Shown: positions 1 through 64,000 of the stretch, piece by piece
Layout of the letters: each line of letters opens with the position of its first letter
How positions within the stretch are numbered: the stretch's first letter is position 1
Assembly: GCF_013408535.1 (NCBI RefSeq)
Contig: NZ_JACBZA010000001.1
Coordinates: 1,696,850-1,760,849 of the forward strand
Direction of reading: 5' to 3'
DNA from: Actinopolymorpha cephalotaxi
GTDB lineage: Bacteria > Actinomycetota > Actinomycetes > Propionibacteriales > Actinopolymorphaceae
Length of the DNA: 64,000 bases
Made by a program: the position numbers and the translations under genes
The notes under the pieces: model-generated
The model's input: the letters and a program-made list of their open reading frames with translations, nothing else
Databases searched by the model: none
Told to the model about the DNA's origin: nothing

Positions 1-1130
1 GCATCGCGATGGTCCTGTCGGCCTCCAGCTACGACTCGCTGGAGACCTACGGCAACTCCTACACGATGGCCCTGCGCCAGCTGATGTGGGTGGCCGCCGG
101 CATACCGCTCGCGTTCGTCGCCACCCGGTTGCCGCTGCGCCTGCTGCGGGCGTTCACCTACCCCATGCTGATCGTGGCGTTCGTCCTGCTGGTGCTGACC
201 TTCACCCCACTGGGCGTGGAGATCAACGGCAACCGCAACTGGCTGCGGCTCGGCGGGCCGTTCATGATGCAGCCCAGCGAGGCGGCCAAGCTGGCGCTGG
301 TGCTGTGGGGCGCCGACGTGCTGGCCCGCAAGGAGAAGCTGCTCCAGCACTGGAAACATCTGGTCATTCCGTTCGTCCCCGGGGCGGGGCTGGTGCTCGC
401 TCTGGTGCTCGGGCAGCGCGACCTCGGCACGGCACTGGTGCTGTTCTCGCTGGTACTGGTCCTGCTGTTCGTGGTGGGCACGCCGCTGCGCTACTTCGCG
501 ATGTTCGTCGGCGTCGTGGGTCTGCTCGTCACCTACCTCGCCATCACCAGCGCCTACCGCATGCGCCGGCTGATGAGCTTCATGGACCCGTTCGCCGACT
601 ACAGCAACTCCGGCTGGCAGGCCGCGCACTCGCTGTTCGGCCTCGGCACCGGCGGCTGGTGGGGTGTCGGAATCGGCAACAGCCGGGAGAAATGGGGCTG
701 GCTGCCCGAGGCGCACACCGACTTCATCTACGCCGTGATCGGGGAGGAGCTGGGCCTCGTGGGCACCCTGGTGGTGCTCGGAATGTTCCTCACCCTCGCC
801 TATGTCGGCATCCGGGTCGCACTGCGCACCGAGGACACCTTCACCCGCCTCGCCACGGCCGGGATCGTGGGCTGGATCACCGCCCAGGCGCTGGTCAACA
901 TGGGCGCCGTCCTGGGTCTGCTCCCCATCGCGGGCATACCCCTGCCGCTGGTGTCATACGGTGGGTCCGCCATGCTTCCGACTCTGTTCGCCCTCGGGTT
1001 GCTCGTGTCGTTCGCGCGGCGTGAGCCGGCCGCGCGTGCCGCGCTCGACGAGCGGTCCGCCAACAGGGCGGCGTCCAGGGCAGCCGCGCGGGCCCGGCGG
1101 AAGAGTTCGGCCCGCCATGACGAAGGGTGA
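1..1130 (+). CDS. ftsW: FtsW, septal peptidoglycan glycosyltransferase (5' partial)
   Basis: SEDS-family polytopic membrane protein that polymerises lipid II at the division septum with its partner class B PBP. The reading frame is open to the left edge, and the first ATG (position 9) lies inside the first membrane segment, so the true start is upstream of the window. Visible family features are a PSEAAKLAL segment near residue 95, a long periplasmic loop with AHTDFIYAVIGEE near residue 240, and a C-terminal PLPLVSYGGSAM signature. A basic Arg/Ala-rich cytoplasmic tail follows. The stop lies inside murG. Context (murG, murC, ftsQ, ftsZ) favours FtsW over the sister protein RodA. Confident. 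Confidence 0.95.
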   Translation, partial: IAMVLSASSYDSLETYGNSYTMALRQLMWVAAGIPLAFVATRLPLRLLRAFTYPMLIVAFVLLVLTFTPLGVEINGNRNWLRLGGPFMMQPSEAAKLALVLWGADVLARKEKLLQHWKHLVIPFVPGAGLVLALVLGQRDLGTALVLFSLVLVLLFVVGTPLRYFAMFVGVVGLLVTYLAITSAYRMRRLMSFMDPFADYSNSGWQAAHSLFGLGTGGWWGVGIGNSREKWGWLPEAHTDFIYAVIGEELGLVGTLVVLGMFLTLAYVGIRVALRTEDTFTRLATAGIVGWITAQALVNMGAVLGLLPIAGIPLPLVSYGGSAMLPTLFALGLLVSFARREPAARAALDERSANRAASRAAARARRKSSARHDEG

Positions 1131-2262
1131 GTTTGTGCACGTCGTTCTCGCCGGCGGTGGTAGCGCCGGCCACATCAGTCCGGCACTTGCCCTCGCCGCC
1201 GCGCTCCGGCGCACCGACCCCGACGTGGGTCTCACCTTCCTCGGTACGGAGGAGGGCCTGGAGGCTCGGCTGATCCCGGCCGCGGGATACGAGCTGGCGC
1301 TCATTCCCCGGGTGCCGCTGCCCCGGGAGCTGACCCCCCGGCTGCTCACCGTGCCGGGCCGGCTGGCCGGCGCCGTGCGGGCCTCGGCCGCGGTGATCGA
1401 ACGCACCGGCGCGCAGGTCGTGGTCGGTCTGGGCGGATACGTCGCCATGCCCGCCTACCTCGCCGCCCGCCGGATGAAGGTCCCGGTCGTGGTGCACGAG
1501 CAGAACGCCCGCCCGGGGATCGCCAACCGGTTCGCGGCCCGGTTCGTCACCTCCGAGGTGGCGGTGAGCTTCCCGGCGACGCCGCTGCGGCACGCGAAGT
1601 TCGTCGGGCTGCCGATCCGGCGCGAGATCGCCGCCCTGGACCGGTCCGCCCTCCGGGCCCAGGCCAGGGCCGAGTTCGGGCTGGACCCCGACCGTCCGAC
1701 GCTGCTGGTCACCGGCGGGTCCCAGGGCGCCCAGCGGATCAACCAGGCCGTCTCCCAGGCCGCGCCCGCGCTGGCCGCCGCCGGGGTCCAGGTGCTGCAC
1801 GCCACCGGGCCGCGCAACACCGTCGAGGTGCCGCCTGCCAGCCCGGGGGACCCGCCGTACGTCGTGGTGCCGTACATCGAGCGGATGGACCTGGCCTATG
1901 CTGCCGCCGACCTCGCGGTCGGCCGGGCCGGTGCCAACACCGTGACCGAGCTGGCCGCGGTCGGGCTGCCCGCCGTCTTCGTCCCGTACGCGGTCGGTAA
2001 CGGCGAGCAGCGACTGAACGCACAACCCGTGGTGGACGCCGGCGGCGGCCTGCTCGTCGACGACGCCGCCCTCACTCCCGACTGGGTGCGCGAGCACGTG
2101 GTCGGGCTCGCGACAGACCCCGCCCGGCTGACCGCGATGGCCAAGGTCGCCCAGGACCTCATGCCGGCCGACGCCGACGAACGGCTGGCCGAGATGGTCC
2201 GGGCGGCGGCCGCGGGTCCGCAGGGCAAAGCCGGAAAGAATGCCGGAAAGGTTGGCCGATGA
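1117..2262 (+). CDS. murG: MurG, lipid II-forming N-acetylglucosaminyltransferase
   Basis: Transfers GlcNAc from UDP-GlcNAc to lipid I on the inner face of the membrane, giving lipid II for FtsW. The N-terminal glycine-rich loop GGGSAGH (about residues 14-20) and the second-domain motif GGSQGAQRIN are typical of this GT28 enzyme, as are VHEQNARPG and GRAGANTVTE. Length (381 aa) is normal. I chose the ATG that overlaps the end of ftsW by 14 nt; a GTG six codons downstream is an alternative. The stop overlaps murC by ATGA, indicating translational coupling. Ends in a Lys/Gly-rich tail. Confidence 0.96.
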   Translation: MTKGEFVHVVLAGGGSAGHISPALALAAALRRTDPDVGLTFLGTEEGLEARLIPAAGYELALIPRVPLPRELTPRLLTVPGRLAGAVRASAAVIERTGAQVVVGLGGYVAMPAYLAARRMKVPVVVHEQNARPGIANRFAARFVTSEVAVSFPATPLRHAKFVGLPIRREIAALDRSALRAQARAEFGLDPDRPTLLVTGGSQGAQRINQAVSQAAPALAAAGVQVLHATGPRNTVEVPPASPGDPPYVVVPYIERMDLAYAAADLAVGRAGANTVTELAAVGLPAVFVPYAVGNGEQRLNAQPVVDAGGGLLVDDAALTPDWVREHVVGLATDPARLTAMAKVAQDLMPADADERLAEMVRAAAAGPQGKAGKNAGKVGR

Positions 2263-3695
2263 TCGTTCCTCCCCCGTCGGAGCTGATCCCCGCGGAGAAG
2301 CTCGGCCGCGTCCACTTCGTCGGGATCGGCGGGGCCGGTCTGTCCGGTATCGCGCGGATCATGATCGCCCGCGGCATCACCGTCACCGGCAGCGACGCCA
2401 AGGACTCCCGTACCCTCACCGCCCTGCGCGCCCTCGGCGCCACCTGCTATGTCGGGCACGACCCGGCCTACGTCGCCGACGTGGACACCGTGGTGGTGTC
2501 CACCGCGATCAAGGAGAACAACCCCGAGGTCGTGGAGGCCCGGCGGCGCGGGCTGCTGCTGTACTCCCGGGCCGCCGCACTGTCGGCGGTGATGGAGGGC
2601 CGCCGGGTGGCCGCGGTCTCCGGCGCGCACGGCAAGACCACCACGTCGTCGATGCTCGCGGTCGCGCTCCAGCACTGCGGTGCGGACCCGTCGTTCGCGA
2701 TCGGCGGCAACTTCAACGACACCGGCACCAACGCCCACGACGGCACCGGCGACATCTTCGTGGTGGAGGCGGACGAGTCCGACCGGGCGTTCCTGCAGTA
2801 CTCACCCGAGGTCGCCGTGGTGACCAACGTCGACCCCGACCACCTGGACATGTACGAATCACCGGAGGACTACCACCGGGCGTTCGACGCCTTCGTGGAC
2901 CGGATCGTGCCGGGCGGCTGCCTGGTCGCCTGCGTCGACGATCCGGGTGCCCGCCGGCTCGCCGAGGCGTCCCGCGCCCGCGGGGTCGACGTCCACACCT
3001 ACGGCGAGGCCGAGGACGCCGACATCCGCATCGCCGACGTCCACCAGCAGCCGCTCAGCTCCAGCTTCGAGGTCGTCGTGCACGGTCGCCCCGAGGGCAC
3101 CATCGACGTGCACGTCGCCGGCCGGCACCACACCTGGAACGCCGCCGCCGCGTACGCCGCGGGGATCGCGCTCGGCTTCCCGTCGGGCGAGCTTCGCGAA
3201 GGACTGTCGAGCTACGCCGGCACCCGGCGCCGGTTCGAGTACAAAGGCATGGTCGGCGGTGTGCGCGTCTACGACGACTACGGCCACCACCCGACCGAGA
3301 TGCTGGTCAACCTGCAGGCCGCGCGCGGGGCCGCGGGGGACGGGCGGGTCATCGTCTGCTTCCGCCCGCTCCGGCACACCCGGACGCAGTTCTTCTACCG
3401 CGAGCTCGGCGAGGCCCTCGGGCTCGCCGACGAGGTGGTCGTGATGGACCCCACCGGCGACGACCCGATCCCGGGTGTCACCGGCGCGCTGATCATCCCG
3501 CACATCCCGCTGCCGCCGGAGCGGATCGTGTACGAACGGTCCTGGTCGGCGGCTCCGGTGCGGGTCGCCGAGCGGGTCCGACCCGGCGACCTGGTCCTCA
3601 CCCTCGGCGCACCCGACGTCGCGCTGGTCGGGCCGGAGGTCCTCGAACTCGTGGGCGACCGGCTGGCGGCGGAGAGCGAGCCGGGAGCGCGCTGA
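2259..3695 (+). CDS. murC: MurC, UDP-N-acetylmuramate--L-alanine ligase
   Basis: Cytoplasmic ATP-dependent ligase adding L-alanine to UDP-MurNAc, the first peptide-stem step. The N-terminal Rossmann motif HFVGIGGAGLSGIA, the P-loop SGAHGKTTT (about residues 125-133), the EADESDRAF segment and the DDYGHHPTE motif identify MurC among the Mur ligases. Length (478 aa) is normal. The ATG overlaps the murG stop by 4 nt and the stop overlaps the ftsQ start, so the three genes are one translational unit. No anomaly seen. Confidence 0.96.
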   Translation: MIVPPPSELIPAEKLGRVHFVGIGGAGLSGIARIMIARGITVTGSDAKDSRTLTALRALGATCYVGHDPAYVADVDTVVVSTAIKENNPEVVEARRRGLLLYSRAAALSAVMEGRRVAAVSGAHGKTTTSSMLAVALQHCGADPSFAIGGNFNDTGTNAHDGTGDIFVVEADESDRAFLQYSPEVAVVTNVDPDHLDMYESPEDYHRAFDAFVDRIVPGGCLVACVDDPGARRLAEASRARGVDVHTYGEAEDADIRIADVHQQPLSSSFEVVVHGRPEGTIDVHVAGRHHTWNAAAAYAAGIALGFPSGELREGLSSYAGTRRRFEYKGMVGGVRVYDDYGHHPTEMLVNLQAARGAAGDGRVIVCFRPLRHTRTQFFYRELGEALGLADEVVVMDPTGDDPIPGVTGALIIPHIPLPPERIVYERSWSAAPVRVAERVRPGDLVLTLGAPDVALVGPEVLELVGDRLAAESEPGAR

Positions 3696-4483
3696 TGCCG
3701 ACGGGGGTCTCGGGGGTCTCGCGTACGTCGGCACGCGGTTCGGCACGCCGCTCCGAAGACAGGTTCGGCCGCCGGCGCTGGCGGCGCCGGCTGTTGCGGA
3801 TGCGGCCGCTGCTCGTCCTGCTCGCCCTCGTGCTCGTCACCGGCGCGGGCGTGTGGGCGGTCGGCTTCTCCAGCCTGCTGGACGCCCGCACGGTTGCCGT
3901 ACGAGGCCTGACCTCCGCGTCCGGACTCACCCCGGCACAGGTGCGCTCGGCGGCCGCGGTGCCGCTGCGCCGCCCGCTGGCCCGGGTCGACGTCGCGGCC
4001 GTCCGCACCCGGATCGTGGCGCAGCTGCCGCCGGTCAAGGGTGCGGAGGTGAGCCGCTCGTGGCCGCACGAGGTGACGGTGCGCATCGTGGAGCGCAAGG
4101 CCGTCGCGGTGTGGCAGGACGGATCGGCGTACCACCTGGTCGACGCCGACGGTGTTCCGTTCCGTACGGTCCCGGACGCGGCCGGAGCCCATCCGCTGGT
4201 GCGGTTGCGGGCCGGGCGCCCGAGCCCGGCTCGCACGGAGGAGTTGCGCGTGGTCGGTGCCCGGGTGGCCGCGGCGCTGCCCAGGTCGCTCCTGCGCAGG
4301 CTCGACACCATCGAGGTGAAGACTCCCGACGCGGTCACGTTGCGGATGACGCACGGCGTGACCGTCGTGTGGGGGAACGCCGAACAGTCGAAGCTGAAGG
4401 CCAAGGTGCTCGCCGAACTCCTTCCCCGCAAGGCGAAGGTCTACGACGTGAGCGTTCCCGGCTTCCCGACCACCCGGGCCTGA
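3695..4483 (+). CDS. ftsQ: FtsQ/DivIB, divisome scaffold protein
   Basis: Bitopic membrane protein linking FtsL/FtsB and FtsW/FtsI in the divisome. The 262-aa product has a short, very basic cytoplasmic N-terminus (RFGRRRWRRRLLRM), one transmembrane helix at about residues 35-55, and then a POTRA domain beginning LDARTVAVRGL. Next come the FtsQ-type KAVAVWQDG and LVDADGVPFR segments. The ATG overlaps the murC stop (TGATG). The gene is followed by 273 nt before ftsZ, which is long for this cluster and carries ftsZ regulatory sequence. Confidence 0.93.
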   Translation: MPTGVSGVSRTSARGSARRSEDRFGRRRWRRRLLRMRPLLVLLALVLVTGAGVWAVGFSSLLDARTVAVRGLTSASGLTPAQVRSAAAVPLRRPLARVDVAAVRTRIVAQLPPVKGAEVSRSWPHEVTVRIVERKAVAVWQDGSAYHLVDADGVPFRTVPDAAGAHPLVRLRAGRPSPARTEELRVVGARVAAALPRSLLRRLDTIEVKTPDAVTLRMTHGVTVVWGNAEQSKLKAKVLAELLPRKAKVYDVSVPGFPTTRA

Positions 4484-4660
4484 GCACCGCCGCCGCGCTC
4501 CGGGCGGGTCGGAGAACATGCCTCGGCGGCCGGCGTTCCGCGGTGCTGACGCGACTGACGGGCTGACCGATTTTCGACCGGTTTATCGAAGAACCGGGCG
4601 GCTCGGCGTGTTGCGTTGAATTCGTCCGCGACCGCTCCGTACCTTCATGTCAGGCCGAGG

Positions 4661-4698
4661 TTGACATAACTATAACCCTCTACTTGACCGTGAGGGTT
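4661..4698 (+). promoter_or_regulatory. ftsZ upstream region: TTGACA box and 7-bp inverted repeat
   Basis: TTGACA at 4661-4666 is followed by the inverted repeat AACCCTC (4674-4680) / GAGGGTT (4692-4698) with an 11-nt loop, about 60 nt before the preferred ftsZ start. The segment is AT-rich relative to its surroundings. A promoter and/or leader hairpin controlling ftsZ is the inference. I do not see an unambiguous -10 box at ideal spacing. Confidence 0.45.
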
Positions 4699-4756
4699 GA
4701 TGGTTGAGGTTGCCTCTCTGGGCCGGGGAAGAATGTCTACCGAGAGGGCGAGCGTC

Positions 4757-6259
4757 GTGGCGGCACCGCAGAACTACCTAGCGGTCATCAAGGTCGTCGG
4801 CATCGGCGGCGGGGGTGTCAACGCGGTCAACCGGATGATCGAGGTCGGCCTCAAGGGCGTCGAGTTCATCGCGATCAACACCGACGCGCAGGCGCTCCTG
4901 ATGAGCGATGCCGACGTCAAGCTGGACATCGGGCGGGAACTCACCCGCGGTCTCGGCGCGGGTGCGCAGCCCGATGTCGGCAACAAGGCGGCCGAGGACC
5001 ACGCCGAGGACATCGAGGAAGTGATCAAGGGCGCCGACATGGTGTTCGTCACCGCCGGCGAGGGTGGCGGCACCGGCACCGGCGGCGCGCCCGTCGTCGC
5101 GCGGATCGCGCGCTCGCTCGGCGCACTCACCATCGGCGTCGTGACCCGCCCATTCGCCTTCGAGGGCAAGAAGCGGGCCAGCCAGGCCGAGGAGGGCATC
5201 AACGCCCTGCGCGACGAGGTCGACACCCTCATCGTGATTCCCAACGACCGGCTGCTGTCGATCAGCGACCGCCAGGTCAGCGTGCTCGACGCGTTCAAGC
5301 AGGCCGACCAGGTGCTGCTGCAAGGTGTCTCCGGCATCACCGACCTGATCACCACGCCCGGCCTGATCAACCTCGACTTCGCCGACGTCAAGAGCGTGAT
5401 GTCCAACGCCGGTTCGGCGTTGATGGGCATCGGCTCCGCGCGCGGTGAGAACCGCTCCGTCGCCGCGGCCGAGATGGCGATATCGAGTCCGCTGCTCGAA
5501 GCTTCCATCGACGGCGCGCACGGCGTCCTGCTGTCCATCGCCGGCGGCTCCGACCTCGGACTCTTCGAGATCAACGAGGCCGCCCAGCTGGTGTCCAGTG
5601 CCGCGCACGCGGAGTCCAACATCATCTTCGGTGCGGTCATCGACGACGGTCTCGGCGACGAGGTACGCGTCACCGTCATCGCCGCCGGCTTCGACGGCGG
5701 CATGCCCCGCCGCCGTGGTTCGCAGGAGGCGTCCGCCGGCAACGGCGCGAGCCAGGCCGTGCCGCCGCCCCCCGCGGGGCGCCGGCCCGGAGAGCTCGGC
5801 CGGCCGCAGTCCGCGCCGGTCGGCGAGCAGGCCCCGCAGGGCACGCCGGTCGGCAACGGCGTCTCCGGCAACACCGGCTCCGGCCAGCCGGCGCCCGGCC
5901 AGTCGTACGCGTCCGGCCAGTCGTACGCGTCCGCCACGCCGGCTACGCCGCCGCCCGCGGCCGCCCCGGCGCCTCAGGCTCAGCCCGCACAGTCGCAGCC
6001 GGCGCAGTCACAACCCGCACAGGCGCCGGGCTCGTCGAGCCAGGCCGACCTGGCCGCACAGACCCAGGAGCTTCGCCAGCGTCTGCTCGGCGGCGCCCGC
6101 CCGGGCGAGTCCGGTGCGGGTGGCACCTCGGGTACCTCCGGTGGTGCGCCCAACGGCTCGACCCAGCAGGGCACATCGCCCTCGCCGGCGTCGACGCCGC
6201 GGCCGGTCCGCCGCCCGATCGACGACGACGAACTCGACGTACCAGACTTCCTGAAGTGA
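4757..6259 (+). CDS. ftsZ: FtsZ, tubulin-like cell division GTPase
   Basis: Polymerises into the Z ring. The GTP-binding signature [12 protein letters not shown] is at about residues 100-111, preceded by [11 protein letters not shown] at the N-terminus; the T7-loop segment [11 protein letters not shown] is intact. The globular core ends near residue 315. A long low-complexity linker of Pro/Gln/Ser/Gly follows (imperfect GQSYAS and QPAQS repeats), then the conserved C-terminal peptide [11 protein letters not shown] that binds SepF. I chose GTG 4757 ([10 protein letters not shown]..., the usual actinobacterial start, preceded by GAGAGGG). In-frame ATGs at 4697 and 4733 would add 8-20 residues unlike the family. 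Confidence 0.96.
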
Positions 6260-6296
6260 GAGGGCAGTCGGTTCTCCACGGACCGGGTGCGGGCGG

Positions 6297-7040
6297 TTGA
6301 GCCCGGCGAGCGACGAACGCCGGGCTCAGCTCGCCGCCAACCTCGCGGCCGTCCGGGCCCAGATCGAGCGGGCCTGCGAGCTGGCCGGTCGGTCACCTGA
6401 GGAGGTGACGCTGATCGCGGTCACCAAGACCTTCCCGGCCGAGGACGTACGCCTGCTCGCCGAACTCGGCGTCCGTGACTTCGGCGAGAACCGCCACCAG
6501 GAAGCGCAGGAGAAGGTGGCCGAGGTGGCGGATCCGGAGCTGACCTGGCACTTCGTCGGGCAGCTTCAGGCCAACAAGGCGCGTGCGGTGGCGGAGTACG
6601 CCGCGGTGGTCCACTCCGTCGACCGGGTGCGGCTGGTCGACGCGCTGCGGCGGGCAGTGGCCGGCCGCGAACAACCGCTGCGGTGCCTGGTCCAGGTCGA
6701 CCTGAGCGACCCCGACGGCGTCGACGGCGTGGACCGGCCAGGCGGTGCGGGCGGACGTGGCGGGGTGCCGCCGGACCAGGTGGCCGAGGTCGCCGGCGCG
6801 GTGGCGGCGGCGCCCGGTCTGGTGCTCGGCGGGGTGATGGCGGTCGCGCCGCTGGGCGTACCACCGGGACCGGCGTTCGCCCGGCTGGCAGGGGTCGCCA
6901 CCGAGGTACGCACGGAACATCCGGAGGCCACCTGGGTCTCCGCCGGAATGAGCGCGGACCTCGAGGACGCAATCGCCCATGGCGCGACACACGTACGGCT
7001 TGGGCGTCGGTTACTAGGTGAGCGAAGTTACGACAGGTAG
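6297..7040 (+). CDS. yggS: YggS/PLPBP family pyridoxal-phosphate homeostasis protein
   Basis: Single-domain fold-type III PLP-binding protein that buffers PLP; not a known enzyme. The PLP lysine lies in LIAVTKTF (about residues 38-45), and FGENRHQEAQ, WHFVGQLQANK and the C-terminal MSADLEDAIAHGATHVRLG phosphate-binding region match the family. A Gly-rich insertion (DGVDGVDRPGGAGGRGG) replaces the usual short loop near residue 145. The start is TTG 37 nt after ftsZ; no better in-frame start exists. In many actinobacteria a pgeF/ylmD gene lies between ftsZ and yggS; there is no room for it here. Confidence 0.92.
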   Translation: MSPASDERRAQLAANLAAVRAQIERACELAGRSPEEVTLIAVTKTFPAEDVRLLAELGVRDFGENRHQEAQEKVAEVADPELTWHFVGQLQANKARAVAEYAAVVHSVDRVRLVDALRRAVAGREQPLRCLVQVDLSDPDGVDGVDRPGGAGGRGGVPPDQVAEVAGAVAAAPGLVLGGVMAVAPLGVPPGPAFARLAGVATEVRTEHPEATWVSAGMSADLEDAIAHGATHVRLGRRLLGERSYDR

Positions 7041-7106
7041 CGTCGACGCCGGACGGGGCTGCATGCTCGGCCCGGCGCAGCTGACAGCAGAAGGCGAGAG
7101 GTTCAC

Positions 7107-7631
7107 ATGGCAGGCGCGATGCGCAAGGTCGCGGTGTACCTCGGTCTCGTAGAAGACCAGGGCCGTTACGAGGACGACTACGACGGGGCCTACGAGGGCG
7201 ACTACATCGACGACGGTGAGGACCGCGACACCCGGGAGGCTCGGGGCACCCGTCCGGCTGCCCAGTCGCCGGCCGAGAGCGACGAGGACAAGGGCGGCAC
7301 CGTGGCAGCATTTCCCGACCGACGTCAGGTCCAGCCGGCACCGGAGGTGGAGATGTCGCGGATCACGACGCTGCATCCCCGCACCTACAACGACGCCCGG
7401 CTGATCGGCGAGCACTTCCGCGACGGTACGCCGGTGATCATGAACCTCACCGGGATGGACGACTCCGACGCCAAGCGGTTGGTCGACTTCGCGGCCGGGC
7501 TGATCTTCGGGCTGCGGGGGAGCATCGAACGCGTGACGGCGAAGGTCTTCCTGCTCTCCCCGGCCAACGTGAAGGTCCGGGCCGAGGACAAGGAGCGGAT
7601 GGCCGAGGCGGGTTTCTTCAACCAGAGCTGA
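7107..7631 (+). CDS. sepF: SepF, membrane anchor for FtsZ
   Basis: Cytoplasmic, membrane-associated partner of FtsZ, the main Z-ring anchor in bacteria lacking FtsA. The amphipathic N-terminus MRKVAVYLGLVED (after four residues) is the membrane helix. An acidic Asp/Glu/Tyr-rich linker follows, then the SepF core from about residue 85 (TTLHPRTYNDARLIGEHFRD) with the conserved GLIFGLRGSIERV stretch. The start is supported by GCGAGAGG just upstream. Its place between yggS and yggT is the classical order. Confidence 0.95.
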   Translation: MAGAMRKVAVYLGLVEDQGRYEDDYDGAYEGDYIDDGEDRDTREARGTRPAAQSPAESDEDKGGTVAAFPDRRQVQPAPEVEMSRITTLHPRTYNDARLIGEHFRDGTPVIMNLTGMDDSDAKRLVDFAAGLIFGLRGSIERVTAKVFLLSPANVKVRAEDKERMAEAGFFNQS

Positions 7632-7776
7632 GGCCTGCGCCGGACCCTGGTCGCGCGAAGCGCCCGCGCGAACTCCGGGATCTGCCCGGGTGATCCCCGA
7701 GGTCGGCCCGGCCTGAGGTGACGAGTCGCCGGGATAGGCTCGAGACCCGGCGGCAAGGCCACCAGAAGGAGTCCGC

Positions 7777-8070
7777 GTGCAGATCATCGGCGAGATCCTG
7801 TACTCCGTACTATGGATCTTCCTCGTGTTGCTCTTCGTCCGGCTGGTGGTGGACTGGGTGCAGTTCTTCGCCCGGTCCTGGGAGCCACGCGGGGTCCTGC
7901 TCGTCATCCTCGAGGGCGTCTACACCGTCACCGACCCACCGCTGAAGGCGCTCCGCAAGGTCATCCCGCCCCTTCGGCTGGGCGGCTTCGCCCTGGATCT
8001 GTCGTTCCTGCTGCTGATCGTGATCATCTACGTCCTCCAGGCACTGGTGCTGGCGATCTTCGGCCGGTGA
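7777..8070 (+). CDS. YggT family membrane protein
   Basis: Small (97 aa) integral membrane protein of the YggT family, widely linked to division or osmotic tolerance, of unclear biochemical role. Two hydrophobic helices are visible, residues 3-22 and 65-95, joined by a loop with the family segment DPPLKALRKVIPPLRLGG. The GTG start is preceded by AGAAGGAG at good spacing. It lies between sepF and divIVA as in other actinobacteria, which supports a division-related role. Confidence 0.9.
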   Translation: MQIIGEILYSVLWIFLVLLFVRLVVDWVQFFARSWEPRGVLLVILEGVYTVTDPPLKALRKVIPPLRLGGFALDLSFLLLIVIIYVLQALVLAIFGR

Positions 8071-8120
8071 ACCCGGATCGGTGCCGATGCTCCTGCTCCG
8101 GTGCCGGCGTTCCGGTTCTG

Positions 8121-8188
8121 CCGCCGATCGTCCGCTGATCAGCCCGCCGATCCGCCCGCCGATCGTCCGGGGATCCGCCCGGTGATCG
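8121..8188. repeat. GATC-rich direct repeats in yggT-divIVA intergenic region
   Basis: The 14-mer CCGCCGATCGTCCG occurs at 8121-8134 and 8156-8169, with degenerate copies (CCGATCCG, GGATCCG, GTGATCGG) between and after them. The 244-nt gap carries no convincing ORF and must also hold the divIVA promoter. Confidence 0.5.
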
Positions 8189-8314
8189 GTTCGGTCGGTG
8201 ACCAGAACATGCCGAACAGGTAGTTTCCGGAGCCCCCTCGGTCTTTGCCACCCAAACCGGGTACGGTTGCTCCGATATCCACGTAAGTCCGCCCTGCGAG
8301 CCTGAGGTGAGGTC

Positions 8315-9181
8315 ATGCCGTTGACACCCGAGGACGTGCGCAACAAGCGCTTCACGCCCGTCCGTTTGCGGGAGGGTTACGACATGGGAGAGGTGGACCA
8401 GTTCCTCGACGAAGTCGAGTCCGAACTCGAACGCCTCAACCACGAGAACGAAGACCTTCGGCAGAAGCTCGCCTCCGCGCAGCGTGGCGACGGAGACCGC
8501 GACCGCGGCCGTGACAGTGGACGTGACACTGGGCGCGACAGCGGTTACGGCAAGCCCGAGCAGCCCGAGCCGCAGCAGCCCCAGGTCCGGCAGACGACGC
8601 CGCAGCCGGGCCCGTCCAGCATCGCCGAGGCGTCCAGCGCCGCGGCCCGCCTGCTGGAGATCGCGACGCAGAACGCCGACCAGCTCGTGTCGGAGAGCAA
8701 GGAGCAGGGCAACCGGATCCTGAGCGACGCCCGGGCACGGGCCGAGCGGCTGGAGAACGAAGCCCGCGGTCTGGCCAGCAGGCTGGAGTCCGAGGCTCGG
8801 TCGAAGTCGGAGCAGCTCGACCGGGACACCGCCGAGCGCCGCACTCAGCTCTTCGGCCAGCTGGAGAAGGAGAAGACCCGGCTGCAGCGTGAGGTCGACG
8901 AGCTGCGCACCTACGAGCGGCAGTACCGCAGCCGCCTGAAGGCCTACTTCGAGAGCCAGCTTCGGGTTCTCGCGGGCCAGGGAAACCTGGAGAACGGCCT
9001 GGAGTCGGGCAACGGCCCGCGTTCGGGCAACTCCCACAAGCCGGCGCTCGCGACCGGCGGTGACCGGGAGGAGCGCGGCGAGCGGGAGCGTGAGCGCGGT
9101 GGACGTGGCGACCGGATGAACTCCGGTGGCACGCCCCGGCTCAACGCCCTTCTCGAGGACGACGACGACTCCTCGCTGTAG
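8315..9181 (+). CDS. divIVA: DivIVA/Wag31 polar growth protein
   Basis: Coiled-coil scaffold that marks curved (polar) membrane and directs apical cell-wall growth. The N-terminal membrane-binding domain is clear (LTPEDVRNKRFTPVRLREGYD, then VDQFLDEVESEL at about residues 30-41). Next comes a short coiled coil, an Asp/Arg/Gly repeat linker (GRDSGRDTGRDSG), and a Pro/Gln stretch. A long second coiled coil spans about residues 115-220. The C-terminal tail is charged and ends in acidic DDDD. The ATG is preceded by CCTGAGGTGAGGTC. Last gene of the dcw cluster; a strong hairpin follows 20 nt after the stop. Confidence 0.95.
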   Translation: MPLTPEDVRNKRFTPVRLREGYDMGEVDQFLDEVESELERLNHENEDLRQKLASAQRGDGDRDRGRDSGRDTGRDSGYGKPEQPEPQQPQVRQTTPQPGPSSIAEASSAAARLLEIATQNADQLVSESKEQGNRILSDARARAERLENEARGLASRLESEARSKSEQLDRDTAERRTQLFGQLEKEKTRLQREVDELRTYERQYRSRLKAYFESQLRVLAGQGNLENGLESGNGPRSGNSHKPALATGGDREERGERERERGGRGDRMNSGGTPRLNALLEDDDDSSL

Positions 9182-9201
9182 GCGCATTTCGCACGTACGA
9201 A

Positions 9202-9237
9202 CCGATGGCCCCCGGGACTGCTCCCGGGGGCCATCGG
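9202..9237 (+). terminator. Strong hairpin terminator after divIVA
   Basis: Perfect 16-bp stem (9202-9217 with 9222-9237) and a CTGC loop, beginning 20 nt after the divIVA stop. There is no U-tract, as is common in high-GC actinobacteria. It closes the dcw transcription unit. The rest of the gap to about 9482 holds no other feature I can support. Confidence 0.85.
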
Positions 9238-9482
9238 CGTTTCCCGGGGTTGAACGCCCGGGGCGCCACGTGCCGGGCAGCGGCCCGGCCGGCGGTGCGG
9301 TTCGGGCTCGTCCCCGGTGCCGGTCTGCTGCCGTTCCGTCCATGCTTCGGTCGACTCGTCCGGTTTGCCGGGCGCCGGCACCGCGGCTGCCCGGGCCGTC
9401 CGCGGGGAAAGCGTGCGGACTCGGCAGACGCGTGCACACTGGCAGGAAGTGCGGGACGGTCTCGCCGTACGTACGCAGGGCG

Positions 9483-10274
9483 GTGGTCGACGTGGTGGAG
9501 CAGGCAGGCGACACGGGCGAGGAGACGGGCGCGCCGGGCGGGAGCGCGACCGCCGCGAAGAAGACGGCGTCCGCCAAGAAGACCGCGTCTGCGAAGAAGG
9601 CCCCGTCGGCGAAGAAGGCCGCGGCCGCGAAGAAGACGGCCTCCGCGAAGAAGGCCGGATCCGCGCAGAAGGCCGCGTCGGCGAAGAAGGCCGGCTCCGC
9701 GCAGAGGACCGCCCCGGGCCGGAAGGCGCCCGCGAGCAGGAGCACCCCGGCCGGGAAGGCGGCACCAGGGCTCGAGGCCGGTGCGCCCGGTGAGCAGGCC
9801 GTGCCCTCCGCACCGCCCGCCGTGGAGCCGGCCGATGTGGAGCCCGCCGAGCTGGAGCCGGCCGACCCGGCCGGGCGGGCCGCGCGGCTGGTGGTACGTC
9901 CGGACGAGGAGCCGTGGACACCGGCGGAGCTGGACGGGGTCCGCCAGGAGCTGACCGGCACGGTCGACCGACTGGAGGAGGAGTTGCACTCCGCCGCCGA
10001 CGACATCGCCGACCTGCTGCGCGACAGCGGCGACGGGGCCGGCGACGACGAGGCCGACACCGGCTCGAAGACCTTCGAACGCGAGCACGAGATCTCCCTC
10101 GCCAACAACACCAGGGACATGCTCGCCCAGACCCGCCGGGCGCTGGTCAGAATCGACGACGGCAGCTACGGCGTGTGCGAGGGCTGCGGCCAACCCATCG
10201 GCAAGGCTCGGTTGCTGGCATTCCCTCGTGCGACACTGTGCGTGTCATGCAAACAGAAGGAAGAGCGTCGCTGA
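9483..10274 (+). CDS. TraR/DksA-type zinc finger protein with histone-H1-like N-terminus
   Basis: The C-terminal half is a DksA/TraR domain: a helical segment (about residues 150-225), then a zinc finger CEGC...CVSC at about residues 234-258. Such proteins bind the RNA polymerase secondary channel or act as conserved actinobacterial regulators. The N-terminal ~90 residues are a Lys/Ala/Ser repeat (units such as SAKKA, SAQKA, AAAKK) resembling histone H1 or bacterial HU tails, implying DNA or nucleoid binding. An acidic Glu/Asp/Pro linker follows. The start is uncertain: in-frame GTGs at 9432, 9483, 9492 and 9495 are possible. It overlaps lspA. Confidence 0.82.
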
Positions 10275-10891
10275 ACGACGCCAACGCAGACCGCCGTCGG
10301 CGCCGCCAGCTCGGGCTCTTCGCCGCGGTGGCGTTCGTCGTGCTGGCCGTCGACATCGTGACCAAGATCATCGCCATGTCCCAGCTGGCCGACCGGGAGC
10401 CCATCCGGCTGGCCGGCGGGTTGCTGACGCTGCTGCTGGTCCGCAACTCCGGAGCGGCGTTCGGCCTGGCCGAGGGCTACACGATCATTCTGTCCCTGGT
10501 CGCGCTGGCCGTGGTGGTCGTCGTGCTCCGGCTGTCCCGCACGCTCAGGAGCACTCCGTGGGCGATCGCGCTCGGACTTCTGCTGGGTGGTGCGTTCGGC
10601 AACCTCTCCGACCGGATCTTCCGGGAGCCGGGGTTCCTGCGCGGCCACGTGGTCGACTTCCTGGCGCTGCCGAACTGGCCGGTGTTCAACGTCGCCGACG
10701 CCTCGATCTGTGCGGCCGCCGCGCTGATCATCGTGCTGGCGATGCGGGGCCGCCGCTGGGACGGCACCATCGAGGAGTCCGGCCGCCGGCCCGACTCGGA
10801 CAAGCCGGACACGAGTGCCCGGCAGGCGCACGAGCCGCCCCAAACTCCCGGAGTCGCCGCCGACGAGCCGGCGCTGAGGAAGGCGGAGTGA
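10247..10891 (+). CDS. lspA: LspA, prolipoprotein signal peptidase II
   Basis: Membrane aspartyl protease that cleaves signal peptides of diacylated prolipoproteins. Both catalytic motifs are present: NLSDR (Asp in the third periplasmic segment) and FNVADASI. Four hydrophobic helices and the [12 protein letters not shown] signature are visible. The cytoplasmic C-terminal tail is long and hydrophilic (about 45 residues, Asp/Pro-rich). ATG 10247 lies inside the traR-like gene and has no ribosome-binding site. AGAAGGAAGAG at 10254-10264 would instead fit an in-frame CTG at 10271, giving a protein 8 residues shorter. Confidence 0.93.
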
Positions 10892-11847
10892 GCGCGACGG
10901 CCGCCACCGGAGCGGCGGACCGGCGAGGGCTGCCGGTGCCGGAGGGTCTGGAGGGCGAACGCCTGGACGCGGCTCTCGGCCGGCTCTTCGGGCTGTCCCG
11001 GACGAAGGCCGCCGACCTGATCGAGAACGGCCTGGTCCGGGTCGACGGCGAGGCGGTGCCGAAGTCCGAGCGGGTGAGTGCGGGCGCCTGGCTTGAGGTC
11101 GAGCTTCCCCGCCCGCAGGAGCCGGTCGCTCCCGCCCGGGTGGAGGGGATGCGGATCGTTCACGACGATGCGGACATCGTGGTGGTCGACAAGCCGATCG
11201 GTGTGGCGGCTCACCCCAGCCCCGGGTGGCGGGGCCCGACCGTGATCGGCCACCTGGCCGCCGCGGGCTTCCGGATCACCACCTCCGGCGCCGCCGAGCG
11301 CCAGGGGGTCGTGCACCGGCTCGACGTGGGCACCAGCGGCCTGATGGTGGTGGCGAAGTCCGAGCACGCCTACTCCGTCCTGAAGCGGGCGTTCAAGGAA
11401 CGCGAGGTGGAGAAGATCTACCACGCGCTCGTCCAGGGCCACCCCGATCCGAGCCGTGGCACGGTGGACGCGCCAATCGACCGGCACCCCACCCACGACT
11501 ACAAGTGGGCGGTCGTCGCCGAGGGCAAGCCGTCGGTGACCCACTACGAGACGCTGGAGGCGCTGCGGCACGCCTCCCTGCTGGAGGTACGCCTGGAGAC
11601 CGGGCGTACCCACCAGATCCGGGTGCACATGAGCGCGGTCCGGCACCCGTGTGTCGGCGACCTGACCTACGGCGCCGACCCGGTGCTCGCGGGCCGGCTG
11701 GGGCTCACCCGCCAGTGGCTGCACGCGGCGCGCCTGGGGTTCGAGCACCCGTCGACGGGGGAGTGGGTGGCGTTCCAGGCGTCCTACCCCGACGATCTCG
11801 CCGAGGCGCTGGAGCGGGCCCGGGCCGACTCCGAACGGTCCAGGTGA
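10888..11847 (+). CDS. rluD: RluD-type 23S rRNA pseudouridine synthase
   Basis: RluA/RluD family enzyme isomerising uridines in 23S rRNA. An N-terminal S4-like RNA-binding domain ([32 protein letters not shown]) precedes the catalytic domain. The catalytic aspartate sits in [15 protein letters not shown] (about residue 138), and [12 protein letters not shown] and the GDLTYG segment are intact. Length (319 aa) is typical. GTG start in a GTGA overlap with lspA, the usual lspA-rluD order in actinobacteria. Confidence 0.93.
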
Positions 11848-11892
11848 CGAGACGATCGTCTCGCCATGTTGAACGCCGCGGGGTCGGCTACC

Positions 11893-11905
11893 TAGCGTGG
11901 AGTGG
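11893..11905 (+). promoter_or_regulatory. Leaderless promoter -10 box for chorismate mutase
   Basis: TAGCGT (11893-11898) lies 6 nt before the in-frame GTG at 11905, the spacing expected when transcription begins at the start codon. This favours 11905 over the GTG at 11902. Confidence 0.55.
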
Positions 11906-12234
11906 TGCACCGATCCGTGACCGACCAGCCGGTCGCCGCCCTGACCGCTCGCCCGCTGCCGGCGTCGCTGCCCGAGGCCCGGGCCGCGATCGACGAGGTG
12001 GACACCGCCCTGGCCGCCCTGCTCGAGTACCGCGCCGGGCTGACCGAGCAGGTCCAGCAGCTGAAGCCGGTCGGCGGCCGCGCCGGCCGTGACCCCGACC
12101 GGGAGGCGGAGATCGTCGCCGGCATGGCCCGCCAGGCACCCCGCCTCGGCCGGGAACGCCTCCGCCGGATCATGACCGCCGTGATCGAGGAGTCTCTCGA
12201 CCTCGCCGAGCGTGGCGCCGCGACGACTCGTTGA
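11905..12234 (+). CDS. Chorismate mutase, AroQ class
   Basis: Converts chorismate to prephenate, the branch point to Phe and Tyr. The 109-aa product is a single AroQ helical domain: EARAAIDEVDTALAALLEYRAGLTEQVQQLK in the first helix, then GRDPDREAEIVAGMA with the conserved Arg/Asp-Arg-Glu pattern, then RLRRIMTAVIEESL. Actinobacterial free-standing mutases of this size often need a DAHP synthase partner for full activity. A GTG start with a TANNNT box 6 nt upstream suggests a leaderless mRNA. Confidence 0.85.
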   Translation: MHRSVTDQPVAALTARPLPASLPEARAAIDEVDTALAALLEYRAGLTEQVQQLKPVGGRAGRDPDREAEIVAGMARQAPRLGRERLRRIMTAVIEESLDLAERGAATTR

Positions 12235-12320
12235 TCATCGTCCGGTGGCGGATCGTGGTCGGCCCGCGGCCGATTCGGCCGCTAACAGAGGTTGATCACG
12301 AACTCTTCGGCGGGGCGGCG

Positions 12321-12356
12321 TTGCCCTTACGTGCAAGGGCAATAGAGTCTGACTCT
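12321..12356. promoter_or_regulatory. dnaE upstream palindromes and -10 box
   Basis: TTGCCCTT (12321-12328) and AAGGGCAA (12335-12342) form a perfect 8-bp inverted repeat with loop ACGTGC. A TANNNT box, TAGAGT, starts immediately at 12343 and is itself part of a second inverted repeat, AGAGT-CTG-ACTCT (12344-12356). An operator or a terminator overlapping the dnaE promoter is the inference; the mRNA leader would be about 90 nt. The rest of the gap (to 12442) holds a GC-rich stem around 12400-12415 and an AGGAGG at 12425-12430. Confidence 0.5.
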
Positions 12357-12442
12357 TACTTGTTGGCGAAGCGCCGCCGCCCTTCCCCCGGTCGGCGCCC
12401 AACGCCTTCGGCGTCGGCGCAGACAGGAGGCGCTTCTCCCTG

Positions 12443-15400
12443 ATGTCGGACTCGTTCGTCCACCTGCACGTCCACACCGAGTACTCCATGCTCGACGGCG
12501 CGGCGAAGCTCAAGGACATGTTCGCCGAGGCCCAGCGTCTCCAGATGCCGGCCGTCGCGATCACCGACCACGGCAACCTGCACGGGGCGTACGACTTCTT
12601 CACCAGGGCGACCGCGGCGGGAATCACGCCGATCATCGGCCTGGAGGCCTACGTCGCCCCGACCTCCCGCTACCACAAGGCGCCGGTCCGCTGGGGTCAG
12701 CAGCACCAGAAGGGCGACGACGTCTCCGGCGCCGGCGCGTTCACCCACATGACCATCTGGGCGCGCAACGCGGTCGGCCTGCACAACCTGTTCCGGCTGC
12801 AGACCCGGGCGTCGATGGAGGGCTTCTTCCGCAAGCCCCGGATCGACCGGGAACTGCTCGCGGAGTACAGCGACGGTCTGATGGCCACCACCGGCTGCCC
12901 GTCGGGGGAGATCTCCACCCGCATCCGGCTCGGGCAGGAGAAGGAGGCGCTGGACGCCGCGGCCGACTTCGGCGACATCTTCGGCCGGGAGAACTACTTC
13001 GTCGAGCTGATGGACCACGGCATCGACATCGACAAGCGGGCGCGCGGGGGTCTGGAGAAGATCGCGGGCGAGCTCGGCCTGCAGTACGTCGTCACCAACG
13101 ACTCCCACTACACCTACGAGCACGAGTCGACCGCGCACGCCGCGCTGTTGTGCGTCCAGACCGCGTCCACGCTGGCCGCGCCGACCTTCCAGTTCGAGGG
13201 GTCGGGCTACTACCTCAAGCCGGCGGAGGAGATGCGCGCGCTGGACTCCTCGGAGGCCTGGCAGTCCGGCTGCCGTACCACCCTCGCGATCGCGGAGCGG
13301 GTGGACACCACGGGGATGTTCGAGTTCCGCAACCTCATGCCGCGGTTCGACATCCCCGAGGGCCACACCGACGACTCGTGGCTGCGGGAGGAGACCTGGC
13401 GGGGCATGGACCGCCGGTTCGCCGACGGGTACGACGAGACCTACCGCAAGCAGGTGGAGTACGAGCTCGGGATCATCCTGCAGATGGGTTTCCCGGCGTA
13501 CTTCCTGGTCGTCGCGGACTTCATCATGTGGGCCAAGAACAACGGCATCGCGGTGGGCCCCGGCCGTGGTTCGGCGGCGGGCAGCCTGGTGGCGTACGCG
13601 CTCGGCATCACCGACGTCGACCCGCTCCAGCACGGCCTGCTGTTCGAGCGGTTCCTCAACCCCGAACGCGTCTCGATGCCCGACATCGACATCGACTTCG
13701 ACGAGCGCCGGCGGGGCGAGGTCATCCGCTACGTCACCGAGAAGTACGGCGACGACAAGGTCGCCCAGATCGCGACCTTCGGCACGATCAAGGCGAAGGC
13801 TGCGATCAAGGACTCCTCCCGGGTCCTCGGCTACCCCTACGCGCTCGGCGACAAGATCACCAAGGCGATGCCGCCGGCGGTGATGGGCAAGGACATCCCG
13901 CTCACCGGGATCTTCGACAAGGGCCACCCGCGGCACAGCGAGGCGGGGGAGGTCCGGGCGCTCTACGAGCAGGACCACGACGTCAAGAAGGTCATCGACA
14001 CCGCGAAGGGCCTGGAGGGCCTGATCCGCCAGACCGGCGTGCACGCGGCCGGGGTGATCATGTCCGCCGAGCCGCTGGCCGACCACGTGCCGCTGATGAA
14101 GCGCGAGGCCGACGGCGCGGTGATCACGCAGTTCGACTACCCGACCTGCGAGACGCTCGGCCTGCTGAAGATGGACTTCCTCGGGCTGCGCAACCTCACC
14201 ATCATGGACGACGCGGTCCGCAACATCGCGATGAGCCGCGGCGAGCAGATCGACCTGCTCAAGCTCCCGCTGGACGACAAGCAGACGTACGAGCTCCTCG
14301 CCCGCGGCGACACCCTCGGCATCTTCCAGATGGACGGCGGCGGGATGCGCTCGCTGCTGCGGCTGATGCGGCCGGACAACTTCGAGGACATCTCCGCGGC
14401 CAGCGCGCTCTACCGCCCCGGCCCGATGGGCGCCAACTCCCACACCAACTACGCCCTTCGCAAGAACGGCCAGCAGGAGATCACGCCGATCCACCCCGAG
14501 CTGGAGGAGGCGTGTGAGGAGATCCTCGGCCCGACGTATGGCCTGATCGTCTACCAGGAGCAGGTGCAGCGGCTCGCCCAGAAGGTCGCCGGCTACTCGC
14601 TGGGACAGGCCGACCTGCTCCGCAAGGCGATGGGCAAGAAGAAGAAGGAGGTCCTGGACAAGGAGTTCGGGCCCTTCAGCGAGGGCATGCACTCCCGGGG
14701 CTACTCCGACGCCGCCGTCAAGACGCTGTGGGACATCCTCGTCCCCTTCTCCGACTACGCGTTCAACAAGGCGCACACCGCCGCGTACGGCCTGGTGTCG
14801 TACTGGACCGCCTACCTCAAGGCCAACTACCCGGCCGAGTACATGGCCGCGCTCCTCACCTCGGTGCAGGACGACAAGGACAAGATGGCCATCTACCTGA
14901 ACGCCTGCCGGCGTTCGGGCATCAAGGTCCTGCCACCCGACGTGAACGACTCCGCGGCCAACTTCACCCCCGTCGGCACCGACATCCGGTTCGGGCTGAC
15001 CGCGATCCGCAACGTCGGCGCCAACGTCGTGGAGGCGATCGTCGCCGCGCGGGAGGCGAAGGGCCGGTTCGCCGACGCGAGCGACTTCATGGCAAAGGTG
15101 CCCGCGACCGTGTGCAACAAGCGGGTGCTGGAGTCGCTGTCCAAGGCGGGCGCGTTCGACTCGCTCGGCCACCGCCGGCGCGCGCTGGTCGCCTGGCACG
15201 AGGACGCGGTGGAGTACTACATCGACCAGAAGCGCCAGGAGGCGATCGGCCAGGACTCGCTGTTCGGTTTCGGCGGCGGCGACCAGGCCGACGTGGCCGC
15301 GCTGATGTCGCCGCAGGTGCCCGAGATCGGGGAGTGGGACAAGCAGACCCTGCTCGCGCACGAGCGGGAGATGCTCGGGCTGTACGTCTCCGACCACCCG

Positions 15401-15976
15401 CTCTTCGGCATCGAGCACGTGCTGACGAACGCCTCCGACTGCACCATCGGCACCCTGCTCGCCGACGAGGACCGTCCCGACGGCTCCATCGTCACCGTCG
15501 GCGGACTGATCACCTCGATCACCCGGAAGATGACCAAGCGGGGCGACCCGTGGGCGATCGTCACCCTGGAGGACCTCGAGGGTGGGATCGACGTGATGTT
15601 CTTCCCGTCGACCTACCAGCTCACCGCCCTGCAGCTCACCGAGGACGCCGTAGTGGTCGTGAAGGGCCGGCTGGACCGGCGCGACGACGTTCCGCAACTG
15701 ATCGCGATGGAGTTGTCCGTGCCCGACATCAGCAGCGACCAGCAGACCGGGCCGTTTGCGATCTCCCTGGCCCGGGAGCGGTGCACACCACCGGTGGTCG
15801 ACCGGCTCAAGGAGATCTTCTCCACCCATCCGGGGATGACCCAGATCCACCTTCACCTGCGCTCGGAGACCAAGACGATGGTGATGCGGCTGGAGGACCG
15901 CTGGCGGGTCACGCCGTCGACGGCGCTGATGGGCGACCTCAAGGCACTGCTCGGGCCGGGGTGTGTCCGTTCCTGA
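12443..15976 (+). CDS. dnaE: DnaE, DNA polymerase III alpha subunit
   Basis: Replicative C-family DNA polymerase (1177 aa). An N-terminal PHP domain begins HLHVHTEYSMLDG at residues 7-19. The palm carries the catalytic carboxylates in PDIDIDFDERRRGEVI (about residues 413-428), and the fingers and tandem helix-hairpin-helix region follow. An OB-fold (TVGGLITSITRKMTKRG) lies near residue 1020. A full-length DnaE1-type enzyme; nothing is missing. AGGAGG is 12 nt before the ATG. No neighbour is functionally linked. Confidence 0.96.
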   Translation: MSDSFVHLHVHTEYSMLDGAAKLKDMFAEAQRLQMPAVAITDHGNLHGAYDFFTRATAAGITPIIGLEAYVAPTSRYHKAPVRWGQQHQKGDDVSGAGAFTHMTIWARNAVGLHNLFRLQTRASMEGFFRKPRIDRELLAEYSDGLMATTGCPSGEISTRIRLGQEKEALDAAADFGDIFGRENYFVELMDHGIDIDKRARGGLEKIAGELGLQYVVTNDSHYTYEHESTAHAALLCVQTASTLAAPTFQFEGSGYYLKPAEEMRALDSSEAWQSGCRTTLAIAERVDTTGMFEFRNLMPRFDIPEGHTDDSWLREETWRGMDRRFADGYDETYRKQVEYELGIILQMGFPAYFLVVADFIMWAKNNGIAVGPGRGSAAGSLVAYALGITDVDPLQHGLLFERFLNPERVSMPDIDIDFDERRRGEVIRYVTEKYGDDKVAQIATFGTIKAKAAIKDSSRVLGYPYALGDKITKAMPPAVMGKDIPLTGIFDKGHPRHSEAGEVRALYEQDHDVKKVIDTAKGLEGLIRQTGVHAAGVIMSAEPLADHVPLMKREADGAVITQFDYPTCETLGLLKMDFLGLRNLTIMDDAVRNIAMSRGEQIDLLKLPLDDKQTYELLARGDTLGIFQMDGGGMRSLLRLMRPDNFEDISAASALYRPGPMGANSHTNYALRKNGQQEITPIHPELEEACEEILGPTYGLIVYQEQVQRLAQKVAGYSLGQADLLRKAMGKKKKEVLDKEFGPFSEGMHSRGYSDAAVKTLWDILVPFSDYAFNKAHTAAYGLVSYWTAYLKANYPAEYMAALLTSVQDDKDKMAIYLNACRRSGIKVLPPDVNDSAANFTPVGTDIRFGLTAIRNVGANVVEAIVAAREAKGRFADASDFMAKVPATVCNKRVLESLSKAGAFDSLGHRRRALVAWHEDAVEYYIDQKRQEAIGQDSLFGFGGGDQADVAALMSPQVPEIGEWDKQTLLAHEREMLGLYVSDHPLFGIEHVLTNASDCTIGTLLADEDRPDGSIVTVGGLITSITRKMTKRGDPWAIVTLEDLEGGIDVMFFPSTYQLTALQLTEDAVVVVKGRLDRRDDVPQLIAMELSVPDISSDQQTGPFAISLARERCTPPVVDRLKEIFSTHPGMTQIHLHLRSETKTMVMRLEDRWRVTPSTALMGDLKALLGPGCVRS

Positions 15977-16030
15977 GCGTGCCGGTCGGCCGGGGCGCCG
16001 AGCGCTGCCAGGCCCCCGGGGAAGCGTGCG

Positions 16031-16045
16031 TAGGATCTGGGGCGG
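16031..16045 (+). promoter_or_regulatory. Leaderless promoter -10 box
   Basis: TAGGAT (16031-16036) lies 8 nt before the GTG start at 16045, consistent with a leaderless transcript for the membrane-protein gene. Confidence 0.5.
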
Positions 16046-16662
16046 TGAACACCACGTACCCGGCTGACGCCTCCGCTCCCGGCCCTCGGACGCCGCCCGA
16101 CAGGGCGCCCGGCGCCGGGCGCGCGTTCTGGGTGGTCGCCGTCGTGCTGGTCGCGGCGGGTGCGATCGCCGGGCTGGTGTGGGCGTGGACCGCCCCGTCG
16201 CCCCACGTGGCGATGACCATGACCGAGCTCGGGCCCTTCCCGAACGACGAGGAGCAGGCTGCCCGGCTGGTCTCGATGGACGGTTGGTACGCCGCGCTCG
16301 GCGCCGGCACCGCGCTGGTCCTCGGGACGGTGCTGGCCACGTTGTTCCTGCGGCACGGCCTGGTCACGGTGGCCGGGCTCCTGGCGGGCAGCGTGCTGGC
16401 CGCGTTCGCCGCGGTCGTCGTCGGCAGCCTGGTGGCCAACGGCTCGTTGGTCTGGACCTGGAGTCCGCACGCCGCCCCGGGCACCGCGCTGTCGGCGCCG
16501 CTCACGTTGCACGCGTACGGCGTGCTGGTGAGCTGGCCACTGGCCGCGCTGGCCCCCGTCATTCCGCTGGTCTGGTCGGGCTCCGGCCGGGACGGCGACT
16601 TCTCTCGGGTTATCCACAGCGGCCGCGACCGGAGCCGGACCCCCGACGCTCCGATGCGCTAG
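16045..16662 (+). CDS. Four-helix membrane protein, possibly DUF2567-like
   Basis: 205-aa protein with a Pro/Ala-rich cytoplasmic N-terminus and four hydrophobic helices at about residues 30-50, 85-105, 110-130 and 155-175. A hydrophilic loop after the first helix carries SPHVAMTMTELGPFPNDEEQAA. This layout resembles actinobacterial DUF2567-type membrane proteins, but I cannot confirm the family. GTG start with a TANNNT box 8 nt upstream. Function unknown. Confidence 0.7.
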   Translation: MNTTYPADASAPGPRTPPDRAPGAGRAFWVVAVVLVAAGAIAGLVWAWTAPSPHVAMTMTELGPFPNDEEQAARLVSMDGWYAALGAGTALVLGTVLATLFLRHGLVTVAGLLAGSVLAAFAAVVVGSLVANGSLVWTWSPHAAPGTALSAPLTLHAYGVLVSWPLAALAPVIPLVWSGSGRDGDFSRVIHSGRDRSRTPDAPMR

Positions 16663-16795
16663 TTTGGCGTCCGAATCGGCCACGTTCGTCCGGCCGAGTT
16701 CCTCGTCTTCACAGATCGTCTTCACAGAGCAAGCCAAGGTTGCGCGGCCTTGAGTTCCGTGACCTCGGTTTCGTCACCTCCGGGGGTGCCCACAC

Positions 16796-18760
16796 ATGTC
16801 CGACGACCGCACGCCACCACCTCGCGATCCCGACCGTCCGGGCCCGCCCGGCGCGGGCGGGCCATCGCCTCAGTGGCGGCCCGCCGACCGGCCGCCGGCG
16901 CCGCAGCAGGGGCAGGGACAGCCGGGGCAGCAGCCGCCGCGCGGCCCGCAGCCGGGTCAGCAGGGTCAGTACGGCCGGCCGGATCAGCAGGGCCAGCAGC
17001 CGCCGCGCGGTCCGCAGCCGGGTCAGCCCGGCCAGCCCGGCCAGCCCGGCCCCTCGGGCCAGTACGGCCGGCCTGATCAGTACGACCAGCAGGCGCAGCA
17101 GTCTTCATACGGCCGGCAGGTGCCGGGTGCGCCCCAGCCCGGTCAGGGCGGACCGGGCCCCTATGCCCAGCAGGCCGGTGCCGCCGGTGGGTACGCCGGT
17201 GGTGGCCAGGGCGGCGGCCAGGGTGGTGGCGGTGACGCTCCGTGGACTCCGGGTCAACCCGGCGGACCCGAGGTGATCGATGGTGACCGCCGTGGTGGCG
17301 GTGGCCGGCGGTGGCTGATCGCCGCGCTGGCGGCGGTCCTCGTTCTCGCCGTCGGCGGCGGCGCGTGGGCGTTCTCTCGGATCGGCGGCGGCGGTACGCA
17401 GCCGGAGGAGGTGCTGCCGGCCAACGCGGTCGCCTTCTTCCGGATAGACCTCGACCCGTCGGTGCAGCAGAAGGCCGCGATCTTCAACGTCGTGCGGAAG
17501 TTCCCCGACGCGCGCAAGCGGATCGGCGAGGGCGACGACCTCCGCAAGGCGCTGTTCGACGCGATCAAGAAGGACGACCCGAAGCTGCGGGACGCCGACT
17601 ACGCGAAGGACGTCGAGCCCTGGCTCGGTGACCGGGCCGGCGTGGCGGTGCTGCCAGGCGCTGACGGCAAGGACACCGAGACGGTCGCCGCGGTCCAGAT
17701 CAAGGACGAGGACAAGGCCCGAGTCGGAATCAAGAAGCTCGGCGGAGCGGACGACAAGAGCGGCTACGCGTTCGTCGACGACTACATGCTGGTGGCCGAC
17801 TCCCAGTCGCGCGCCGACGCGCTGGCCTCCTCGGTGAAGGACAGCCCGCTGTCGTCCAACGAGACGTTCAAGGGTGACGTCGGCGAGGTCGACGAGGGCG
17901 TCATGTCCTTCTGGGCCGACGTGCCCAAGCTGAGCCGGCTGACCGGCGCGCGGGCCGCGCAGCTGCCCACGATGTCGACGCAGGGCCGGCTGGTCGGTGG
18001 CCTGAGCTTCACCAGCGACTCGGTCCAGTTGGTCGCCAAGACGCGCGGAGCGAAGCTGCCCTCGCTGCAGGGCACCGGCATCAAGCTGGGTGAGCTGCCC
18101 TCGTCCACCGTCGCGGCGCTGTCGGTGTCCGGGGCGGGTCCCGCGCTGGAGAAGGGCTGGCCCGACCTCCGCAAGACGCTGGAGGCCAGCGGCCAGGCCG
18201 CGCAACTGGACTCCTTCGTGCAGGCGGCACAGAGCCAGTTCGGGATCCGGATTCCGGCCGACCTGAACACCCTGCTGGGCAAGGAGTTCACCCTCGCCAT
18301 GGACGAGCGCGGGATGGAACGCCTGACCGGGCAGGGGTCGGCGGGCCAGGACGGCTCCCCGCAGCTTCCGCTGGTCGGCTTCCGGTCCACCACCGACGTC
18401 GCCAAGGCGCGGCAGCTGCTGCCGAAGATCGACCAGCTGCTCGGTGCGTCCGGCGCCGGCGTCCAGTTGGGCAAGGCCACCGGTTCGGACCAGGTAGCCC
18501 TCGCGACCAGCCAGGCCTACGCCGACGAGCTGGTCAAGGGCGGCGACCTGGGCGGCAACGACACCTTCACCAAGGCCGTGGAGGGCGCTGACAAGGCGCA
18601 GTTCGGCGCGTTCGTCGACCTGGACAAGCTGGAGAAGCTCTACCTCCCCAGCATGCCTGCGAGCGACCGGGCCAACCTCGAGGTGCTGAAGGCGGTCGGC
18701 ATGTCCGGCACCACCGACGCCGACGGCGGCACCTTCACCCTCCGGGTGCTGGTCGACTGA
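16796..18760 (+). CDS. DUF3352 family membrane-anchored protein
   Basis: 654-aa type II membrane protein of unknown function. Residues 1-165 are a Pro/Gln/Gly-rich cytoplasmic tail with repeated QPPRGPQPGQ-like units. One transmembrane helix follows at about residues 172-192 (RWLIAALAAVLVLAVGGGAWAF), then a large extracytoplasmic domain. That domain opens with VLPANAVAFFRIDLDPS, the usual start of the DUF3352 domain, and contains paired repeats that read the protein's own variables (LPAFVDLDKL-like). Monocistronic between a short leader and a strong terminator. Confidence 0.8.
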   Translation: MSDDRTPPPRDPDRPGPPGAGGPSPQWRPADRPPAPQQGQGQPGQQPPRGPQPGQQGQYGRPDQQGQQPPRGPQPGQPGQPGQPGPSGQYGRPDQYDQQAQQSSYGRQVPGAPQPGQGGPGPYAQQAGAAGGYAGGGQGGGQGGGGDAPWTPGQPGGPEVIDGDRRGGGGRRWLIAALAAVLVLAVGGGAWAFSRIGGGGTQPEEVLPANAVAFFRIDLDPSVQQKAAIFNVVRKFPDARKRIGEGDDLRKALFDAIKKDDPKLRDADYAKDVEPWLGDRAGVAVLPGADGKDTETVAAVQIKDEDKARVGIKKLGGADDKSGYAFVDDYMLVADSQSRADALASSVKDSPLSSNETFKGDVGEVDEGVMSFWADVPKLSRLTGARAAQLPTMSTQGRLVGGLSFTSDSVQLVAKTRGAKLPSLQGTGIKLGELPSSTVAALSVSGAGPALEKGWPDLRKTLEASGQAAQLDSFVQAAQSQFGIRIPADLNTLLGKEFTLAMDERGMERLTGQGSAGQDGSPQLPLVGFRSTTDVAKARQLLPKIDQLLGASGAGVQLGKATGSDQVALATSQAYADELVKGGDLGGNDTFTKAVEGADKAQFGAFVDLDKLEKLYLPSMPASDRANLEVLKAVGMSGTTDADGGTFTLRVLVD

Positions 18761-18818
18761 GTTCTGCACGTACGGAGATTCCGTACGAAGGGACCCGTAA
18801 GCCACAGGCGGGTTCGGC

Positions 18819-18859
18819 GGTCCCCGCAACACCCTGGAGTTCAGGGAGTTGCGGGGACC
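18819..18859. terminator. Bidirectional-looking terminator between convergent genes
   Basis: GGTCCCCGCAAC (18819-18830) pairs perfectly with GTTGCGGGGACC (18848-18859). An inner CCCTG/CAGGG stem extends the hairpin. It is followed by TGCTCTTTT on the plus strand. It separates the DUF3352 gene from the convergent ybaK gene. Confidence 0.85.
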
Positions 18860-18908
18860 GTGCTCTTTTCAGGGGCAGCGGGCGAGGTCTTCCCGTCCGG
18901 CGCTCAGG

Positions 18909-19457
18909 TCAGGTGGCGATCGGTGCGGTGGCGATCGGTGCGGAGGTGGCCGCGCACTGCTCCACCAGGTCGGCGGGCGCGAGCTCGACCTGCAGGCCGC
19001 GCCGGCCGGCGGACACGTACACCGTCGGGTGGTTCTTCGCACTGGCGTCGACCACCGTGCGCAGGCGGCGGCGCTGGCCGAGCGGGCTGATCCCGCCGAC
19101 CACGTACCCGGTGGCCTTCTCCGCGACCGCCGGCTCGGCCAGCTGGGCGCGTTTGCCCCCGAGTGCCGCGGCGAACGCCTTGAGGTCCAGCGACGCGCTC
19201 ACCGGCACCACCGCCACGGCGAGTTCGTCGTCGACCTGGGCGAGCAGTGTCTTGAACAGGCGTTCCGGCGGGACGCCGAGCGCCTGGGCCGCGGCCTGCC
19301 CGTAGTGCGGGCGTTCCTTCCCGGTCCGGCCACCCTCGGGTTCGTGGCCGTGCTCGTGGTCGTACGCATGGACGGTGTGCGCCACGCCCGCTCGCTGCAG
19401 CGCCACCACCGCGGGCGTGCCCTGGGAGGTCTTCTTCTTCGCCACGGCTCCCACCAT
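18909..19457 (-). CDS. ybaK: YbaK/EbsC family prolyl-tRNA deacylase
   Basis: Single-domain editing protein that hydrolyses mischarged Cys-tRNA(Pro) or related aminoacyl-tRNAs. The conserved lysine is in FKTLLAQVDDELAVAVVPV (about residues 68-86), and the ATGYVVGGISPLGQ loop near residue 115 is diagnostic. A His/Glu-rich insertion (YDHEHGHEPEGGRTG) lies near residue 35. The C-terminus ends in a duplicated APIAT unit from a 13-bp tandem DNA repeat at about 18913-18940. It follows the LLM gene with a 23-nt gap. Confidence 0.9.
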   Translation of the reverse strand: MVGAVAKKKTSQGTPAVVALQRAGVAHTVHAYDHEHGHEPEGGRTGKERPHYGQAAAQALGVPPERLFKTLLAQVDDELAVAVVPVSASLDLKAFAAALGGKRAQLAEPAVAEKATGYVVGGISPLGQRRRLRTVVDASAKNHPTVYVSAGRRGLQVELAPADLVEQCAATSAPIATAPIAT

Positions 19458-19460
19458 TTC

Positions 19461-19490
19461 AGACGGTTGTCAGACGGTTTTCAGACGGCA
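19461..19490. repeat. Three TCAGACGG repeats between LLM gene and ybaK
   Basis: TCAGACGG occurs three times at about 11-bp spacing (one helical turn), across the LLM stop codon and the 23-nt gap to ybaK. The purpose is unknown; it could be a binding site or a slippage product. Confidence 0.45.
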
Positions 19491-20335
19491 GCCGAAGCCA
19501 CCTCCGGCAGCAGCTTCGCCAGCCGGTCCAGGCGCCTGAGTACCTGCGCGGACTCCTCGGCGGGCAGGAAGAGCAGCACCCGGTGCACCCCCAGGTCCGC
19601 GAACTCCGCCAGCTCGGCCGGGTCCTCCCCGAACGTGGTCGCGGTGACCGTCGGTTCGGGACGGCCCGCGTCGCCGGCCAGCTCGCGCAAAGATCGCATT
19701 CGCGGGGCGAGGTCGCCCGGGCTGAGCCCGAACGGCGCGAGCCAGCCGTCGGCGTGGTCGACCACGCGGGCCAGGGTGGTCGGTCCTCCACCGCCGAGCA
19801 GGATCGGCGGGTGAGGCCGCTGCACCGGCTTCGGCCAGGAGAAGATCGGGTCGAAGTCGACGAACTCGCCGTGGAACTCCGCCTGCTCCCGGGTCCAGAT
19901 CTCCCGGATGGCGAGCAGTCGTTCGCGCAGCAGGCGGACCCGGGTGCGCGGGTCGGTGCCGTGGTTGCGCATCTCCTCGCGGTTCCAGCCCGCGCCGGCG
20001 CCGAACTCGATCCGGCCGCCGGACAGATGGTCGAGCGTGGCGACCTGCTTGGCCAGCACGATCGGGTCGTGCTGCGCGGCCAGGCTCACCGCGGTACCCA
20101 GCCGCAGGGTGGTGGTGACGGCCGCGGCGGCGGCCAGGGTGGAGACGGGGTCCAGAACGCGGTAGTACTCGCGGGGGAGTTCCCCGCCGCCCTCGTACGG
20201 CGTCTCCCGCGAGGCAGGGATGTGGGTGTGTTCGGGTACGAAGAGAGACTCGAACCCGCGTTCCTCGACCGCGCGCGCGAGGCCGGTGGGGTCGATCGTC
20301 TCGTCCGTCATGGAGCTGAATGTCCCGATCTGCAT
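19481..20335 (-). CDS. LLM class F420-dependent oxidoreductase
   Basis: 284-aa TIM-barrel enzyme of the bacterial luciferase-like family, in the TIGR03619-type F420 subgroup; the substrate is unknown. Family landmarks: the N-terminal strand MQIGTFSSMTDET, FVPEHTHIP near residue 35, LDHLSGGRIEFGAGAGWN near residue 103, and PILLGGGGPTTLARV near residue 176. The ATG has a TAGCGT box 6 nt upstream and looks leaderless. Probably cotranscribed with ybaK downstream. Confidence 0.88.
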   Translation of the reverse strand: MQIGTFSSMTDETIDPTGLARAVEERGFESLFVPEHTHIPASRETPYEGGGELPREYYRVLDPVSTLAAAAAVTTTLRLGTAVSLAAQHDPIVLAKQVATLDHLSGGRIEFGAGAGWNREEMRNHGTDPRTRVRLLRERLLAIREIWTREQAEFHGEFVDFDPIFSWPKPVQRPHPPILLGGGGPTTLARVVDHADGWLAPFGLSPGDLAPRMRSLRELAGDAGRPEPTVTATTFGEDPAELAEFADLGVHRVLLFLPAEESAQVLRRLDRLAKLLPEVASAAV

Positions 20336-20365
20336 GACCCGACGCTAAAACCCGACATCAATGTC
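20336..20365 (-). promoter_or_regulatory. Promoter and palindrome for LLM-ybaK unit
   Basis: On the minus strand TAGCGT (20347-20342) lies 6 nt before the ATG at 20335, and GACAT-TG-ATGTC (20365-20354) is a perfect inverted repeat just upstream of it, a likely operator. Confidence 0.5.
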
Positions 20366-20465
20366 AGAGTCAAGGCCGAAACGACGGCCGGCTGTCCCGG
20401 GTCGCGGTCGGCGCCAGGCGGCCGGGGCCGATCACCCTTCGCCCCGGGTCACTCGGCGCACGCCC

Positions 20466-20479
20466 TAGACTCGGTGGGG
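20466..20479 (+). promoter_or_regulatory. hisD leaderless promoter -10 box
   Basis: TAGACT (20466-20471), a near-consensus actinobacterial -10 box, lies 7 nt before the hisD GTG, so the his operon mRNA probably starts at its first codon and has no leader attenuator. Confidence 0.6.
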
Positions 20480-21834
20480 TGATCCGTCGCATCGACCTGC
20501 GCGGCCTCGCCGTCTCCGGCGCCGGCCTCGACTACAGCGCTCTCGTCCCGCGTGCTCCGTTCGACGTGGAGGCGGCCGTGGAGGCCGTCCGCCCGACGCT
20601 CGCCGACGTACGCCATCGTGGGGTCGAGGCGCTGCGCGACTACGCCGCGCGGTGGGACGACGTGCAGCTCACCGACATCCGGGTGCCGAAGGCCGCCCTG
20701 GAGCAGGCCCTGCGCGAGCTCGACCCCGACGTACGCGCGGCGTTCGAGGAGTCCATCCGCCGGCTCCGCACGGTCAGTGAGGCCGAGCTGGAGCGGGACT
20801 CCGAGGTCCGGGTCGTCCCCGGCGGCACCGTGACCCAGCGCCTGGTCCCGTTCCGGCGGGTCGGTGTCTACATCCCCGGCGGGGTGGCTCCGCTGGCGTC
20901 CAGCGTGGTGATGAACGTCGTGCCCGCGCAGGTCGCCGGTGTGCAGTCGGTGGCCCTGGCGTCCTCGCCGCAGAAGGAGTTCGGCGGCCTGCCGCACCCG
21001 ACGGTGCTGGCCGTGGCCGAGCTGCTCGGTGTGGACGAGGTCTACGCCGCCGGTGGCGTGGCCGCGGTCGCGATGTTCGCGTACGGCGTGCCGGCCGGGG
21101 TCGGAGCCGGCGACAGCCGGCTGCTGTGCCGTCCGGTCGACTTCATCGCCGGCCCGGGCCGGATCACGACCACGGCCGCCAAGCGCCTGGTCAAGGGAAC
21201 CGTCGGCATCGACTCCGAGGCCGGGCCGACCGAGATCGCGATCCTGGCCGACGACTCCGCCGATCCCGCCTACGTCGCCGCCGACCTGATCAGCCAGGCC
21301 GAGCACGACACCGTGGCAGCCAGCGTTCTGGTCACCCCGAGCGAGGACCTGGCCGCGGCGGTGGAGGGCGAGCTCGCCCACCAGGTGCCGGCCGCCAAAC
21401 ACGTTCAGCGCATCACCGAGGCGCTGGACGGGGAGCAGTCCGGCATCGTGCTGGTCGACGACCTGGAGCAGGGGCTCGCGGTCGTCGACGCCTACGCCGC
21501 CGAGCACCTGGAGATCCACACCGAGAACGCCCGGGAGTGGGCCGGGCGGGTACGCAACGCGGGCGCGATCTTCGTCGGGCCCTGGTCGCCGGTGTCCCTG
21601 GGGGACTACTGCGCCGGGTCCAACCACGTGCTCCCCACCGGCGGCTGCGCCTGTCACTCCTCCGGGCTGTCGGTACGCAGCTACCTCAAGGCCGTGCACG
21701 TCGTCGACTACGACCAGGCCGCGCTGCGCGAGGTGGCCGGCCACGTCACCGCCCTGGCCGAGGCGGAGGATCTTCCCGCACACGGGCAGGCCGTCCGGGC
21801 GCGGTTCGGATCCGCGTCCGACGGGTATGCCTGA
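20479..21834 (+). CDS. hisD: HisD, histidinol dehydrogenase
   Basis: NAD- and zinc-dependent enzyme making the last two oxidations of histidine synthesis. The 451-aa product shows [16 protein letters not shown] near residue 132, [14 protein letters not shown] near residue 195, and the [13 protein letters not shown] and [23 protein letters not shown] segments with the catalytic Glu/His and zinc ligands. First gene of the operon; the stop is 58 nt before the preferred hisN start (8-nt overlap if the longer hisN is used). Confidence 0.96.
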
Positions 21835-21892
21835 TGGCCCGCCGCCCCACCGGCGCGCACGCTGCGGCCCCTCTCGACGAATCGAGCCAGTC

Positions 21893-22705
21893 ATGACCAG
21901 ACCGGTACACCCCGGGCGGCCGGAGGATCCGGCATCCCTGGACCAGGATCTGCGCGATCTCGCTCTGGCCGCCGCCCACGCGGGGTCGCACGCGATCCTG
22001 CGTGAGCTGCGCGGCGGCGAGCTGCGGATCGACACCAAGGCGCACGCCGCCGATTTCGTGACCACGGCCGACAAGGCGGCCGAGGGCGCGATCCTGCGAC
22101 TGGTCAGTGCCGCCCGTCCGCGCGACGCGGTGCTGGCCGAGGAGTCCGGCGTGCACGACGGCGACAGCGGCGTGCGCTGGCTGGTCGACCCGCTGGACGG
22201 GACGATGAACTTCGTCCACCGCCGCCGCGACTACGCCGTGTCCGTGGGCGTCGAACGCGACGGCCGGATCGTGGCCGGCGCGGTCGTCCGGCCCGCCGAC
22301 GGCGACTGGGCGGCGGCCGGCGGCGCGGAGGTGTTCGGCCGGGACGGCACGCCCCGGGTGTCTTCGGCGGTCGACCTGTCCGACTCCATCGTCGGGATCG
22401 GGCTGCCGGGGGTGCTGGACCACCGCACCCGGGTGCACACGTTCCTCGGCGAGCTGATGCACCAGGCGCGCGACTACCGCCGTACCGGCTCCTCGGCCTG
22501 CGAGCTGTTGTCGGTGGCGCTCGGAGCGCAGGAGGGCTACCTCGGCTTCGGCGTCAACATCTGGGACGTCGCGGCCGGGATCGCGCTGGTCGACGCCGCG
22601 GGCGGATCCAGCGAGTTCGTCACCACCTCGAGCGGGCTGGAGGTCCTGGTCGCCGGCACGCCGGAGGTCACCAAGACCCTGGTCGGCATGGTGAAGGTGA
22701 TCTGA
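21893..22705 (+). CDS. hisN: HisN-type histidinol-phosphate phosphatase (inositol monophosphatase family)
   Basis: Mg-dependent IMPase-superfamily phosphatase. Motifs: AADFVTTADKAAE (about residues 44-56), EESG, WLVDPLDGTMNFVHR (metal-binding, about residues 98-112) and NIWDVAAGIALVDAAGG. The place between hisD and hisC, in a genome where the HAD-type phosphatase is not seen here, points to histidinol-phosphate as substrate rather than inositol phosphate; this is inference. The chosen ATG gives 270 aa. An ATG at 21827 overlapping hisD would add 22 atypical residues. Confidence 0.87.
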   Translation: MTRPVHPGRPEDPASLDQDLRDLALAAAHAGSHAILRELRGGELRIDTKAHAADFVTTADKAAEGAILRLVSAARPRDAVLAEESGVHDGDSGVRWLVDPLDGTMNFVHRRRDYAVSVGVERDGRIVAGAVVRPADGDWAAAGGAEVFGRDGTPRVSSAVDLSDSIVGIGLPGVLDHRTRVHTFLGELMHQARDYRRTGSSACELLSVALGAQEGYLGFGVNIWDVAAGIALVDAAGGSSEFVTTSSGLEVLVAGTPEVTKTLVGMVKVI

Positions 22706-23785
22706 GTGGGGCAGACCCTCGCCGACCTGCCGCTGCGTGACGACCTGCGCGAGGAGGAGCCCTACGGCGCCCCCCAGCTCGACGTGCCGGTGATCCTCAA
22801 CGTCAACGAGAACCCCTACCCGCCGGACGAGGACGTCGTGGCCGACATCGCCTCGTCGGTCGCGGCGGCCGCGCGTACTCTCAACCGCTACCCCGACCGG
22901 GAGGCGCTGGGTCTGCGCACCGACCTCGCGGCCTACCTCGGGCACGACCTGACGCCGGCGCAGGTGTGGGCGGCGAACGGCTCCAACGAGGTGATGCTGC
23001 AGATCCTGCAGGCCTTCGGCGGGCCCGGCCGCACGGCGCTGTCGTTCGCGCCGACGTACTCCATGTATCCCGAGTACGCCCGCGACACCTGCACCACCTG
23101 GGTGACCGGGCGCCGGGCCGACGACTTCACCGTCGACCCCGAGCACGCGCTCGCGCAGATCGAGCAGCACCGGCCCGCGGTGATCCTGCTTGCCTCGCCG
23201 AACAACCCGACCGGCACCGCGCTGCCCCTGGACCTGGTCGAGCTCATCTGCGCGGCCGCGCCGGGCATGGTGGTGGTCGACGAGGCGTACGGCGAGTTCC
23301 GGCGGGACGGCACACCGAGCGCGCTCAGCCTGCTGCCGAAGCACCCGCGGCTGATCGTGACCCGCACCATGTCGAAGGCGTTCGCGTTCGCCGGTGGCCG
23401 GCTCGGCTACCTCGCCGCCGACCCGGCGGTCGTGGACGCGCTGCGGATCGTGCGGCTGCCGTACCACCTGTCGGCGGTGACCCAGGCGGTGGCGCGGGCA
23501 GCGCTGCGGCACTCAGGTTCGCTGCTCGCCCGCGTGCAGGAGCTGCGGGCCCGGCGGGACGAGACCGTCGAATGGCTGCGCGGGCAGGGATACCGCGTCG
23601 CCGACTCCGACGCCAACTTCGTGCTGTTCGGCACGTTTGCGGACCGGCACGCGGTCTGGCAGGGCCTGCTGGACCGCGGCGTACTCATCCGGGAGACCGG
23701 GCCGGACGGCTGGCTGCGGGTGTCGATCGGGACCGAGCCGGAGATGGCGGCCTTCCGGGCCGCCCTGCAGGAGGTGACGGCGTGA
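22706..23785 (+). CDS. hisC: HisC, histidinol-phosphate aminotransferase
   Basis: Fold-type I PLP aminotransferase converting imidazole acetol phosphate to histidinol phosphate. Seen: NVNENPYPP near the N-terminus, [19 protein letters not shown] (cofactor phosphate loop), [22 protein letters not shown], and the PLP lysine in [17 protein letters not shown] (about residue 225). GTG start directly after the hisN stop; the stop overlaps hisB. Confidence 0.96.
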
Positions 23786-24390
23786 CCGAACCTGCGCGCA
23801 GCGCGCGGATCGAACGCGAGACCAAGGAGAGCAAGGTCGTCGTCGAGCTCGACCTCGACGGACGCGGCCGGGTCGACGTGTCGACCGGGGTGCCGTTCTA
23901 CGACCACATGCTCGACCAGCTCGGCCGGCACGGCCTGTTCGACCTCACCGTACGAGCGCAAGGTGACGTTGACATCGACGTGCACCACACCGTCGAGGAC
24001 ACCGCGATCGTGCTGGGGCAGGCGTTCCGGCAGGCGCTCGGCGACAAGCGCGGCATCCGCAGGTTCGCCGACGCGACGGTGCCGCTGGACGAGTCGCTGG
24101 TGCACGTCGTGGTCGACGTGGCCGGACGGCCGTACTGCGTGCACACCGGTGAGCCGGAAGGTCAGGCGTACGCCATGATCGGCGGCCACTTCACCGGCTC
24201 GCTGACCCGGCACGTCCTGGAGACGCTGGCCTTCCACGCCGCGATCTGCCTGCACGTGCGGGTGCTCGCCGGCCGCGACCCGCACCACATCGTCGAGGCG
24301 CAGTTCAAGGCGCTGGCCCGGGCGCTGCGTGACGCGGTGGCGCTGGACCCACGCGAGACCGGCGTGCCGAGTACGAAGGGCGCGCTGTAG
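23782..24390 (+). CDS. hisB: HisB, imidazoleglycerol-phosphate dehydratase
   Basis: Manganese-dependent dehydratase, monofunctional (202 aa) as in other actinobacteria. The metal-binding motifs [41 protein letters not shown] and [17 protein letters not shown] are all intact. GTG start in a GTGA overlap with hisC, and the stop TAG shares its G with the next GTG start. Confidence 0.96.
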
Positions 24391-24539
24391 TGCAGTACGT
24401 CTACTTCGCGTTGGCCGGCCTGCTGGTCGGCGGCATGATCGCGAGCCGGCAGCAGAAGCGGAAGATCTGGCTGACGGTGGTCCTCGGCGTGCTCGCCGGG
24501 GTGTTCCTGTGGGCGGGGCTGCGGGAGTCCACACCGTGA
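24390..24539 (+). CDS. 49-aa two-helix membrane protein inside the his operon
   Basis: Tiny gene embedded between hisB and hisH. The GTG start shares one base with the hisB stop, and the stop overlaps the hisH start by GTGA, so it is translationally coupled on both sides. Product: hydrophobic helix [16 protein letters not shown], a basic turn (SRQQKRK), a second helix [17 protein letters not shown], then a short polar tail. Positive-inside topology predicts a hairpin with the turn in the cytoplasm. Perfect packing and clean start/stop overlaps argue it is real. I know no function. Confidence 0.75.
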
Positions 24540-25180
24540 GCGCTGCCAGGCCCTCGGTCGTGGTGCTCGACTACGGCTCGGGCAACCTGCGCTCCGCGCA
24601 GCGGGCACTGGACCGCGCCGGCGCGGCGGTGGAGGTGACCGACGACTTCGCCGCCGCGGCCGAGGCGGACGGTCTGGTGGTCCCCGGCGTGGGGGCGTAC
24701 GAAGCCTGCATGAAGGGCCTGCGCGCCGTGCGGGGCGACCAGGTGATCGGCCGCCGGCTGGCCGGCGGGCGCCCGGTGCTCGGCATCTGCGTCGGCATGC
24801 AGATCCTGTTCGAGCGAGGCGTCGAGCACGGCGTGCAGACCGAGGGGTGCGGCGAGTGGCCGGGCACCGTCGAACGCCTGAAGGCGCCGATCGTGCCTCA
24901 CATGGGCTGGAACGTCGTGGAGCCTCCGGAGGACTCCGTGCTGTTCGCCGGGATCGCCGGTGAGCGGTTCTACTTCGTGCACTCCTACGCGGTGCGCGAG
25001 TGGGAGCTGCACGCCACCGGAAACTTCCGGCAGCCGACCGTGACGTGGACGCCGTACGACGGCGACAGGTTCGTGTCCGCGGTGGAGAACGGCCCGCTCG
25101 CGGCGACGCAGTTCCACCCGGAGAAGTCCGGTGACGCCGGCGCCGCGCTGCTCGCCAACTGGATCGGCACCCTGCGCTGA
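24536..25180 (+). CDS. hisH: HisH, imidazole glycerol phosphate synthase glutaminase subunit
   Basis: Class I glutamine amidotransferase supplying ammonia to HisF. The catalytic triad is visible: Cys in [13 protein letters not shown] (about residue 85), and His and Glu in [13 protein letters not shown] near residue 190. [10 protein letters not shown] and [10 protein letters not shown] are also typical. Length 214 aa. GTG start in a GTGA overlap with the small membrane-protein gene. Its partner hisF lies about 7.5 kb downstream. Confidence 0.95.
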
Positions 25181-25239
25181 GTGCGGGCGCCGCGCTTTCG
25201 GGCGCTGACCTCGCCCGAAGCACCTCACCGGCCCGCCGG

Positions 25240-25254
25240 TAGCCTCGGCGACCA
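25240..25254 (+). promoter_or_regulatory. Internal leaderless promoter for priA/hisA
   Basis: TAGCCT (25240-25245) lies 8 nt before the priA ATG, in a 73-nt gap after hisH; a secondary promoter inside the his operon is likely. Confidence 0.5.
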
Positions 25255-25973
25255 TGAGCCTCGCGTTGCTTCCCGCGGTCGATGTCGTCGACGGCCAGGC
25301 CGTCCAGCTGGTGCAGGGCCGAGCCGGTACGGGCGGCCAGTACGGCAGCCCGCTGGAGGCGGCCATGGCCTGGCAGCACGCCGGCGGGCAGTGGGTGCAC
25401 CTGGTCGACCTGGACGCGGCGTTCGGCCGCGGCGACAACCGGGCGGTGCTCGCCGACATCATCGGCCGCCTCGACGTACGCGTGGAGCTGTCCGGCGGGC
25501 TGCGCGACGACGACGCGCTCACCTGGGCGATGGGCACCGGCTGTGCCCGGGTCAACCTCGGCACCGCCGCGCTGGAGAACCCGCAGTGGTGTGCCCGCGC
25601 GATCGCGGAGTACGGCGACCGGGTGGCGGTCGGGCTGGACGTACGCGGCCGCACGCTCGCCGCGCGCGGCTGGACCAGGGAGGGCGGTGACCTGTTCGAG
25701 ACCCTCGCCAGGCTTGATGCCGAGGGGTGCGCGCGATATGTCGTCACCGACGTCAACAAGGACGGCATGCTGCAGGGGCCGAACGTCGACCTGCTGCGCG
25801 ACGTGTGCGCCGCGACGGACCGGCCGGTGGTCGCCTCCGGAGGAGTGTCCAGCCTGGACGACCTGCGCGCGATCGCGGCCCTCACCCCGCTGGGGGTGGA
25901 GGGCGCGATCGTCGGCACCGCGTTGTACGCGGGTGCGTTCACGCTGGAGGAGGCACTCGCCGCCGTCAGCTGA
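25254..25973 (+). CDS. priA: PriA/HisA, phosphoribosyl isomerase A
   Basis: Beta-alpha-8 barrel isomerase. In actinobacteria this enzyme usually serves both histidine (HisA) and tryptophan (TrpF) synthesis. The N-terminal catalytic Asp is in [15 protein letters not shown], and the C-terminal half has [18 protein letters not shown] (second catalytic Asp) and [22 protein letters not shown]. The GTGGQYGSP loop matches the bifunctional PriA type; dual function is inference from the family, and no trpF is visible in this window. Followed by a hairpin, so it probably ends the hisD-priA unit. Confidence 0.93.
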
Positions 25974-26011
25974 CCCGTACGGCGTAAGTGATCCGGTCCG
26001 TCGCGTCCATG

Positions 26012-26053
26012 CCGGGCCGGCCGGTCCTGGCAGTTCCGGACGGGCCGGCCCGG
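26012..26053 (+). terminator. Hairpin after priA
   Basis: CCGGGCCGGCC (26012-26022) pairs perfectly with GGCCGGCCCGG (26043-26053) around a 20-nt loop, 39 nt after priA. Probably separates the his genes from the lipid-like cassette. Confidence 0.65.
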
Positions 26054-26071
26054 TGCCCGCGGGGGTGCGGA

Positions 26072-26077
26072 TAGGGT
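26072..26077 (+). promoter_or_regulatory. -10 box of the acyl-reductase cassette
   Basis: TAGGGT, directly after the priA hairpin; transcription from here would give a leader of about 55-60 nt before the TTG start. Suggests the cassette has its own promoter. Confidence 0.4.
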
Positions 26078-26141
26078 GTTGCGAAACCAGCCCGGGTGAC
26101 CCCGCTGGACCTGTCATCACCATGTCGACGGAGGGGAAGAG

Positions 26142-28421
26142 TTGAGGCTCAGGGAGCGACTCGACGGGAAGCGGATGCTTCTCACCGGCGTCACCGGCTT
26201 CGTCGGCGAGGCACTGCTGCACCGCATCCTCCGTGACCTTCCGGGCACGCACGTGGTGGCGCTGGTCCGGCCCAAGGGTTCGCTGACCGGCCGGGCGCGG
26301 ATGGAGCAACTGGTCAACAAGCCGATTTTCGAACAGGCCCGGTCCCGGTACGACGGTGACACCGCGGCCCTGCTCGACGACCGGGTGAGTGTGATCGAAG
26401 GCGACCTGTCCGACGTTCCGGAGTTGCCCGGCGATCTCGACGTGGTGATCCACTGCGCCGGCGACGTGTCGTTCGACCCGCCGATCCACCAGGCGTTCCA
26501 GACCAACGTGCTCGGCACCGAGATGCTGCTGCGCCGCATCCTGGAGAGCGGCAGCCAGGCGCACTACCTGCACGTGTCCACGGCGTACGTCTCCGGCCGC
26601 CGCCGCGGCGCGATTCCCGAGGGGCCGGTCGACCACACCGCCGACTGGCGCACCGAGGCCCGCTGGGGCCAGGCCATGCGGGACCGGATCGAGGAGACCT
26701 CGCGGGCGCCCGGCGTCCTTTCCAAGCTGCGCCGGGAGGCCGAGCGGGAGCACCGCCGGGCCGGGCCGATCACCTCCGCCCAGGACACCGAGCGGCGCCG
26801 CAAGGAGTGGGTGGACACCAAGCTGGTCGAGGCCGGCGGGGAGCGGGCGAGGTCGCTCGGCTGGACCGACGTCTACACGTTCACCAAGGCCCTCGGCGAA
26901 CGCGTCGTGGAGGAGATCGGCGCACCGCTGCCGGTCACGATCCTGCGGCCGAGCATCATCGAGAGCGCACTCGAGACCCCCCACCCGGGCTGGATCGAGG
27001 GCTTCAAGATGGCCGAGCCGCTGATCCTGGCCTACGGCCGGGGTGAGCTGCCGGAGTTCCCCGCGAGCCCGGACTCCCAGTGCGACATCGTTCCGGTCGA
27101 CCACGTGGTCAACGCCACCCTGGCCGCCGCGGCGGAGCGCCCGGAGCCCGGCAGTCCGGCGTACTTCCAGGTGACGTCGGGGCTGCGCAACCCGCTCACG
27201 TTCGCAATGGTGTTCGAGCTCGTCCACGAGTACTTCGACGCGCACCCGTTCGACATGAGCGAGCGCGGCGCGGTGCGGCTGCCGACGTGGCGGTTCCCGG
27301 GCGGCGAGCAGGTCGAGCGCACCCTCGCTCTCGGCGAACGCGCGCACAAGGCGGCCGACTACCTCGTCTCCCACGCGCCGCGCGGCGAACGCGTCCGGAA
27401 GATCGCCCGCGACCTCGACCAGCAGCGGCGCCGGCTGGACTTCCTGCGCCGCTACCACGACCTGTACCGCCCCTACCTCGAGACCGAGCTGGTCTTCACC
27501 GACGACCACACCGTCGCGCTCTACAACGGTCTCGACCTGGAGGACCAGCAGGAGTTCTCCTTCGACATCACCTGCTTCGACTGGCACCACTACTTCGTCG
27601 AGGTGCACTGCCCGGCCGTGACCGAGGCGATGCGCAAGTACGACGTGATCCGCCGCCGGCGCGGCCGCTCCACCCCGGCGGTGGCGTCGCAGCTGCCCGC
27701 GGGGAACAACATCGTGGCGGCGTTCGACATGGACGGAACGCTGTTGTCGTCCAACGTCGTGGAGACCTACCTCTGGCTGCGGATGCCGGAGCTGGACCAG
27801 CAGGGCAGGGCCCGCGAGCTCGGCGCGCTGGTCCGGCGGCTGCCCGGGTTCCTGAACGCCGAACGCAAGGACCGCGGCCGGTTCCTGCGCTCGGTCTACC
27901 GCCGCTACGCCGGCGCCGACCTCGCCGAACTGGAGCACATCGTCGACGAGACGCTGTCCCAGCACGTGCTCGAACGCGTGTCCGCCGCGGCCCTGCGCCG
28001 GGTGCGCGCCCACCAGGCGGCCGGGCACCGCACCGTGCTCATCACCGGTGCGATCCGTCCGCTGACCCGTCCGCTGGAGCCGTTGTTCGACGAGATCGTG
28101 GCGGCCGACCTGGCCGTCGACGACCGCGGACGGTGCACCGGGTTCCTGTCCGGCCCGCCGCTGGTGGGCGAGGCCCGGGCGGCCTGGCTGACGCGGTACG
28201 CCGCCCAGCGTGACCTCGACCTGACCAAGTCGTACGCCTACGCCGACAGCCACTCCGACCTGCCGATGCTGCGGGTGGTCGGCCGCCCGGTCGCGGTCAG
28301 CCCCGACGTCCACCTGTGGCGGGAGGCCCGCAAGGGCCGCTGGCCGGTGGAGGAGTGGAAGACCTCGAGCTCGGTGTCCCGACTGGCCCTGCCCGGCGCT
28401 CACTCCGGGAGCAGCTCATGA
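26142..28421 (+). CDS. Fatty acyl reductase-like (FAR/SDR) protein fused to HAD-IB phosphatase
   Basis: 759 aa, two enzymes in one chain. Residues about 10-370 are an extended SDR of the fatty acyl-CoA reductase type: nucleotide loop TGVTGFVGEAL (15-25), active-site Ser in HVSTAYVSG (about 146), and YxxxK as Y245-K249. After a linker, residues about 525-740 form a HAD-IB (SerB-like) phosphatase with DMDGTLLSSN (529-538), a mid-domain LITGA motif and the ADSHSDLPML motif IV. By family the first half reduces an activated acyl group and the second removes a phosphate. TTG start, with GGAGGGGAAGA just upstream. First gene of a four-gene coupled cassette. Confidence 0.85.
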   Translation: MRLRERLDGKRMLLTGVTGFVGEALLHRILRDLPGTHVVALVRPKGSLTGRARMEQLVNKPIFEQARSRYDGDTAALLDDRVSVIEGDLSDVPELPGDLDVVIHCAGDVSFDPPIHQAFQTNVLGTEMLLRRILESGSQAHYLHVSTAYVSGRRRGAIPEGPVDHTADWRTEARWGQAMRDRIEETSRAPGVLSKLRREAEREHRRAGPITSAQDTERRRKEWVDTKLVEAGGERARSLGWTDVYTFTKALGERVVEEIGAPLPVTILRPSIIESALETPHPGWIEGFKMAEPLILAYGRGELPEFPASPDSQCDIVPVDHVVNATLAAAAERPEPGSPAYFQVTSGLRNPLTFAMVFELVHEYFDAHPFDMSERGAVRLPTWRFPGGEQVERTLALGERAHKAADYLVSHAPRGERVRKIARDLDQQRRRLDFLRRYHDLYRPYLETELVFTDDHTVALYNGLDLEDQQEFSFDITCFDWHHYFVEVHCPAVTEAMRKYDVIRRRRGRSTPAVASQLPAGNNIVAAFDMDGTLLSSNVVETYLWLRMPELDQQGRARELGALVRRLPGFLNAERKDRGRFLRSVYRRYAGADLAELEHIVDETLSQHVLERVSAAALRRVRAHQAAGHRTVLITGAIRPLTRPLEPLFDEIVAADLAVDDRGRCTGFLSGPPLVGEARAAWLTRYAAQRDLDLTKSYAYADSHSDLPMLRVVGRPVAVSPDVHLWREARKGRWPVEEWKTSSSVSRLALPGAHSGSSS

Positions 28422-29602
28422 TGCTGGCGTTGGAGATGTACCGCTCGCTGCCCCGCTACATCGCCGCCCGGGCGGTGGGCGGCCGGGTTCCGGGCATCCT
28501 CACCGGTCCGGCCGCACCCGTGCGGCTGGTCAACCGGGCGGAGCCGCGCACCTCGGCCCCCGGCTGGGCGCGGGTCAAGCCGATCCTGTCCGGCATCTGT
28601 GGCTCCGACCTCGGCGCGCTGTTCGGGCAGACCAGCATGTACTTCTCCGCCCTGGTGTCGATGCCGTTCGTTCCCGGCCACGAGGTGGTCGGCGAGCTGG
28701 TGGACGACTGCGAGGACCTTCCGGCCGGCACGCGGGTCGTGCTCGACCCGGTGCTGTCCTGCGCGGCCCGCGGGGTCGAGCGCTGCCAGTCCTGTGCGAG
28801 CGGGCAGACCAACCGCTGCGACCGGATCACGGTCGGGCACGTCTCGCCCGGCCTGCAGACCGGCTACTGCGCCGACACCGGCGGCGGCTGGGGCGGCCAG
28901 TTGATGGCACACCGCAGCCAGCTGCATGCCGTGCCCGACGGGCTGTCCGACGAGCGCGCCGTCCTCGTAGAGCCGCTGGCCTGCGCGGTGCACACCGCGA
29001 TGCGGGCCCAGGTGCCCGACGGCGGATCGGTGCTGGTGTCCGGTGCCGGCGCGGTCGGGCTGTTCGCGACGCTGGCGCTGCGCGAGCTGACCCCGGCGGG
29101 CCGGATCAGCGTGGTCGCCAAGCACCCCCGCCAGCGCGAGCTGGCCAGGGCGTTCGGTGCGACCGACGTCCTCGCTCCCGACGAGGTGCCGGCGCGCGTG
29201 CGCCGGGCGACCCAGGCGTTCCGGCTGACCCCCGAGCGCAGCGGTGAGTTCCTGCTCGGCGGTGTGGACGTCGGGATCGACGCCGTGGGCAGCAAGGACT
29301 CCCTCGGTACGACGCTTCGAGTCACCCGCGCCGGCGGCCGGGTGGTGCTGTCGGGCATGCCCGCGGCCGGAGCGGACCTGTCGCCGGTGTGGTTCCGGGA
29401 GCTGGAGGTCGTGGGCGCGTACGCCACCCAGGGCCGCGAAGCCTTCGCCCGGGCCCTCGACCTGGCCGCGAGCGCGCCGCTGGACGGCGTGGTCGGCGGC
29501 CGTTACCCCCTCTACCGTTGGCGGGAGGCGCTCGACCACGCCCACTCGGCCGGGCGGCTGGGGACCGTCAAGGTGGCGTTCGACCTAAGGAGCAGCAGGT
29601 GA
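28418..29602 (+). CDS. Zinc-dependent alcohol dehydrogenase (MDR family)
   Basis: 394-aa medium-chain dehydrogenase. Catalytic zinc region: GICGSD (Cys61) and GHEVVGE (His88, Glu89). Structural zinc cysteines are spread as Cys115, Cys123, Cys126 and Cys134, an unusual spacing. The NAD(P) loop is VLVSGAGAVGLFATLAL. The N-terminal 35 residues (RSLPRYIAARAVGGRVPG) precede the usual fold. ATGATG start overlapping the reductase stop; GGGAG upstream. Coupling suggests it interconverts an alcohol and aldehyde made by the upstream reductase; the substrate is not known. Confidence 0.85.
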   Translation: MMLALEMYRSLPRYIAARAVGGRVPGILTGPAAPVRLVNRAEPRTSAPGWARVKPILSGICGSDLGALFGQTSMYFSALVSMPFVPGHEVVGELVDDCEDLPAGTRVVLDPVLSCAARGVERCQSCASGQTNRCDRITVGHVSPGLQTGYCADTGGGWGGQLMAHRSQLHAVPDGLSDERAVLVEPLACAVHTAMRAQVPDGGSVLVSGAGAVGLFATLALRELTPAGRISVVAKHPRQRELARAFGATDVLAPDEVPARVRRATQAFRLTPERSGEFLLGGVDVGIDAVGSKDSLGTTLRVTRAGGRVVLSGMPAAGADLSPVWFRELEVVGAYATQGREAFARALDLAASAPLDGVVGGRYPLYRWREALDHAHSAGRLGTVKVAFDLRSSR

Positions 29603-31179
29603 GCCGACCAGGATTCGTACTCGAGGTCGACGACCGGACGCCACCCCTCGTCGTGCACGACGGCGAGGGCTTCCGGCTGGAGAAGTTCCCGCTCGGCACC
29701 CGGGTGGTCTACTCCCCGGAGTCGCAGCCGGGGCTTCGCGACGTGGACGCCGCGATCAGGCACGCGCTGGAGCAGCCGGAGAACTCCGAGCCGCTGCGGG
29801 CGCTGCTGCGGCCGGGCATGAGGCTCACCATCGCCTTCGACGACGTGTCGCTGCCGCTGCCTCCGATGAAGCGGCCGGACATCCGGCAGCGGGTCGTCGA
29901 GCAGGTGCTCACGATGGCCGCCGAGGCCGGCGTGGACGACGTGGAGATCATCGCGGCGCTGGCCCTGCACCGGCGGATGAAGCCGAGCGAGCTCCAGCAC
30001 GCGCTCGGCGAACGCGTCTACCGCTCGTTCGCCCCGGACGGACTGCTCTACAACCACGACGCCGAGGACCCCGACAACCTCGAGTTCATCGGCACCACCG
30101 ACCAGGGCGAAGAGGTCGAGATCAACAAGCGGGCGGCGCAGTCCGACCTGCTGGTGTACGTCAACATCAACATCGTGCCGATGGACGGCGGGCACAAGTC
30201 GGTGCCGATCGGCCTGGCGTCCTACCGCTCGCTGCGCCACCACCACAACAGCAAGACCATGGTCCACTCGCGGTCCTTCATGGACCACAAGAAGTCGGCC
30301 ATGCACCACTCCGCCTGGCGGATGGGCCGGCTGTTGAAGGACCACCTGAAGATCTTCACGATCGAGACCACGCTCAACAACGACGTCTTCCCCGCGCCGT
30401 ACGACTTCCTCAACAAGCGCGAGTGGGAGTGGAACGTCCGCGACCAGGCCACCATGCTGGCCGCCAAGCGCGGGTTGGCGGTGGCCCCGTCGAAGCTCCG
30501 GCGCAAGATCTTCCAGGGGATCCAGGCGCCCTACGGCATCACCGGGGTGCATGCCGGTGAGACCGAGGCCGTGCACGAGAAGACGCTGGCCAAGGTCTAC
30601 AGCCAGCAGGCGGTCGAGGTGCAGGGCCAGTCCGACGTCCTCATCATGGGCGTGCCCTACCTCTGCCCGTACAACGTCGACGCGGTGATGAACCCCATCC
30701 TCGCCACCTGCATGGGCCTGGGGTACTTCTTCAACTCCTACCGCAACAAGCCGGTGGTCCGGCCCGGCGGCGCGGTGATCCTCTACCACCCGGTGCCGTA
30801 CGAGTTCAGCCAGCTGCACCACCCGAGCTACGTCGACTTCTTCGAGGAGGTGCTGGCGGAGTCGACCGACCCGGCGACGATCGAGCAGCGCTTCGAGAAG
30901 CAGTACGCCACCGACCCGTGGTACATCCACCTCTACCGCACGTCGTACGCCTACCACGGCGTGCACCCGTTCTACATGTGGTACTGGGCGGCGCACGCGA
31001 TGGACCACGTGGGCGACGTCGTGTGGGTCGGTGCGGACCGCCGCGCGGTGGAGCGGATGGGCTTCCGGTCCGCCTCCACCCTCGCCGACGCGCTGGAGAT
31101 GGTGAGCGGCACGGTCGGGCGTTCGCCGTCGATCACCTACACGCACAACCCGCCGCACCTGATCTCGGATGTGCGGTGA
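29599..31179 (+). CDS. LarA-like (DUF2088) racemase-family protein
   Basis: 526-aa protein related to nickel-pincer lactate racemases. Family landmarks: FDDVSLPLPPM (about residues 80-90), AALALHRRMKPSELQ (119-133) at the site of the LarA HRPMT motif, and YNHDAEDPD (151-159). In this family the cofactor is made by LarB, LarC and LarE, none of which is adjacent. The C-terminal ~200 residues (PYLCPYNVDAVMNP, HHPSYVDFFEEVL, YAYHGVHPFYMWYWAAHAMDH) are longer and more aromatic than in LarA. GTG start in a GTGA overlap, with AAGGAG upstream. Substrate unknown; probably a hydroxy-acid or hydroxy-acyl compound of the cassette. Confidence 0.8.
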   Translation: MSRPGFVLEVDDRTPPLVVHDGEGFRLEKFPLGTRVVYSPESQPGLRDVDAAIRHALEQPENSEPLRALLRPGMRLTIAFDDVSLPLPPMKRPDIRQRVVEQVLTMAAEAGVDDVEIIAALALHRRMKPSELQHALGERVYRSFAPDGLLYNHDAEDPDNLEFIGTTDQGEEVEINKRAAQSDLLVYVNINIVPMDGGHKSVPIGLASYRSLRHHHNSKTMVHSRSFMDHKKSAMHHSAWRMGRLLKDHLKIFTIETTLNNDVFPAPYDFLNKREWEWNVRDQATMLAAKRGLAVAPSKLRRKIFQGIQAPYGITGVHAGETEAVHEKTLAKVYSQQAVEVQGQSDVLIMGVPYLCPYNVDAVMNPILATCMGLGYFFNSYRNKPVVRPGGAVILYHPVPYEFSQLHHPSYVDFFEEVLAESTDPATIEQRFEKQYATDPWYIHLYRTSYAYHGVHPFYMWYWAAHAMDHVGDVVWVGADRRAVERMGFRSASTLADALEMVSGTVGRSPSITYTHNPPHLISDVR

Positions 31180-31186
31180 GCCTGGC

Positions 31187-32119
31187 ATGAGCAGCAAGAA
31201 TCCCGTGCGCTTCGTCCGGGAGACCGCGCAGGACGTACGGACGGTGGCGCGCGGCTGGCGCTGGGGACGGCGGCCGCTGGTGCCGTTGTCGGCCCAGCCG
31301 TTCCAGCCGCCGAAGCAGCCCTCGGTGTTCCCGACGGCCTGGGCCCGCACCCCCACCGCCAACGCCGTGCGCGACGTGGTGCAGCGCTTCGGGCTGCACC
31401 CGTTGCTGAGCTCCACCATCACCCCGCATTCGGCCGGGCTGGACGTCCTGACCACGCTGAAGCCGCCGGTGCTGTTCGTGGCCAACCACACCTCGCACCT
31501 GGACACCCCGCTGATCCTGTGTTCGCTGCCGGACGAGTGGCGCCGCCGCACCGCGGTGGCGGCCGCGGCCGACTACTTCTTCGACACCTGGTGGCGGGCG
31601 AGCGGTTCGGCGATGGTGTTCAACACCTTCCCGATCGAACGCCGCGGCGGCACCCTGTCGACCACCCCGGGCGACGTGCTCGATCAGGGCTGGAACGTCG
31701 TGGTGTTCCCCGAGGGAACGCGCTCGGTGGACGGCTGGGCCACCCGGTTCCGGCTGGGCGCGGCCTGGCTGGCCGTCGAGCACGGCGTACCCGTCGTCCC
31801 GATCGGGATCCGCGGCTCCTACGCCGCGATGCCGCGCGGGCGTGGCTGGCCCCGTCCGGGCAGGCTGCCGGTGCGGATCCGGTTCGGTGCGCCGGTGTGG
31901 CCGGCCGAGGGCGAGGCGCCGCGCACGTTCGCGCCCCGCATCCAGCAGGCCGTGTCGCGGCTGCTCGACGAGGACGCGACCAGCTGGTGGGATGCCACCC
32001 GGCGGGCCGCACGGGGCGAGACCCCCGACCCGGCCGGGCCGCAGGTCGCCTCGTGGCGCCGGATCTGGGCACAGACCGCACCGCCCGCCGAGGGCCGCAA
32101 GCGCGGTGCGTGGCGTTAG
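31187..32119 (+). CDS. PlsC-type 1-acylglycerol-3-phosphate acyltransferase
   Basis: 310-aa acyltransferase. The HX4D motif is NHTSHLD (His101, Asp106), and the second signature FPEGTRS is near residue 173, followed by VPVVPIGIRGSY. These are the catalytic and glycerol-phosphate-binding motifs of the PlsC family. The N-terminal 95 residues lack a clear membrane helix; a Trp-rich, basic stretch (ARGWRWGRRPL) may associate with membrane. The ATG is 7 nt after the LarA-like stop; an ATG at 31169 overlapping that gene is possible. Last gene of the cassette. Confidence 0.87.
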   Translation: MSSKNPVRFVRETAQDVRTVARGWRWGRRPLVPLSAQPFQPPKQPSVFPTAWARTPTANAVRDVVQRFGLHPLLSSTITPHSAGLDVLTTLKPPVLFVANHTSHLDTPLILCSLPDEWRRRTAVAAAADYFFDTWWRASGSAMVFNTFPIERRGGTLSTTPGDVLDQGWNVVVFPEGTRSVDGWATRFRLGAAWLAVEHGVPVVPIGIRGSYAAMPRGRGWPRPGRLPVRIRFGAPVWPAEGEAPRTFAPRIQQAVSRLLDEDATSWWDATRRAARGETPDPAGPQVASWRRIWAQTAPPAEGRKRGAWR

Positions 32120-32152
32120 GGTTCGCAGCACGCCCCAGGGGGTGCGTGGCGC

Positions 32153-32158
32153 TAGCCT
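32153..32158 (+). promoter_or_regulatory. -10 box upstream of PEBP-hisF
   Basis: TAGCCT, about 40 nt before the PEBP ATG; a likely promoter restarting transcription for PEBP-hisF. Confidence 0.4.
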
Positions 32159-32198
32159 CTGTGCTGCGGACCGAGGAACCACCGGCTGAGGAGGATCC

Positions 32199-32732
32199 AT
32201 GAGCTCGGCACCGAACCCCTACGACGCGCTGCCGAAGGTGGCTTCGTTCACCTTGACCAGCGACGACATCGCCGACGGTCGCACCCTGGCGACGCCGCAT
32301 CTGTCCGGGATCTTCGGTGCGGGCGGGTCCGACACCTCCCCACACCTGGCCTGGTCCGGCTTCCCCGAGGAGACCCGTAGCTTCGCCGTCACCGTCTACG
32401 ACCCGGACGCGCCGACCGCGAGCGGCTTCTGGCACTGGGCGGTCTACAACCTCCCGGTGACCACGACCGAGCTGCCCACCGGCGCCGGTGACGCCGCCGG
32501 CGCCAAGCTGCCCGACGGCGCGGTCACCCTCATCAACGACGGCGGCGTACGCCAGTACCTCGGGGCCGCGCCGCCGCCCGGGCACGGTCCGCACCGGTAC
32601 TACTTCGTGGTGCACGCCCTCGACGTGGACAGCCTCGACCTGCCCGAGGGGGCGAGCCCGGCGCTGCTCGGCTTCAACCTGTTCGGGCACACGGTCGGCC
32701 GGGCGATGCTCGTGCCGACCTTCGAGGCATGA
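32199..32732 (+). CDS. YbhB/YbcL family PEBP-like protein
   Basis: 177-aa protein of the phosphatidylethanolamine-binding-protein/Raf-kinase-inhibitor-like family. Landmarks: SPHLAWSG-like segment ([19 protein letters not shown]), [20 protein letters not shown] with the ligand-pocket Asp/His, and [13 protein letters not shown]. No signal peptide; cytoplasmic. GAGGAGG precedes the ATG. The stop overlaps hisF by ATGA, so it is coupled to a histidine gene with no known functional link. Biological role unknown. Confidence 0.88.
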
Positions 32733-33499
32733 GCGGCAGCAGCCTCGCGGTCCGGGTCATCCCGTGCCTCGACGTCGACGCCGGCCGCGTGGTCAAGGGC
32801 GTCAACTTCGCCGACCTCCGCGACGCCGGCGACCCGGTGGAGATGGCGAAGGTCTACGACGCCGAGGGCGCGGACGAGCTCACCTTCCTCGACGTCTCCG
32901 CGTCCGCGCAGGGCCGGGAGACCACCCAGGACGTCGTACGCCGTACCGCCGAGCAGGTGTTCATCCCGCTGACTGTCGGCGGGGGTGTGCGGTCGGTGGA
33001 GGACGTCGACCGGCTGCTGCGGGCCGGCGCGGACAAGGTCGGGGTCAACACCGCCGCGATCGCCCGGCCGGACCTGGTCGCGGAGATCGCCCACCGGTTC
33101 GGCTCACAGGTGCTGGTGCTGTCGGTGGACGCGCGCCGGGCCGAGGGGATGCCGTCCGGGTTCGAGGTGACCACCCACGGCGGGCGCCGGGGCGCCGACC
33201 TGGACGCGGTGGAGTGGGCGCGGCGCGGAGCCGAGCTGGGGGCGGGGGAGATCCTGCTCAACTCCATGGACGCCGACGGTACGAAAGCGGGCTACGACGT
33301 GGAGATGATCGCCGCCGTACGCAAGGTGGTCGACATCCCGCTGATCGCCAGCGGCGGCGCGGGCAAGCTCGCGGACTTCCCGCCGGCGATCGACGCCGGC
33401 GCCGACGCGGTGCTGGCGGCGAGCGTCTTCCACTTCGGCGACCTGCGGATCGGCGATGTCAAGGAGACCTTGCGCGCCGCCGGCCACGTCGTCCGCTGA
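32729..33499 (+). CDS. hisF: HisF, imidazole glycerol phosphate synthase cyclase subunit
   Basis: Beta-alpha barrel that uses ammonia from HisH to make imidazole glycerol phosphate and AICAR. Catalytic Asp residues are in [15 protein letters not shown] (about residue 15) and [15 protein letters not shown] (about 181). [13 protein letters not shown] and [11 protein letters not shown] bind the substrate phosphates. Intact and 256 aa long. ATG overlaps the PEBP stop. Separated from hisH-priA by the acyl-reductase cassette and from hisI by about 29.5 kb. Confidence 0.96.
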
Positions 33500-33508
33500 G
33501 CTCTCCGG

Positions 33509-33526
33509 ATTCTTCCACGGAAGAAT
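33509..33526. terminator. Palindromic terminator-like hairpin after hisF
   Basis: ATTCTTCC-AC-GGAAGAAT, 10 nt after the hisF stop. The same TTCTTCC/GGAAGAA arms recur at 36969-36994, also 10 nt after a stop codon, which argues for a terminator. Confidence 0.6.
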
Positions 33527-33600
33527 GATTCGGCCGAGCTGGGAAGACTTGTGGGTGTCAGAGGCCCCGTAAGTCATCCCAGCTTCGACATTTTCCGGCG

Positions 33601-34389
33601 TCAGCTGAAGGGCGTCGTGGGCCGCGGGAGGTGCCGCCCGTCGACGTACAGGTCGATCTTCTCGTTGTAGAACGCGATCAGGCCCGCGATCTTGACGCTC
33701 TCCAACGTCGGGTGCTGGTACCACCAGGCGAGGTTCTCGTGCCGGCCGCCGTCGGCCACGACCGTGTAGTAGCTCGCGGTTCCCTTGTAGGGGCACTGCG
33801 TCTGAAGGGCGGTCGGCTCCAGCAGGTCGAGCCTCACGTCGGTCTTGGGGAGGTAGTAGCGGGGCGGCAGGCCGGTCTCGAACAGGATCCGTGCCCGGGT
33901 GGTCTCGGCGACGGTCACTCCGCCGACCTCCACCCGTACGTGCCGGGAGCTCGCCAGCACATCCACGCGCTTGTACGGGTCGCGCGGGTGGACGTACACC
34001 TCCTCGTCCTCCTCGAACCACGCGTCCATCGCGTTCCAGTCCAGGCGGATCGTGTCCTGGACCTCGGCGACGGGGGAGTCGCGGTACCACAGGGCAGCGC
34101 CCGTCGCCTCGCGCTCGCCCACGACGACCGTGTGGATCTCGGCCTCGCCCAGGCCGGGAGCGTGCTCGCGTCCACCGGTCGGGCGGAACGCGTCGGTGCG
34201 TACGTCGCGGGCGGGCAGGAAGTACGTCGGGTAGTACGGCTTCTCCCAGACCAGCAGGGCGTGCTCGCTGTCGGCGACGGTGTGGCCGCCGAACATCACC
34301 CGCACCCGCTTGGGGCTGGTCTCCACCCGGATCGAGGCGGCGCGGTCATGGGTGTCACGGACCTGGGTGTCACGGTTCTCGGTGCTCAT
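33601..34389 (-). CDS. Tandem DUF427 domain protein
   Basis: 262-aa cytoplasmic protein with two DUF427 domains: residues about 15-125 (RVETSPKRVRVMFGGHTVADSEHALLVWE..., YYPTYFLPARDV) and about 130-250 (VDVLASSRHVRVEVGGVTVAETTRARILFE..., YYLPKTDVRLDLL, CPYKGTASYYTV). Both carry the conserved Tyr-rich strand and the WYRD/WWYQ segment. No enzymatic function is established. I chose the ATG with AGGGAG upstream; an upstream start at 34422 would add 11 residues. Divergent from the APH gene. Confidence 0.85.
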   Translation of the reverse strand: MSTENRDTQVRDTHDRAASIRVETSPKRVRVMFGGHTVADSEHALLVWEKPYYPTYFLPARDVRTDAFRPTGGREHAPGLGEAEIHTVVVGEREATGAALWYRDSPVAEVQDTIRLDWNAMDAWFEEDEEVYVHPRDPYKRVDVLASSRHVRVEVGGVTVAETTRARILFETGLPPRYYLPKTDVRLDLLEPTALQTQCPYKGTASYYTVVADGGRHENLAWWYQHPTLESVKIAGLIAFYNEKIDLYVDGRHLPRPTTPFS

Positions 34390-34464
34390 GGCAGCTCCCT
34401 TGCTCGGACGGTCCCGGTGCAAACCCGGCGTGGCTCAGGGGATCCGCCACGGCCGGCGCGGCGG

Positions 34465-34477
34465 TAACCTCCCGCCA
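34465..34477 (+). promoter_or_regulatory. Leaderless promoter -10 box for APH-like gene
   Basis: TAACCT (34465-34470) lies 6 nt before the ATG, in the short divergent gap to the DUF427 gene. Confidence 0.5.
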
Positions 34478-35370
34478 TGCCCCAGTCCACGGAGCCCACG
34501 GAGCCCACGGAGCCCACGAAGTCCATGGTGGCCGAGGTGCTGGCCGCCCTCGATCTGCCCGCCGAGGCACGAATCGAGCCGGCCGGCGGCGCCACCGGTG
34601 AGACGTGGAAGGTGTGGCACGACGGTACGCCGTACGCGCTGCGCTGCGTCCTGTCCAGGCCCGGCGTTTCGGACCGGTTCGCCGGCCAGCTCGCGGCCAT
34701 GCGGGCGGCGGGTGCGGCCGGCCTGCCCGTACCGGAGGAGGTGCGGTACGCGCGCACGGCCAGGGTGGAGGTCGTCCTGCTGGGCTGGCTTCCGGGGCGG
34801 ACCGTCGCAGACGCGCTGCGGTCCGGGCACGGGTCGGCGTACCGGATGGGTGAGCTGATGGGCGCGGCGCAGCGTGCGTTGCACCGCGTACCCGCACCCG
34901 CGGAGGTGGCGGACGCGGTCGACGACCGGGCCGCGGCGCCGGCGGGCCTGGACGCCGCGGGACAGAGCGGCGCGGGACGAAGCGGCGCGCTGCTCCATCT
35001 GGACTGGCATCCGCTGAACGTCCTGGTCGACGGGGACGAGGTGAGCGGCATCGTGGACTGGGTCAACGCCCGTCGGGGCCACCCGTTGCTGGACGTCGCC
35101 CGCACGTACGCGTTGTTCACCGTCGACCCGGCCCTGGACGCGTTGTCGCCGGCAGAGCGGGACCTGCTGGGCGAGGTGGCGCGGGGATGGGCCGCGGGCT
35201 ACGGTCCGGAAGCCGCGTCGATCCCGGCCGACTGCCTGCGCTGGGCCGGGCAGATGATGCTGGCCGACCTGGCCCGCAGGTACGCCGGCGACTTGGACGC
35301 GCTCGTGCCGTTGCGCCGCTGGACCAGCCGGTGGGCCGACAAGGCCGCCTACCGCTCCCGAACGGCGTAG
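34477..35370 (+). CDS. Aminoglycoside phosphotransferase-like kinase (APH family)
   Basis: 297-aa protein-kinase-like phosphotransferase. The catalytic loop LLHLDWHPLNVLVDG (about residues 171-185) and the metal-binding GIVDWVNARRGHPLLDVAR are intact, with GGATGETWKV as the nucleotide loop. Members phosphorylate small molecules such as antibiotics or choline-like compounds; the substrate here is unknown and resistance should not be assumed. The N-terminus carries a TEPTEPTEPTK repeat from 9-bp DNA units. The last 22 nt overlap the convergent RibD-like gene. Confidence 0.85.
   Translation: MPQSTEPTEPTEPTKSMVAEVLAALDLPAEARIEPAGGATGETWKVWHDGTPYALRCVLSRPGVSDRFAGQLAAMRAAGAAGLPVPEEVRYARTARVEVVLLGWLPGRTVADALRSGHGSAYRMGELMGAAQRALHRVPAPAEVADAVDDRAAAPAGLDAAGQSGAGRSGALLHLDWHPLNVLVDGDEVSGIVDWVNARRGHPLLDVARTYALFTVDPALDALSPAERDLLGEVARGWAAGYGPEAASIPADCLRWAGQMMLADLARRYAGDLDALVPLRRWTSRWADKAAYRSRTA
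34488..34514. repeat. In-frame 9-bp tandem repeat (TEP codons)
   Basis: Three perfect copies of CACGGAGCC and a partial fourth, inside the first 15 codons of the APH-like gene; a slippage-prone microsatellite that changes the N-terminus length in 3-residue steps. Confidence 0.75.
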
Positions 35371-35969
35371 GTCAGGTGCGTCACCCTCGGGGACGGCTCC
35401 GCGCGGACCTGTTCCAGTGCCACCCGGCCCGAGTCCACGCCCTCGAACAGCCGGACTCCGGCGCCGAACAGCACCGGTGACAGCGCGATCGAGAACTCCT
35501 CGACCAGGCCGGCGTTGACGTACTCCAGGATCGTCGCGCCGCCGCCCGCGATGCGGACGTCGCGGTCACCGGCGGCCTCGCGGGCCCGGTCGAGCGCGGC
35601 CTCGATGCCGTCGTCGACGAAGTGGAAGATCGTGCCACCGGGCCGCTCCCACGGGTCACGCTTCTCGTGTGTCACGACGAAGACCGGCGTGTGGAAGGGC
35701 GCTTCCTCCGGCCACATCCGCTCGCCGGCGTCGAACATCCGCTTGCCCATGACGCTCGCGCCCGTGCGTTCGAACGTCTCCCGCGCGATGTCGTTGTCCC
35801 GCCCCACCTCGCCGCCCTTGCCGAGCTTGAGGTTCTCCCGGAAGAACCGCAGCGGGAAGACCCACCGCTGCAGTTCCATCCACTGCCGCCCCATCAACTC
35901 CTCGGAGGTCTCGGGCGCGATGAACCCGTCCAGCGACATCGACACGCTGAAGAACACCTTGCCGGCCAT
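35349..35969 (-). CDS. Dihydrofolate reductase/RibD C-terminal family protein
   Basis: 206-aa single-domain protein of the RibD_C/DHFR fold. VFFSVSMSLDGFIA at the N-terminus, TGASVMGKRMFDAGE, TPVFVVTHEKRDPW, and the NADPH-loop-like RIAGGGATILEYVNAGLVEEFSIALSPVLFGAGVRLF are all diagnostic. Not a riboflavin or folate enzyme by context; such solo proteins occur beside AHSA1 and ArsR genes. ATG overlaps the AHSA1 stop; third gene of that operon. Confidence 0.88.
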   Translation of the reverse strand: MAGKVFFSVSMSLDGFIAPETSEELMGRQWMELQRWVFPLRFFRENLKLGKGGEVGRDNDIARETFERTGASVMGKRMFDAGERMWPEEAPFHTPVFVVTHEKRDPWERPGGTIFHFVDDGIEAALDRAREAAGDRDVRIAGGGATILEYVNAGLVEEFSIALSPVLFGAGVRLFEGVDSGRVALEQVRAEPSPRVTHLTYAVRER

Positions 35970-36475
35970 CAGCCCTCCGCTCCCTTGTCGAGGATCTCGG
36001 TGACGTATGCAGCCAGGTTGTTCAGGGTCTGCCGGCCGCCCTCGACCGCGTGGTACTTCTCGACCGCCTCGGCGCGCAGTTCCTTCGTGGGGAACACCGT
36101 GCGCAACTCGACCCGGGTCGCCGCGCCGTCGGGCTCGAACGTCAGGACCGACTCGAAGGCGTTCGGGTCATCGCGGGACTCGCCGTGGACCAGCGTGATC
36201 CGCTCGGGAGGGGCGATCTCGGTCCAGGAGATCCATTCGGCGTAGTCCGTCCCGTCCGGTCCGTGCATCACGAAGTCCCACACCCCGCCGACGCGGAACT
36301 CGAACGACCGCGTGGTCGTGGTGAACCCGTCCGGTCCCCACCACCGGGACAGGTGCCGGACCTCGGTGAACGCCTCGAACACCAACTCTCGTGGCGCGTC
36401 GACGACCCGGGAGACCACGATCTCCCGGTCGGCCGTCGCCGCCTCCGTCCCTGCTTCTCGCCTTTCCGCTGCCAT
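35969..36475 (-). CDS. SRPBCC/AHSA1 family protein
   Basis: 168-aa START-like ligand-binding domain: REIVVSRVVDAPRELVFEAFTEVRHLSRWWGPDGFT opens the fold, then FEFRVGGVWDFVMHGPDG and a C-terminal amphipathic helix GGRQTLNNLAAYVTEIL. Small-molecule or Hsp90-activator-like; the ligand is unknown. Three nt after the ArsR stop, and coupled to the RibD-like gene, making an ArsR-AHSA1-RibD unit common in actinobacteria. Confidence 0.9.
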   Translation of the reverse strand: MAAERREAGTEAATADREIVVSRVVDAPRELVFEAFTEVRHLSRWWGPDGFTTTTRSFEFRVGGVWDFVMHGPDGTDYAEWISWTEIAPPERITLVHGESRDDPNAFESVLTFEPDGAATRVELRTVFPTKELRAEAVEKYHAVEGGRQTLNNLAAYVTEILDKGAEG

Positions 36476-36478
36476 CGG

Positions 36479-36820
36479 TCATTCCTCCTGCCGTGTCTGC
36501 TTCAGGTCCTGCACGTAGGCGTCCAGCCGGTCGAAGCTCTCGTTCCAGAACCGTTCGAACCCGCCGGTCCACTCGTGGACCGGCCGCAGCCCGCCGGCGT
36601 CCAGGCCGTACAGGCGCTGCTTGCCTGCCTTGCGGTCCCGCACCAGCCCGACCTCCCGGAGCACCCGCAGGTGTTTGGACGCCCCGGGCTGGGTCATCCC
36701 CAGCTCGCGGGCCAACTCGGTCACCGGTCGCTCACCCGCCCGCAGCAGCACCAGGATCTCCCGGCGCTGCGGCTCGGCGATCGCATTGAAGACGTCCGAC
36801 GTCGTCGCCGCTCGTGCCAT
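36479..36820 (-). CDS. ArsR/SmtB family transcriptional regulator
   Basis: 113-aa winged-helix repressor: AIAEPQRREILVLLRAGERPVTELARELGMTQPGASKHLRVLREVGLVRDRKAGKQRLYGL, with no metal-binding cysteines, so a non-metal signal is likely. I chose ATG 36820 because a TATGAT box sits 7 nt upstream (leaderless); ATGs at 36829 and 36832 lie inside that -10 box. Probably autoregulated through the palindrome in its own promoter. Confidence 0.88.
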   Translation of the reverse strand: MARAATTSDVFNAIAEPQRREILVLLRAGERPVTELARELGMTQPGASKHLRVLREVGLVRDRKAGKQRLYGLDAGGLRPVHEWTGGFERFWNESFDRLDAYVQDLKQTRQEE

Positions 36821-36827
36821 GGCCGCC

Positions 36828-36855
36828 ATCATATGTCTATATGGGCATGCGTCAA
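36828..36855 (-). promoter_or_regulatory. ArsR operon promoter with overlapping operator
   Basis: Minus strand: TTGACG (36855-36850), 16-nt spacer, TATGAT (36833-36828), then 7 nt to the ATG. The spacer and -10 carry the inverted repeat CATAT-GTCT-ATATG (36830-36843), a fitting ArsR-family binding site. One of the best promoters in the window. Confidence 0.7.
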
Positions 36856-36880
36856 GCCGCGATGAGCCGGGCGGGTCCCT

Positions 36881-36900
36881 GTCAGCTGACGTCAGCTGAT
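36881..36900. repeat. Tandem 10-bp palindromic repeat
   Basis: GTCAGCTGAC followed directly by GTCAGCTGAT; each unit contains the palindrome TCAGCTGA. It lies upstream of the arsR promoter. Confidence 0.5.
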
Positions 36901-36968
36901 GATCGTGTCCCTTGTCATCGGGTGGCGTGAGTCATCGGGCGGAGGGCGAACGCCAGCGGGACGAACCC

Positions 36969-36994
36969 GCGGATTCTTCCGCGGAAGAATCCGC
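36969..36994. terminator. 26-bp perfect palindrome after the oligopeptide ABC operon
   Basis: Thirteen-base arms (core TTCTTCCG/CGGAAGAA) with no spacer, starting 10 nt after the ABC ATPase stop on the minus strand. Shares its arms with 33509-33526. Confidence 0.65.
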
Positions 36995-37003
36995 CGTCCT
37001 GAC

Positions 37004-38713
37004 TCAGGCCGGCGGTTCGGCTCGCTCCTGCCGCTCGCCGGCGAGCTCGCCCGCCGTGGCGCCGGCCAGGGCCCGCGACATGCTGGGCACCGCGGCCAGC
37101 AACCGTTGCGTGTAAGGGTGTTCGGGCCTGGTGAGGACCTGCTCGGCCGGGCCCAGCTCGACCAGCTCACCCGCGTGCAGGACGGCCACGGTGTCGCAGA
37201 TCCGGCGTACCACCGACAGGTCGTGCGACACGAACACCAGCGTCAGCCCGAACGTGTCCGCCAGCGACGCGAGCAGGTCCAGCACCTGACCCCGGACCGA
37301 GGCGTCCAGGGCGCTGACCGGCTCGTCGGCCACCAGCACCTTCGGCGCGGGCGCGAGCGCGCGGGCGAGGGAGATCCGCTGCCGCTGCCCGCCGGAGAAC
37401 TGGTGCGGGTAGCGGTCCGCGGCGTCGGCGGGCAGACCGACGGCGGCGAGCAGATCGCGGACGCGGGCCAGGTGGGTACGCCAGGCCCGGCCGCGCAGCG
37501 CGACCAGCGGCTCCGCGACGATCTCCCCGACCCGCATCCGGGGGTCCAGCGACCCCGTCGGGTCCTGGAAGACGAGCTGCAGGTTCTCGCGCAGGAACCG
37601 CAGCCGGCGTTCGGGTACGCCGTCCACCCGCTGACCGGCGAACCGGACCGTGCCCGCGCTGGGCTGGTCCAGCCCGGCCAGCAGGCGTACGAGCGTCGAC
37701 TTGCCCGAGCCGGACTCCCCGACGACGCCGAACCGCTGCCCGGCGGCGATGTCGAAGCTCACGTCCCGCAGCGCGGGCACCGACGGTGGCGTACGCAGGG
37801 ACGTACGAGCCCGGCGGTAGGTACGGGACAGGCCGGCCACCGACACCATGGGACGCGCCTCGGGTTCTCCGGTGGACTGGTCGGTGGGCCGGTCAGTGGA
37901 CTCCGGACGTGGCGGCGGCGCGGATCCGGTGAGGTCGGCGGCGTCCAGCAGGGCGCGGGTGTACGGGTGGCGCGGCCGGCCGAACACCTCCGCGACCGGG
38001 CCGGACTCCACGAGTTCGCCGTCCTGCATGACCAGCACCCGGCTGCACACGGTTGCCACCACCGCCAGGTCGTGGGTGACGAACAGCAGCCCGGTGCCGC
38101 GGGTCTTCGTCCCGGCCACGATCAGGTCGAGCACCTGCGCCTGCACGGTGACGTCCAGGGCACTGGTGGGTTCGTCGCACAACAGCACGGCCGGGTCGTT
38201 GGCGAGCGCGATCGCCAGCACCACCCGCTGGCGCTGACCGCCGGACAGCTGGTGTGGGTACGCCCGGGCAGCCTCGCCGGGATCGGGCAGGCGTACGGCG
38301 GAAAGAAGCTCGACCGCCCGGGCCGCCGCCCCCGACCGGCCGAGCTCGGGCCGGTGGATGCGGAGCACCTCGGCCACCTGGTCGCCGACGCGCCGCACCG
38401 GGTTGAGCGCCGACATGGGTTCCTGGAACACCATGCCCATCGCCTGTCCACGCAGCCGTGACATCGCGCGGTCGTCGCGGGCCAGCAGGTTTCCGGGCGT
38501 TCCGGCGAGCGCGACCTCGCCGTGCGCGGTGAGACCTTCGGGCAGCAGGCCCATGACGGCCAGGGTGGTCAGCGACTTCCCCGAGCCGGACTCGCCCACC
38601 AGGCCGACGCGTTCGCCCGGTGCGATGGTGAAGTTCACGTCGCGAACGAGAGAGCGGTCGGCGGTCCCGATCCGCAGGCCGGCCACTGTCAATGCGGCCT
38701 TGTCAGTCGTCAT
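37004..38713 (-). CDS. Fused dipeptide/oligopeptide ABC transporter ATPase (DppD-DppF type)
   Basis: 569-aa cytoplasmic ATPase containing both nucleotide-binding domains. Domain 1: Walker A GESGSGKS (about residue 40), signature SGGQRQRV, Walker B LLCDEPTSALD. Domain 2 from about residue 295: GESGSGKST, SGGQRQRI, VADEPVSALD. Both halves carry the HPYT C-terminal oligopeptide/dipeptide extension. ATG overlaps the permease stop. Energises the import of peptides or similar solutes captured by the upstream lipoprotein. Confidence 0.93.
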   Translation of the reverse strand: MTTDKAALTVAGLRIGTADRSLVRDVNFTIAPGERVGLVGESGSGKSLTTLAVMGLLPEGLTAHGEVALAGTPGNLLARDDRAMSRLRGQAMGMVFQEPMSALNPVRRVGDQVAEVLRIHRPELGRSGAAARAVELLSAVRLPDPGEAARAYPHQLSGGQRQRVVLAIALANDPAVLLCDEPTSALDVTVQAQVLDLIVAGTKTRGTGLLFVTHDLAVVATVCSRVLVMQDGELVESGPVAEVFGRPRHPYTRALLDAADLTGSAPPPRPESTDRPTDQSTGEPEARPMVSVAGLSRTYRRARTSLRTPPSVPALRDVSFDIAAGQRFGVVGESGSGKSTLVRLLAGLDQPSAGTVRFAGQRVDGVPERRLRFLRENLQLVFQDPTGSLDPRMRVGEIVAEPLVALRGRAWRTHLARVRDLLAAVGLPADAADRYPHQFSGGQRQRISLARALAPAPKVLVADEPVSALDASVRGQVLDLLASLADTFGLTLVFVSHDLSVVRRICDTVAVLHAGELVELGPAEQVLTRPEHPYTQRLLAAVPSMSRALAGATAGELAGERQERAEPPA

Positions 38714-39615
38714 CGGTCGGCCGACCCCGGGTCGTGGCGGTCGCGGAGTCCGTCGCCGGCGAGGTTGAAGCCGAGCACGGCGAGCAGGATGGCGAGGCCG
38801 GGCCACAACGCCAGCAAGGGATGCACGAACAGCAGTTCCTGCGACTCCTGCAGCATCCGTCCCCACGACGGGGTGGGCGGCGCGGTGCCGAAGCCGAGGA
38901 ACGACAGCCCGGCCTCGGCGAGCACGGCGATCGCGAACGACACCGAGCCCTGCACGATGACCAGGCCGGCGACGTTCGGCAGCACGTGCCGCACCGCGAT
39001 CCCCGGCCCGCGCCGGCCGGCGGCGCGGGCCGCGAGGACGTACTCCCGCGCCAGCACCGACAGCGTGCCGGCCCGCACGATCCGGATGTACGCGGGTACG
39101 GTCGCCAGCCCGATCGCCACCATCGCGGTCAGGGTGCTCGCACCGAACACCGCACCGAACATGATCGCCAGCAGCAGTGCGGGAAACGCCATCGCCAGGT
39201 CGGTGACCCGGGCGAGCAGTCCGCCGGCCAGGCCGCGGGACATCCCGGCCCAGATGCCGAGCGGTGTGCCCAGCAGGGCGGCCACCCCGACCGCGACCAC
39301 GCCGACGAACAACGTGGTCCGCGCACCCACCATCAGCCGGCTGGCGATGTCCCGGCCGAACTTGTCGGTTCCCAGCCAGTACGTGCCGTCCGGTCCGAGC
39401 AGCCGGTGCGCGGCGTCCACCCGGCCCGGGTCGTGCGGGGTCCACAGGAAGGAGAGCAGGGCCAGCGCGACGACCAGCGCGACCAGGATGCCGCCCGCGA
39501 GCAAGGACGGGTTGACACCGCGTCCGCGCCGGTTGACACCGCGTCCGCGCGGGTCGACAGCGCCGTCGTGGCGGTCGGCGGCGGAGGTCCCGGTCGCCTC
39601 CGGTGCCCCGGTCAT
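38710..39615 (-). CDS. Dipeptide-type ABC permease, DppC/OppC family
   Basis: 301-aa inner-membrane permease with six hydrophobic segments. Landmarks: LGTDKFGRDIASRLMVGARTTLFVG (DppC N-terminal motif), LAREYVLAARAAGRRGPGIAVRHVLPN (the EAA loop that docks the ATPase) and EAGLSFLGFGTAPPTPSWG. The cytoplasmic N-terminus contains two copies of RRGRGVN from a 21-bp DNA duplication. ATG overlaps the DppB stop. Confidence 0.93.
   Translation of the reverse strand: MTGAPEATGTSAADRHDGAVDPRGRGVNRRGRGVNPSLLAGGILVALVVALALLSFLWTPHDPGRVDAAHRLLGPDGTYWLGTDKFGRDIASRLMVGARTTLFVGVVAVGVAALLGTPLGIWAGMSRGLAGGLLARVTDLAMAFPALLLAIMFGAVFGASTLTAMVAIGLATVPAYIRIVRAGTLSVLAREYVLAARAAGRRGPGIAVRHVLPNVAGLVIVQGSVSFAIAVLAEAGLSFLGFGTAPPTPSWGRMLQESQELLFVHPLLALWPGLAILLAVLGFNLAGDGLRDRHDPGSADR
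39510..39550. repeat. 21-bp tandem duplication in the DppC-like gene
   Basis: The 20-mer beginning GGTTGACACC occurs at 39510-39529 and 39531-39550, encoding the duplicated heptad RRGRGVN in the protein N-terminus. In frame. Confidence 0.75.
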
Positions 39616-40559
39616 CCCGCCCTCCGCAGCCGCGGGTCGAGCACGGCGTACAGCACGTCGACGACGTAGTTGACCACCAGCACCGCGACCACCAGCACCA
39701 TCACCACTCCCTGGACCAGCAGCAGGTCGCGGTTGGCCACGCCGTCCAGCAGCAGGCTGCCCAGGCCCGGGATGACGAACACGCGTTCCACCACGATCGC
39801 GCCGACCAGCAGGGTGGCGAGCTGCAGGCCGAGGACGGTGCTCACCGGGATGGCCGCGTTGCGCAGGCCGTGCCGCACCAGCGCCCGGCCCAGGGTGAGC
39901 CCCTTCGCGCGGGCCGTGCGCAGGTAGTCTTCGCGCAGCACGTCGAGCACGGCCGTGCGAACGTAGCGGGCGAGGATCGCCGCCTGCGCCAGGCCGAGCG
40001 CCCCGGCCGGCAGCACGAGCTGCCGAAGGAACAGCCCCGGGTCCTCCGCCGGCGGAGTCCAGCCGCCGGCCGGCAGCCAGCCCAGGCGTACGGAGAAGAT
40101 CGCGACGGCCAGCACCCCGGTGAGGAACGCCGGCACCGCGATGCCGAGCTGGCTCAGCGCGGACAGCGCGAGCCCCCGCAGCCGCCGGTGGTGCACGGCC
40201 ATCACCGTCCCGACCGGGACGGCGACCAGCACGGCGACCACCATGGCGGCGCCGACCAGCCACAGGGTCACCAGCAGCCGGTCCAGCACCTGCGGGCCGA
40301 TCGGCGTCCGGGTGACGTAGGAGACGCCGAAGTCGCCGGTGAACAACCCGCGCGCCCAGTCGGCGTACTGCACGGCGAGCGGCCGGTCGGTGCCGAAGTC
40401 CCGTCGCAACGCGGCGACCGCCCTCGGGGTGGCGTTGACGCCGAGCGCGACCCGCGCGGGGTCGCCGGGCAGCACCGCCATGAACGCGAACACCACCACG
40501 CTGGCGGCCGCGACGCTGCCGGCGAACACGCCGGTCCGGGTCAGGAGGCGGAACAGCAC
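39612..40559 (-). CDS. Dipeptide-type ABC permease, DppB/OppB family
   Basis: 315-aa permease: N-terminal helix then FMAVLPGDPARVALG, DFGVSYVTRTPIGPQVLDRL, and the EAA loop LREDYLRTARAKGLTLGRALVRHGLRNAAIP. The C-terminus IPGLGSLLLDGVANRDLLLVQGV and VNYVVDVLYAVLDPRLR are textbook DppB. GTG start 4 nt after the binding-protein stop. Confidence 0.93.
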   Translation of the reverse strand: MLFRLLTRTGVFAGSVAAASVVVFAFMAVLPGDPARVALGVNATPRAVAALRRDFGTDRPLAVQYADWARGLFTGDFGVSYVTRTPIGPQVLDRLLVTLWLVGAAMVVAVLVAVPVGTVMAVHHRRLRGLALSALSQLGIAVPAFLTGVLAVAIFSVRLGWLPAGGWTPPAEDPGLFLRQLVLPAGALGLAQAAILARYVRTAVLDVLREDYLRTARAKGLTLGRALVRHGLRNAAIPVSTVLGLQLATLLVGAIVVERVFVIPGLGSLLLDGVANRDLLLVQGVVMVLVVAVLVVNYVVDVLYAVLDPRLRRAG

Positions 40560-40563
40560 GACG

Positions 40564-42084
40564 TCAGGACCGCGCCCAGGTCACGGTGGTGAGGTCGAAC
40601 GCCTCCGACACGACGTTGGTCGGCAGCCCGCGCACGGCGGGGTCGGCGATCATCAGGTTGGGCAGCAGGAACAGCCAGTCCGCGGCCGCGTCGTCGGTGA
40701 TGGTGCGGGCGACCTGCTTCATCTTCGCGACCTGGACGGCGGGGGTGCCGGCGTCGGCCTGGTCGAGCAGCTCGCGCACGCGCGGGTTGTCGTAGCGCCA
40801 GTAGTAGTCCGGGTTGCCCCAGGAGGTGATGTCGCGCGGCTCGACGTGGGCGATGATCGACAGGTCGTAGTCGGCCTTGGTGAACACCACGTCCAGCCAG
40901 CGGGCCGGGAACTCCAGGACGTCGATCCGCGCGGTCACCCCGACGTCGGCGAGCTGGCTCTTCACCACCTGTGCGCTGGCGACGGCGTACGGCAGGTTGG
41001 GGATCCGCAGCCGCAGGGTGAGCTTCGGATGCCCGGCCTCGGCGAGCAGCCGGCGCGCCTTCGCCGGGTCGTACGGATACCTGCCGGACAGGTTTTCGTA
41101 CCACGGGTCGGTGGGCGGCACCATCGACCCGATCAGCGTGCCGTGCCCGGCCCAGGCGGTGTCAAGGACGGCTTTACGGTCGATCGCGTACGACAGCGCC
41201 TGCCGGACCCGGCGGTCTGTCAACGGCGGCCTGGCGTTGTTGTACGACAGCACCACCTCGGCGTTGCTGGTGCCCTCGACGACGTGGTACTTCGAGCGAT
41301 CCTTGAACTCCGCAAGGCTTTCCGGCGCCTGCACGGTGCTCACCACGTCGATGCCGCCGGTGCGCATCGCGTTGTTCATCGCGGTGGGGTCCTTGAAGTA
41401 CTTCAGCGTCACCTTGCGCACGGCGGGCTTCGTGCCCCAGTAGTCCTTGCGGGCCTCGAGCACCATCGCGTCGCCGCGGTCCCAGTGGTCCAGCACGTAC
41501 GGCCCGGTGCCCACCGGGGTGGTGGCGAGCTTCGACACGCCCGTCCGCGAGAACATCGCGCCGATCCGGGTGGTCATCGCGAACAACCACTGGTTGCTCG
41601 GCCGCTTCAGCGTCACCACCAGTGAGGTGGGGGAGGCGGCCCGCGCGTCCTGGACGACGTCCATGCCGGCCTTGAGCGAGGTCGTCCAGCCGGTCTTGAC
41701 ACGGTTGATGCTGAACGCCGCGTCCTGCGCGGTGAACGGCCTGCCGTCGCCGAAGGTCGCACCCTTGCGCAGGGCGAACGTGTAGGTGCGCCGGTCCGGG
41801 CTCACCTTCCAGCCACTGGCCAGCAGGGGAACGATCTTTCCGTGGGCGTCGAGCTTGACCAGGCCCTCGTAGACGTTGACCAGCAGTGCCTGCGGGATCG
41901 CCGCGCCGTCGTTGCGGGTGAAGTCCAGGCTCACCGGCTCGGCGATGAAGCCGACTGAGAGCGAGTCGCTGCGGTTCTTGCGGTCGGTTTCGCCGGTCGT
42001 GCGGCTGCCGGCCGAGCATGCCGCCGTGAGCGTCAACGCGACGAGGGCGCCGATGATCGCCGAGCGCCGGGGGATCCTCCCCAT
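40564..42084 (-). CDS. Extracellular solute-binding lipoprotein, family 5
   Basis: 506-aa substrate-binding protein of a peptide-type ABC importer. Signal peptide with a lipobox: IIGALVALTLTAAC (Cys23), so it is lipid-anchored outside the membrane. Family 5 motifs: LSVGFIAEPVSLDFTRND, NVYEGLVKLDAHGKIVPLLASGWKVSPDRRTYTFALRKGATF and VRQALSYAIDRKAVL. AGGAGGT precedes the ATG. First gene of the SBP-DppB-DppC-DppDF operon. Cargo unknown: peptide, nickel or another solute is possible. Confidence 0.93.
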   Translation of the reverse strand: MGRIPRRSAIIGALVALTLTAACSAGSRTTGETDRKNRSDSLSVGFIAEPVSLDFTRNDGAAIPQALLVNVYEGLVKLDAHGKIVPLLASGWKVSPDRRTYTFALRKGATFGDGRPFTAQDAAFSINRVKTGWTTSLKAGMDVVQDARAASPTSLVVTLKRPSNQWLFAMTTRIGAMFSRTGVSKLATTPVGTGPYVLDHWDRGDAMVLEARKDYWGTKPAVRKVTLKYFKDPTAMNNAMRTGGIDVVSTVQAPESLAEFKDRSKYHVVEGTSNAEVVLSYNNARPPLTDRRVRQALSYAIDRKAVLDTAWAGHGTLIGSMVPPTDPWYENLSGRYPYDPAKARRLLAEAGHPKLTLRLRIPNLPYAVASAQVVKSQLADVGVTARIDVLEFPARWLDVVFTKADYDLSIIAHVEPRDITSWGNPDYYWRYDNPRVRELLDQADAGTPAVQVAKMKQVARTITDDAAADWLFLLPNLMIADPAVRGLPTNVVSEAFDLTTVTWARS

Positions 42085-42143
42085 CGCCTACCTCCTGTGG
42101 GTGTGCCCTGCATGCCGTGGGGTCACGCGGGCGGTCACCCAGA

Positions 42144-42836
42144 TCATGCCCCGCCGGCCACGGAGATGGTGAGGGCATGGCCGTCAACCTCGACCCGGAC
42201 CTTCTGTAGGTCCTCGACAACCAGGTCGGCGTCCAGCTCGGCCCGCTCGTAGTGGGTGGTCACCGCGATCGTCGCCATCCCGGCGGCCCGCGCGGCGGCC
42301 AGGCCCGCGGGTGCGTCCTCCACGACCACGCAGCGTTCGGGGTCGATGCCGAGGCGCTTGGCGCCGAGCAGGTACGGCTCCGGGTCGGGCTTGCCGTTGC
42401 GTACGTCGTCGGCGCTGACCAGGGTCCGCGGGACCGGCAGCCCGGCGACCTGCAGCCGGGCACCGGCCACGGCACGGTTACCGGAGGTGACGATGGTCCA
42501 CCGCCCGTCCGGCAGGGAGGAGACGAACGCCTGTGCGCCCGGAAGCGCCACGATCCCGGTCACGTCCTCGACCTCGAGCGCGTCGATACGGGCCTGCGCG
42601 ACCGCGATCCGCTCCGGCGGCACCAGCGCGGCGACGATCGCGGACGAGGTGAGGCCGTGGCCGAGGACCCGGGCGAAGTCCTGCTGGGTCAGCTCCTGCT
42701 CGATCGCCCAGGTCGTCCACGAACGGCGAAGGGCCTCGGTGGAGTCGATCAGCGTGCCGTCCAGGTCGAGCAGAACGGCCTCGGCGCGCAGGATCGGGGC
42801 GCTCGCGGGTGTGCGGTCGGTGCGGGGTTGGGTCAC
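42144..42836 (-). CDS. HAD family phosphatase (sugar/glycerol phosphatase-like)
   Basis: 230-aa HAD subfamily IA phosphatase. Motif I LLDLDGTLIDS (about residues 20-30), motif II TIVTSGN, motif III lysine in NGKPDPEPYLLGAKRLG and motif IV VVEDAPAGLAAARAAGM. Cap domain between motifs I and II, as in GPP/YfbT enzymes. I chose GTG 42836 because TACGGT lies 8 nt upstream (leaderless). A longer start at 42890 would add 18 residues. Downstream of the SBP gene, divergent from the iron dehydrogenase. Confidence 0.88.
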   Translation of the reverse strand: MTQPRTDRTPASAPILRAEAVLLDLDGTLIDSTEALRRSWTTWAIEQELTQQDFARVLGHGLTSSAIVAALVPPERIAVAQARIDALEVEDVTGIVALPGAQAFVSSLPDGRWTIVTSGNRAVAGARLQVAGLPVPRTLVSADDVRNGKPDPEPYLLGAKRLGIDPERCVVVEDAPAGLAAARAAGMATIAVTTHYERAELDADLVVEDLQKVRVEVDGHALTISVAGGA

Positions 42837-42844
42837 GTCGACCG

Positions 42845-42850
42845 ACCGTA
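42845..42850 (-). promoter_or_regulatory. -10 box of HAD phosphatase gene
   Basis: TACGGT on the minus strand, 8 nt before GTG 42836; supports that start. Weaker than the other leaderless boxes because TACNNT is less common. Confidence 0.35.
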
Positions 42851-42949
42851 CCTCGCCCGCGCGAGGAGGCGTTCCCCGGTTGCGAGTCACCTGCCGGGTG
42901 CGCCACTGTCACCGGAACGGGATGCGCGGCGAGCGAGGGAGCGGCCACG

Positions 42950-44293
42950 ATGCGGGACAGCGAGGCAGGCACCAGCGAGACAGGCACCACCGAGACAGAC
43001 ACCGAGGCAGAGGCAGGCACGCCGGCCGGCAACGAGACGGTCTTCACCTGGGGCGGGCCCGCGCTGAAGTTCGGAGCGGGCGCGGTGGCCGAGATCGGGT
43101 ACGACGTCGCCCAGCTCGGCGCGTCCCGCGTGCTGGTGCTCACCGACCCCGGCGTGGCCGCCACCGGCGTACCCGACCGGGTGGTCGACTCCCTGCGCGC
43201 GGCCGGCCTCGCCGCGGAGCTCTTCACCGGAGTCCACGTCGAACCCACCGACACGTCGATCGCGGCCGCGGTCGACTTCGCCCGCGACGGCGGCTGGGAC
43301 GGCTTCGTCGGCGTCGGCGGCGGCTCGGCGATCGACACCGCCAAGGCGGTCGACCTGATGACGTCCCACCCGGCCGACCTGAACGACTACCTGAACGCGC
43401 CGATCGGCAGGGGGCTCGCGCCGGCCGGCCCGCTGGCACCGCTGGTGGCCGTGCCCACCACCGCCGGCACCGGCGCGGAGAGCACGGCCGTCTGCGTCCT
43501 GGACGTCCTCGATCTGCGGGTGAAGACCGGCATCAGCCATCCGCGGCTTCGGCCTGCGCTCGCGGTCGTCGACCCGGAGGTGACGCTCACCCTGCCGCCG
43601 GGAGTCACCGCGGCCAGCGGGTTCGACATCCTCTGCCACGCGCTGGAGTCCTTCACCGCCCGGCCGTACGACGCCTACCCGAGGCGCCGCCCGGAGGACC
43701 GTGTCGCCTACTGCGGCGCGAACCCGGTCTCCGACGTGTGGATCCGGCAGACCCTGCCGCTGCTCGCCCGGTCCTTCCGTACGGCCCACCGGTCCGGCGA
43801 CGACCTCGCCGCCCGCACCGACATGCTGCAGGCCGCGCTGTTCGCCGGGCTGGGGTTCGGGAACGCCGGGGTGCACATCCCGCACGCCTGCGCCTACCCG
43901 ATCGCCGGCCGGGTCCGCGACTTCCACCCGGACGGCTATCCCGACGCGGAGCCGATGGTCCCGCACGGCATGTCGGTGGTGCTGACCGCGCCGGCGGCCT
44001 TCCGGCGTACGTACGAGGCGAACCCCGAACGGCACCTGTGGGCGGCACACGTCCTCGACCCCGAAACCGACCAGGTGGCCGACCCGGGCGAGCGGCTGCC
44101 CACGGCGATCATCCGGCTGATGCGGGACACCGGCATGCCGAACGGCCTGTCCGAGGTGGGGTACGCCGAGACCGACGTCGCCGACCTCGTGGACGGGGCG
44201 AGCCGTCAGCACCGGCTGCTGTCCATCGCCCCGGTCGACGTCGGGGACGACGTACTCACCGACGTCCTGAAGGACTCGCTCACCCTGTGGTGA
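42950..44293 (+). CDS. Iron-containing alcohol dehydrogenase, hydroxyacid-oxoacid transhydrogenase-like
   Basis: 447-aa group III dehydrogenase. NAD loop GGGSAIDTAKAVDLM (about residues 122-136); VPTTAGTGAEST; metal ligands in SGFDILCHALESF, HIPHACAYPIAG and VPHGMSVVL. The overall length and the C-terminal SRQHRLLSIAP segment resemble ADHFE1-type transhydrogenases (4-hydroxybutyrate or similar). N-terminal 30 residues are a Glu/Thr/Ala-rich tail (TSETGTTETDTEAEAG). GAGGGAG precedes the ATG. The substrate cannot be fixed from sequence. Confidence 0.85.
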   Translation: MRDSEAGTSETGTTETDTEAEAGTPAGNETVFTWGGPALKFGAGAVAEIGYDVAQLGASRVLVLTDPGVAATGVPDRVVDSLRAAGLAAELFTGVHVEPTDTSIAAAVDFARDGGWDGFVGVGGGSAIDTAKAVDLMTSHPADLNDYLNAPIGRGLAPAGPLAPLVAVPTTAGTGAESTAVCVLDVLDLRVKTGISHPRLRPALAVVDPEVTLTLPPGVTAASGFDILCHALESFTARPYDAYPRRRPEDRVAYCGANPVSDVWIRQTLPLLARSFRTAHRSGDDLAARTDMLQAALFAGLGFGNAGVHIPHACAYPIAGRVRDFHPDGYPDAEPMVPHGMSVVLTAPAAFRRTYEANPERHLWAAHVLDPETDQVADPGERLPTAIIRLMRDTGMPNGLSEVGYAETDVADLVDGASRQHRLLSIAPVDVGDDVLTDVLKDSLTLW

Positions 44294-44335
44294 CCGGCGA
44301 ACCGGCGGGCCGGCCAACCGGCGAACCGGCGAACC
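44291..44335. repeat. ACCGGCGA-type direct repeats after the iron dehydrogenase
   Basis: Four copies of ACCGGCGA/ACCGGCGG in the 51-nt convergent gap between the iron dehydrogenase and the GT-C-like gene, with a GGGCCGGCC palindrome in the middle. May serve as the terminator region. Confidence 0.45.
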
Positions 44336-44344
44336 TCCCGGCGT

Positions 44345-46051
44345 TCAGCGGACCTGGTAGACCTCGACCATCCTCTCGTTGCTGCCGAAGACGCGGTGCC
44401 AGTTCGCCGGCGGCCGAAGTGGCCGGCCCCCGAGGAGGCGTTCCTGGTCGCGCCGGCAGTACCAGCAGACGTCGGAGTACGCGCTGTAGAGGACGACGTG
44501 ATCGCCCGCGGCGGGTTTGGCCCTGGCCGACAGCACCCGCAGCCGACCGTGCCACAGCGGCCCGCCGATCGGTGGGTGGACGAAGATGCCGAGCGTCCGG
44601 ATGCTGCGCCTGTCCGCCCAGATCGTGTGGACGTCGCCCTCGTGCGCGGCCAGCCACGACCGGAACAGCTCCCACTGCGTTCCGCCGTTGGCGGCGTAGG
44701 TCAGGTTCATCTGCCCGGGCGGGCCGGACAGCTCGCTGACCCGGGCGTGCTGGGCCAGCCCGGCCGGTACGGCGGCGACGAGGAGGGTCACGACACCGGC
44801 CACCCCGGCGGCCAGCCGGGCACGGGTCCGCAGGAACGGCGCCACCCGGGCGCGGTTGACGCACAGCAGCCACAGCCCGGCGGCGGCCGCGAGCAGGAGC
44901 GCGGGGACGAGCGGCAGCCAGTACCGCTCCTTGAGGATCCGCAGCTTCGGCGCCTCCGGGTCGATCAGCCCGCCCAGCGTCACCAGCGGGACGTAGAACA
45001 GCAGCGCCCACACCAGCAGGAAGAAGATCCGCCGGGAGAAGAGCGCGCCGACCACGATGCCGGCCACCGCGGCCTTGAGGAACAGCCCCTCCGGCGTGGT
45101 GGACAGGATCGTGGGCAGCCGGGTGAGGTACCACCCCGGGCTCTGCCCGATGTAGTCGTGCGTCGTCGCCGTGCCCACCGCGCCGTGCTCGGCCGCCGAC
45201 CGCAACCGGGCCAGCGGGTCGTGGAAGACCACCGCGTTGAGGGCGGTCTCCCCGACCGCGACGACGGCCAGCGGGACCAGCATCCAGGCCTGCTGACGCA
45301 GTGGGATCCTGCGAGCGAGCAGCAGGGGAACCAGCGGCCAGCAGAAGACGATGTACTCGCGGGTGAGGTAGCTCCAACCGAGCAGCACACCGATGGCGAG
45401 CAGGGTGCCGACCCGGCGGCGGCGGGTCGCGGCGGCCCACGGGCGGTTCTGCCGCAGCGCCACGGCCAGCACCAGCGACGCCGACAGCAGGGCGGTGGCC
45501 ATCAGGTCGGGAAGCGGCTGGGTGAGGTCGGGGAAGACCAGCGAGTTGAACAACGTCAGCACTGCCGCGGCCACGCCGACGAACCGGTTGAACAGCAGGG
45601 TGCCGAGCGCGTGCACGCTCATCACCAGCAGCAGGGCGGCGAGCATGGGCACGATGAGGTACGCCGTCTGGGAGTAGCCGAACGCCTCCTGCGCCAGCCG
45701 CAGCGGGATGATCAGCCCGATCCGCAGGAACTGGTGCACCGCGGCGTAGGTCGGATCGCTCGGAAAGGTCGTGGCCGCGTCGAAGTAGTTGAGCTGGTCG
45801 GAGGGGTAGGGCGGCACGCGGTAGAGCACGCAGACCACCGCCACCACCGCGGCCAGGGCACCGTCGACCAGCAGGGTGGCCACCAGCCGGGGGGTGAGCA
45901 GCCGCGCGCGGGTGCGTGGTGGCGCCTGCGGCGGCGAGTCCGTTTCCGGCGCGGTGCCGGTGGCGGTGGCGGTGGCGACCGCGCTGCTGCCGTCGGCACT
46001 GCCGCCGTCGGGGAAGATCGTCCGGTCGTCGTCCGGTGTCACGGGGTTCAT
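44345..46051 (-). CDS. GT-C-like polytopic membrane protein, copy 1, with C-terminal CxxC
   Basis: 568-aa membrane protein with roughly 10-12 hydrophobic helices between residues 50 and 430, resembling ArnT/PMT-type (GT-C) mannosyl- or arabinosyltransferases. The first extracytoplasmic loop carries PYPSDQLNYFDAATTFPSDPT, where GT-C enzymes keep acidic catalytic residues. A soluble C-terminal domain (about 430-568) has YAANGGTQWELFRSWLAAHEGDVHTIW and a CxxC in YSDVCWYCRRD. N-terminal 45 residues are a disordered Ala/Thr/Pro tail. AGGAGA precedes the ATG. Paralogue of the next gene. Confidence 0.75.
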   Translation of the reverse strand: MNPVTPDDDRTIFPDGGSADGSSAVATATATGTAPETDSPPQAPPRTRARLLTPRLVATLLVDGALAAVVAVVCVLYRVPPYPSDQLNYFDAATTFPSDPTYAAVHQFLRIGLIIPLRLAQEAFGYSQTAYLIVPMLAALLLVMSVHALGTLLFNRFVGVAAAVLTLFNSLVFPDLTQPLPDLMATALLSASLVLAVALRQNRPWAAATRRRRVGTLLAIGVLLGWSYLTREYIVFCWPLVPLLLARRIPLRQQAWMLVPLAVVAVGETALNAVVFHDPLARLRSAAEHGAVGTATTHDYIGQSPGWYLTRLPTILSTTPEGLFLKAAVAGIVVGALFSRRIFFLLVWALLFYVPLVTLGGLIDPEAPKLRILKERYWLPLVPALLLAAAAGLWLLCVNRARVAPFLRTRARLAAGVAGVVTLLVAAVPAGLAQHARVSELSGPPGQMNLTYAANGGTQWELFRSWLAAHEGDVHTIWADRRSIRTLGIFVHPPIGGPLWHGRLRVLSARAKPAAGDHVVLYSAYSDVCWYCRRDQERLLGGRPLRPPANWHRVFGSNERMVEVYQVR

Positions 46052-46069
46052 GATCGTCTCCTGATCGGT

Positions 46070-47671
46070 TCAGCCGACCCGATACAGCTGGAGCACCCGG
46101 TCCCTGGTGGTGAAGACGAGGTGCCAGCTGCTCGGTGGCCGTGCCGGGTGGACGCCGAGGGTGTCCTCGACGTTGGTCCGGCAGGGCCGGCAGGTGTCGG
46201 AGTAGGCGCTGTAGAAGAGCACGTGGTCGCCCCTCGCCGGTTTCTTGCTGAGCACCGACCACGGGCGGAGCAGCCCCGTCCACAGCGGCGTCCCGGCCGG
46301 GGAGTTGACGAAGAACCCCACGATCCGCAGGGTGCGGGGCTCACCCCACATCGTGTGCACCTCGCCGCCGTGGAGGGTCAGCCAGGTACGGAACTGCTCG
46401 AACTGCGTGCCGCCGTTGGCCGCGTACGCCCGGTTGAGCGGAACGGACATGTCGGTGGCCCGCGCCTGCTGGGACACGCCGAGCGGGACGGCCGTGACCA
46501 GGAGGGTGAGGATCCCGGCGACGAGTGCGGGGCGGGCCCGCAGAAGTGGCATCGTCGCGGCCGCGTGCCGCGCCGGGACGTCCCGGAGGTACAGCATCAG
46601 GACGTACCTCACCCCGAGGTACACCACGCCCGTGCAGGCCAGGGCGAGCGCGGGGATGATCGGGACCCAGTACCTCGGCAGGTAGAGCCGCAGCATCGGA
46701 GCGTGCGGATCCGCCCAGCCGCCCAGGACCACCACGGGCACGAAGAACAACCCGGCCCAGACGAGCAGAAGTCGGAGCCGCCGCGAGACCGCCGCGCCCG
46801 CCGCAGCGGCGACCACCGTCACCTGCAGCCACCATCCCTCCGGTGACGCACGCAGGATGTCCGGAAACCGGGCGAGGTACCAGAGGCGGTTCTGGTCGAG
46901 GTAGTCGGTCGCTATCGGCGGTCCCGAGCCGTGCCCGGCCGAGGAGTGCAGACGGGCCAGCGGGTCGTGGAACGTCAGCCACCCCAGCACCGCCTCACCG
47001 ACCGCGACGACCACCAGCGGGACGGCGATCCACAGCAGCCGCCGCCACGGAAGCCGGTGAAGGAGCAGCAGAACCACCGGCCAGCAGAAGACGATGTACT
47101 CGCGGCAGAGATAGCTCCAGCCGAGCAGCGCACCGATGGCGAGCAGAACGCCGACCTCCCGCCGCCGGGTCGCACAGGCCCAGGTCCGGCGCTGCCGGAG
47201 GGCGAGGGCGAGCGCGAGCGCGGCGCAGAGGAGGGCGGCTGCCGGCAGGTCGGGCCGCGGCTGGGTCAGGTCGGGAAAGACCACCGAGTTGGTCAGGGTC
47301 AGCAGCGCGGCGGCCACGCCGACGTAGCGGTGGAAGAGCATCGTGCCGAGCGCGTGCACGCTCATCACGAGCAGGAGTGTCGCGAGGATCGGGACGACGA
47401 GGTACGTCACCTGGGAATAGCCGAACACGTCGAAGGCGAGCCGGAGGGGGAGGACCAGCCCGATGCGGAGGTACTGGTGCTCGATCACCGCATCCGGATG
47501 GTGCGGGAAGTTGCGCGCGGCGACGACGTAGTTGATCGGGTCGGACGGAATCGGCGGCAGTCGGTAGAGCACCGCCATCACGACGACCGCCGTACCGAGC
47601 AGGCAGTCGGTGACCACGCTCACGCGGCAACCGGGGATCTCGCGGGCGGCGTTCGGACGGGATCCGACCAT
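46070..47671 (-). CDS. GT-C-like polytopic membrane protein, copy 2, with C-terminal CxxC
   Basis: 533-aa paralogue of the downstream gene, aligning almost end to end: LYRLPPIPSDPINYVVAARNFPHHPD in loop 1, LLLVMSVHALGTMLFHRYVGVAAALLTLTNSVVFPDLTQP in the middle, and the C-terminal YAANGGTQFEQFRTWLTLHGGEVHTMW with a CxxC in YSDTCRPCRTN. Lacks the long disordered N-terminal tail. Starts 3 nt after the GT2 stop; the 18-nt gap to the next paralogue completes a three-gene unit. Probably transfers sugar from a polyprenyl-phosphate donor; acceptor unknown. Confidence 0.75.
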   Translation of the reverse strand: MVGSRPNAAREIPGCRVSVVTDCLLGTAVVVMAVLYRLPPIPSDPINYVVAARNFPHHPDAVIEHQYLRIGLVLPLRLAFDVFGYSQVTYLVVPILATLLLVMSVHALGTMLFHRYVGVAAALLTLTNSVVFPDLTQPRPDLPAAALLCAALALALALRQRRTWACATRRREVGVLLAIGALLGWSYLCREYIVFCWPVVLLLLHRLPWRRLLWIAVPLVVVAVGEAVLGWLTFHDPLARLHSSAGHGSGPPIATDYLDQNRLWYLARFPDILRASPEGWWLQVTVVAAAAGAAVSRRLRLLLVWAGLFFVPVVVLGGWADPHAPMLRLYLPRYWVPIIPALALACTGVVYLGVRYVLMLYLRDVPARHAAATMPLLRARPALVAGILTLLVTAVPLGVSQQARATDMSVPLNRAYAANGGTQFEQFRTWLTLHGGEVHTMWGEPRTLRIVGFFVNSPAGTPLWTGLLRPWSVLSKKPARGDHVLFYSAYSDTCRPCRTNVEDTLGVHPARPPSSWHLVFTTRDRVLQLYRVG

Positions 47672-47674
47672 CGG

Positions 47675-48688
47675 TCAGGACCGGGAGCGCACGATCAGGT
47701 CGGCGAGCAGTGCCAGCGAGGCGATGATCAGCCCGGTCAGCAGGATCAGCAGGGTGTTGCTGGCCAGCCGGACGGGGTTGGCCACCACGTCGTACACCGC
47801 CTTCCCGCTGCCCAGCGTCAGCAGCGCCAGGGACGGTGGCATCAGCACCTTCAACGGGTTGAAGTACATCACCATCCGCAGCACCTGGAGGATGTAGCGG
47901 TAGGCGTCCTTCACGAAGTGGAACTTCGACCTGCCCGACCGTTTGGCGTACGGGATCGGGACGTACCTGATGACGTGCTGGTTGTGCAGGAACGCCATCG
48001 TGATCGTGGTGACACAGGAGAATCCGGCCGGCAGCAGCCGGAGGTAGGGCAGCGAGACCTCGCGGCGGAACGCCCGGAGCCCGGAGTTGAGGTCGGGGAT
48101 CCGGGTGTTGGTCAGCCGTTCGGCGATCTTGCGGATCAGCCACTTCGCCGGCACCCGCAGCAACCTGTGCGAGCCCTGCTCGCTGGTGCGTGCGCCCACC
48201 ACCTGGTCGACGGTCTCGTCCTGTTCGAGGATGCTGACGAGTTCGGGGATTCTTTCATTGGGGTACGACATGTCGGCGTCGGTCCACACCACGATGTCGC
48301 CGCGGGCCTGCTGGGTGCCGATCCGGCGAGCCGTGCCGGTGCCGCCGTTGGTGGCGAAGGCGATCACCCGCAGCCGCGGGAACCGGTCCTCCGCGGACCG
48401 CAGGACCTTCAGGGTGTCGTCGGTGGAGGCGTCGTCGATCGCCAGGATCTCGTAGCTGTAGCCGCTGGTCTCCATCGTGGCCACGGTGCGCTCGATCTCG
48501 GCGAGGACGTGCTGCTCCTCGTTGAAGCAGGGCAGGACCACGCTGACGTCGACGGGCTCGTCGGGTTCGTCCTGGTCGGCAGGGTGGGCTCTGGCGTCGG
48601 GCCGTGAGGCGCGCCGGCGGTGGAGGCGGCTACCCGAACGTGGAAGTGAACGGGTGGCGGTCCGGCTGTGCCGGACGGAGGGATCCAT
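47675..48688 (-). CDS. GT2 glycosyltransferase (polyprenyl-phosphate glycosyltransferase-like)
   Basis: 337-aa DPMS/GtrB-like enzyme. GT2 fold: DVSVVLPCFNEEQHVLAEIERT, LAIDDASTDDTLKVL, IVVWTDADMSYPNERIPELV (DxD-like), VVGARTSEQGSHRLL and LNSGLRAFRREVSL. C-terminus has a basic region (KRSGRSKFHFVKDAYRY) then two transmembrane helices (about residues 265-290 and 305-330). By family it loads a sugar on polyprenyl phosphate, the donor for GT-C enzymes, which fits the two downstream genes. The chosen ATG removes a non-conserved N-terminal extension from 48790. Confidence 0.85.
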   Translation of the reverse strand: MDPSVRHSRTATRSLPRSGSRLHRRRASRPDARAHPADQDEPDEPVDVSVVLPCFNEEQHVLAEIERTVATMETSGYSYEILAIDDASTDDTLKVLRSAEDRFPRLRVIAFATNGGTGTARRIGTQQARGDIVVWTDADMSYPNERIPELVSILEQDETVDQVVGARTSEQGSHRLLRVPAKWLIRKIAERLTNTRIPDLNSGLRAFRREVSLPYLRLLPAGFSCVTTITMAFLHNQHVIRYVPIPYAKRSGRSKFHFVKDAYRYILQVLRMVMYFNPLKVLMPPSLALLTLGSGKAVYDVVANPVRLASNTLLILLTGLIIASLALLADLIVRSRS

Positions 48689-48730
48689 GGTTCGTCGTTC
48701 CCCCGGCAGGAGTGGCAGGCACAGGACATC

Positions 48731-48743
48731 GCACAGAGTGTGC
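48731..48743. promoter_or_regulatory. GCACA-GAG-TGTGC inverted repeat upstream of GT2 gene
   Basis: Perfect 5-bp arms, 43 nt upstream of the GT2 ATG (minus strand); possible operator. The rest of the 159-nt gap holds the adjacent terminator hairpin. Confidence 0.35.
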
Positions 48744-48807
48744 GGTCTGCCACGAATTGTGTCCGCCCCGGCAGTCCGGCAAACCGGCACGGGCCGGGAA
48801 CCTGCGC

Positions 48808-48840
48808 GCGGCGGGGCGCCGTCGGCCGGCGCCCCGCCGC
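48808..48840 (-). terminator. 13-bp GC stem after the truncated-methyltransferase gene
   Basis: GCGGCGGGGCGCC (48808-48820) pairs perfectly with GGCGCCCCGCCGC (48828-48840), loop 7 nt, beginning 7 nt past the stop codon on the minus strand. Confidence 0.8.
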
Positions 48841-48847
48841 GAGGGGG

Positions 48848-49795
48848 TCACAGGCGCCAGATCCGGCCGGAGCAGCGGTGACCCAGCCAGGCGAACTGGC
48901 CGAACGACGTCACGCTCAGCCCGAACCGCTCGAACGTCGGCCGGTCCTGCTCCTCCCACCATCGGTACGCCGACTCGACCTCCCGCCACAGCAGGTGCGG
49001 GCCGTGCTGGTCGACCCGGACCTCACCGGAGGGCAGCCGCAGGGCGGACGCGCAGGAGGTGGCGTCGTACACCCAGTACCGGGTCGGGGCGGTGCCCGGC
49101 AGGGCTGCCCCGGCCGCGGTCGTGGCTGCGGTTGCTGATCCGGTCGCGACGCCTCCGAGGTCTCGGCCCGGGCCGGTGCGCGCCCAGCGCAGGTGCGGCA
49201 GCCGGATCCCCAGTCCGAACAACGCGGCCGGGTCCGCCCAGATCGCCTCCGGGTCGAGGGTGGTCGTGGTGTGGTACCACGGCACCGCACCCTCGGCCTC
49301 GGTCACCACCGACGCCGGCGCGCTCGGGTCGGGCGCGCCGCTCCAGCCGACGAAGTGCCCCGCCGCCCGGCCGTCCTCGGTGACGGTGAGGTGCGCCTCG
49401 ACCGAGCCGGCGAACGGGTTGCGCCACGACACGACCAGCCGGCCACCCGGGCGGACGAGCTGGACCCAGGCGTACGGCACCTTCGGGACGGGCTCGACCG
49501 CCACCACGCTGTCGTAGGACGCGGGGGCGGCGTCCTCGGCGAGGGGCCGGCCCGGGTCGATCCGCAGGGTGCGCGGCGCACGATGCGCGGAACCTTCGTG
49601 CTGCGAACCCGGACGCGAGGCCGAGGGCGAACCGGTGGCGGTTCTGGCGCGCGGACCGGTGGCGGTGGCGGTGGCGATGGGGCGTTCCTCCTCGGTGGGT
49701 GTACGGGACGCGGTGCCGTCCGTCACGTCGTCGCCGGTCATGACAGGGCGCGACACGACGGTGCTCGGTGCGGGTCCGGGTGGAGGGGTGGACAT
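48848..49795 (-). CDS. Degenerate or truncated methyltransferase-like protein (PCMT C-terminal half)
   Basis: 315 aa. Residues 1-80 are Ala/Thr/Pro-rich and probably disordered. Around residues 85-125, ASYDSVVAVEPVPKVPYAWVQLVRPGGRLVVSW resembles the second half of a protein-L-isoaspartyl-type methyltransferase Rossmann fold, after the SAM-binding motif I. No GxGxG motif precedes it. The last 180 residues match PCMT-like domains of actinobacterial peptide-modification (FxLD-type) methyltransferases only loosely. It is coupled (TGATG) to a Cys-rich small protein. Could be a remnant or a non-catalytic partner. Confidence 0.6.
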   Translation of the reverse strand: MSTPPPGPAPSTVVSRPVMTGDDVTDGTASRTPTEEERPIATATATGPRARTATGSPSASRPGSQHEGSAHRAPRTLRIDPGRPLAEDAAPASYDSVVAVEPVPKVPYAWVQLVRPGGRLVVSWRNPFAGSVEAHLTVTEDGRAAGHFVGWSGAPDPSAPASVVTEAEGAVPWYHTTTTLDPEAIWADPAALFGLGIRLPHLRWARTGPGRDLGGVATGSATAATTAAGAALPGTAPTRYWVYDATSCASALRLPSGEVRVDQHGPHLLWREVESAYRWWEEQDRPTFERFGLSVTSFGQFAWLGHRCSGRIWRL

Positions 49796-50268
49796 CAGGG
49801 GGCCTCCTGGCGGGGGTGCTCGGGGGCGGAGCACCTCGGGGTGGACAGCTGGGTGTGCGCCCAGGCGGCGGGCGGACACAGCCACGGCCGGCGGCAGAAG
49901 ACGCACAGCGGCGGATGGTCGTGCCCGAGCCAGGGGAGCGAACCCCAGCGGCGGTGCCAGCGGATCGGGTCCCGGTCCGGTCGGTGGATCGACGCGAGAT
50001 CCCTCGCGCGGTGATCCAGTTCGGTCAGTGCCTCGGTCAGTGCCTCGGTCAGTGCCTCGGTGAGGGCCTCCGGGTCGACGTCGGCGATGGCCGCTCTGTC
50101 GATCCCGGTGTCGGTCCAGGTGTCGTGGGTGTCGATCCCGGTGTCGTCGGTGTCGATCTCGGTGTCCGGCCGCGGGGGCCGGTCATGCTGGGGTAGGAGG
50201 TGACCGACATCGGGGTACGAAGCCGGTAACCAACCCGATTGCCCCAGACGCTCGGGTGTCGCTGCCAT
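49795..50268 (-). CDS. Repeat-bearing Cys/Trp-rich small protein
   Basis: 157 aa. The middle contains Asp/Thr units (DTDDTGIDTHDTWTDTGID) and four copies of EALT from a 12-bp DNA repeat. The C-terminal half has RWHRRWGSLPWLGHDHPPLCVFCRRPWLCPP, in which CxxC and a following Cys could bind zinc. Small CxxC/Trp proteins near DUF5753-type regulators are frequent in actinobacteria; the function is unknown to me. I chose the ATG with GGGGGAGG upstream, rather than one 25 codons earlier. Stop overlaps the methyltransferase-like start. Confidence 0.6.
   Translation of the reverse strand: MAATPERLGQSGWLPASYPDVGHLLPQHDRPPRPDTEIDTDDTGIDTHDTWTDTGIDRAAIADVDPEALTEALTEALTEALTELDHRARDLASIHRPDRDPIRWHRRWGSLPWLGHDHPPLCVFCRRPWLCPPAAWAHTQLSTPRCSAPEHPRQEAP
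50025..50072. repeat. 12-bp tandem repeat (EALT codons)
   Basis: Three perfect copies of TCAGTGCCTCGG (50025-50060) and a degenerate fourth, in frame, giving four-residue steps in the small protein. Confidence 0.8.
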
Positions 50269-50465
50269 CGCACGAGCCTCCCCCGTGGAGTGATAGCTCT
50301 GGGTGCACGATCCTGAGTCGACCGTAATCCCGAGCAACGCCACCTACAACACCAATGCGTAAATTTGCACTTGTGTCGTGCGGTACGGGTTCGGCTGAAC
50401 CTGGTGCGAAGACGGACTATTTCCCGCAATATCGAACGACCAAACACCTGCAAACGGGGAAGAGC
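50269..50465. promoter_or_regulatory. AT-richer divergent promoter region
   Basis: 197 nt between the divergent small-protein and DUF5753 genes, with several AT stretches unlike the surrounding sequence. TAAATT at 50360-50365 is a possible -10 box for the plus-strand regulator. Likely holds promoters for both directions and the regulator's binding site. Confidence 0.5.
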
Positions 50466-51359
50466 ATGCCGAGTACGAAACCGCCCACGATCCAGCGCCG
50501 CCGGCTCGCCGCGGAGTTACGGATGTTCCGCGAACGCGCCCAGGTGACATTGGAGGAGGTCGCCGCGAGAACGGGCTGGTCGGTCGCCAAGATCAGCCGG
50601 ATCGAGACCGCGATCGTCGGGGTCAGCCTGAAGGACCTCCACCTCCTCCTCGACCTGTACAAGGTCGAGGAGAGTCGCCGCACGGCCATCCTCAGCAAGA
50701 CCCGGACGGCGCGGACCAAGGGCTGGTGGGACGCCTACGCGGAGTTCCTGCCCAGCGACTACGTCGACTACATCGAACTCGAGGCACAGCTCGCCGGCAT
50801 GCGCTCCTACAGCGCGCACGTGATCCACGGGCTGATGCAGACCGAGGGATACGCCCGCGAGATCATCCGCGGCGCCACGATGGGCCTGTCCTCGCCGTCG
50901 GAGATCGACCGCCGGGTGGAGGCCCGGATGACCCGGCAGCGGCTGCTGGCCCGCGAGGCGGACCCGCTGCGGTTCTGGCTGGTCGTCGCCGAGCCCGCGC
51001 TGAGCTGGATGGTCGGGTCGGCCAAGGTGATGGCCGAGCAGTACGACCGACTGCGCGAGTACGCCGAACGCGGCACGGTGACGGTGCAGGTGCTGCCGGC
51101 CTCGGCCGGTGCGCACCCGTCCAGCGCCGGCTCGTTCGACATCCTCGAGTTCCCCAACCCGCACGAGCCGGAGGCGGTGTACGTCGAGACGATGACCGCC
51201 AACCGCTACGTCGAGAGCCACGCCGAGGTCTACCGCCACAGCCTGGCGTTCGACCATCTGAGGGCGATGGCGCTCAGCCCGGCGGACTCGGTCTCCTACT
51301 TCGTACGGGCGGCCGAGCGGGTGCTCAGCGAGGCCACGACCGACGACGCCCAGGACTGA
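50466..51359 (+). CDS. XRE-type regulator with DUF5753 domain
   Basis: 297-aa actinobacterial regulator. N-terminal helix-turn-helix (about residues 13-65: LAAELRMFRERAQVTLEEVAARTGWSVAKISRIET). The DUF5753 ligand-binding domain (about 90-280) contains LEAQLAGMRSYSAHVIHGLMQTEGYAREII and the C-terminal FDHLRAMALSPADS. Such proteins usually sit by a small DUF397 gene; here the divergent neighbour is the Cys/Trp-rich protein instead. GGGGAAGAG precedes the ATG. Ends 35 nt inside the convergent YdeI gene. Confidence 0.88.
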   Translation: MPSTKPPTIQRRRLAAELRMFRERAQVTLEEVAARTGWSVAKISRIETAIVGVSLKDLHLLLDLYKVEESRRTAILSKTRTARTKGWWDAYAEFLPSDYVDYIELEAQLAGMRSYSAHVIHGLMQTEGYAREIIRGATMGLSSPSEIDRRVEARMTRQRLLAREADPLRFWLVVAEPALSWMVGSAKVMAEQYDRLREYAERGTVTVQVLPASAGAHPSSAGSFDILEFPNPHEPEAVYVETMTANRYVESHAEVYRHSLAFDHLRAMALSPADSVSYFVRAAERVLSEATTDDAQD

Positions 51360-51969
51360 CCGGGACCCGGTCGCCGGCGTGCTGGGCGCGGAGCCCGACG
51401 GCCGCGAGGTCGACCGTCCGGGTGATCCGGCGCCGCCGGGTGTCCGGCCGCTTCGCGGTCGCGATCCACCCCAGGATCAACCGTCTCGACGAGGGTGCGA
51501 AGGCCTGGAAGTTCGCACGGGCGGACGGGTTCTCCGCCAGCGCCACCCGCAGGTCCTCGGGTAGGTCCGAGCCGTCCCCGTCGGGCAGGACCTGCCAGGT
51601 GCCGTTGGCCCTGGCCAGGTCGACCACGGCACGACCCTGCTCGGTCATCCGGCCGAGTTCGATCATCCGCTCGGCTCGCCGGCGGTTCAGCGGGCTCCAG
51701 GTGCTGCGCGGCGTGCGAGGGGAGAACCGCAGCCGGGAGCTGCTCACGTCGTTCCGGCGGTGGAGTCCGTCGATCCACCCGAAGCACAGCGCCTGCTCGA
51801 TCGCCTCGGCGTACCGGACGCTGGGTGTGCCGCTGTCCTTGTGCTGGATGACCAGCCACGTCTCCTTCTCCGTACGGGAGTGCCGCGTCAGCCAGGCGCG
51901 CCATTCGGATGCCGTACGCGCGACGACGGCATCGACGGCATCGACGACGACACTGAGGTCCTGTTCCAT
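51325..51969 (-). CDS. YdeI/OmpD-associated family protein
   Basis: 214 aa. The family core is seen at WRAWLTRHSRTEKETWLVIQHKDSGTPSVRYAEAIEQALCFGWIDGL (about residues 20-65), then RFSPRTPRSTWSPLNRRRAERMIELGRM and an Ala/Asp-rich helix. Annotated elsewhere as bacteriocin-protection or YdeI proteins; no biochemical function is established. The chosen ATG has GGAGG nine nt upstream; an ATG at 52014 would add 15 residues. Convergent 35-nt overlap with the DUF5753 gene. Confidence 0.82.
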   Translation of the reverse strand: MEQDLSVVVDAVDAVVARTASEWRAWLTRHSRTEKETWLVIQHKDSGTPSVRYAEAIEQALCFGWIDGLHRRNDVSSSRLRFSPRTPRSTWSPLNRRRAERMIELGRMTEQGRAVVDLARANGTWQVLPDGDGSDLPEDLRVALAENPSARANFQAFAPSSRRLILGWIATAKRPDTRRRRITRTVDLAAVGLRAQHAGDRVPVSPGRRRSWPR

Positions 51970-52066
51970 GGGGTGCGCCTCCGCCCTTCGGTGGTCTTTC
52001 GGATTCGCCCTCATCGTCGCGCCCAAAGTGAGCACCTACTGAGCACTTTCGTGGCAGACTTCCTGG

Positions 52067-53008
52067 ATGCGTGCGGACCGGCTCGTCGCCGCCCTGCTGC
52101 TCATGCAGGCCCGCGGCCGGGTGACCGCGGCCGAGCTCGCCACCGAGCTGGAGGTGTCGGTGGCCACCGCGCGCCGCGACCTGGAGGCGCTGTCAGCCGC
52201 CGGAATTCCCGTCTACCCCCAGCCGGGCCGTGGCGGCGGCTGGTCACTGGTCGGCGGCGCTCGCACCGACCTCAGCGGCCTGTCCGGTCCGGAGGCACAG
52301 GCGTTGTTCCTGCTCGTCGGCCCGGCCGCGGCCGTCTCGGGCGAGGCCAGGGCGGCACTGCGCAAACTCGTTCGCGCCCTTCCGCAGAGCTTCCGGGCGG
52401 ACGCCGAAGCGGCCGCCGGTGCCACCGTGATCGACGCGACGCGCTGGGGCGAAGGCGGCCGCCACCGGCCCGCGCTGGTCGACCGGCTCCAGACCTCCGT
52501 GGTCGCCCGGCGCCGGGTCCGGCTGACCTACACCAATCGCGCCCGTGAGCGGACCGAGCGGTTGGTCGACCCGTGGGGCCTGGTCGACAAGGACGACGTG
52601 TGGTACCTGCTCGCCGGGACCGAACGGGGTCGGCGGACCTTCCGGGTCGACCGGATCGTCGAGGCCGTCGCCACCGACGAGACCGCCGAACGCCCGGACG
52701 GCTTCGCCCTCGACGCCGCCTGGCAGGAGGTCGTCGGCGAGGTGGAGCAGCGACGTTCACGCACCTGGGCGACCGTCCTCATCGAGTCGAGGTTCGTGCC
52801 GATCCTGCGCGACCACTTCGGCCGGCACTGCCACGCCACCGGCGAACTCGACGACGGACGGGTCCAGGTCGACGTCGCCGCGCCTACGCCGCTGGACGTA
52901 GCCCGCAACCTCGCCGGCTGGGGTGCGGCGGTCGAGGTCGTCCAGCCGCCGTCGGTGCGGGCGGAGCTGGCCCGGATCGGCACCGAACTCGCGGCCCGTT
53001 ATTCCTGA
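52067..53008 (+). CDS. WYL-domain transcriptional regulator
   Basis: 313 aa. N-terminal DeoR-like helix-turn-helix (RLVAALLLMQARGRVTAAELATELEVSVATARRDLEAL), then a WYL domain (about residues 150-225: RLVDPWGLVDKDDVWYLLAGTERGRRTFRVDRI) and a C-terminal winged-helix WCX domain. These proteins sense nucleic-acid or other ligands and control nearby genes. CAGACT, a near -10 box, lies 6 nt before the ATG. Divergent from YdeI; overlaps the PH-protein gene by 10 nt. Confidence 0.85.
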   Translation: MRADRLVAALLLMQARGRVTAAELATELEVSVATARRDLEALSAAGIPVYPQPGRGGGWSLVGGARTDLSGLSGPEAQALFLLVGPAAAVSGEARAALRKLVRALPQSFRADAEAAAGATVIDATRWGEGGRHRPALVDRLQTSVVARRRVRLTYTNRARERTERLVDPWGLVDKDDVWYLLAGTERGRRTFRVDRIVEAVATDETAERPDGFALDAAWQEVVGEVEQRRSRTWATVLIESRFVPILRDHFGRHCHATGELDDGRVQVDVAAPTPLDVARNLAGWGAAVEVVQPPSVRAELARIGTELAARYS

Positions 53009-54684
53009 GGGTTCCCGGCCGGGCGGACCAGGAACGGAGTGAGCAGGCCGGGCACCGCCGCGTCGGCCACCCGGACCGCCTCGGCCGTGTCGACGTCCGG
53101 GATCTCGTACTGCTGCCGTCCGGCCGCGGTCGTCGCCACCAGCGTCGTCAACCCGATCCTGCGCTGGAAGAACGACTGCCGGAGATTCCAGCCCAGTACG
53201 CCGTCGCAGGTCAGCACGTTGCGCCGGCGTACGAGCGAACCGAACCGGCAGACCAGCACGCCGTCCCGCAGCGCGTGGCCGAGGCTGCGGGCCCGGTCCG
53301 CGGCGACCAGCGCGGCGCAGGGGAGCAGCACCAGCGAGGCCTGCCACACCCACGACGGAAGCCCGGCGACCTGGTGCAGAACGGCCAGGACGCCGACCAG
53401 GAGCGCGGTCAGCCCGAGCGCGCGGGTGAACCTGCGGCGCACCGCCCTCGGCCCGTGCGGGACGAGCGGCGTGGTGTACGGCTCTGGCCCGCCGAACACG
53501 TCACCGGCCACCCGCAGCGCGACCTTGCGCGGCGCCGGGGGAAGCAGCAGCGAGCCGCCGCGTTCGGCGCCCCGGCCGACCCGCAGCCCGGTGGCGATCG
53601 CGATGCACCGGGCCCCGCCGACCAGTCGCAGGGACAGCGGCTCGCTGAGCTCGACGCCACGCAGCCGGCGTTCCTCGATGCTGGTGGCGCGGGTGGTGAT
53701 CAGGCCGCGGTTGACGTGCAGGGTTCCGCCGGGATGCCGGCTGAGCCGGTAGTTCCAGAACGCCAGGACGTAGGCCAGGGTGGACGCGACGACGCAGACG
53801 ACCAGCAGCGCGACGACCACCTCCACCGCTCCCACCAGCCAGCCCGCGCCGCGCACCTGGTCCAGCAGCTGGTGCACCGGGCCGACCTTGCCGAGGTCGA
53901 TCTTCGCCTCCGACACCGCGCGGGATCCGAAGCCGGCCACCACACCCACGGTCAGCAGCCCGGACAGCGTGAACGGTCCGTACCTCACCCATCGCGGGTC
54001 GAGGGTGGCCAGCCTGGTCTCCTGCTCCGGTGTGCTCGAAGGCGCCCGGGCAGGTCGCGGGCCCGTCGCCGATGTGTTTGCGTACGCCGTTGCCGGGGCG
54101 GTTTCGGTTGTGGTCGCGGCTTCGGTCGCGGTCGCCGTGCCGGGCTCGGGTGCCGCTCCGGACTCGGCAGCGGCCGACCGCGGCTGCCTGTGGAGGAGTT
54201 CCTCGCGCAGCTGGCGGGCGGCCGGGGCGGCGAGAGCGTCCAGCTTCAGCCCGTTCTCGCCCTTGCGGTCCGAACGGCCGGTGCCGATCTCGACCCGGGC
54301 CAGCCCCACGATCCGGTGCATCGCGTTCGCGGTGACGTCGACGGTGCGCACGCGGTCGCGGGGGACGGTGAGCACCCGGCGGCGCAGCAGGCCACGGCGG
54401 ACCTGCACGTGCTGGGGGGAGATGCGGTAGGTCGTGGTGAACCACCGCAGCGTTCCGAGGGCGATCACGAGGACCAGGGCGGCCAGGCCCCACAGGGGGC
54501 CGTGTCCGCTGGTGGTTCCCGCGACCAGAGCACCGATGAGGGCGGGGAAGGACCGGACGAGTTCCTGCACCGGGTGCACCGCGAGCATCCGCGGGCTGAG
54601 CCGTCGCCAGTCCGCTGTGCCGGTCGCCTCGGTCGCCTCGGTTGCGTCCGCCGCCCCCGTGGGCGGGGTGCCGAGCTCCGTCAC
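52999..54684 (-). CDS. Multi-domain membrane PH (YdbT-like) protein
   Basis: 561 aa with three bacterial PH-like domains (bPH2). Helix pairs near residues 45-65, 240-260 and 350-375 alternate with segments such as [72 protein letters not shown] and GWNLRQSFFQRRIGLTTLVATTA. This alternation is typical of YdbT. A long Ala/Thr/Glu-rich spacer (about 155-200) lies between domains 1 and 2. GTG start in a GTGA overlap with the smaller partner. Confidence 0.82.
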   Translation of the reverse strand: MTELGTPPTGAADATEATEATGTADWRRLSPRMLAVHPVQELVRSFPALIGALVAGTTSGHGPLWGLAALVLVIALGTLRWFTTTYRISPQHVQVRRGLLRRRVLTVPRDRVRTVDVTANAMHRIVGLARVEIGTGRSDRKGENGLKLDALAAPAARQLREELLHRQPRSAAAESGAAPEPGTATATEAATTTETAPATAYANTSATGPRPARAPSSTPEQETRLATLDPRWVRYGPFTLSGLLTVGVVAGFGSRAVSEAKIDLGKVGPVHQLLDQVRGAGWLVGAVEVVVALLVVCVVASTLAYVLAFWNYRLSRHPGGTLHVNRGLITTRATSIEERRLRGVELSEPLSLRLVGGARCIAIATGLRVGRGAERGGSLLLPPAPRKVALRVAGDVFGGPEPYTTPLVPHGPRAVRRRFTRALGLTALLVGVLAVLHQVAGLPSWVWQASLVLLPCAALVAADRARSLGHALRDGVLVCRFGSLVRRRNVLTCDGVLGWNLRQSFFQRRIGLTTLVATTAAGRQQYEIPDVDTAEAVRVADAAVPGLLTPFLVRPAGNPQE

Positions 54685-55214
54685 GTCGCGTCCCCCTGGT
54701 TGGCCTGGGTGGTGCGGGTGAGCTCGTCGACCAGCCGCTCGACGGTGTCGCGGTCCAGGCCGTGGATCTTCAGCGGGCCGGCGGCCGAGGCGGTGGTGAC
54801 GGTGACGTTCGACAGCCCGAAGAGCTGTTCCAGCGGGCCGCGTTCGCTGTCCACGGTCTGGATCCGGGACACCGGGGCGATCCTGCGTTCCTGGTCGAAC
54901 CATCCGGACTGGGTGTAGACGGCCTCACCGGTGGCCTCCCATCGGTGTACGTGGTAGCGCCACCGGGGCATCACCGTCACGTGGGCGGCACCGAGGACGA
55001 CGGTCGCCACCACACCGGCCACCCGCCAGCCGGTGACACCGCCGGCGAGGATCCACCACCCGATCTGTACGGCGAGCAGCAACAGCCAACCGGCACCCGC
55101 GCGGGCAGCCCAGTACAGCCTGGCGCCAGGGGCGACGCGGTGCCGCGGTGGACGGAGCTCGAGTTCGGGTGGACCGCTCGGGGCGGGCGGGCCGGAGTTC
55201 TCGCCGATGGTCAC
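54681..55214 (-). CDS. Small membrane PH-domain protein (YdbS-like)
   Basis: 177-aa partner of the YdbT-like protein: two helices (about residues 35-70), then one bPH2 domain with PRWRYHVHRWEATGEAVYTQSGWFDQERRIAPVSRIQTVDSERGPLEQLFGLSNVTVTTASAAG. The GTG start follows TGAGCAG. The YdbS-YdbT pair is conserved in Gram-positives and is thought to act at the membrane; some related bPH2 proteins confer bacteriocin resistance. Confidence 0.8.
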   Translation of the reverse strand: MTIGENSGPPAPSGPPELELRPPRHRVAPGARLYWAARAGAGWLLLLAVQIGWWILAGGVTGWRVAGVVATVVLGAAHVTVMPRWRYHVHRWEATGEAVYTQSGWFDQERRIAPVSRIQTVDSERGPLEQLFGLSNVTVTTASAAGPLKIHGLDRDTVERLVDELTRTTQANQGDAT

Positions 55215-55335
55215 CTGCTCAGTGTGGCGAAGGTGTGACGGCCGGTCCCGTGTGGGTCGGCGGGCCGCACCCGTGACAGATGTCAGGGGTTCTGGCACCT
55301 CGCGGGTCGAGAGCGACGTCCCGGTGCCGCGTCCG

Positions 55336-56142
55336 CTACCAGAACAGGAACCGCCAGCTGCCCAGGGCGACGCTGACCGCGGTGGCGCCGGCCACGACCG
55401 CGATCGTCGCGGCGACGAACACCCAGTCCGCGCGGCGCAGCGGCCGGGGCCGGGCGAGCGAGCGGTCCGGCCGGTCGGTGAAGCCGCGCGACTCCATCGC
55501 GGTCGCCAGCCGGACCCCGCGCCGGATCGCCACCACCAGCAGGGCGAAAACACCGGAGGCGAACAACCGCGCCCGGCGTACCGGCGACCGCCCGGCGTCC
55601 AGCCCCCGCGCGCGGCGCGCGAGCAGCAGCGTCCGCCACTCGTCACCCAGCACCGGCAGCAGCCGGAACGCCGCGAGCGCGCCGAAGGTGAACCGAGGTG
55701 GCGTACGGAAGTGCTGCACCAAAGCGTCGGCGAACTCGGTCGGGTCGGTGGAGGCGAACGCCACCACGCCCGGCAGTGCGATGGCGAGCACCCGGGTCAC
55801 CACCGAGACGGCGGCCAGCAGGCTCTGGCTGGACAGGTGCAGCGGCCCGGCGGACAGCCACACCGTCCCGCCGGTCTGGTCGGTGAACAGCAGGGTGGAC
55901 ACCGCCAGCCCCGCGACGGTGACGAACAGCAGCACCAGCCGGCGCAGGAGGGTCCGCCACCGCAGGCCGGCCGCCGCGAGGGCGAGCAGTTCGGCGCCGA
56001 GCACAAGAGCGGGCGTCACGGCGTCGGCGGTGAGCAGCAGTCCGGCCAGGATCACGAACGCGGCGACGATCTTGGTGACGGGGTTCAGCCGGGTGACCGG
56101 TGCGTCCGGGTCGGTGACGATCGGCTCGGCGAGGACGCTCAC
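55336..56142 (-). CDS. ykoC: ECF transporter transmembrane T component (YkoC/CbiQ type)
   Basis: 268-aa membrane subunit of an energy-coupling-factor importer. The CbiQ/EcfT fold shows RLNPVTKIVAAFVILAGLLLT, helices throughout, then DEWRTLLLARRARGLDAG and AMESRGFTDRP, the two Ala-Arg-Gly coupling motifs that contact the ATPase. GTG start in a GTGA overlap with the ATPase gene. Third gene of the TPP-riboswitch operon. Confidence 0.9.
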   Translation of the reverse strand: MSVLAEPIVTDPDAPVTRLNPVTKIVAAFVILAGLLLTADAVTPALVLGAELLALAAAGLRWRTLLRRLVLLFVTVAGLAVSTLLFTDQTGGTVWLSAGPLHLSSQSLLAAVSVVTRVLAIALPGVVAFASTDPTEFADALVQHFRTPPRFTFGALAAFRLLPVLGDEWRTLLLARRARGLDAGRSPVRRARLFASGVFALLVVAIRRGVRLATAMESRGFTDRPDRSLARPRPLRRADWVFVAATIAVVAGATAVSVALGSWRFLFW

Positions 56143-57752
56143 CCGATCACCTGCCCGGACCGCACGCGGACCTCCCGGTCGGCGAGCGCGGCGATCAGGT
56201 CGCGGTCGTGGCTCACGCAGCAGATCGCGTGGCCGTCGTCGCGCAGCTCGGCGAGCAGGTCGACCAGCTCACCCCAGGTACGCCGGTCCTGCCCGAACGT
56301 CGGCTCGTCCAGTACGAGGACCCGCGGCCCGGTCGCCAGCGCGGTGCCCACCGACAGCCGCCGCTTCTCCCCGCCGGACAGGGTGAACGGGTTCGCGTCG
56401 GCGAGGTGGTCCAGGGCGAGCCGGTGCAGCAGTTCGTCCACCCGGCGGCCGGCGGCCTCGGGAGTCAGGCCGGCCAGCCGTGGCCCGAGGGCGAGCTCGG
56501 CCCGCACGCTCGCGGTGAGGAACTGGTGCTCGGGGTCCTGGAACACCGTGCCCACCGCCCGTACCAGTTGTGGGGCCCGCCAGCGATGCAGCGGCCGGCT
56601 GCGGGCGGCCGGCTTGCGGGACCGGCCGGACGGTCCCGACGAAAGCCCGGACAGCTCGGGGGAGACGGTCACCTCACCCGCCGACGGGGTGAGCAGACCG
56701 GCGAGCAGCATGGCCAGGGTCGACTTCCCAGAGCCGTTCGCGCCGGAGACCGCGACCACCTCGCCGGCCGACAGCCGCAGGCCGGCGCCGGCGAGCGCGG
56801 GCCGGTCCGCGGCCGGGTAGGTGTAGCCGAGCGAGGTGGCGATGAGCAGGCCGGTCGAAGTGGCCGGCGCCGGGGTGGAGGTCGGGGCTGCCGCTCCGGT
56901 CGACGCGGCCGAGGCGCCCGGCGCTGACACGACCGGGGCGGATGTGGACCGCCGGGGTGAGGGCACCTCGCCCGGGATCCACACTCCGGCGGCGGCCAGC
57001 GGACCGTGGTCGGCAACGAAGACCTTGTCCGGGCTGCCGTCGGCGAGCACGCCGCCGCCGGACCGGAGCACCACCACCCGGTCCACCAGCGGCAGCCAGT
57101 CGCCGACCCGGTGGTCGACCACGACCAGCGTCGCTCCGGTGGCCGCGACCACCTGGTCGACGGCCTGGCGTACCAGCGCCGCTCCGTCGGGATCGAGGTT
57201 GGCGGTCGGCTCGTCCAGCAGGATCAGGTCCGGGCGCAGCGCCACCACGCCGGCCAGGACGAGCCGCTGCTTCTCCCCGCCGGACAGCCGCCCGGTGGGA
57301 TGGTCCCGGCCGTACGGGAAACCGGTCAGCGCGAGCGCCTCGTCGACCCGCGGCCAGATGCGCTCGGTGGGCACGGCGCGGTTCTCCAGGCCGAACGCCA
57401 CGTCGTCGCCGGCCCGGGCCATCACCAGCTGCGTCTCCGGGTCCTGGAACGCCAGGCCGATCCGGTCGCGTACCTGCTGCGGAGGTGATCCGCCGACCAG
57501 CAGGGTGCCCTCGACGTCGGCGGCCTGCTCGGCGTCGAGCAGTCCGGCGAGGCCGGTGAGCAGGGTGCTCTTGCCGCCGCCGGACGGCCCGGCGAGCAGG
57601 ACCCGCTCGCCCGGCTCGACGGCGAGGTCGAGGTCCCGGACCGCCCACGTGTGCCGGCCGGCGTACCGGAACGACCAGCTGCGTGCCCGGATCGACAGCG
57701 CGGCGCCGGGCCCGGACGCGGCGGGCGGGCGGGCCCTCGCCGACGCGCTCAC
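56139..57752 (-). CDS. ykoD: Fused ECF transporter ATPase (YkoD type)
   Basis: 537-aa dual ATPase. Domain 1: GPSGGGKSTLL (Walker A), LSGGEKQRLV, LLDEPTANLDPDG. Domain 2 from about residue 290: GANGSGKSTLAM, LSGGEKRRLS, VLDEPTFGQDRRT. The two are joined by a disordered Ser/Ala/Thr linker (about residues 265-290). A basic insertion (GRSRKPAARSRPLHRWR) lies between motifs of domain 2. GTG start overlaps the ykoE stop. Confidence 0.92.
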   Translation of the reverse strand: MSASARARPPAASGPGAALSIRARSWSFRYAGRHTWAVRDLDLAVEPGERVLLAGPSGGGKSTLLTGLAGLLDAEQAADVEGTLLVGGSPPQQVRDRIGLAFQDPETQLVMARAGDDVAFGLENRAVPTERIWPRVDEALALTGFPYGRDHPTGRLSGGEKQRLVLAGVVALRPDLILLDEPTANLDPDGAALVRQAVDQVVAATGATLVVVDHRVGDWLPLVDRVVVLRSGGGVLADGSPDKVFVADHGPLAAAGVWIPGEVPSPRRSTSAPVVSAPGASAASTGAAAPTSTPAPATSTGLLIATSLGYTYPAADRPALAGAGLRLSAGEVVAVSGANGSGKSTLAMLLAGLLTPSAGEVTVSPELSGLSSGPSGRSRKPAARSRPLHRWRAPQLVRAVGTVFQDPEHQFLTASVRAELALGPRLAGLTPEAAGRRVDELLHRLALDHLADANPFTLSGGEKRRLSVGTALATGPRVLVLDEPTFGQDRRTWGELVDLLAELRDDGHAICCVSHDRDLIAALADREVRVRSGQVIG

Positions 57753-58369
57753 CGGGTCGTCTGCTCCCGGCCGGACGCGAACGGCGCCAGTACGCCGGTG
57801 GCGGCGAGCGCCCGGACGAGCGCGAAGGACCCGGCCCCGGCGATGACGAGCGAGCTCACCACCACGAGCACGCCGTACACGAGCTGCCAGGTGGGTGCCC
57901 ATGCGAAGTTGTAGAGCACGTTGTCCATGACGGCCGGGACCACCCCGGCGACCGCACCGGCGAGCAGCGCCACCGGCAGCCGCCAGCGGCGGTAGCGGAA
58001 CGCCGCGAAGACCAGTTCCGCGGCCAGGCCCTGGACCAGGCCGTAGAGGATGATCGCCAGGGGACTCTCCACGCCGAGTAGAACCGAGACGACGGCGGCG
58101 ACGAGCTCGGTAAACACCGCGGCGCCCGGCTTGCGGATGAGCAGGCCACCAAGGACACCGGGCAGCAGCCACATGCCGTAGATCACCGCCTGGGCCGGTT
58201 TGAAGCCCACGAAGACTGGGGTGAGCGCGTTGTACAGCACGCCCCAGGCGAAGAACACCACGCCGAACGCCACCGCGACCACGGCGGCGACGATGATGTC
58301 GACGGTGCGCCACCGCCGGTTGACGGGCCGCTGACCGCGGGTCGCGGTCGAGGTCACATCCTGGGTCAT
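57749..58369 (-). CDS. ykoE: ECF transporter substrate-binding S component (YkoE type)
   Basis: 206-aa membrane protein with about six helices: TVDIIVAAVVAVAFGVVFFAWGVLYN, then GMWLLPGVLGGLLIRKPGAAVFTELVAAVVSVLLG, the YkoE family signature region, and FRYRRWRLPVALLAGAVAGVVPAVMDN. Binds thiamine or hydroxymethylpyrimidine in this family. GGGAGG precedes the ATG. The upstream TPP riboswitch confirms a thiamine-related substrate. First gene of ykoEDC. Confidence 0.92.
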   Translation of the reverse strand: MTQDVTSTATRGQRPVNRRWRTVDIIVAAVVAVAFGVVFFAWGVLYNALTPVFVGFKPAQAVIYGMWLLPGVLGGLLIRKPGAAVFTELVAAVVSVLLGVESPLAIILYGLVQGLAAELVFAAFRYRRWRLPVALLAGAVAGVVPAVMDNVLYNFAWAPTWQLVYGVLVVVSSLVIAGAGSFALVRALAATGVLAPFASGREQTTR

Positions 58370-58498
58370 GAGTGTCCTCCCTGAACCGGGGAGGAGACGC
58401 GGCCGAGTGCCACTGGGTCCGATTCGCCGCCGGGAGCTCCGCACCGCCCGATCGGTCGATCGGCCGGGCGCGGGCCCGGTGACGAACGGACAGACCGA

Positions 58499-58592
58499 CT
58501 TCCTGCGCTGGCATTACCCAGATCAGGTTCGAGGGTCTGCGGGCCCCGCCGTCGCCGGCGGTCCCGCACTCTCAGCGCTTCCGCGCTCCCCT
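58499..58592 (-). promoter_or_regulatory. TPP (THI-box) riboswitch
   Basis: On the minus strand the conserved elements appear in order: GCGGAAGCGCTGAGAGTGCG, a variable GC-rich stem, then ACCCTCGAACCTGATCTGGG and TAATGCCAGCGCAGG. This matches the P1-P5 core of thiamine pyrophosphate riboswitches almost perfectly. It lies about 130 nt before ykoE; the intervening leader contains the ribosome-binding site and presumably the expression platform. Represses the importer when TPP is plentiful. Confidence 0.96.
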
Positions 58593-58757
58593 GTCGTCTG
58601 CTGTTGTCTGTTGCTACTGCTGTGCTGCTGTCCTCGTGTGGTGCCGCCCGAAGGCTACACCGGGCCGCCGAGACTCGCGGTGGCCCCGGGCGGGTGCCGG
58701 CGTCGCGGCCGACCGAGGCCCACCGCCGGCTCGACCGGAGGTCGGACCGGCGGGCCC

Positions 58758-58849
58758 TCAGACTCCGAGCGGCGTGTGGCGCCTGGGCCGCCGCCGGCGA
58801 GCCGTCAGACTCCGAGCGGGGCGTGGGCCAGCGCCTGGACCGCCGCCGG
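58758..58849. repeat. Duplicated 3' end of the TIGR03085 gene
   Basis: TCAGACTCCGAGCGG plus a further ~25 bp at 58758-58798 resembles 58805-58849, which is the C-terminal coding end of the adjacent gene. The outer copy lies in the intergenic space before the riboswitch. The rest of the 212-nt gap holds nothing else I can support, apart from the ykoE promoter that must be there. Confidence 0.6.
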
Positions 58850-59440
58850 TGGCCCGACGACCTCGGCCCGGGACACACCCCTGCGCCCGAACATGTACAA
58901 CGTGATCTCGCTCGGAAGCCCGGACAGCACGGCCGTCGGCTCACCCTTGCGAACCCGCGCGGTGGCGCCGTCGGGGCGGGCCACCAGTACCCCGGCCGCG
59001 GACCGGCGGAACAGCATCCGGCCGGCGCTGGTGACCCGCCGCCACAGGAGGTCCTCGAAGTCGTCCGGCAGGTCGCGGGCGGTCCAGTCCGGCTGGGCGC
59101 GCCGCACGTCCTCGTGGTGGACGAAGAATTCCACCGTGTTGGCCGCGCGGTCCACCGCCCCCAGCCTGGCCGGCGACCACGAGGGCGGGCCCTGACGGAA
59201 CCGGTCGACCAGCTCTGCGTAGCCGAGCCGCCCGACCAGCCCGGTCATGCGTTCCTTCGTCCTGCCGGCAAGCGGTGGCAGCAGGATGCCCGCGGCGCCC
59301 AGCGGGTCACCTTCCCGGATCACCAGGTGGGCGGCGAGGTCGGACGTCGTCCAGTCGGCGCACAGCGTGGGCGCGTCCGGACCCAGCGCGTCCAGCAGGT
59401 CGGCGAGCGCTCGGCGTTCGGCGCGGGCGTGATCAGTCAT
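58805..59440 (-). CDS. TIGR03085 family (mycothiol/DinB-like) protein
   Basis: 211-aa protein of the MDMPI-N/DinB-like helical family. ERRALADLLDALGPDAPTLCADWTTSDLAAHLVIREGDP gives the first helices and the conserved His; VEFFVHHEDVRRAQPDW holds the second metal-ligand pair. The C-terminal part (RRVTSAGRMLFRR, VRKGEPTAVLSGLPSEITLYMFGR) resembles a sterol-carrier fold. A metal-dependent mycothiol-linked or ligand-binding enzyme by family; the substrate is unknown. ATG overlaps the GH92 stop. Confidence 0.82.
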   Translation of the reverse strand: MTDHARAERRALADLLDALGPDAPTLCADWTTSDLAAHLVIREGDPLGAAGILLPPLAGRTKERMTGLVGRLGYAELVDRFRQGPPSWSPARLGAVDRAANTVEFFVHHEDVRRAQPDWTARDLPDDFEDLLWRRVTSAGRMLFRRSAAGVLVARPDGATARVRKGEPTAVLSGLPSEITLYMFGRRGVSRAEVVGPPAAVQALAHAPLGV

Positions 59441-62400
59441 GACCCGATCGTAGGGTGCTGGGCCAGCAGCTCCACCTGGGCGAGGGCGACCGGCGCGCCG
59501 CCCGGGGTGTCGTCGGGCCCCGGCGCGAGATCGAGCCGGTAGTGGGTGTAGTCACCCGGCGCGGCGACCAGGAACGGCCGGGTGTGCAGCGGCCATCCGA
59601 ACTCCTCCCCGCTCCTGGTGTCCAGAACCTCCCAGCCGGTCCCGTCGCGGGAGCCGGCGAGCACCCATGCCGTCGGGGCCGCACCGGCGTTGTCCACGGG
59701 AGAGGTGAGCGTGTAGAAGTCGATCCGGGCCGGCGCCGCCAGCTCGTAGGAGACCCACCGCCGGGTCCCGTCGAACGTCACCGAGCCGGCCGAGCTGTCG
59801 TCGAACAGGTGCGCCGCGTCCACGCCCTCACTCGCCCGGGCGGTGCCGGCACCGGGCCGGGTGACGTCGACGAGAGGTGCGGGCGCCTCGCCGGGCTCGG
59901 TGATCGACGGCGGCGCGGCGTCCGGTGCGCTCGCCCAGTCCGACGGCTCGGGCCCCATGGCGAACTCCAGCACGCCGCCCTTGGCCAGCAGGTCGTGCGG
60001 CAGCCAGGCCCGGTCGTAGGGCACGCCGTCCACGGAGAGGCCCTGCACGTAGACGTTGCCGGCGCTGTTGTCCGGTGCGTCGATCACCAGGTCGGCGCCC
60101 GACTCCAGGTGCACCGTCGCCCTGGTGAACAACGGCGAGCCGATCGCGTAGCGGGGGCTGCCCATCTGCAGCGGGTAGAACCCGAGCGCGCTGAACACCT
60201 GCCACGCCGACATCTCGCCGTTGTCCTCGTCACCGCAGTAGCCCTGGCCGAGCTCGCTGCCGAGGTAGAGCCGGGTGAGCACCTCGCGCACCTTCTCCTG
60301 GGTGCGCGCCGGCTGTCCGGCGTAGGTGTACATGTAGGCGATGTGGTGGGCCGGCTGGTTGCTGTGGCCGTACATCCCCATGCGTACGTCACGGGCTTCG
60401 GTCATCTCGTGGATCACGGTGCCGTAGGAGCCCTTGAAGCGTTCCTCACCGGTCTCGGGAGTGGCGAAGAACTCGTCCAGCCTGCGCGCGAGCGCCTCCC
60501 GCCCGCCGTGGAGCCAGGCCAGCCCGGCGCCGTCGTGCGGAACGTGGAACGCCATGTTCCAGGCGTTGGTCTCGGTGTAGTCGAACCCCCACATCCGTGG
60601 GTCGAACTCCTGCGGGGACAACCGCCGCGAACCGTCGCCGTGCCGGCCCTGGAAGAAGCCGACCGCCGGGTCGAACAGGTGGACGTAGCCGAGCGCGCGG
60701 CGGCGGAAGTACTCCTCCTCCTCGCACAACCTGGCGTGGCGGGAGTCGTCGGGTCCTACGTCCCGCGCCAGCTGCCCGGCCATCATGGCGATGCCGAAGT
60801 CGTTGATGTAGCCGTCCATCGACCACGACATCGCCTCCTCGGTCGCCTCCACCGGGGTGTAGCCGAGGAACGGCGAGCGCTCCATCCCCTTGCGCCCGAC
60901 GAAGGGGTTGGGCGGGCGGACGGTGGCGTTCTTCACCGCCGACTCGTAGGCCGCCCAGGCGTCGAAGCCCTCGACGCCCTTGCAGTAGGCGTCGCCGAAG
61001 GCCACGTCGGAACTGGTGCCGACCATGCAGTCGGCGTAGCCGGGGGAGGACCAGCGGGCCACCCAGCCACCGTCGCGGTACTGCTGAAGGAACCCCTCCA
61101 CCAGCTCACCGGCCAGCGTGGGGGTGAACAGCGCGTAGGCCGGCCAAGTGGTGCGGTAGGTGTCCCAGAAGCCGTTGTTGACATACGCCTTGCCGGGAAC
61201 GACGTCGGCACCTGTCCTGGTGGGACCGCTCAGCGGTGAGGATGTCGCCGACTGCACGGCGTGCGCGTAGATGGGCGCCTGCGCGGTGCCGGTGTTCTCG
61301 TGGGCGGAGTTGGGATAGAGGTAGAGGCGGTAGAGGTTGGAGTACAGCGTGGTGAGCTGGTCCTCGCTCGCCCCTTCCACCTCGATCACGCCGAGGGTGT
61401 CGTCCCACTGCCGCTGGGCGCGTTCGCGGACGTCCTCGAAGGAGTCGCCGGCCGCGATCTCCAGCGCCAGGTTGTGGCGTGCCTGGTCCAGGCTGATCAG
61501 CGAGGTGGCGATCCGCATGGTGACCGTACGGTCACCGGTGGGGTCGAACCTCGCGTACGCCGCCGCCTGCGCCCGCTCGCCCACGCCGTCGGGCCGGCCG
61601 GACTCGACCACGGGCCGGTCGAACTCCGCGTACACGAACATCCGGCTCGCGCCGTTGGACCGCCGGCTGCCGGTGTCGGTGTAGCCGGTCAGCACGCCGG
61701 TCTCCGGATCGACGCTCACCCCGGCGTCGGCGTCGACGTTGTCGAAGAACAGCGTGGAGGTCGGCCCGGTGAACGTGAACCGGAACATCGCCGCGTGGTC
61801 GGCCGGGGCGATCTCGGCGACCAGGCCGTTGTCGAAGGTGACGGAGTACCAGTGCGGGCGGGCGATCTCGTTGTCGTGGCCGAACGCCAGCGCCCGCGTG
61901 GCGCGGTCGGCGTCGGGGGCGCCCGCGGCGCTGGACGGCATCACCTGGAACGTCTGCCGGTCGCCCATCCACGGGCTGGGCTGGTGGCTCAGCCCCAGCG
62001 CCTGCAGGCGCGGCCGGTTTTCGTCGTCGTTGCCGCGGTGGTATTCGTACTCCCAGCGCAGCGTGCCCGCGTCGGTGACCGGCGTCCAGAAGTTGAAGCC
62101 CAGCGGCACCGCCGTGGCCGGGAGGTTGTTGCCCCGGGAGAACGCCCCGCTGGAGTGCGTGCCGCGGGTGGTGAGCACGTGGTCGGACAACCGGCGCGGC
62201 TCCCCGGCGGGGCTTGCACGCTCGGCGAGAACGATGTCGTCCACCCAGCCACCGAAGGGCACGGTGGTGTCGGCGGTATCGGCGGCGTCGGCGGCGTCGG
62301 GCTGGTGGTGGGTGAGCAGCACGGAGGTGACCCGGCGACCGGCGGCCACGGCACCGACCGCGATCCGCCGGGAGTTCCACTGGTCGGCGTAGAGCATCCG

Positions 62401-62859
62401 GGCGGCACCCTGGCCGGCCGCGTCCGCCGGCTGGTCGTGCTGGTCGCGGGCGCCGAGCTCGCTGAGCCGGGTGCCGTCGGCGAACTCGAGGTCGACCGCG
62501 GCGTAGGTCGCGGCGTAGGTCAGGTCGCCGGCGGTGAACTCCGGGAAGAGGACGTAGGACAGCTCGGTGTCCGGCCCGACCTCGACGTCCACCGCGAACA
62601 GTCTCACGGTGCGCGGGTCGGAGCTCGCCCGCTCGGCGGCGTAGCGGAGCGCGTGCCGGCCGGTGAAGCCGACGCCCGGCTTGGCGGCCGGAGCGTGGGC
62701 AGGCCCGCCCGCGACCTCGACGGTGAACCCGTCGGCGGCGTGGCCGTCGCCGCCCGCCACGTCGGGACAAGGGTCGCCGGGTTCGAACGAGGAGCGGAAG
62801 TGCACCACCGAATTCGCCATGGCGGGCAGACTGCCACGGCCCACCGACAGGCCGATCAT
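59437..62859 (-). CDS. GH92 alpha-mannosidase, apparently without a signal peptide
   Basis: About 1140 aa. Opens directly in the family domain ([18 protein letters not shown]), with a GH92 beta-sandwich and (alpha/alpha)6 barrel: [51 protein letters not shown]-like [22 protein letters not shown]-terminal F5/8-type segment (about residues 1010-1140: [38 protein letters not shown]) follows. By family it is a calcium-dependent exo-alpha-mannosidase. I chose ATG 62859 (GGAG just upstream); ATGs at 62820 and 62892 are alternatives. No secretion signal fits any of them. Confidence 0.85.
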
Positions 62860-63027
62860 CGGCTCCGCCACGGGCGCCGCGGCATGGCGCAACCGGGGCG
62901 GATCCGTGGGCGGGCAGCACAGGGGCGAGACGGGGGCGACGGCGAATCGGCGTTCGTACCGCTATGCCCGGCTCCGCACCCGCGTGGTCACGACCCGTCG
63001 CGCCCGCTGTCGGTGGCACCGGGAACA

Positions 63028-63480
63028 ATGGCCGGCATGCCCAGCGCCGATCCCAGTGCAGCCCCCAGGGCCAACCCCAGCGCCACCCCCAGGGCCGGCA
63101 CCGCACTCGCCCCCGAGGTCGCAGAACGGCTCAAACGCGACGACCACGGCCTGGTGGTCGCGGTGGTCCAGCAGCACGACACCGGCGAGGTGCTGATGGT
63201 CGGCTGGATGGACGACGAGGCGCTGCACCGCACGCTCACCTCGGGCCGGTCGACCTTCTGGAGCCGCAGCCGCAAGGAGTACTGGGTGAAGGGCGAGACC
63301 TCGGGTCACCGGCAGTGGGTGAAGGAGGTCCGGCTGGACTGCGACGGCGACACTCTCCTCGTCCGGGTGGACCAGGAGGGACCGGCCTGCCACACCGGCA
63401 CCCGCACCTGTTTCGACGACGGCCTGCTCACCGCGAAGGTGGGCACACCGGCTGCCACGGGCGGGGAGGCCCGGCCGTGA
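63028..63480 (+). CDS. hisI: HisI, phosphoribosyl-AMP cyclohydrolase
   Basis: Zinc-dependent hydrolase of the third histidine step. The core starts at [32 protein letters not shown] (about residues 36-67), and zinc-binding [25 protein letters not shown] is intact. The N-terminal extension (about 28 residues) is a Pro/Ala/Ser repeat, [22 protein letters not shown] 63028 or 63037 both fit. Monofunctional, without HisE. GTGA overlap with trpE links histidine and tryptophan genes. Confidence 0.94.
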
Positions 63481-64000
63481 CGTCCCTCGGTGCCGCCACC
63501 CCCGACCTCGCCGGCTTCCGCGACCTCGCGCCCGGGCGCCGGGTGATCCCGGTGACCCGCAAGCTGCTCGCCGACGCCGAGACCCCCCTCGGCGTCTACG
63601 CCAAGCTGGCCCGGGACGAGCCGGGCACGTTCCTGTTCGAGTCGGCCGAGCACGGCGGGGTGTGGGGGAGGTACTCCTTCGTCGGCGTACGTTCCGCGGC
63701 GGTCCTCACCGAACGCGACGGCCAGGCGCACTGGCTGGGCAATCCGCCGGTGGGGCTGCCCGAGGGTGGCGACCCACTGGCCGCCGTGCAGGAGACGGTG
63801 GCCCGGCTGCACACGCCACACCTGCCCGGCTTGCCGCCGCTGACCGGCGGGCTCGTCGGCTACATCGGCTACGACGCGGTACGCCGGCTCGAGCGGCTGC
63901 CCGACCTCACCACCGACGACCTGGGGCTGCCGGAGCTGGCGCTGATGCTGGCCACCGACCTCGCGGTGCTGGACCACGTGGACGGCACGGTGCTGCTGAT
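63477..64000 (+). CDS. trpE: TrpE, anthranilate synthase component I (3' partial)
   Basis: GTG start in a GTGA overlap with hisI. The visible 174 residues are the N-terminal part of Trp[44 protein letters not shown] (the Trp-feedback region contains LLES/FLFES) and [24 protein letters not shown]. The catalytic chorismate-binding domain lies beyond the window. Cut by the right edge, so length and integrity cannot be judged. Confidence 0.93.

Follow-up and report, generated by a model that had tools for sequence, protein, structure and literature searches.

Gene sets that bring a fatty acyl reductase (FAR) together with phosphatase and acyltransferase parts are known from Myxococcus xanthus: the elb ether-lipid operon, with ElbB as a HAD protein and ElbD as a FAR-ACS-ACP-AT protein, and MXAN_1674-1676 join FAR-, HAD- and AGPAT-like parts as does the cassette analysed below (PMC9131029). 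In LarA, an Arg (or Lys) binds both the NPN phosphate and the substrate carboxylate, and LarAH groups 14 and 15 are without the second catalytic histidine (PMC12611868). For a relative of solved structure, 9q3k, the authors built a model with a linear aldose in phosphorylated form, a placement that they themselves regard as highly speculative; genes of sugar-phosphate enzymes are close to the 9q3k gene (PMC12611868). Seven hydroxy-acid assays, among them none with a long-chain substrate, showed no activity for a Frankia LarAH14 (PMC7583248).

The window, a 64,000-nt stretch of the Actinopolymorpha cephalotaxi genome, carries a four-gene cassette of related composition. All four genes were found where, and on the strand on which, the preliminary description had put them, and the start-stop overlaps and the 7-nt gap between them are present. 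The cassette and its neighbours are as follows.

21827-22705: inositol-monophosphatase-family gene of the his operon, between hisD and an aminotransferase gene
25254..25973, + strand: priA (bifunctional hisA/trpF), upstream neighbour of the cassette (TIGR01919)
25974..26141, + strand: intergenic spacer from priA to FAR-HAD, folding into a strong GC-rich hairpin (folding, promoter scan)
26142..28421, + strand: FAR-HAD, fused fatty acyl reductase and HAD-IB phosphatase (Pfam/NCBIfam, PDB matches, invariant motifs)
28418..29602, + strand: ADH, zinc medium-chain dehydrogenase of polyol / ketose-reductase type (Pfam/NCBIfam, PDB match, motifs)
29599..31179, + strand: LarA-like protein, group LarAH14/15/16 (NF052592, conservation, predicted structure)
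31187..32119, + strand: PlsC-type acyltransferase (PF01553, 5kym match, motifs)
32199..32732, + strand: YbhB/YbcL-type PEBP-family protein, between the cassette and hisF (PF01161, TIGR00481)

FAR-HAD starts at a TTG codon with a Shine-Dalgarno-like GGAGGGGAAG on its 5' side. The ADH starts with the ATG at 28418 (an ATGA overlap with the FAR-HAD stop) and the LarA-like gene with the GTG at 29599 (a GTGA overlap with the ADH stop). PlsC most likely starts at the ATG at 31187, 7 nt after the LarA-like gene; an alternative ATG at 31169 would give an 11-nt overlap with that gene. The 168-nt spacer folds at -89.4 kcal/mol (z = -2.09), with 4 of 200 shuffles folding equally well or better. The cassette had been said to follow a hairpin and to have its own -10 box: the hairpin stands; as to the -10 box, scanning the spacer for promoters yielded no sigma-70-like site. 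No intrinsic terminator was called there either, and we dropped a promoter or terminator at the hairpin as unproven. The -10 box that had been claimed is possibly the string TAGGGT near 26072, by eye a weak match.

The first protein fuses a FAR (approximately residues 1-515) to a HAD-IB phosphatase (approximately residues 525-740). Pfam places NAD_binding_4 at residues 14-326, Sterile at 432-493 and HAD at 526-711, and the HAD-IB model TIGR01490 matches residues 526-722 at 111.8 bits (cut-off 98.3). The FAR part matches the rice fatty acyl reductase DPW (PDB 7eoz, E 9.6e-55, residues 3-518) and the HAD part matches PDB 3fvv. TGxTGF, Y245, K249, D529, D702 and D706 are invariant in 33 aligned sequences, and the AF2 model has a mean pLDDT of 86.4; the sequence features expected of a fatty acyl reductase (NAD_binding_4 plus Sterile, TGxTGF and YxxxK) are all present. 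For the ADH the best PDB match is the ketose reductase 1e3j and the closest family is that of ketose/polyol dehydrogenases; among 23 aligned sequences CGSD and GHE are invariant and the structural-zinc cysteines are conserved in at least 90%. The acyltransferase carries PF01553 and is nearest to 5kym, a 1-acylglycerol-3-phosphate acyltransferase PlsC (E 9.5e-14), with the HX4D motif (H107, D112) and the PEGTR region conserved in 21 aligned sequences; against the narrower TIGR00530 model it scores 59.7 bits, under the cut-off of 102.95. Conversion of an acyl thioester to an alcohol plus acyl transfer, as originally proposed, is supported as the natural reading of this gene set. Pfam found neither ACS or ACP domains nor a homologue of AGPS, as in an ElbD/AGPS-type operon, in the four cassette proteins.

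The LarA-like protein matches NF052592 (LarAH14/15/16) over the whole profile (1-520 of 520) at 927 bits (cut-off 740) and is a member of this orphan group. With residue 1 at base 29614, the NPN lysine K195 and the Ni histidine H211 (K184 and H200 of LarA) are invariant in 120 of 120 LarAH14 sequences, and the catalytic histidine H119 is likewise present in all. Of the LarA histidine pair (H108, H174), the second has no counterpart: no conserved His was found at 182-193 in the 120 sequences, and N184 is invariant. Position 80, which by alignment to 9eia takes the place of the carboxylate-binding Arg of known LarA (residue role as in PMC12611868), is Leu in 96, Ile in 22, Val in 1 and Cys in 1 of the 120, which argues against an alpha-hydroxy acid as substrate. 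Since the second histidine and the carboxylate-binding arginine are both missing, ordinary hydroxy-acid racemisation by this protein appears unlikely. The hydroxy-acid chemistry first suggested for it is not supported: the second histidine is absent, none of the 120 sequences has Arg at position 80, and the Frankia LarAH14 was negative in all seven assays (PMC7583248). The structure, predicted with a mean AF2 pLDDT of 95.4, is nearest to the solved 9q3k, a LarA-like protein with a single catalytic histidine.

The four-gene cassette is real and conserved, and its order is far beyond chance. Across Actinomycetota the order FAR-HAD / zinc ADH / LarA-like / PlsC is kept in 82 of 87 testable loci, namely 116 loci (L034-L149) less 20 with short flanks, 8 with a LarA identity of 50% or lower and one (L061) without a match; the next most recurrent gene cluster near these loci reaches at most 17 of the 116. 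The co-occurrence in other actinobacteria on which the preliminary description had staked its proposal was therefore found, in at least eight named genera and also in MAGs and further genomes, and the fusion that it had noted is a single open frame in 82 of the 86 loci having both parts. Mean column identity, from alignments of different sets, is 69% for LarAH14, 58% for the ADH, and 52% and 48% for the other two. In family f19, which we take to be the Rubrobacteraceae, PlsC is not adjacent at L051, L063, L068 and L069, and at L063 FAR-HAD-ADH lies 6.4 kb upstream of LarA; L048 is a cassette without the ADH. A LarAH14 match was seen in 24 of at least 26 f19 genomes (23 above cut-off). Mixed ether/ester lipids are reportedly dominant in Rubrobacterales, going by the title of a study. 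That the pathway is undescribed is supported in part: no paper on the cassette was among the matches listed, in a search that reached neither the lipid study of Rubrobacterales nor, for PMC7583248, its Table S1. Nothing useful on FAR with lactate racemase, on the structure 7EOZ or on dimethyl acetals was among the matches listed.

Of the 245 genomes surveyed within the order, 60 have an intact LarA-like gene, and the ADH orthologue is present in precisely these 60 and in no other. Most of them are in families f1 and f73, so these counts are not phylogenetically independent; the per-genome searches scored the best 7 (ADH) and best 4 (FAR-HAD) first-look candidates. larC is found in 60 of 60 LarAH14-positive genomes of the order versus 52 of the 185 others, in 63 of 72 phylum genomes with LarAH14, and in 35 of the 41 that have LarAH14 as sole Lar_N protein (18 genomes with merely very weak Lar_N matches being scored as having none). 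In genome G000, larB, larC and larE are all over the cut-off. Seven LarAH14 genomes, four of them 91-98% complete, have none of LarB, LarC and LarE over the cut-off, and six of these seven have no Lar_N protein besides LarAH14; an NPN step may therefore not apply everywhere. Family f72 differs in that the ADH is absent, FAR-HAD mostly adjoining a LarA-like protein (44 genomes); all FAR-HAD genomes of the order without the ADH belong to this family, which likewise limits the independence of the counts. Of the 44 loci, 15 were read, and in every one of them the NPN lysine of the LarA-like protein has been lost; dN is below dS in the six pairs tested. In the FAR-HAD tree the main f72 clade is nested within cassette-bearing lineages and hence reads as a loss. 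The exact pairing, the larC coupling and the f72 pattern thus resolve the cassette into two sub-modules, the ADH with a cofactor-bearing LarA and FAR-HAD with PlsC.

On balance, and by a modest measure, we favour reading the cassette as a self-contained biosynthetic operon whose product would be an acylated lipid built from a fatty alcohol. An alkyl-ether glycerolipid is the most plausible candidate, and LarA and the ADH would carry out hydride chemistry at a backbone carbinol. The FAR domain would form the fatty alcohol (or aldehyde) by reducing a thioester of a long-chain acyl group, LarA and the ADH would act on the carbinol, the HAD domain would remove a phosphate, and PlsC would acylate the free hydroxyl; the most plausible product would be a glycerol lipid with the fatty alcohol as alkyl chain (alkyl-acyl glycerol). 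We infer every substrate, the order of steps and the ether product; the gene identities, intact motifs, conserved order, exact co-occurrence of the ADH with intact LarAH14 and larC coupling are computed. No ether-forming enzyme (AGPS, Ger) was found within the cassette, which counts against an ether, and among the matches listed there were no lipid data that tie the cassette to an ether lipid for any of Nocardioides, Kribbella and Actinopolymorpha. We also counted against the favoured reading the f19 loci without adjacent PlsC, L048 without the ADH and the seven larBCE-less genomes, and for it the frequency of LarAH14 in f19 beside the mixed ether/ester lipids reported for Rubrobacterales, together with the speculative aldose model and the gene neighbours of 9q3k. 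A more specific role for LarAH14, which we regard as a long shot, is that of a transient-oxidation enzyme and no racemase, a C2 ketone enabling exchange of the C1 acyloxy group for a fatty alcohol before the hydride is restored. In an acylated glycerol(-phosphate), the C2 carbinol would give up a hydride to NPN, the ketone would permit the swap for the FAR-made alcohol, and the hydride would then go back, or the ADH would reset the ketone. If true, actinobacteria would have an aerobic way of making alkyl-acyl ether lipids that does not depend on AGPS, and NPN chemistry outside racemases would, to our knowledge, be seen for the first time.

It is unlikely that LarAH14 works without NPN, with another cofactor or as a scaffold, larC co-occurring for other reasons. 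The seven genomes without LarB, LarC or LarE over the cut-off (four of them 91-98% complete, LarAH14 the sole Lar_N protein in six) would fit this, as would the retention of the f72 protein after loss of its NPN site, with dN below dS in six pairs tested; but all 120 sequences, those from six of the seven larBCE-less genomes included, have both K195 and H211, and larC accompanies LarAH14 in 60 of 60 positive order genomes and 35 of 41 sole-Lar_N phylum genomes. We give still less credence to a long-chain alkane-1,2-diol or 2-hydroxy-fatty-acid lipid as product, where FAR and the ADH would reduce a 2-hydroxyacyl thioester to the 1,2-diol, LarAH14 would set the C2 stereochemistry and PlsC would acylate. 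The substrate class would be conventional for LarA, and 1,2-diol membrane lipids are known, details of their synthesis being unclarified according to a 2009 genome paper (PMC2615216). However, the carboxylate-binding arginine and second catalytic histidine are missing, no further gene cluster, be it of a hydroxylase or of another kind, is shared by more than 17 of the 116 loci, and the seven negative hydroxy-acid assays of the Frankia LarAH14, none long-chain, also speak against it (PMC7583248).

A wax-ester or storage-lipid module, with the FAR alcohol esterified by the PlsC-like enzyme and the ADH and LarAH14 in side roles, seems to us very unlikely. A FAR and an acyltransferase are the least that a wax-ester route requires, and actinobacteria store neutral lipids, yet LarAH14 and then the ADH, which a wax route does not need, are the most conserved of the four (69% and 58%, from different alignment sets) and strictly paired, and the acyltransferase is PlsC-like. 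Least probable by far is that the HAD domain is a histidinol-phosphate phosphatase and the cassette part of histidine biosynthesis. The cassette does lie within the his region here, between priA and hisF, as first described, but this is not general: the position was found only in Actinopolymorpha, Kribbella-like genomes and f72. Matches to HAD-type HolPase models are weak, at 73.6 and 72.4 bits where the cut-offs are 400 and 280, and FAR-HAD is beside priA in 18 of 20 f72 loci; against this, priA is near the cassette in only nine loci of L034-L149 (Actinopolymorpha and Kribbella-like), and the his operon already has the inositol-monophosphatase-family gene at 21827-22705, presumably of the HisN kind. 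We ruled out this role for the HAD domain on account of that gene, and dropped the his region as a functional clue on account of the nine loci.

Under the favoured reading, the cassette becomes a candidate for the genes behind unusual lipids, possibly ethers, in aerobic actinobacteria at large, and an orphan nickel-pincer enzyme group can be placed in a pathway, beside a partner enzyme with which it is strictly paired and with a natural series of losses. Compared with known systems, the cassette FAR shares NAD_binding_4 and Sterile with DPW / FAR1-type fatty acyl reductases and adds a C-terminal HAD-IB phosphatase. The acyltransferase has the HX4D and EGTR motifs of 5kym PlsC but falls below the TIGR00530 cut-off, and its acceptor is putative. 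LarAH14 has the fold, NPN lysine, Ni histidine, single catalytic histidine and Asp at the ribose-binding place in common with LarA_Sp/LarA_Bw (PDB 9q3k, 9q3j); unlike them it is without Arg/Lys at the phosphate/carboxylate position and is conserved beside a fatty acyl reductase, not beside sugar genes. Finally, set against the M. xanthus elb operon, for the parts other than ElbC, the cassette is without acyl-CoA synthetase, ACP and AGPS, whereas its HAD is fused to the FAR and a zinc ADH and LarAH14 are added (PMC9131029).

The four genes, the fusion of fatty acyl reductase to HAD-IB phosphatase (FAR-HAD) and the close spacing put forward in the preliminary description were all confirmed:

26142-28421, plus strand: FAR-HAD gene, ATGA overlap with the ADH gene
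28418-29602, plus strand: zinc alcohol dehydrogenase (ADH) gene, GTGA overlap with the LarA-like gene
29599-31179, plus strand: LarA-like gene, 7-nt gap before PlsC
31187-32119, plus strand: PlsC acyltransferase gene, last of the four

The hairpin 5' of the cassette is also real, but a promoter scan gave no support for the -10 box claimed as the cassette's own promoter. An inositol-monophosphatase-family gene of the his operon (21827-22705), presumably of the HisN kind, is flanked by hisD and an aminotransferase gene. The genome, a single contig of 6.86 Mb, is close to Actinopolymorpha; its LarA-like protein is 92-93% identical to those of two named species, and FAR-HAD of other members of its genus (g1) reaches 97% identity.

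Proteins of the orphan group LarAH14/15/16 (NF052592, hereafter LarAH14) were found over cut-off in 72/296 genomes of the phylum and 60/245 of the order (this genome counted in both). A scan of named genomes gave at least 578 relatives; the best 80, which were retained, include Actinopolymorpha, Kribbella, Nocardioides, Frankia, Parafrankia, Actinomadura, Actinoallomurus and Haloactinopolyspora, three Streptomyces-titled records and many MAGs. A priA-linked cassette with Kribbella-like identities in the record of Streptomyces sp. SID13031 (L089) probably marks a mislabelled Kribbella. The gene order, for which a search in other actinobacteria had been proposed, recurs there: FAR, HAD, ADH, LarA and PlsC are so ordered in 82 of the 87 loci (out of 116, L034-L149) with LarA identity above 50% and sufficient flank. 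As for the exceptions, L048 lacks ADH, PlsC is not adjacent at L051, L068 and L069, and at L063 FAR-HAD-ADH lies 6.4 kb 5' of LarA, beyond the test limits, with no PlsC seen. FAR and HAD share a single open frame in 82 of the 86 loci having both. At L051, from family f19, a MOSC-domain protein and a protoglobin separate ADH from LarAH14 (10516-12394, minus strand). Clustering of the flanking genes indicates that the cassette is self-contained, as every further cluster is limited to 17 or fewer of the 116 loci. Upstream priA, the mark of a his location, is seen at nine of these loci, every one Actinopolymorpha or Kribbella-like, and at 18/20 loci of family f72.

We next consider the LarAH14 active site. 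D77, H119 (catalytic), N184, K195 (the lysine of the nickel-pincer cofactor, NPN), H211 (Ni ligand), H321, H403, H448 and H451 are invariant in 120 sequences, in which the site of the LarA carboxylate-binding arginine holds Leu (96), Ile (22), Val (1) or Cys (1). The AF2 model (mean pLDDT 95.4) has as its nearest solved structure 9q3k, a single-histidine LarA-like enzyme (TM-score by query 0.78), and an excerpt of PMC12611868 describes the second histidine as absent from groups 14 and 15. It also places a phosphorylated linear aldose in the model of a relative, a proposal labelled there as highly speculative. Frankia LarAH14 was inactive in seven assays (PMC7583248, in part), and the NCBIfam name "hydroxyacid isomerase" is therefore not backed by any activity of LarAH14/15/16 in the literature covered. 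Relatives with 35-41% identity and a much similar active site occur outside the cassette (L054-L059), and the genes near some of them encode a CoA-transferase III at L055 and L059, a 4Fe-4S ferredoxin-type protein at L058 and L059 and an SDR at L054. This genome encodes two further LarA-like proteins (Lar_N genes L002 and L003), that of L002 resembling by eye the single-histidine LarA_Sp type.

NPN is made via larB, larC and larE; here larB and larC are adjacent and larE lies at a separate place. In the order, larC is present in 60/60 LarAH14 genomes versus 52/185 of the remainder, and in the phylum sample in 63/72 versus 130/224. Where LarAH14 is the sole Lar_N protein, larC is found in 35/41 phylum genomes, versus 69/160 without Lar_N (18 genomes with very weak Lar_N matches being scored as having none). 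Seven LarAH14 genomes (G084, G106, G160, G181, G213, G263, G294; completeness 81-98%) yielded no LarB, LarC or LarE over cut-off and count against the coupling of larC to LarAH14. All six of those whose protein was aligned (L005, L022, L029, L030, L048, L050) retain the NPN residues; the G263 cassette (L048) also lacks ADH, and that of G294 (L050) retains it.

FAR-HAD occurs in 122/245 order genomes and the ADH orthologue (E <= 1e-60) in exactly the 60 that carry LarAH14, on searches that scored the best seven (ADH) or four (FAR-HAD) first-look candidates per genome and with shared ancestry reducing these counts to far fewer than 245 independent events. FAR-HAD is without ADH in 62 order genomes, all of f72. 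In 44 of these a below-cut-off LarA-like gene follows FAR-HAD within 193 nt, only 14 of the 44 having larC; no LarA-like match adjoins FAR-HAD in the other 18. At the 15 of 44 loci whose active sites were read (L155-L169), there is no ADH match, the NPN lysine and H210 are lost in 15/15 and H119 and H211 in 13/15 each, R91 is retained in 15/15, and PlsC-like matches lie downstream at 13/15. These LarA-like pseudoenzymes stand in frame beside FAR-HAD (e.g. L157, 4739-6223, minus strand). They may correspond to group 16 of PMC7583248, in which, according to that paper, the NPN residues are non-conserved. Among the six closest locus pairs, f72 LarA-like proteins have dN < dS yet evolve faster than FAR, whereas the full cassette has LarA as its most conserved member. 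In the FAR-HAD tree the main f72 clade (18 loci) nests among cassette-bearing lineages, its sister group being Nocardioides, Kribbella and Actinopolymorpha, so that f72 reads as having lost ADH and LarA catalysis. In genus g211, two f72 loci (L171, L172) look to have acquired FAR-HAD by transfer, since they cluster instead with Haloactinopolyspora and Actinoallomurus (support 0.67 and 0.95). Neither has LarA or ADH close by, and at L172 a HipA-type gene follows FAR-HAD. Taken with the exact 60-genome pairing of ADH and LarAH14, the f72 dissection thus divides the cassette into two units: ADH and intact LarAH14 together with the NPN pathway on one side, FAR-HAD and PlsC on the other.

FAR residues 3-518 match the rice fatty acyl reductase DPW, the HAD-IB domain has its catalytic aspartates, and PlsC is similar to 1-acylglycerol-3-phosphate acyltransferase. 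The closest ADH matches are ketose reductase and idonate, threonine and sorbitol dehydrogenases, whose reactions take place at a secondary alcohol or ketone group of polyols and related compounds. The preliminary description proposed an undescribed lipid pathway; the matches listed by literature searches include no publication on this four-gene cassette. Our reading is that the product is an acylated lipid derived from a fatty alcohol, with LarAH14 and ADH predicted to act as a hydride pair at a backbone carbinol. That this lipid is an ether lipid is a tentative suggestion, made because of three slight pointers. The traits of ADH and LarAH14 would suit a C2 ketone/alcohol on a glycerol-like backbone. 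Of the f19 genomes encountered (at least 26), 24 have a LarAH14 match; this family is probably Rubrobacteraceae, and mixed ether/ester lipids are reportedly dominant in Rubrobacterales, going by the title of one study, which may already name genes. Finally, the parts of the cassette resemble components of the Myxococcus elb operons, as described in an excerpt of PMC9131029.
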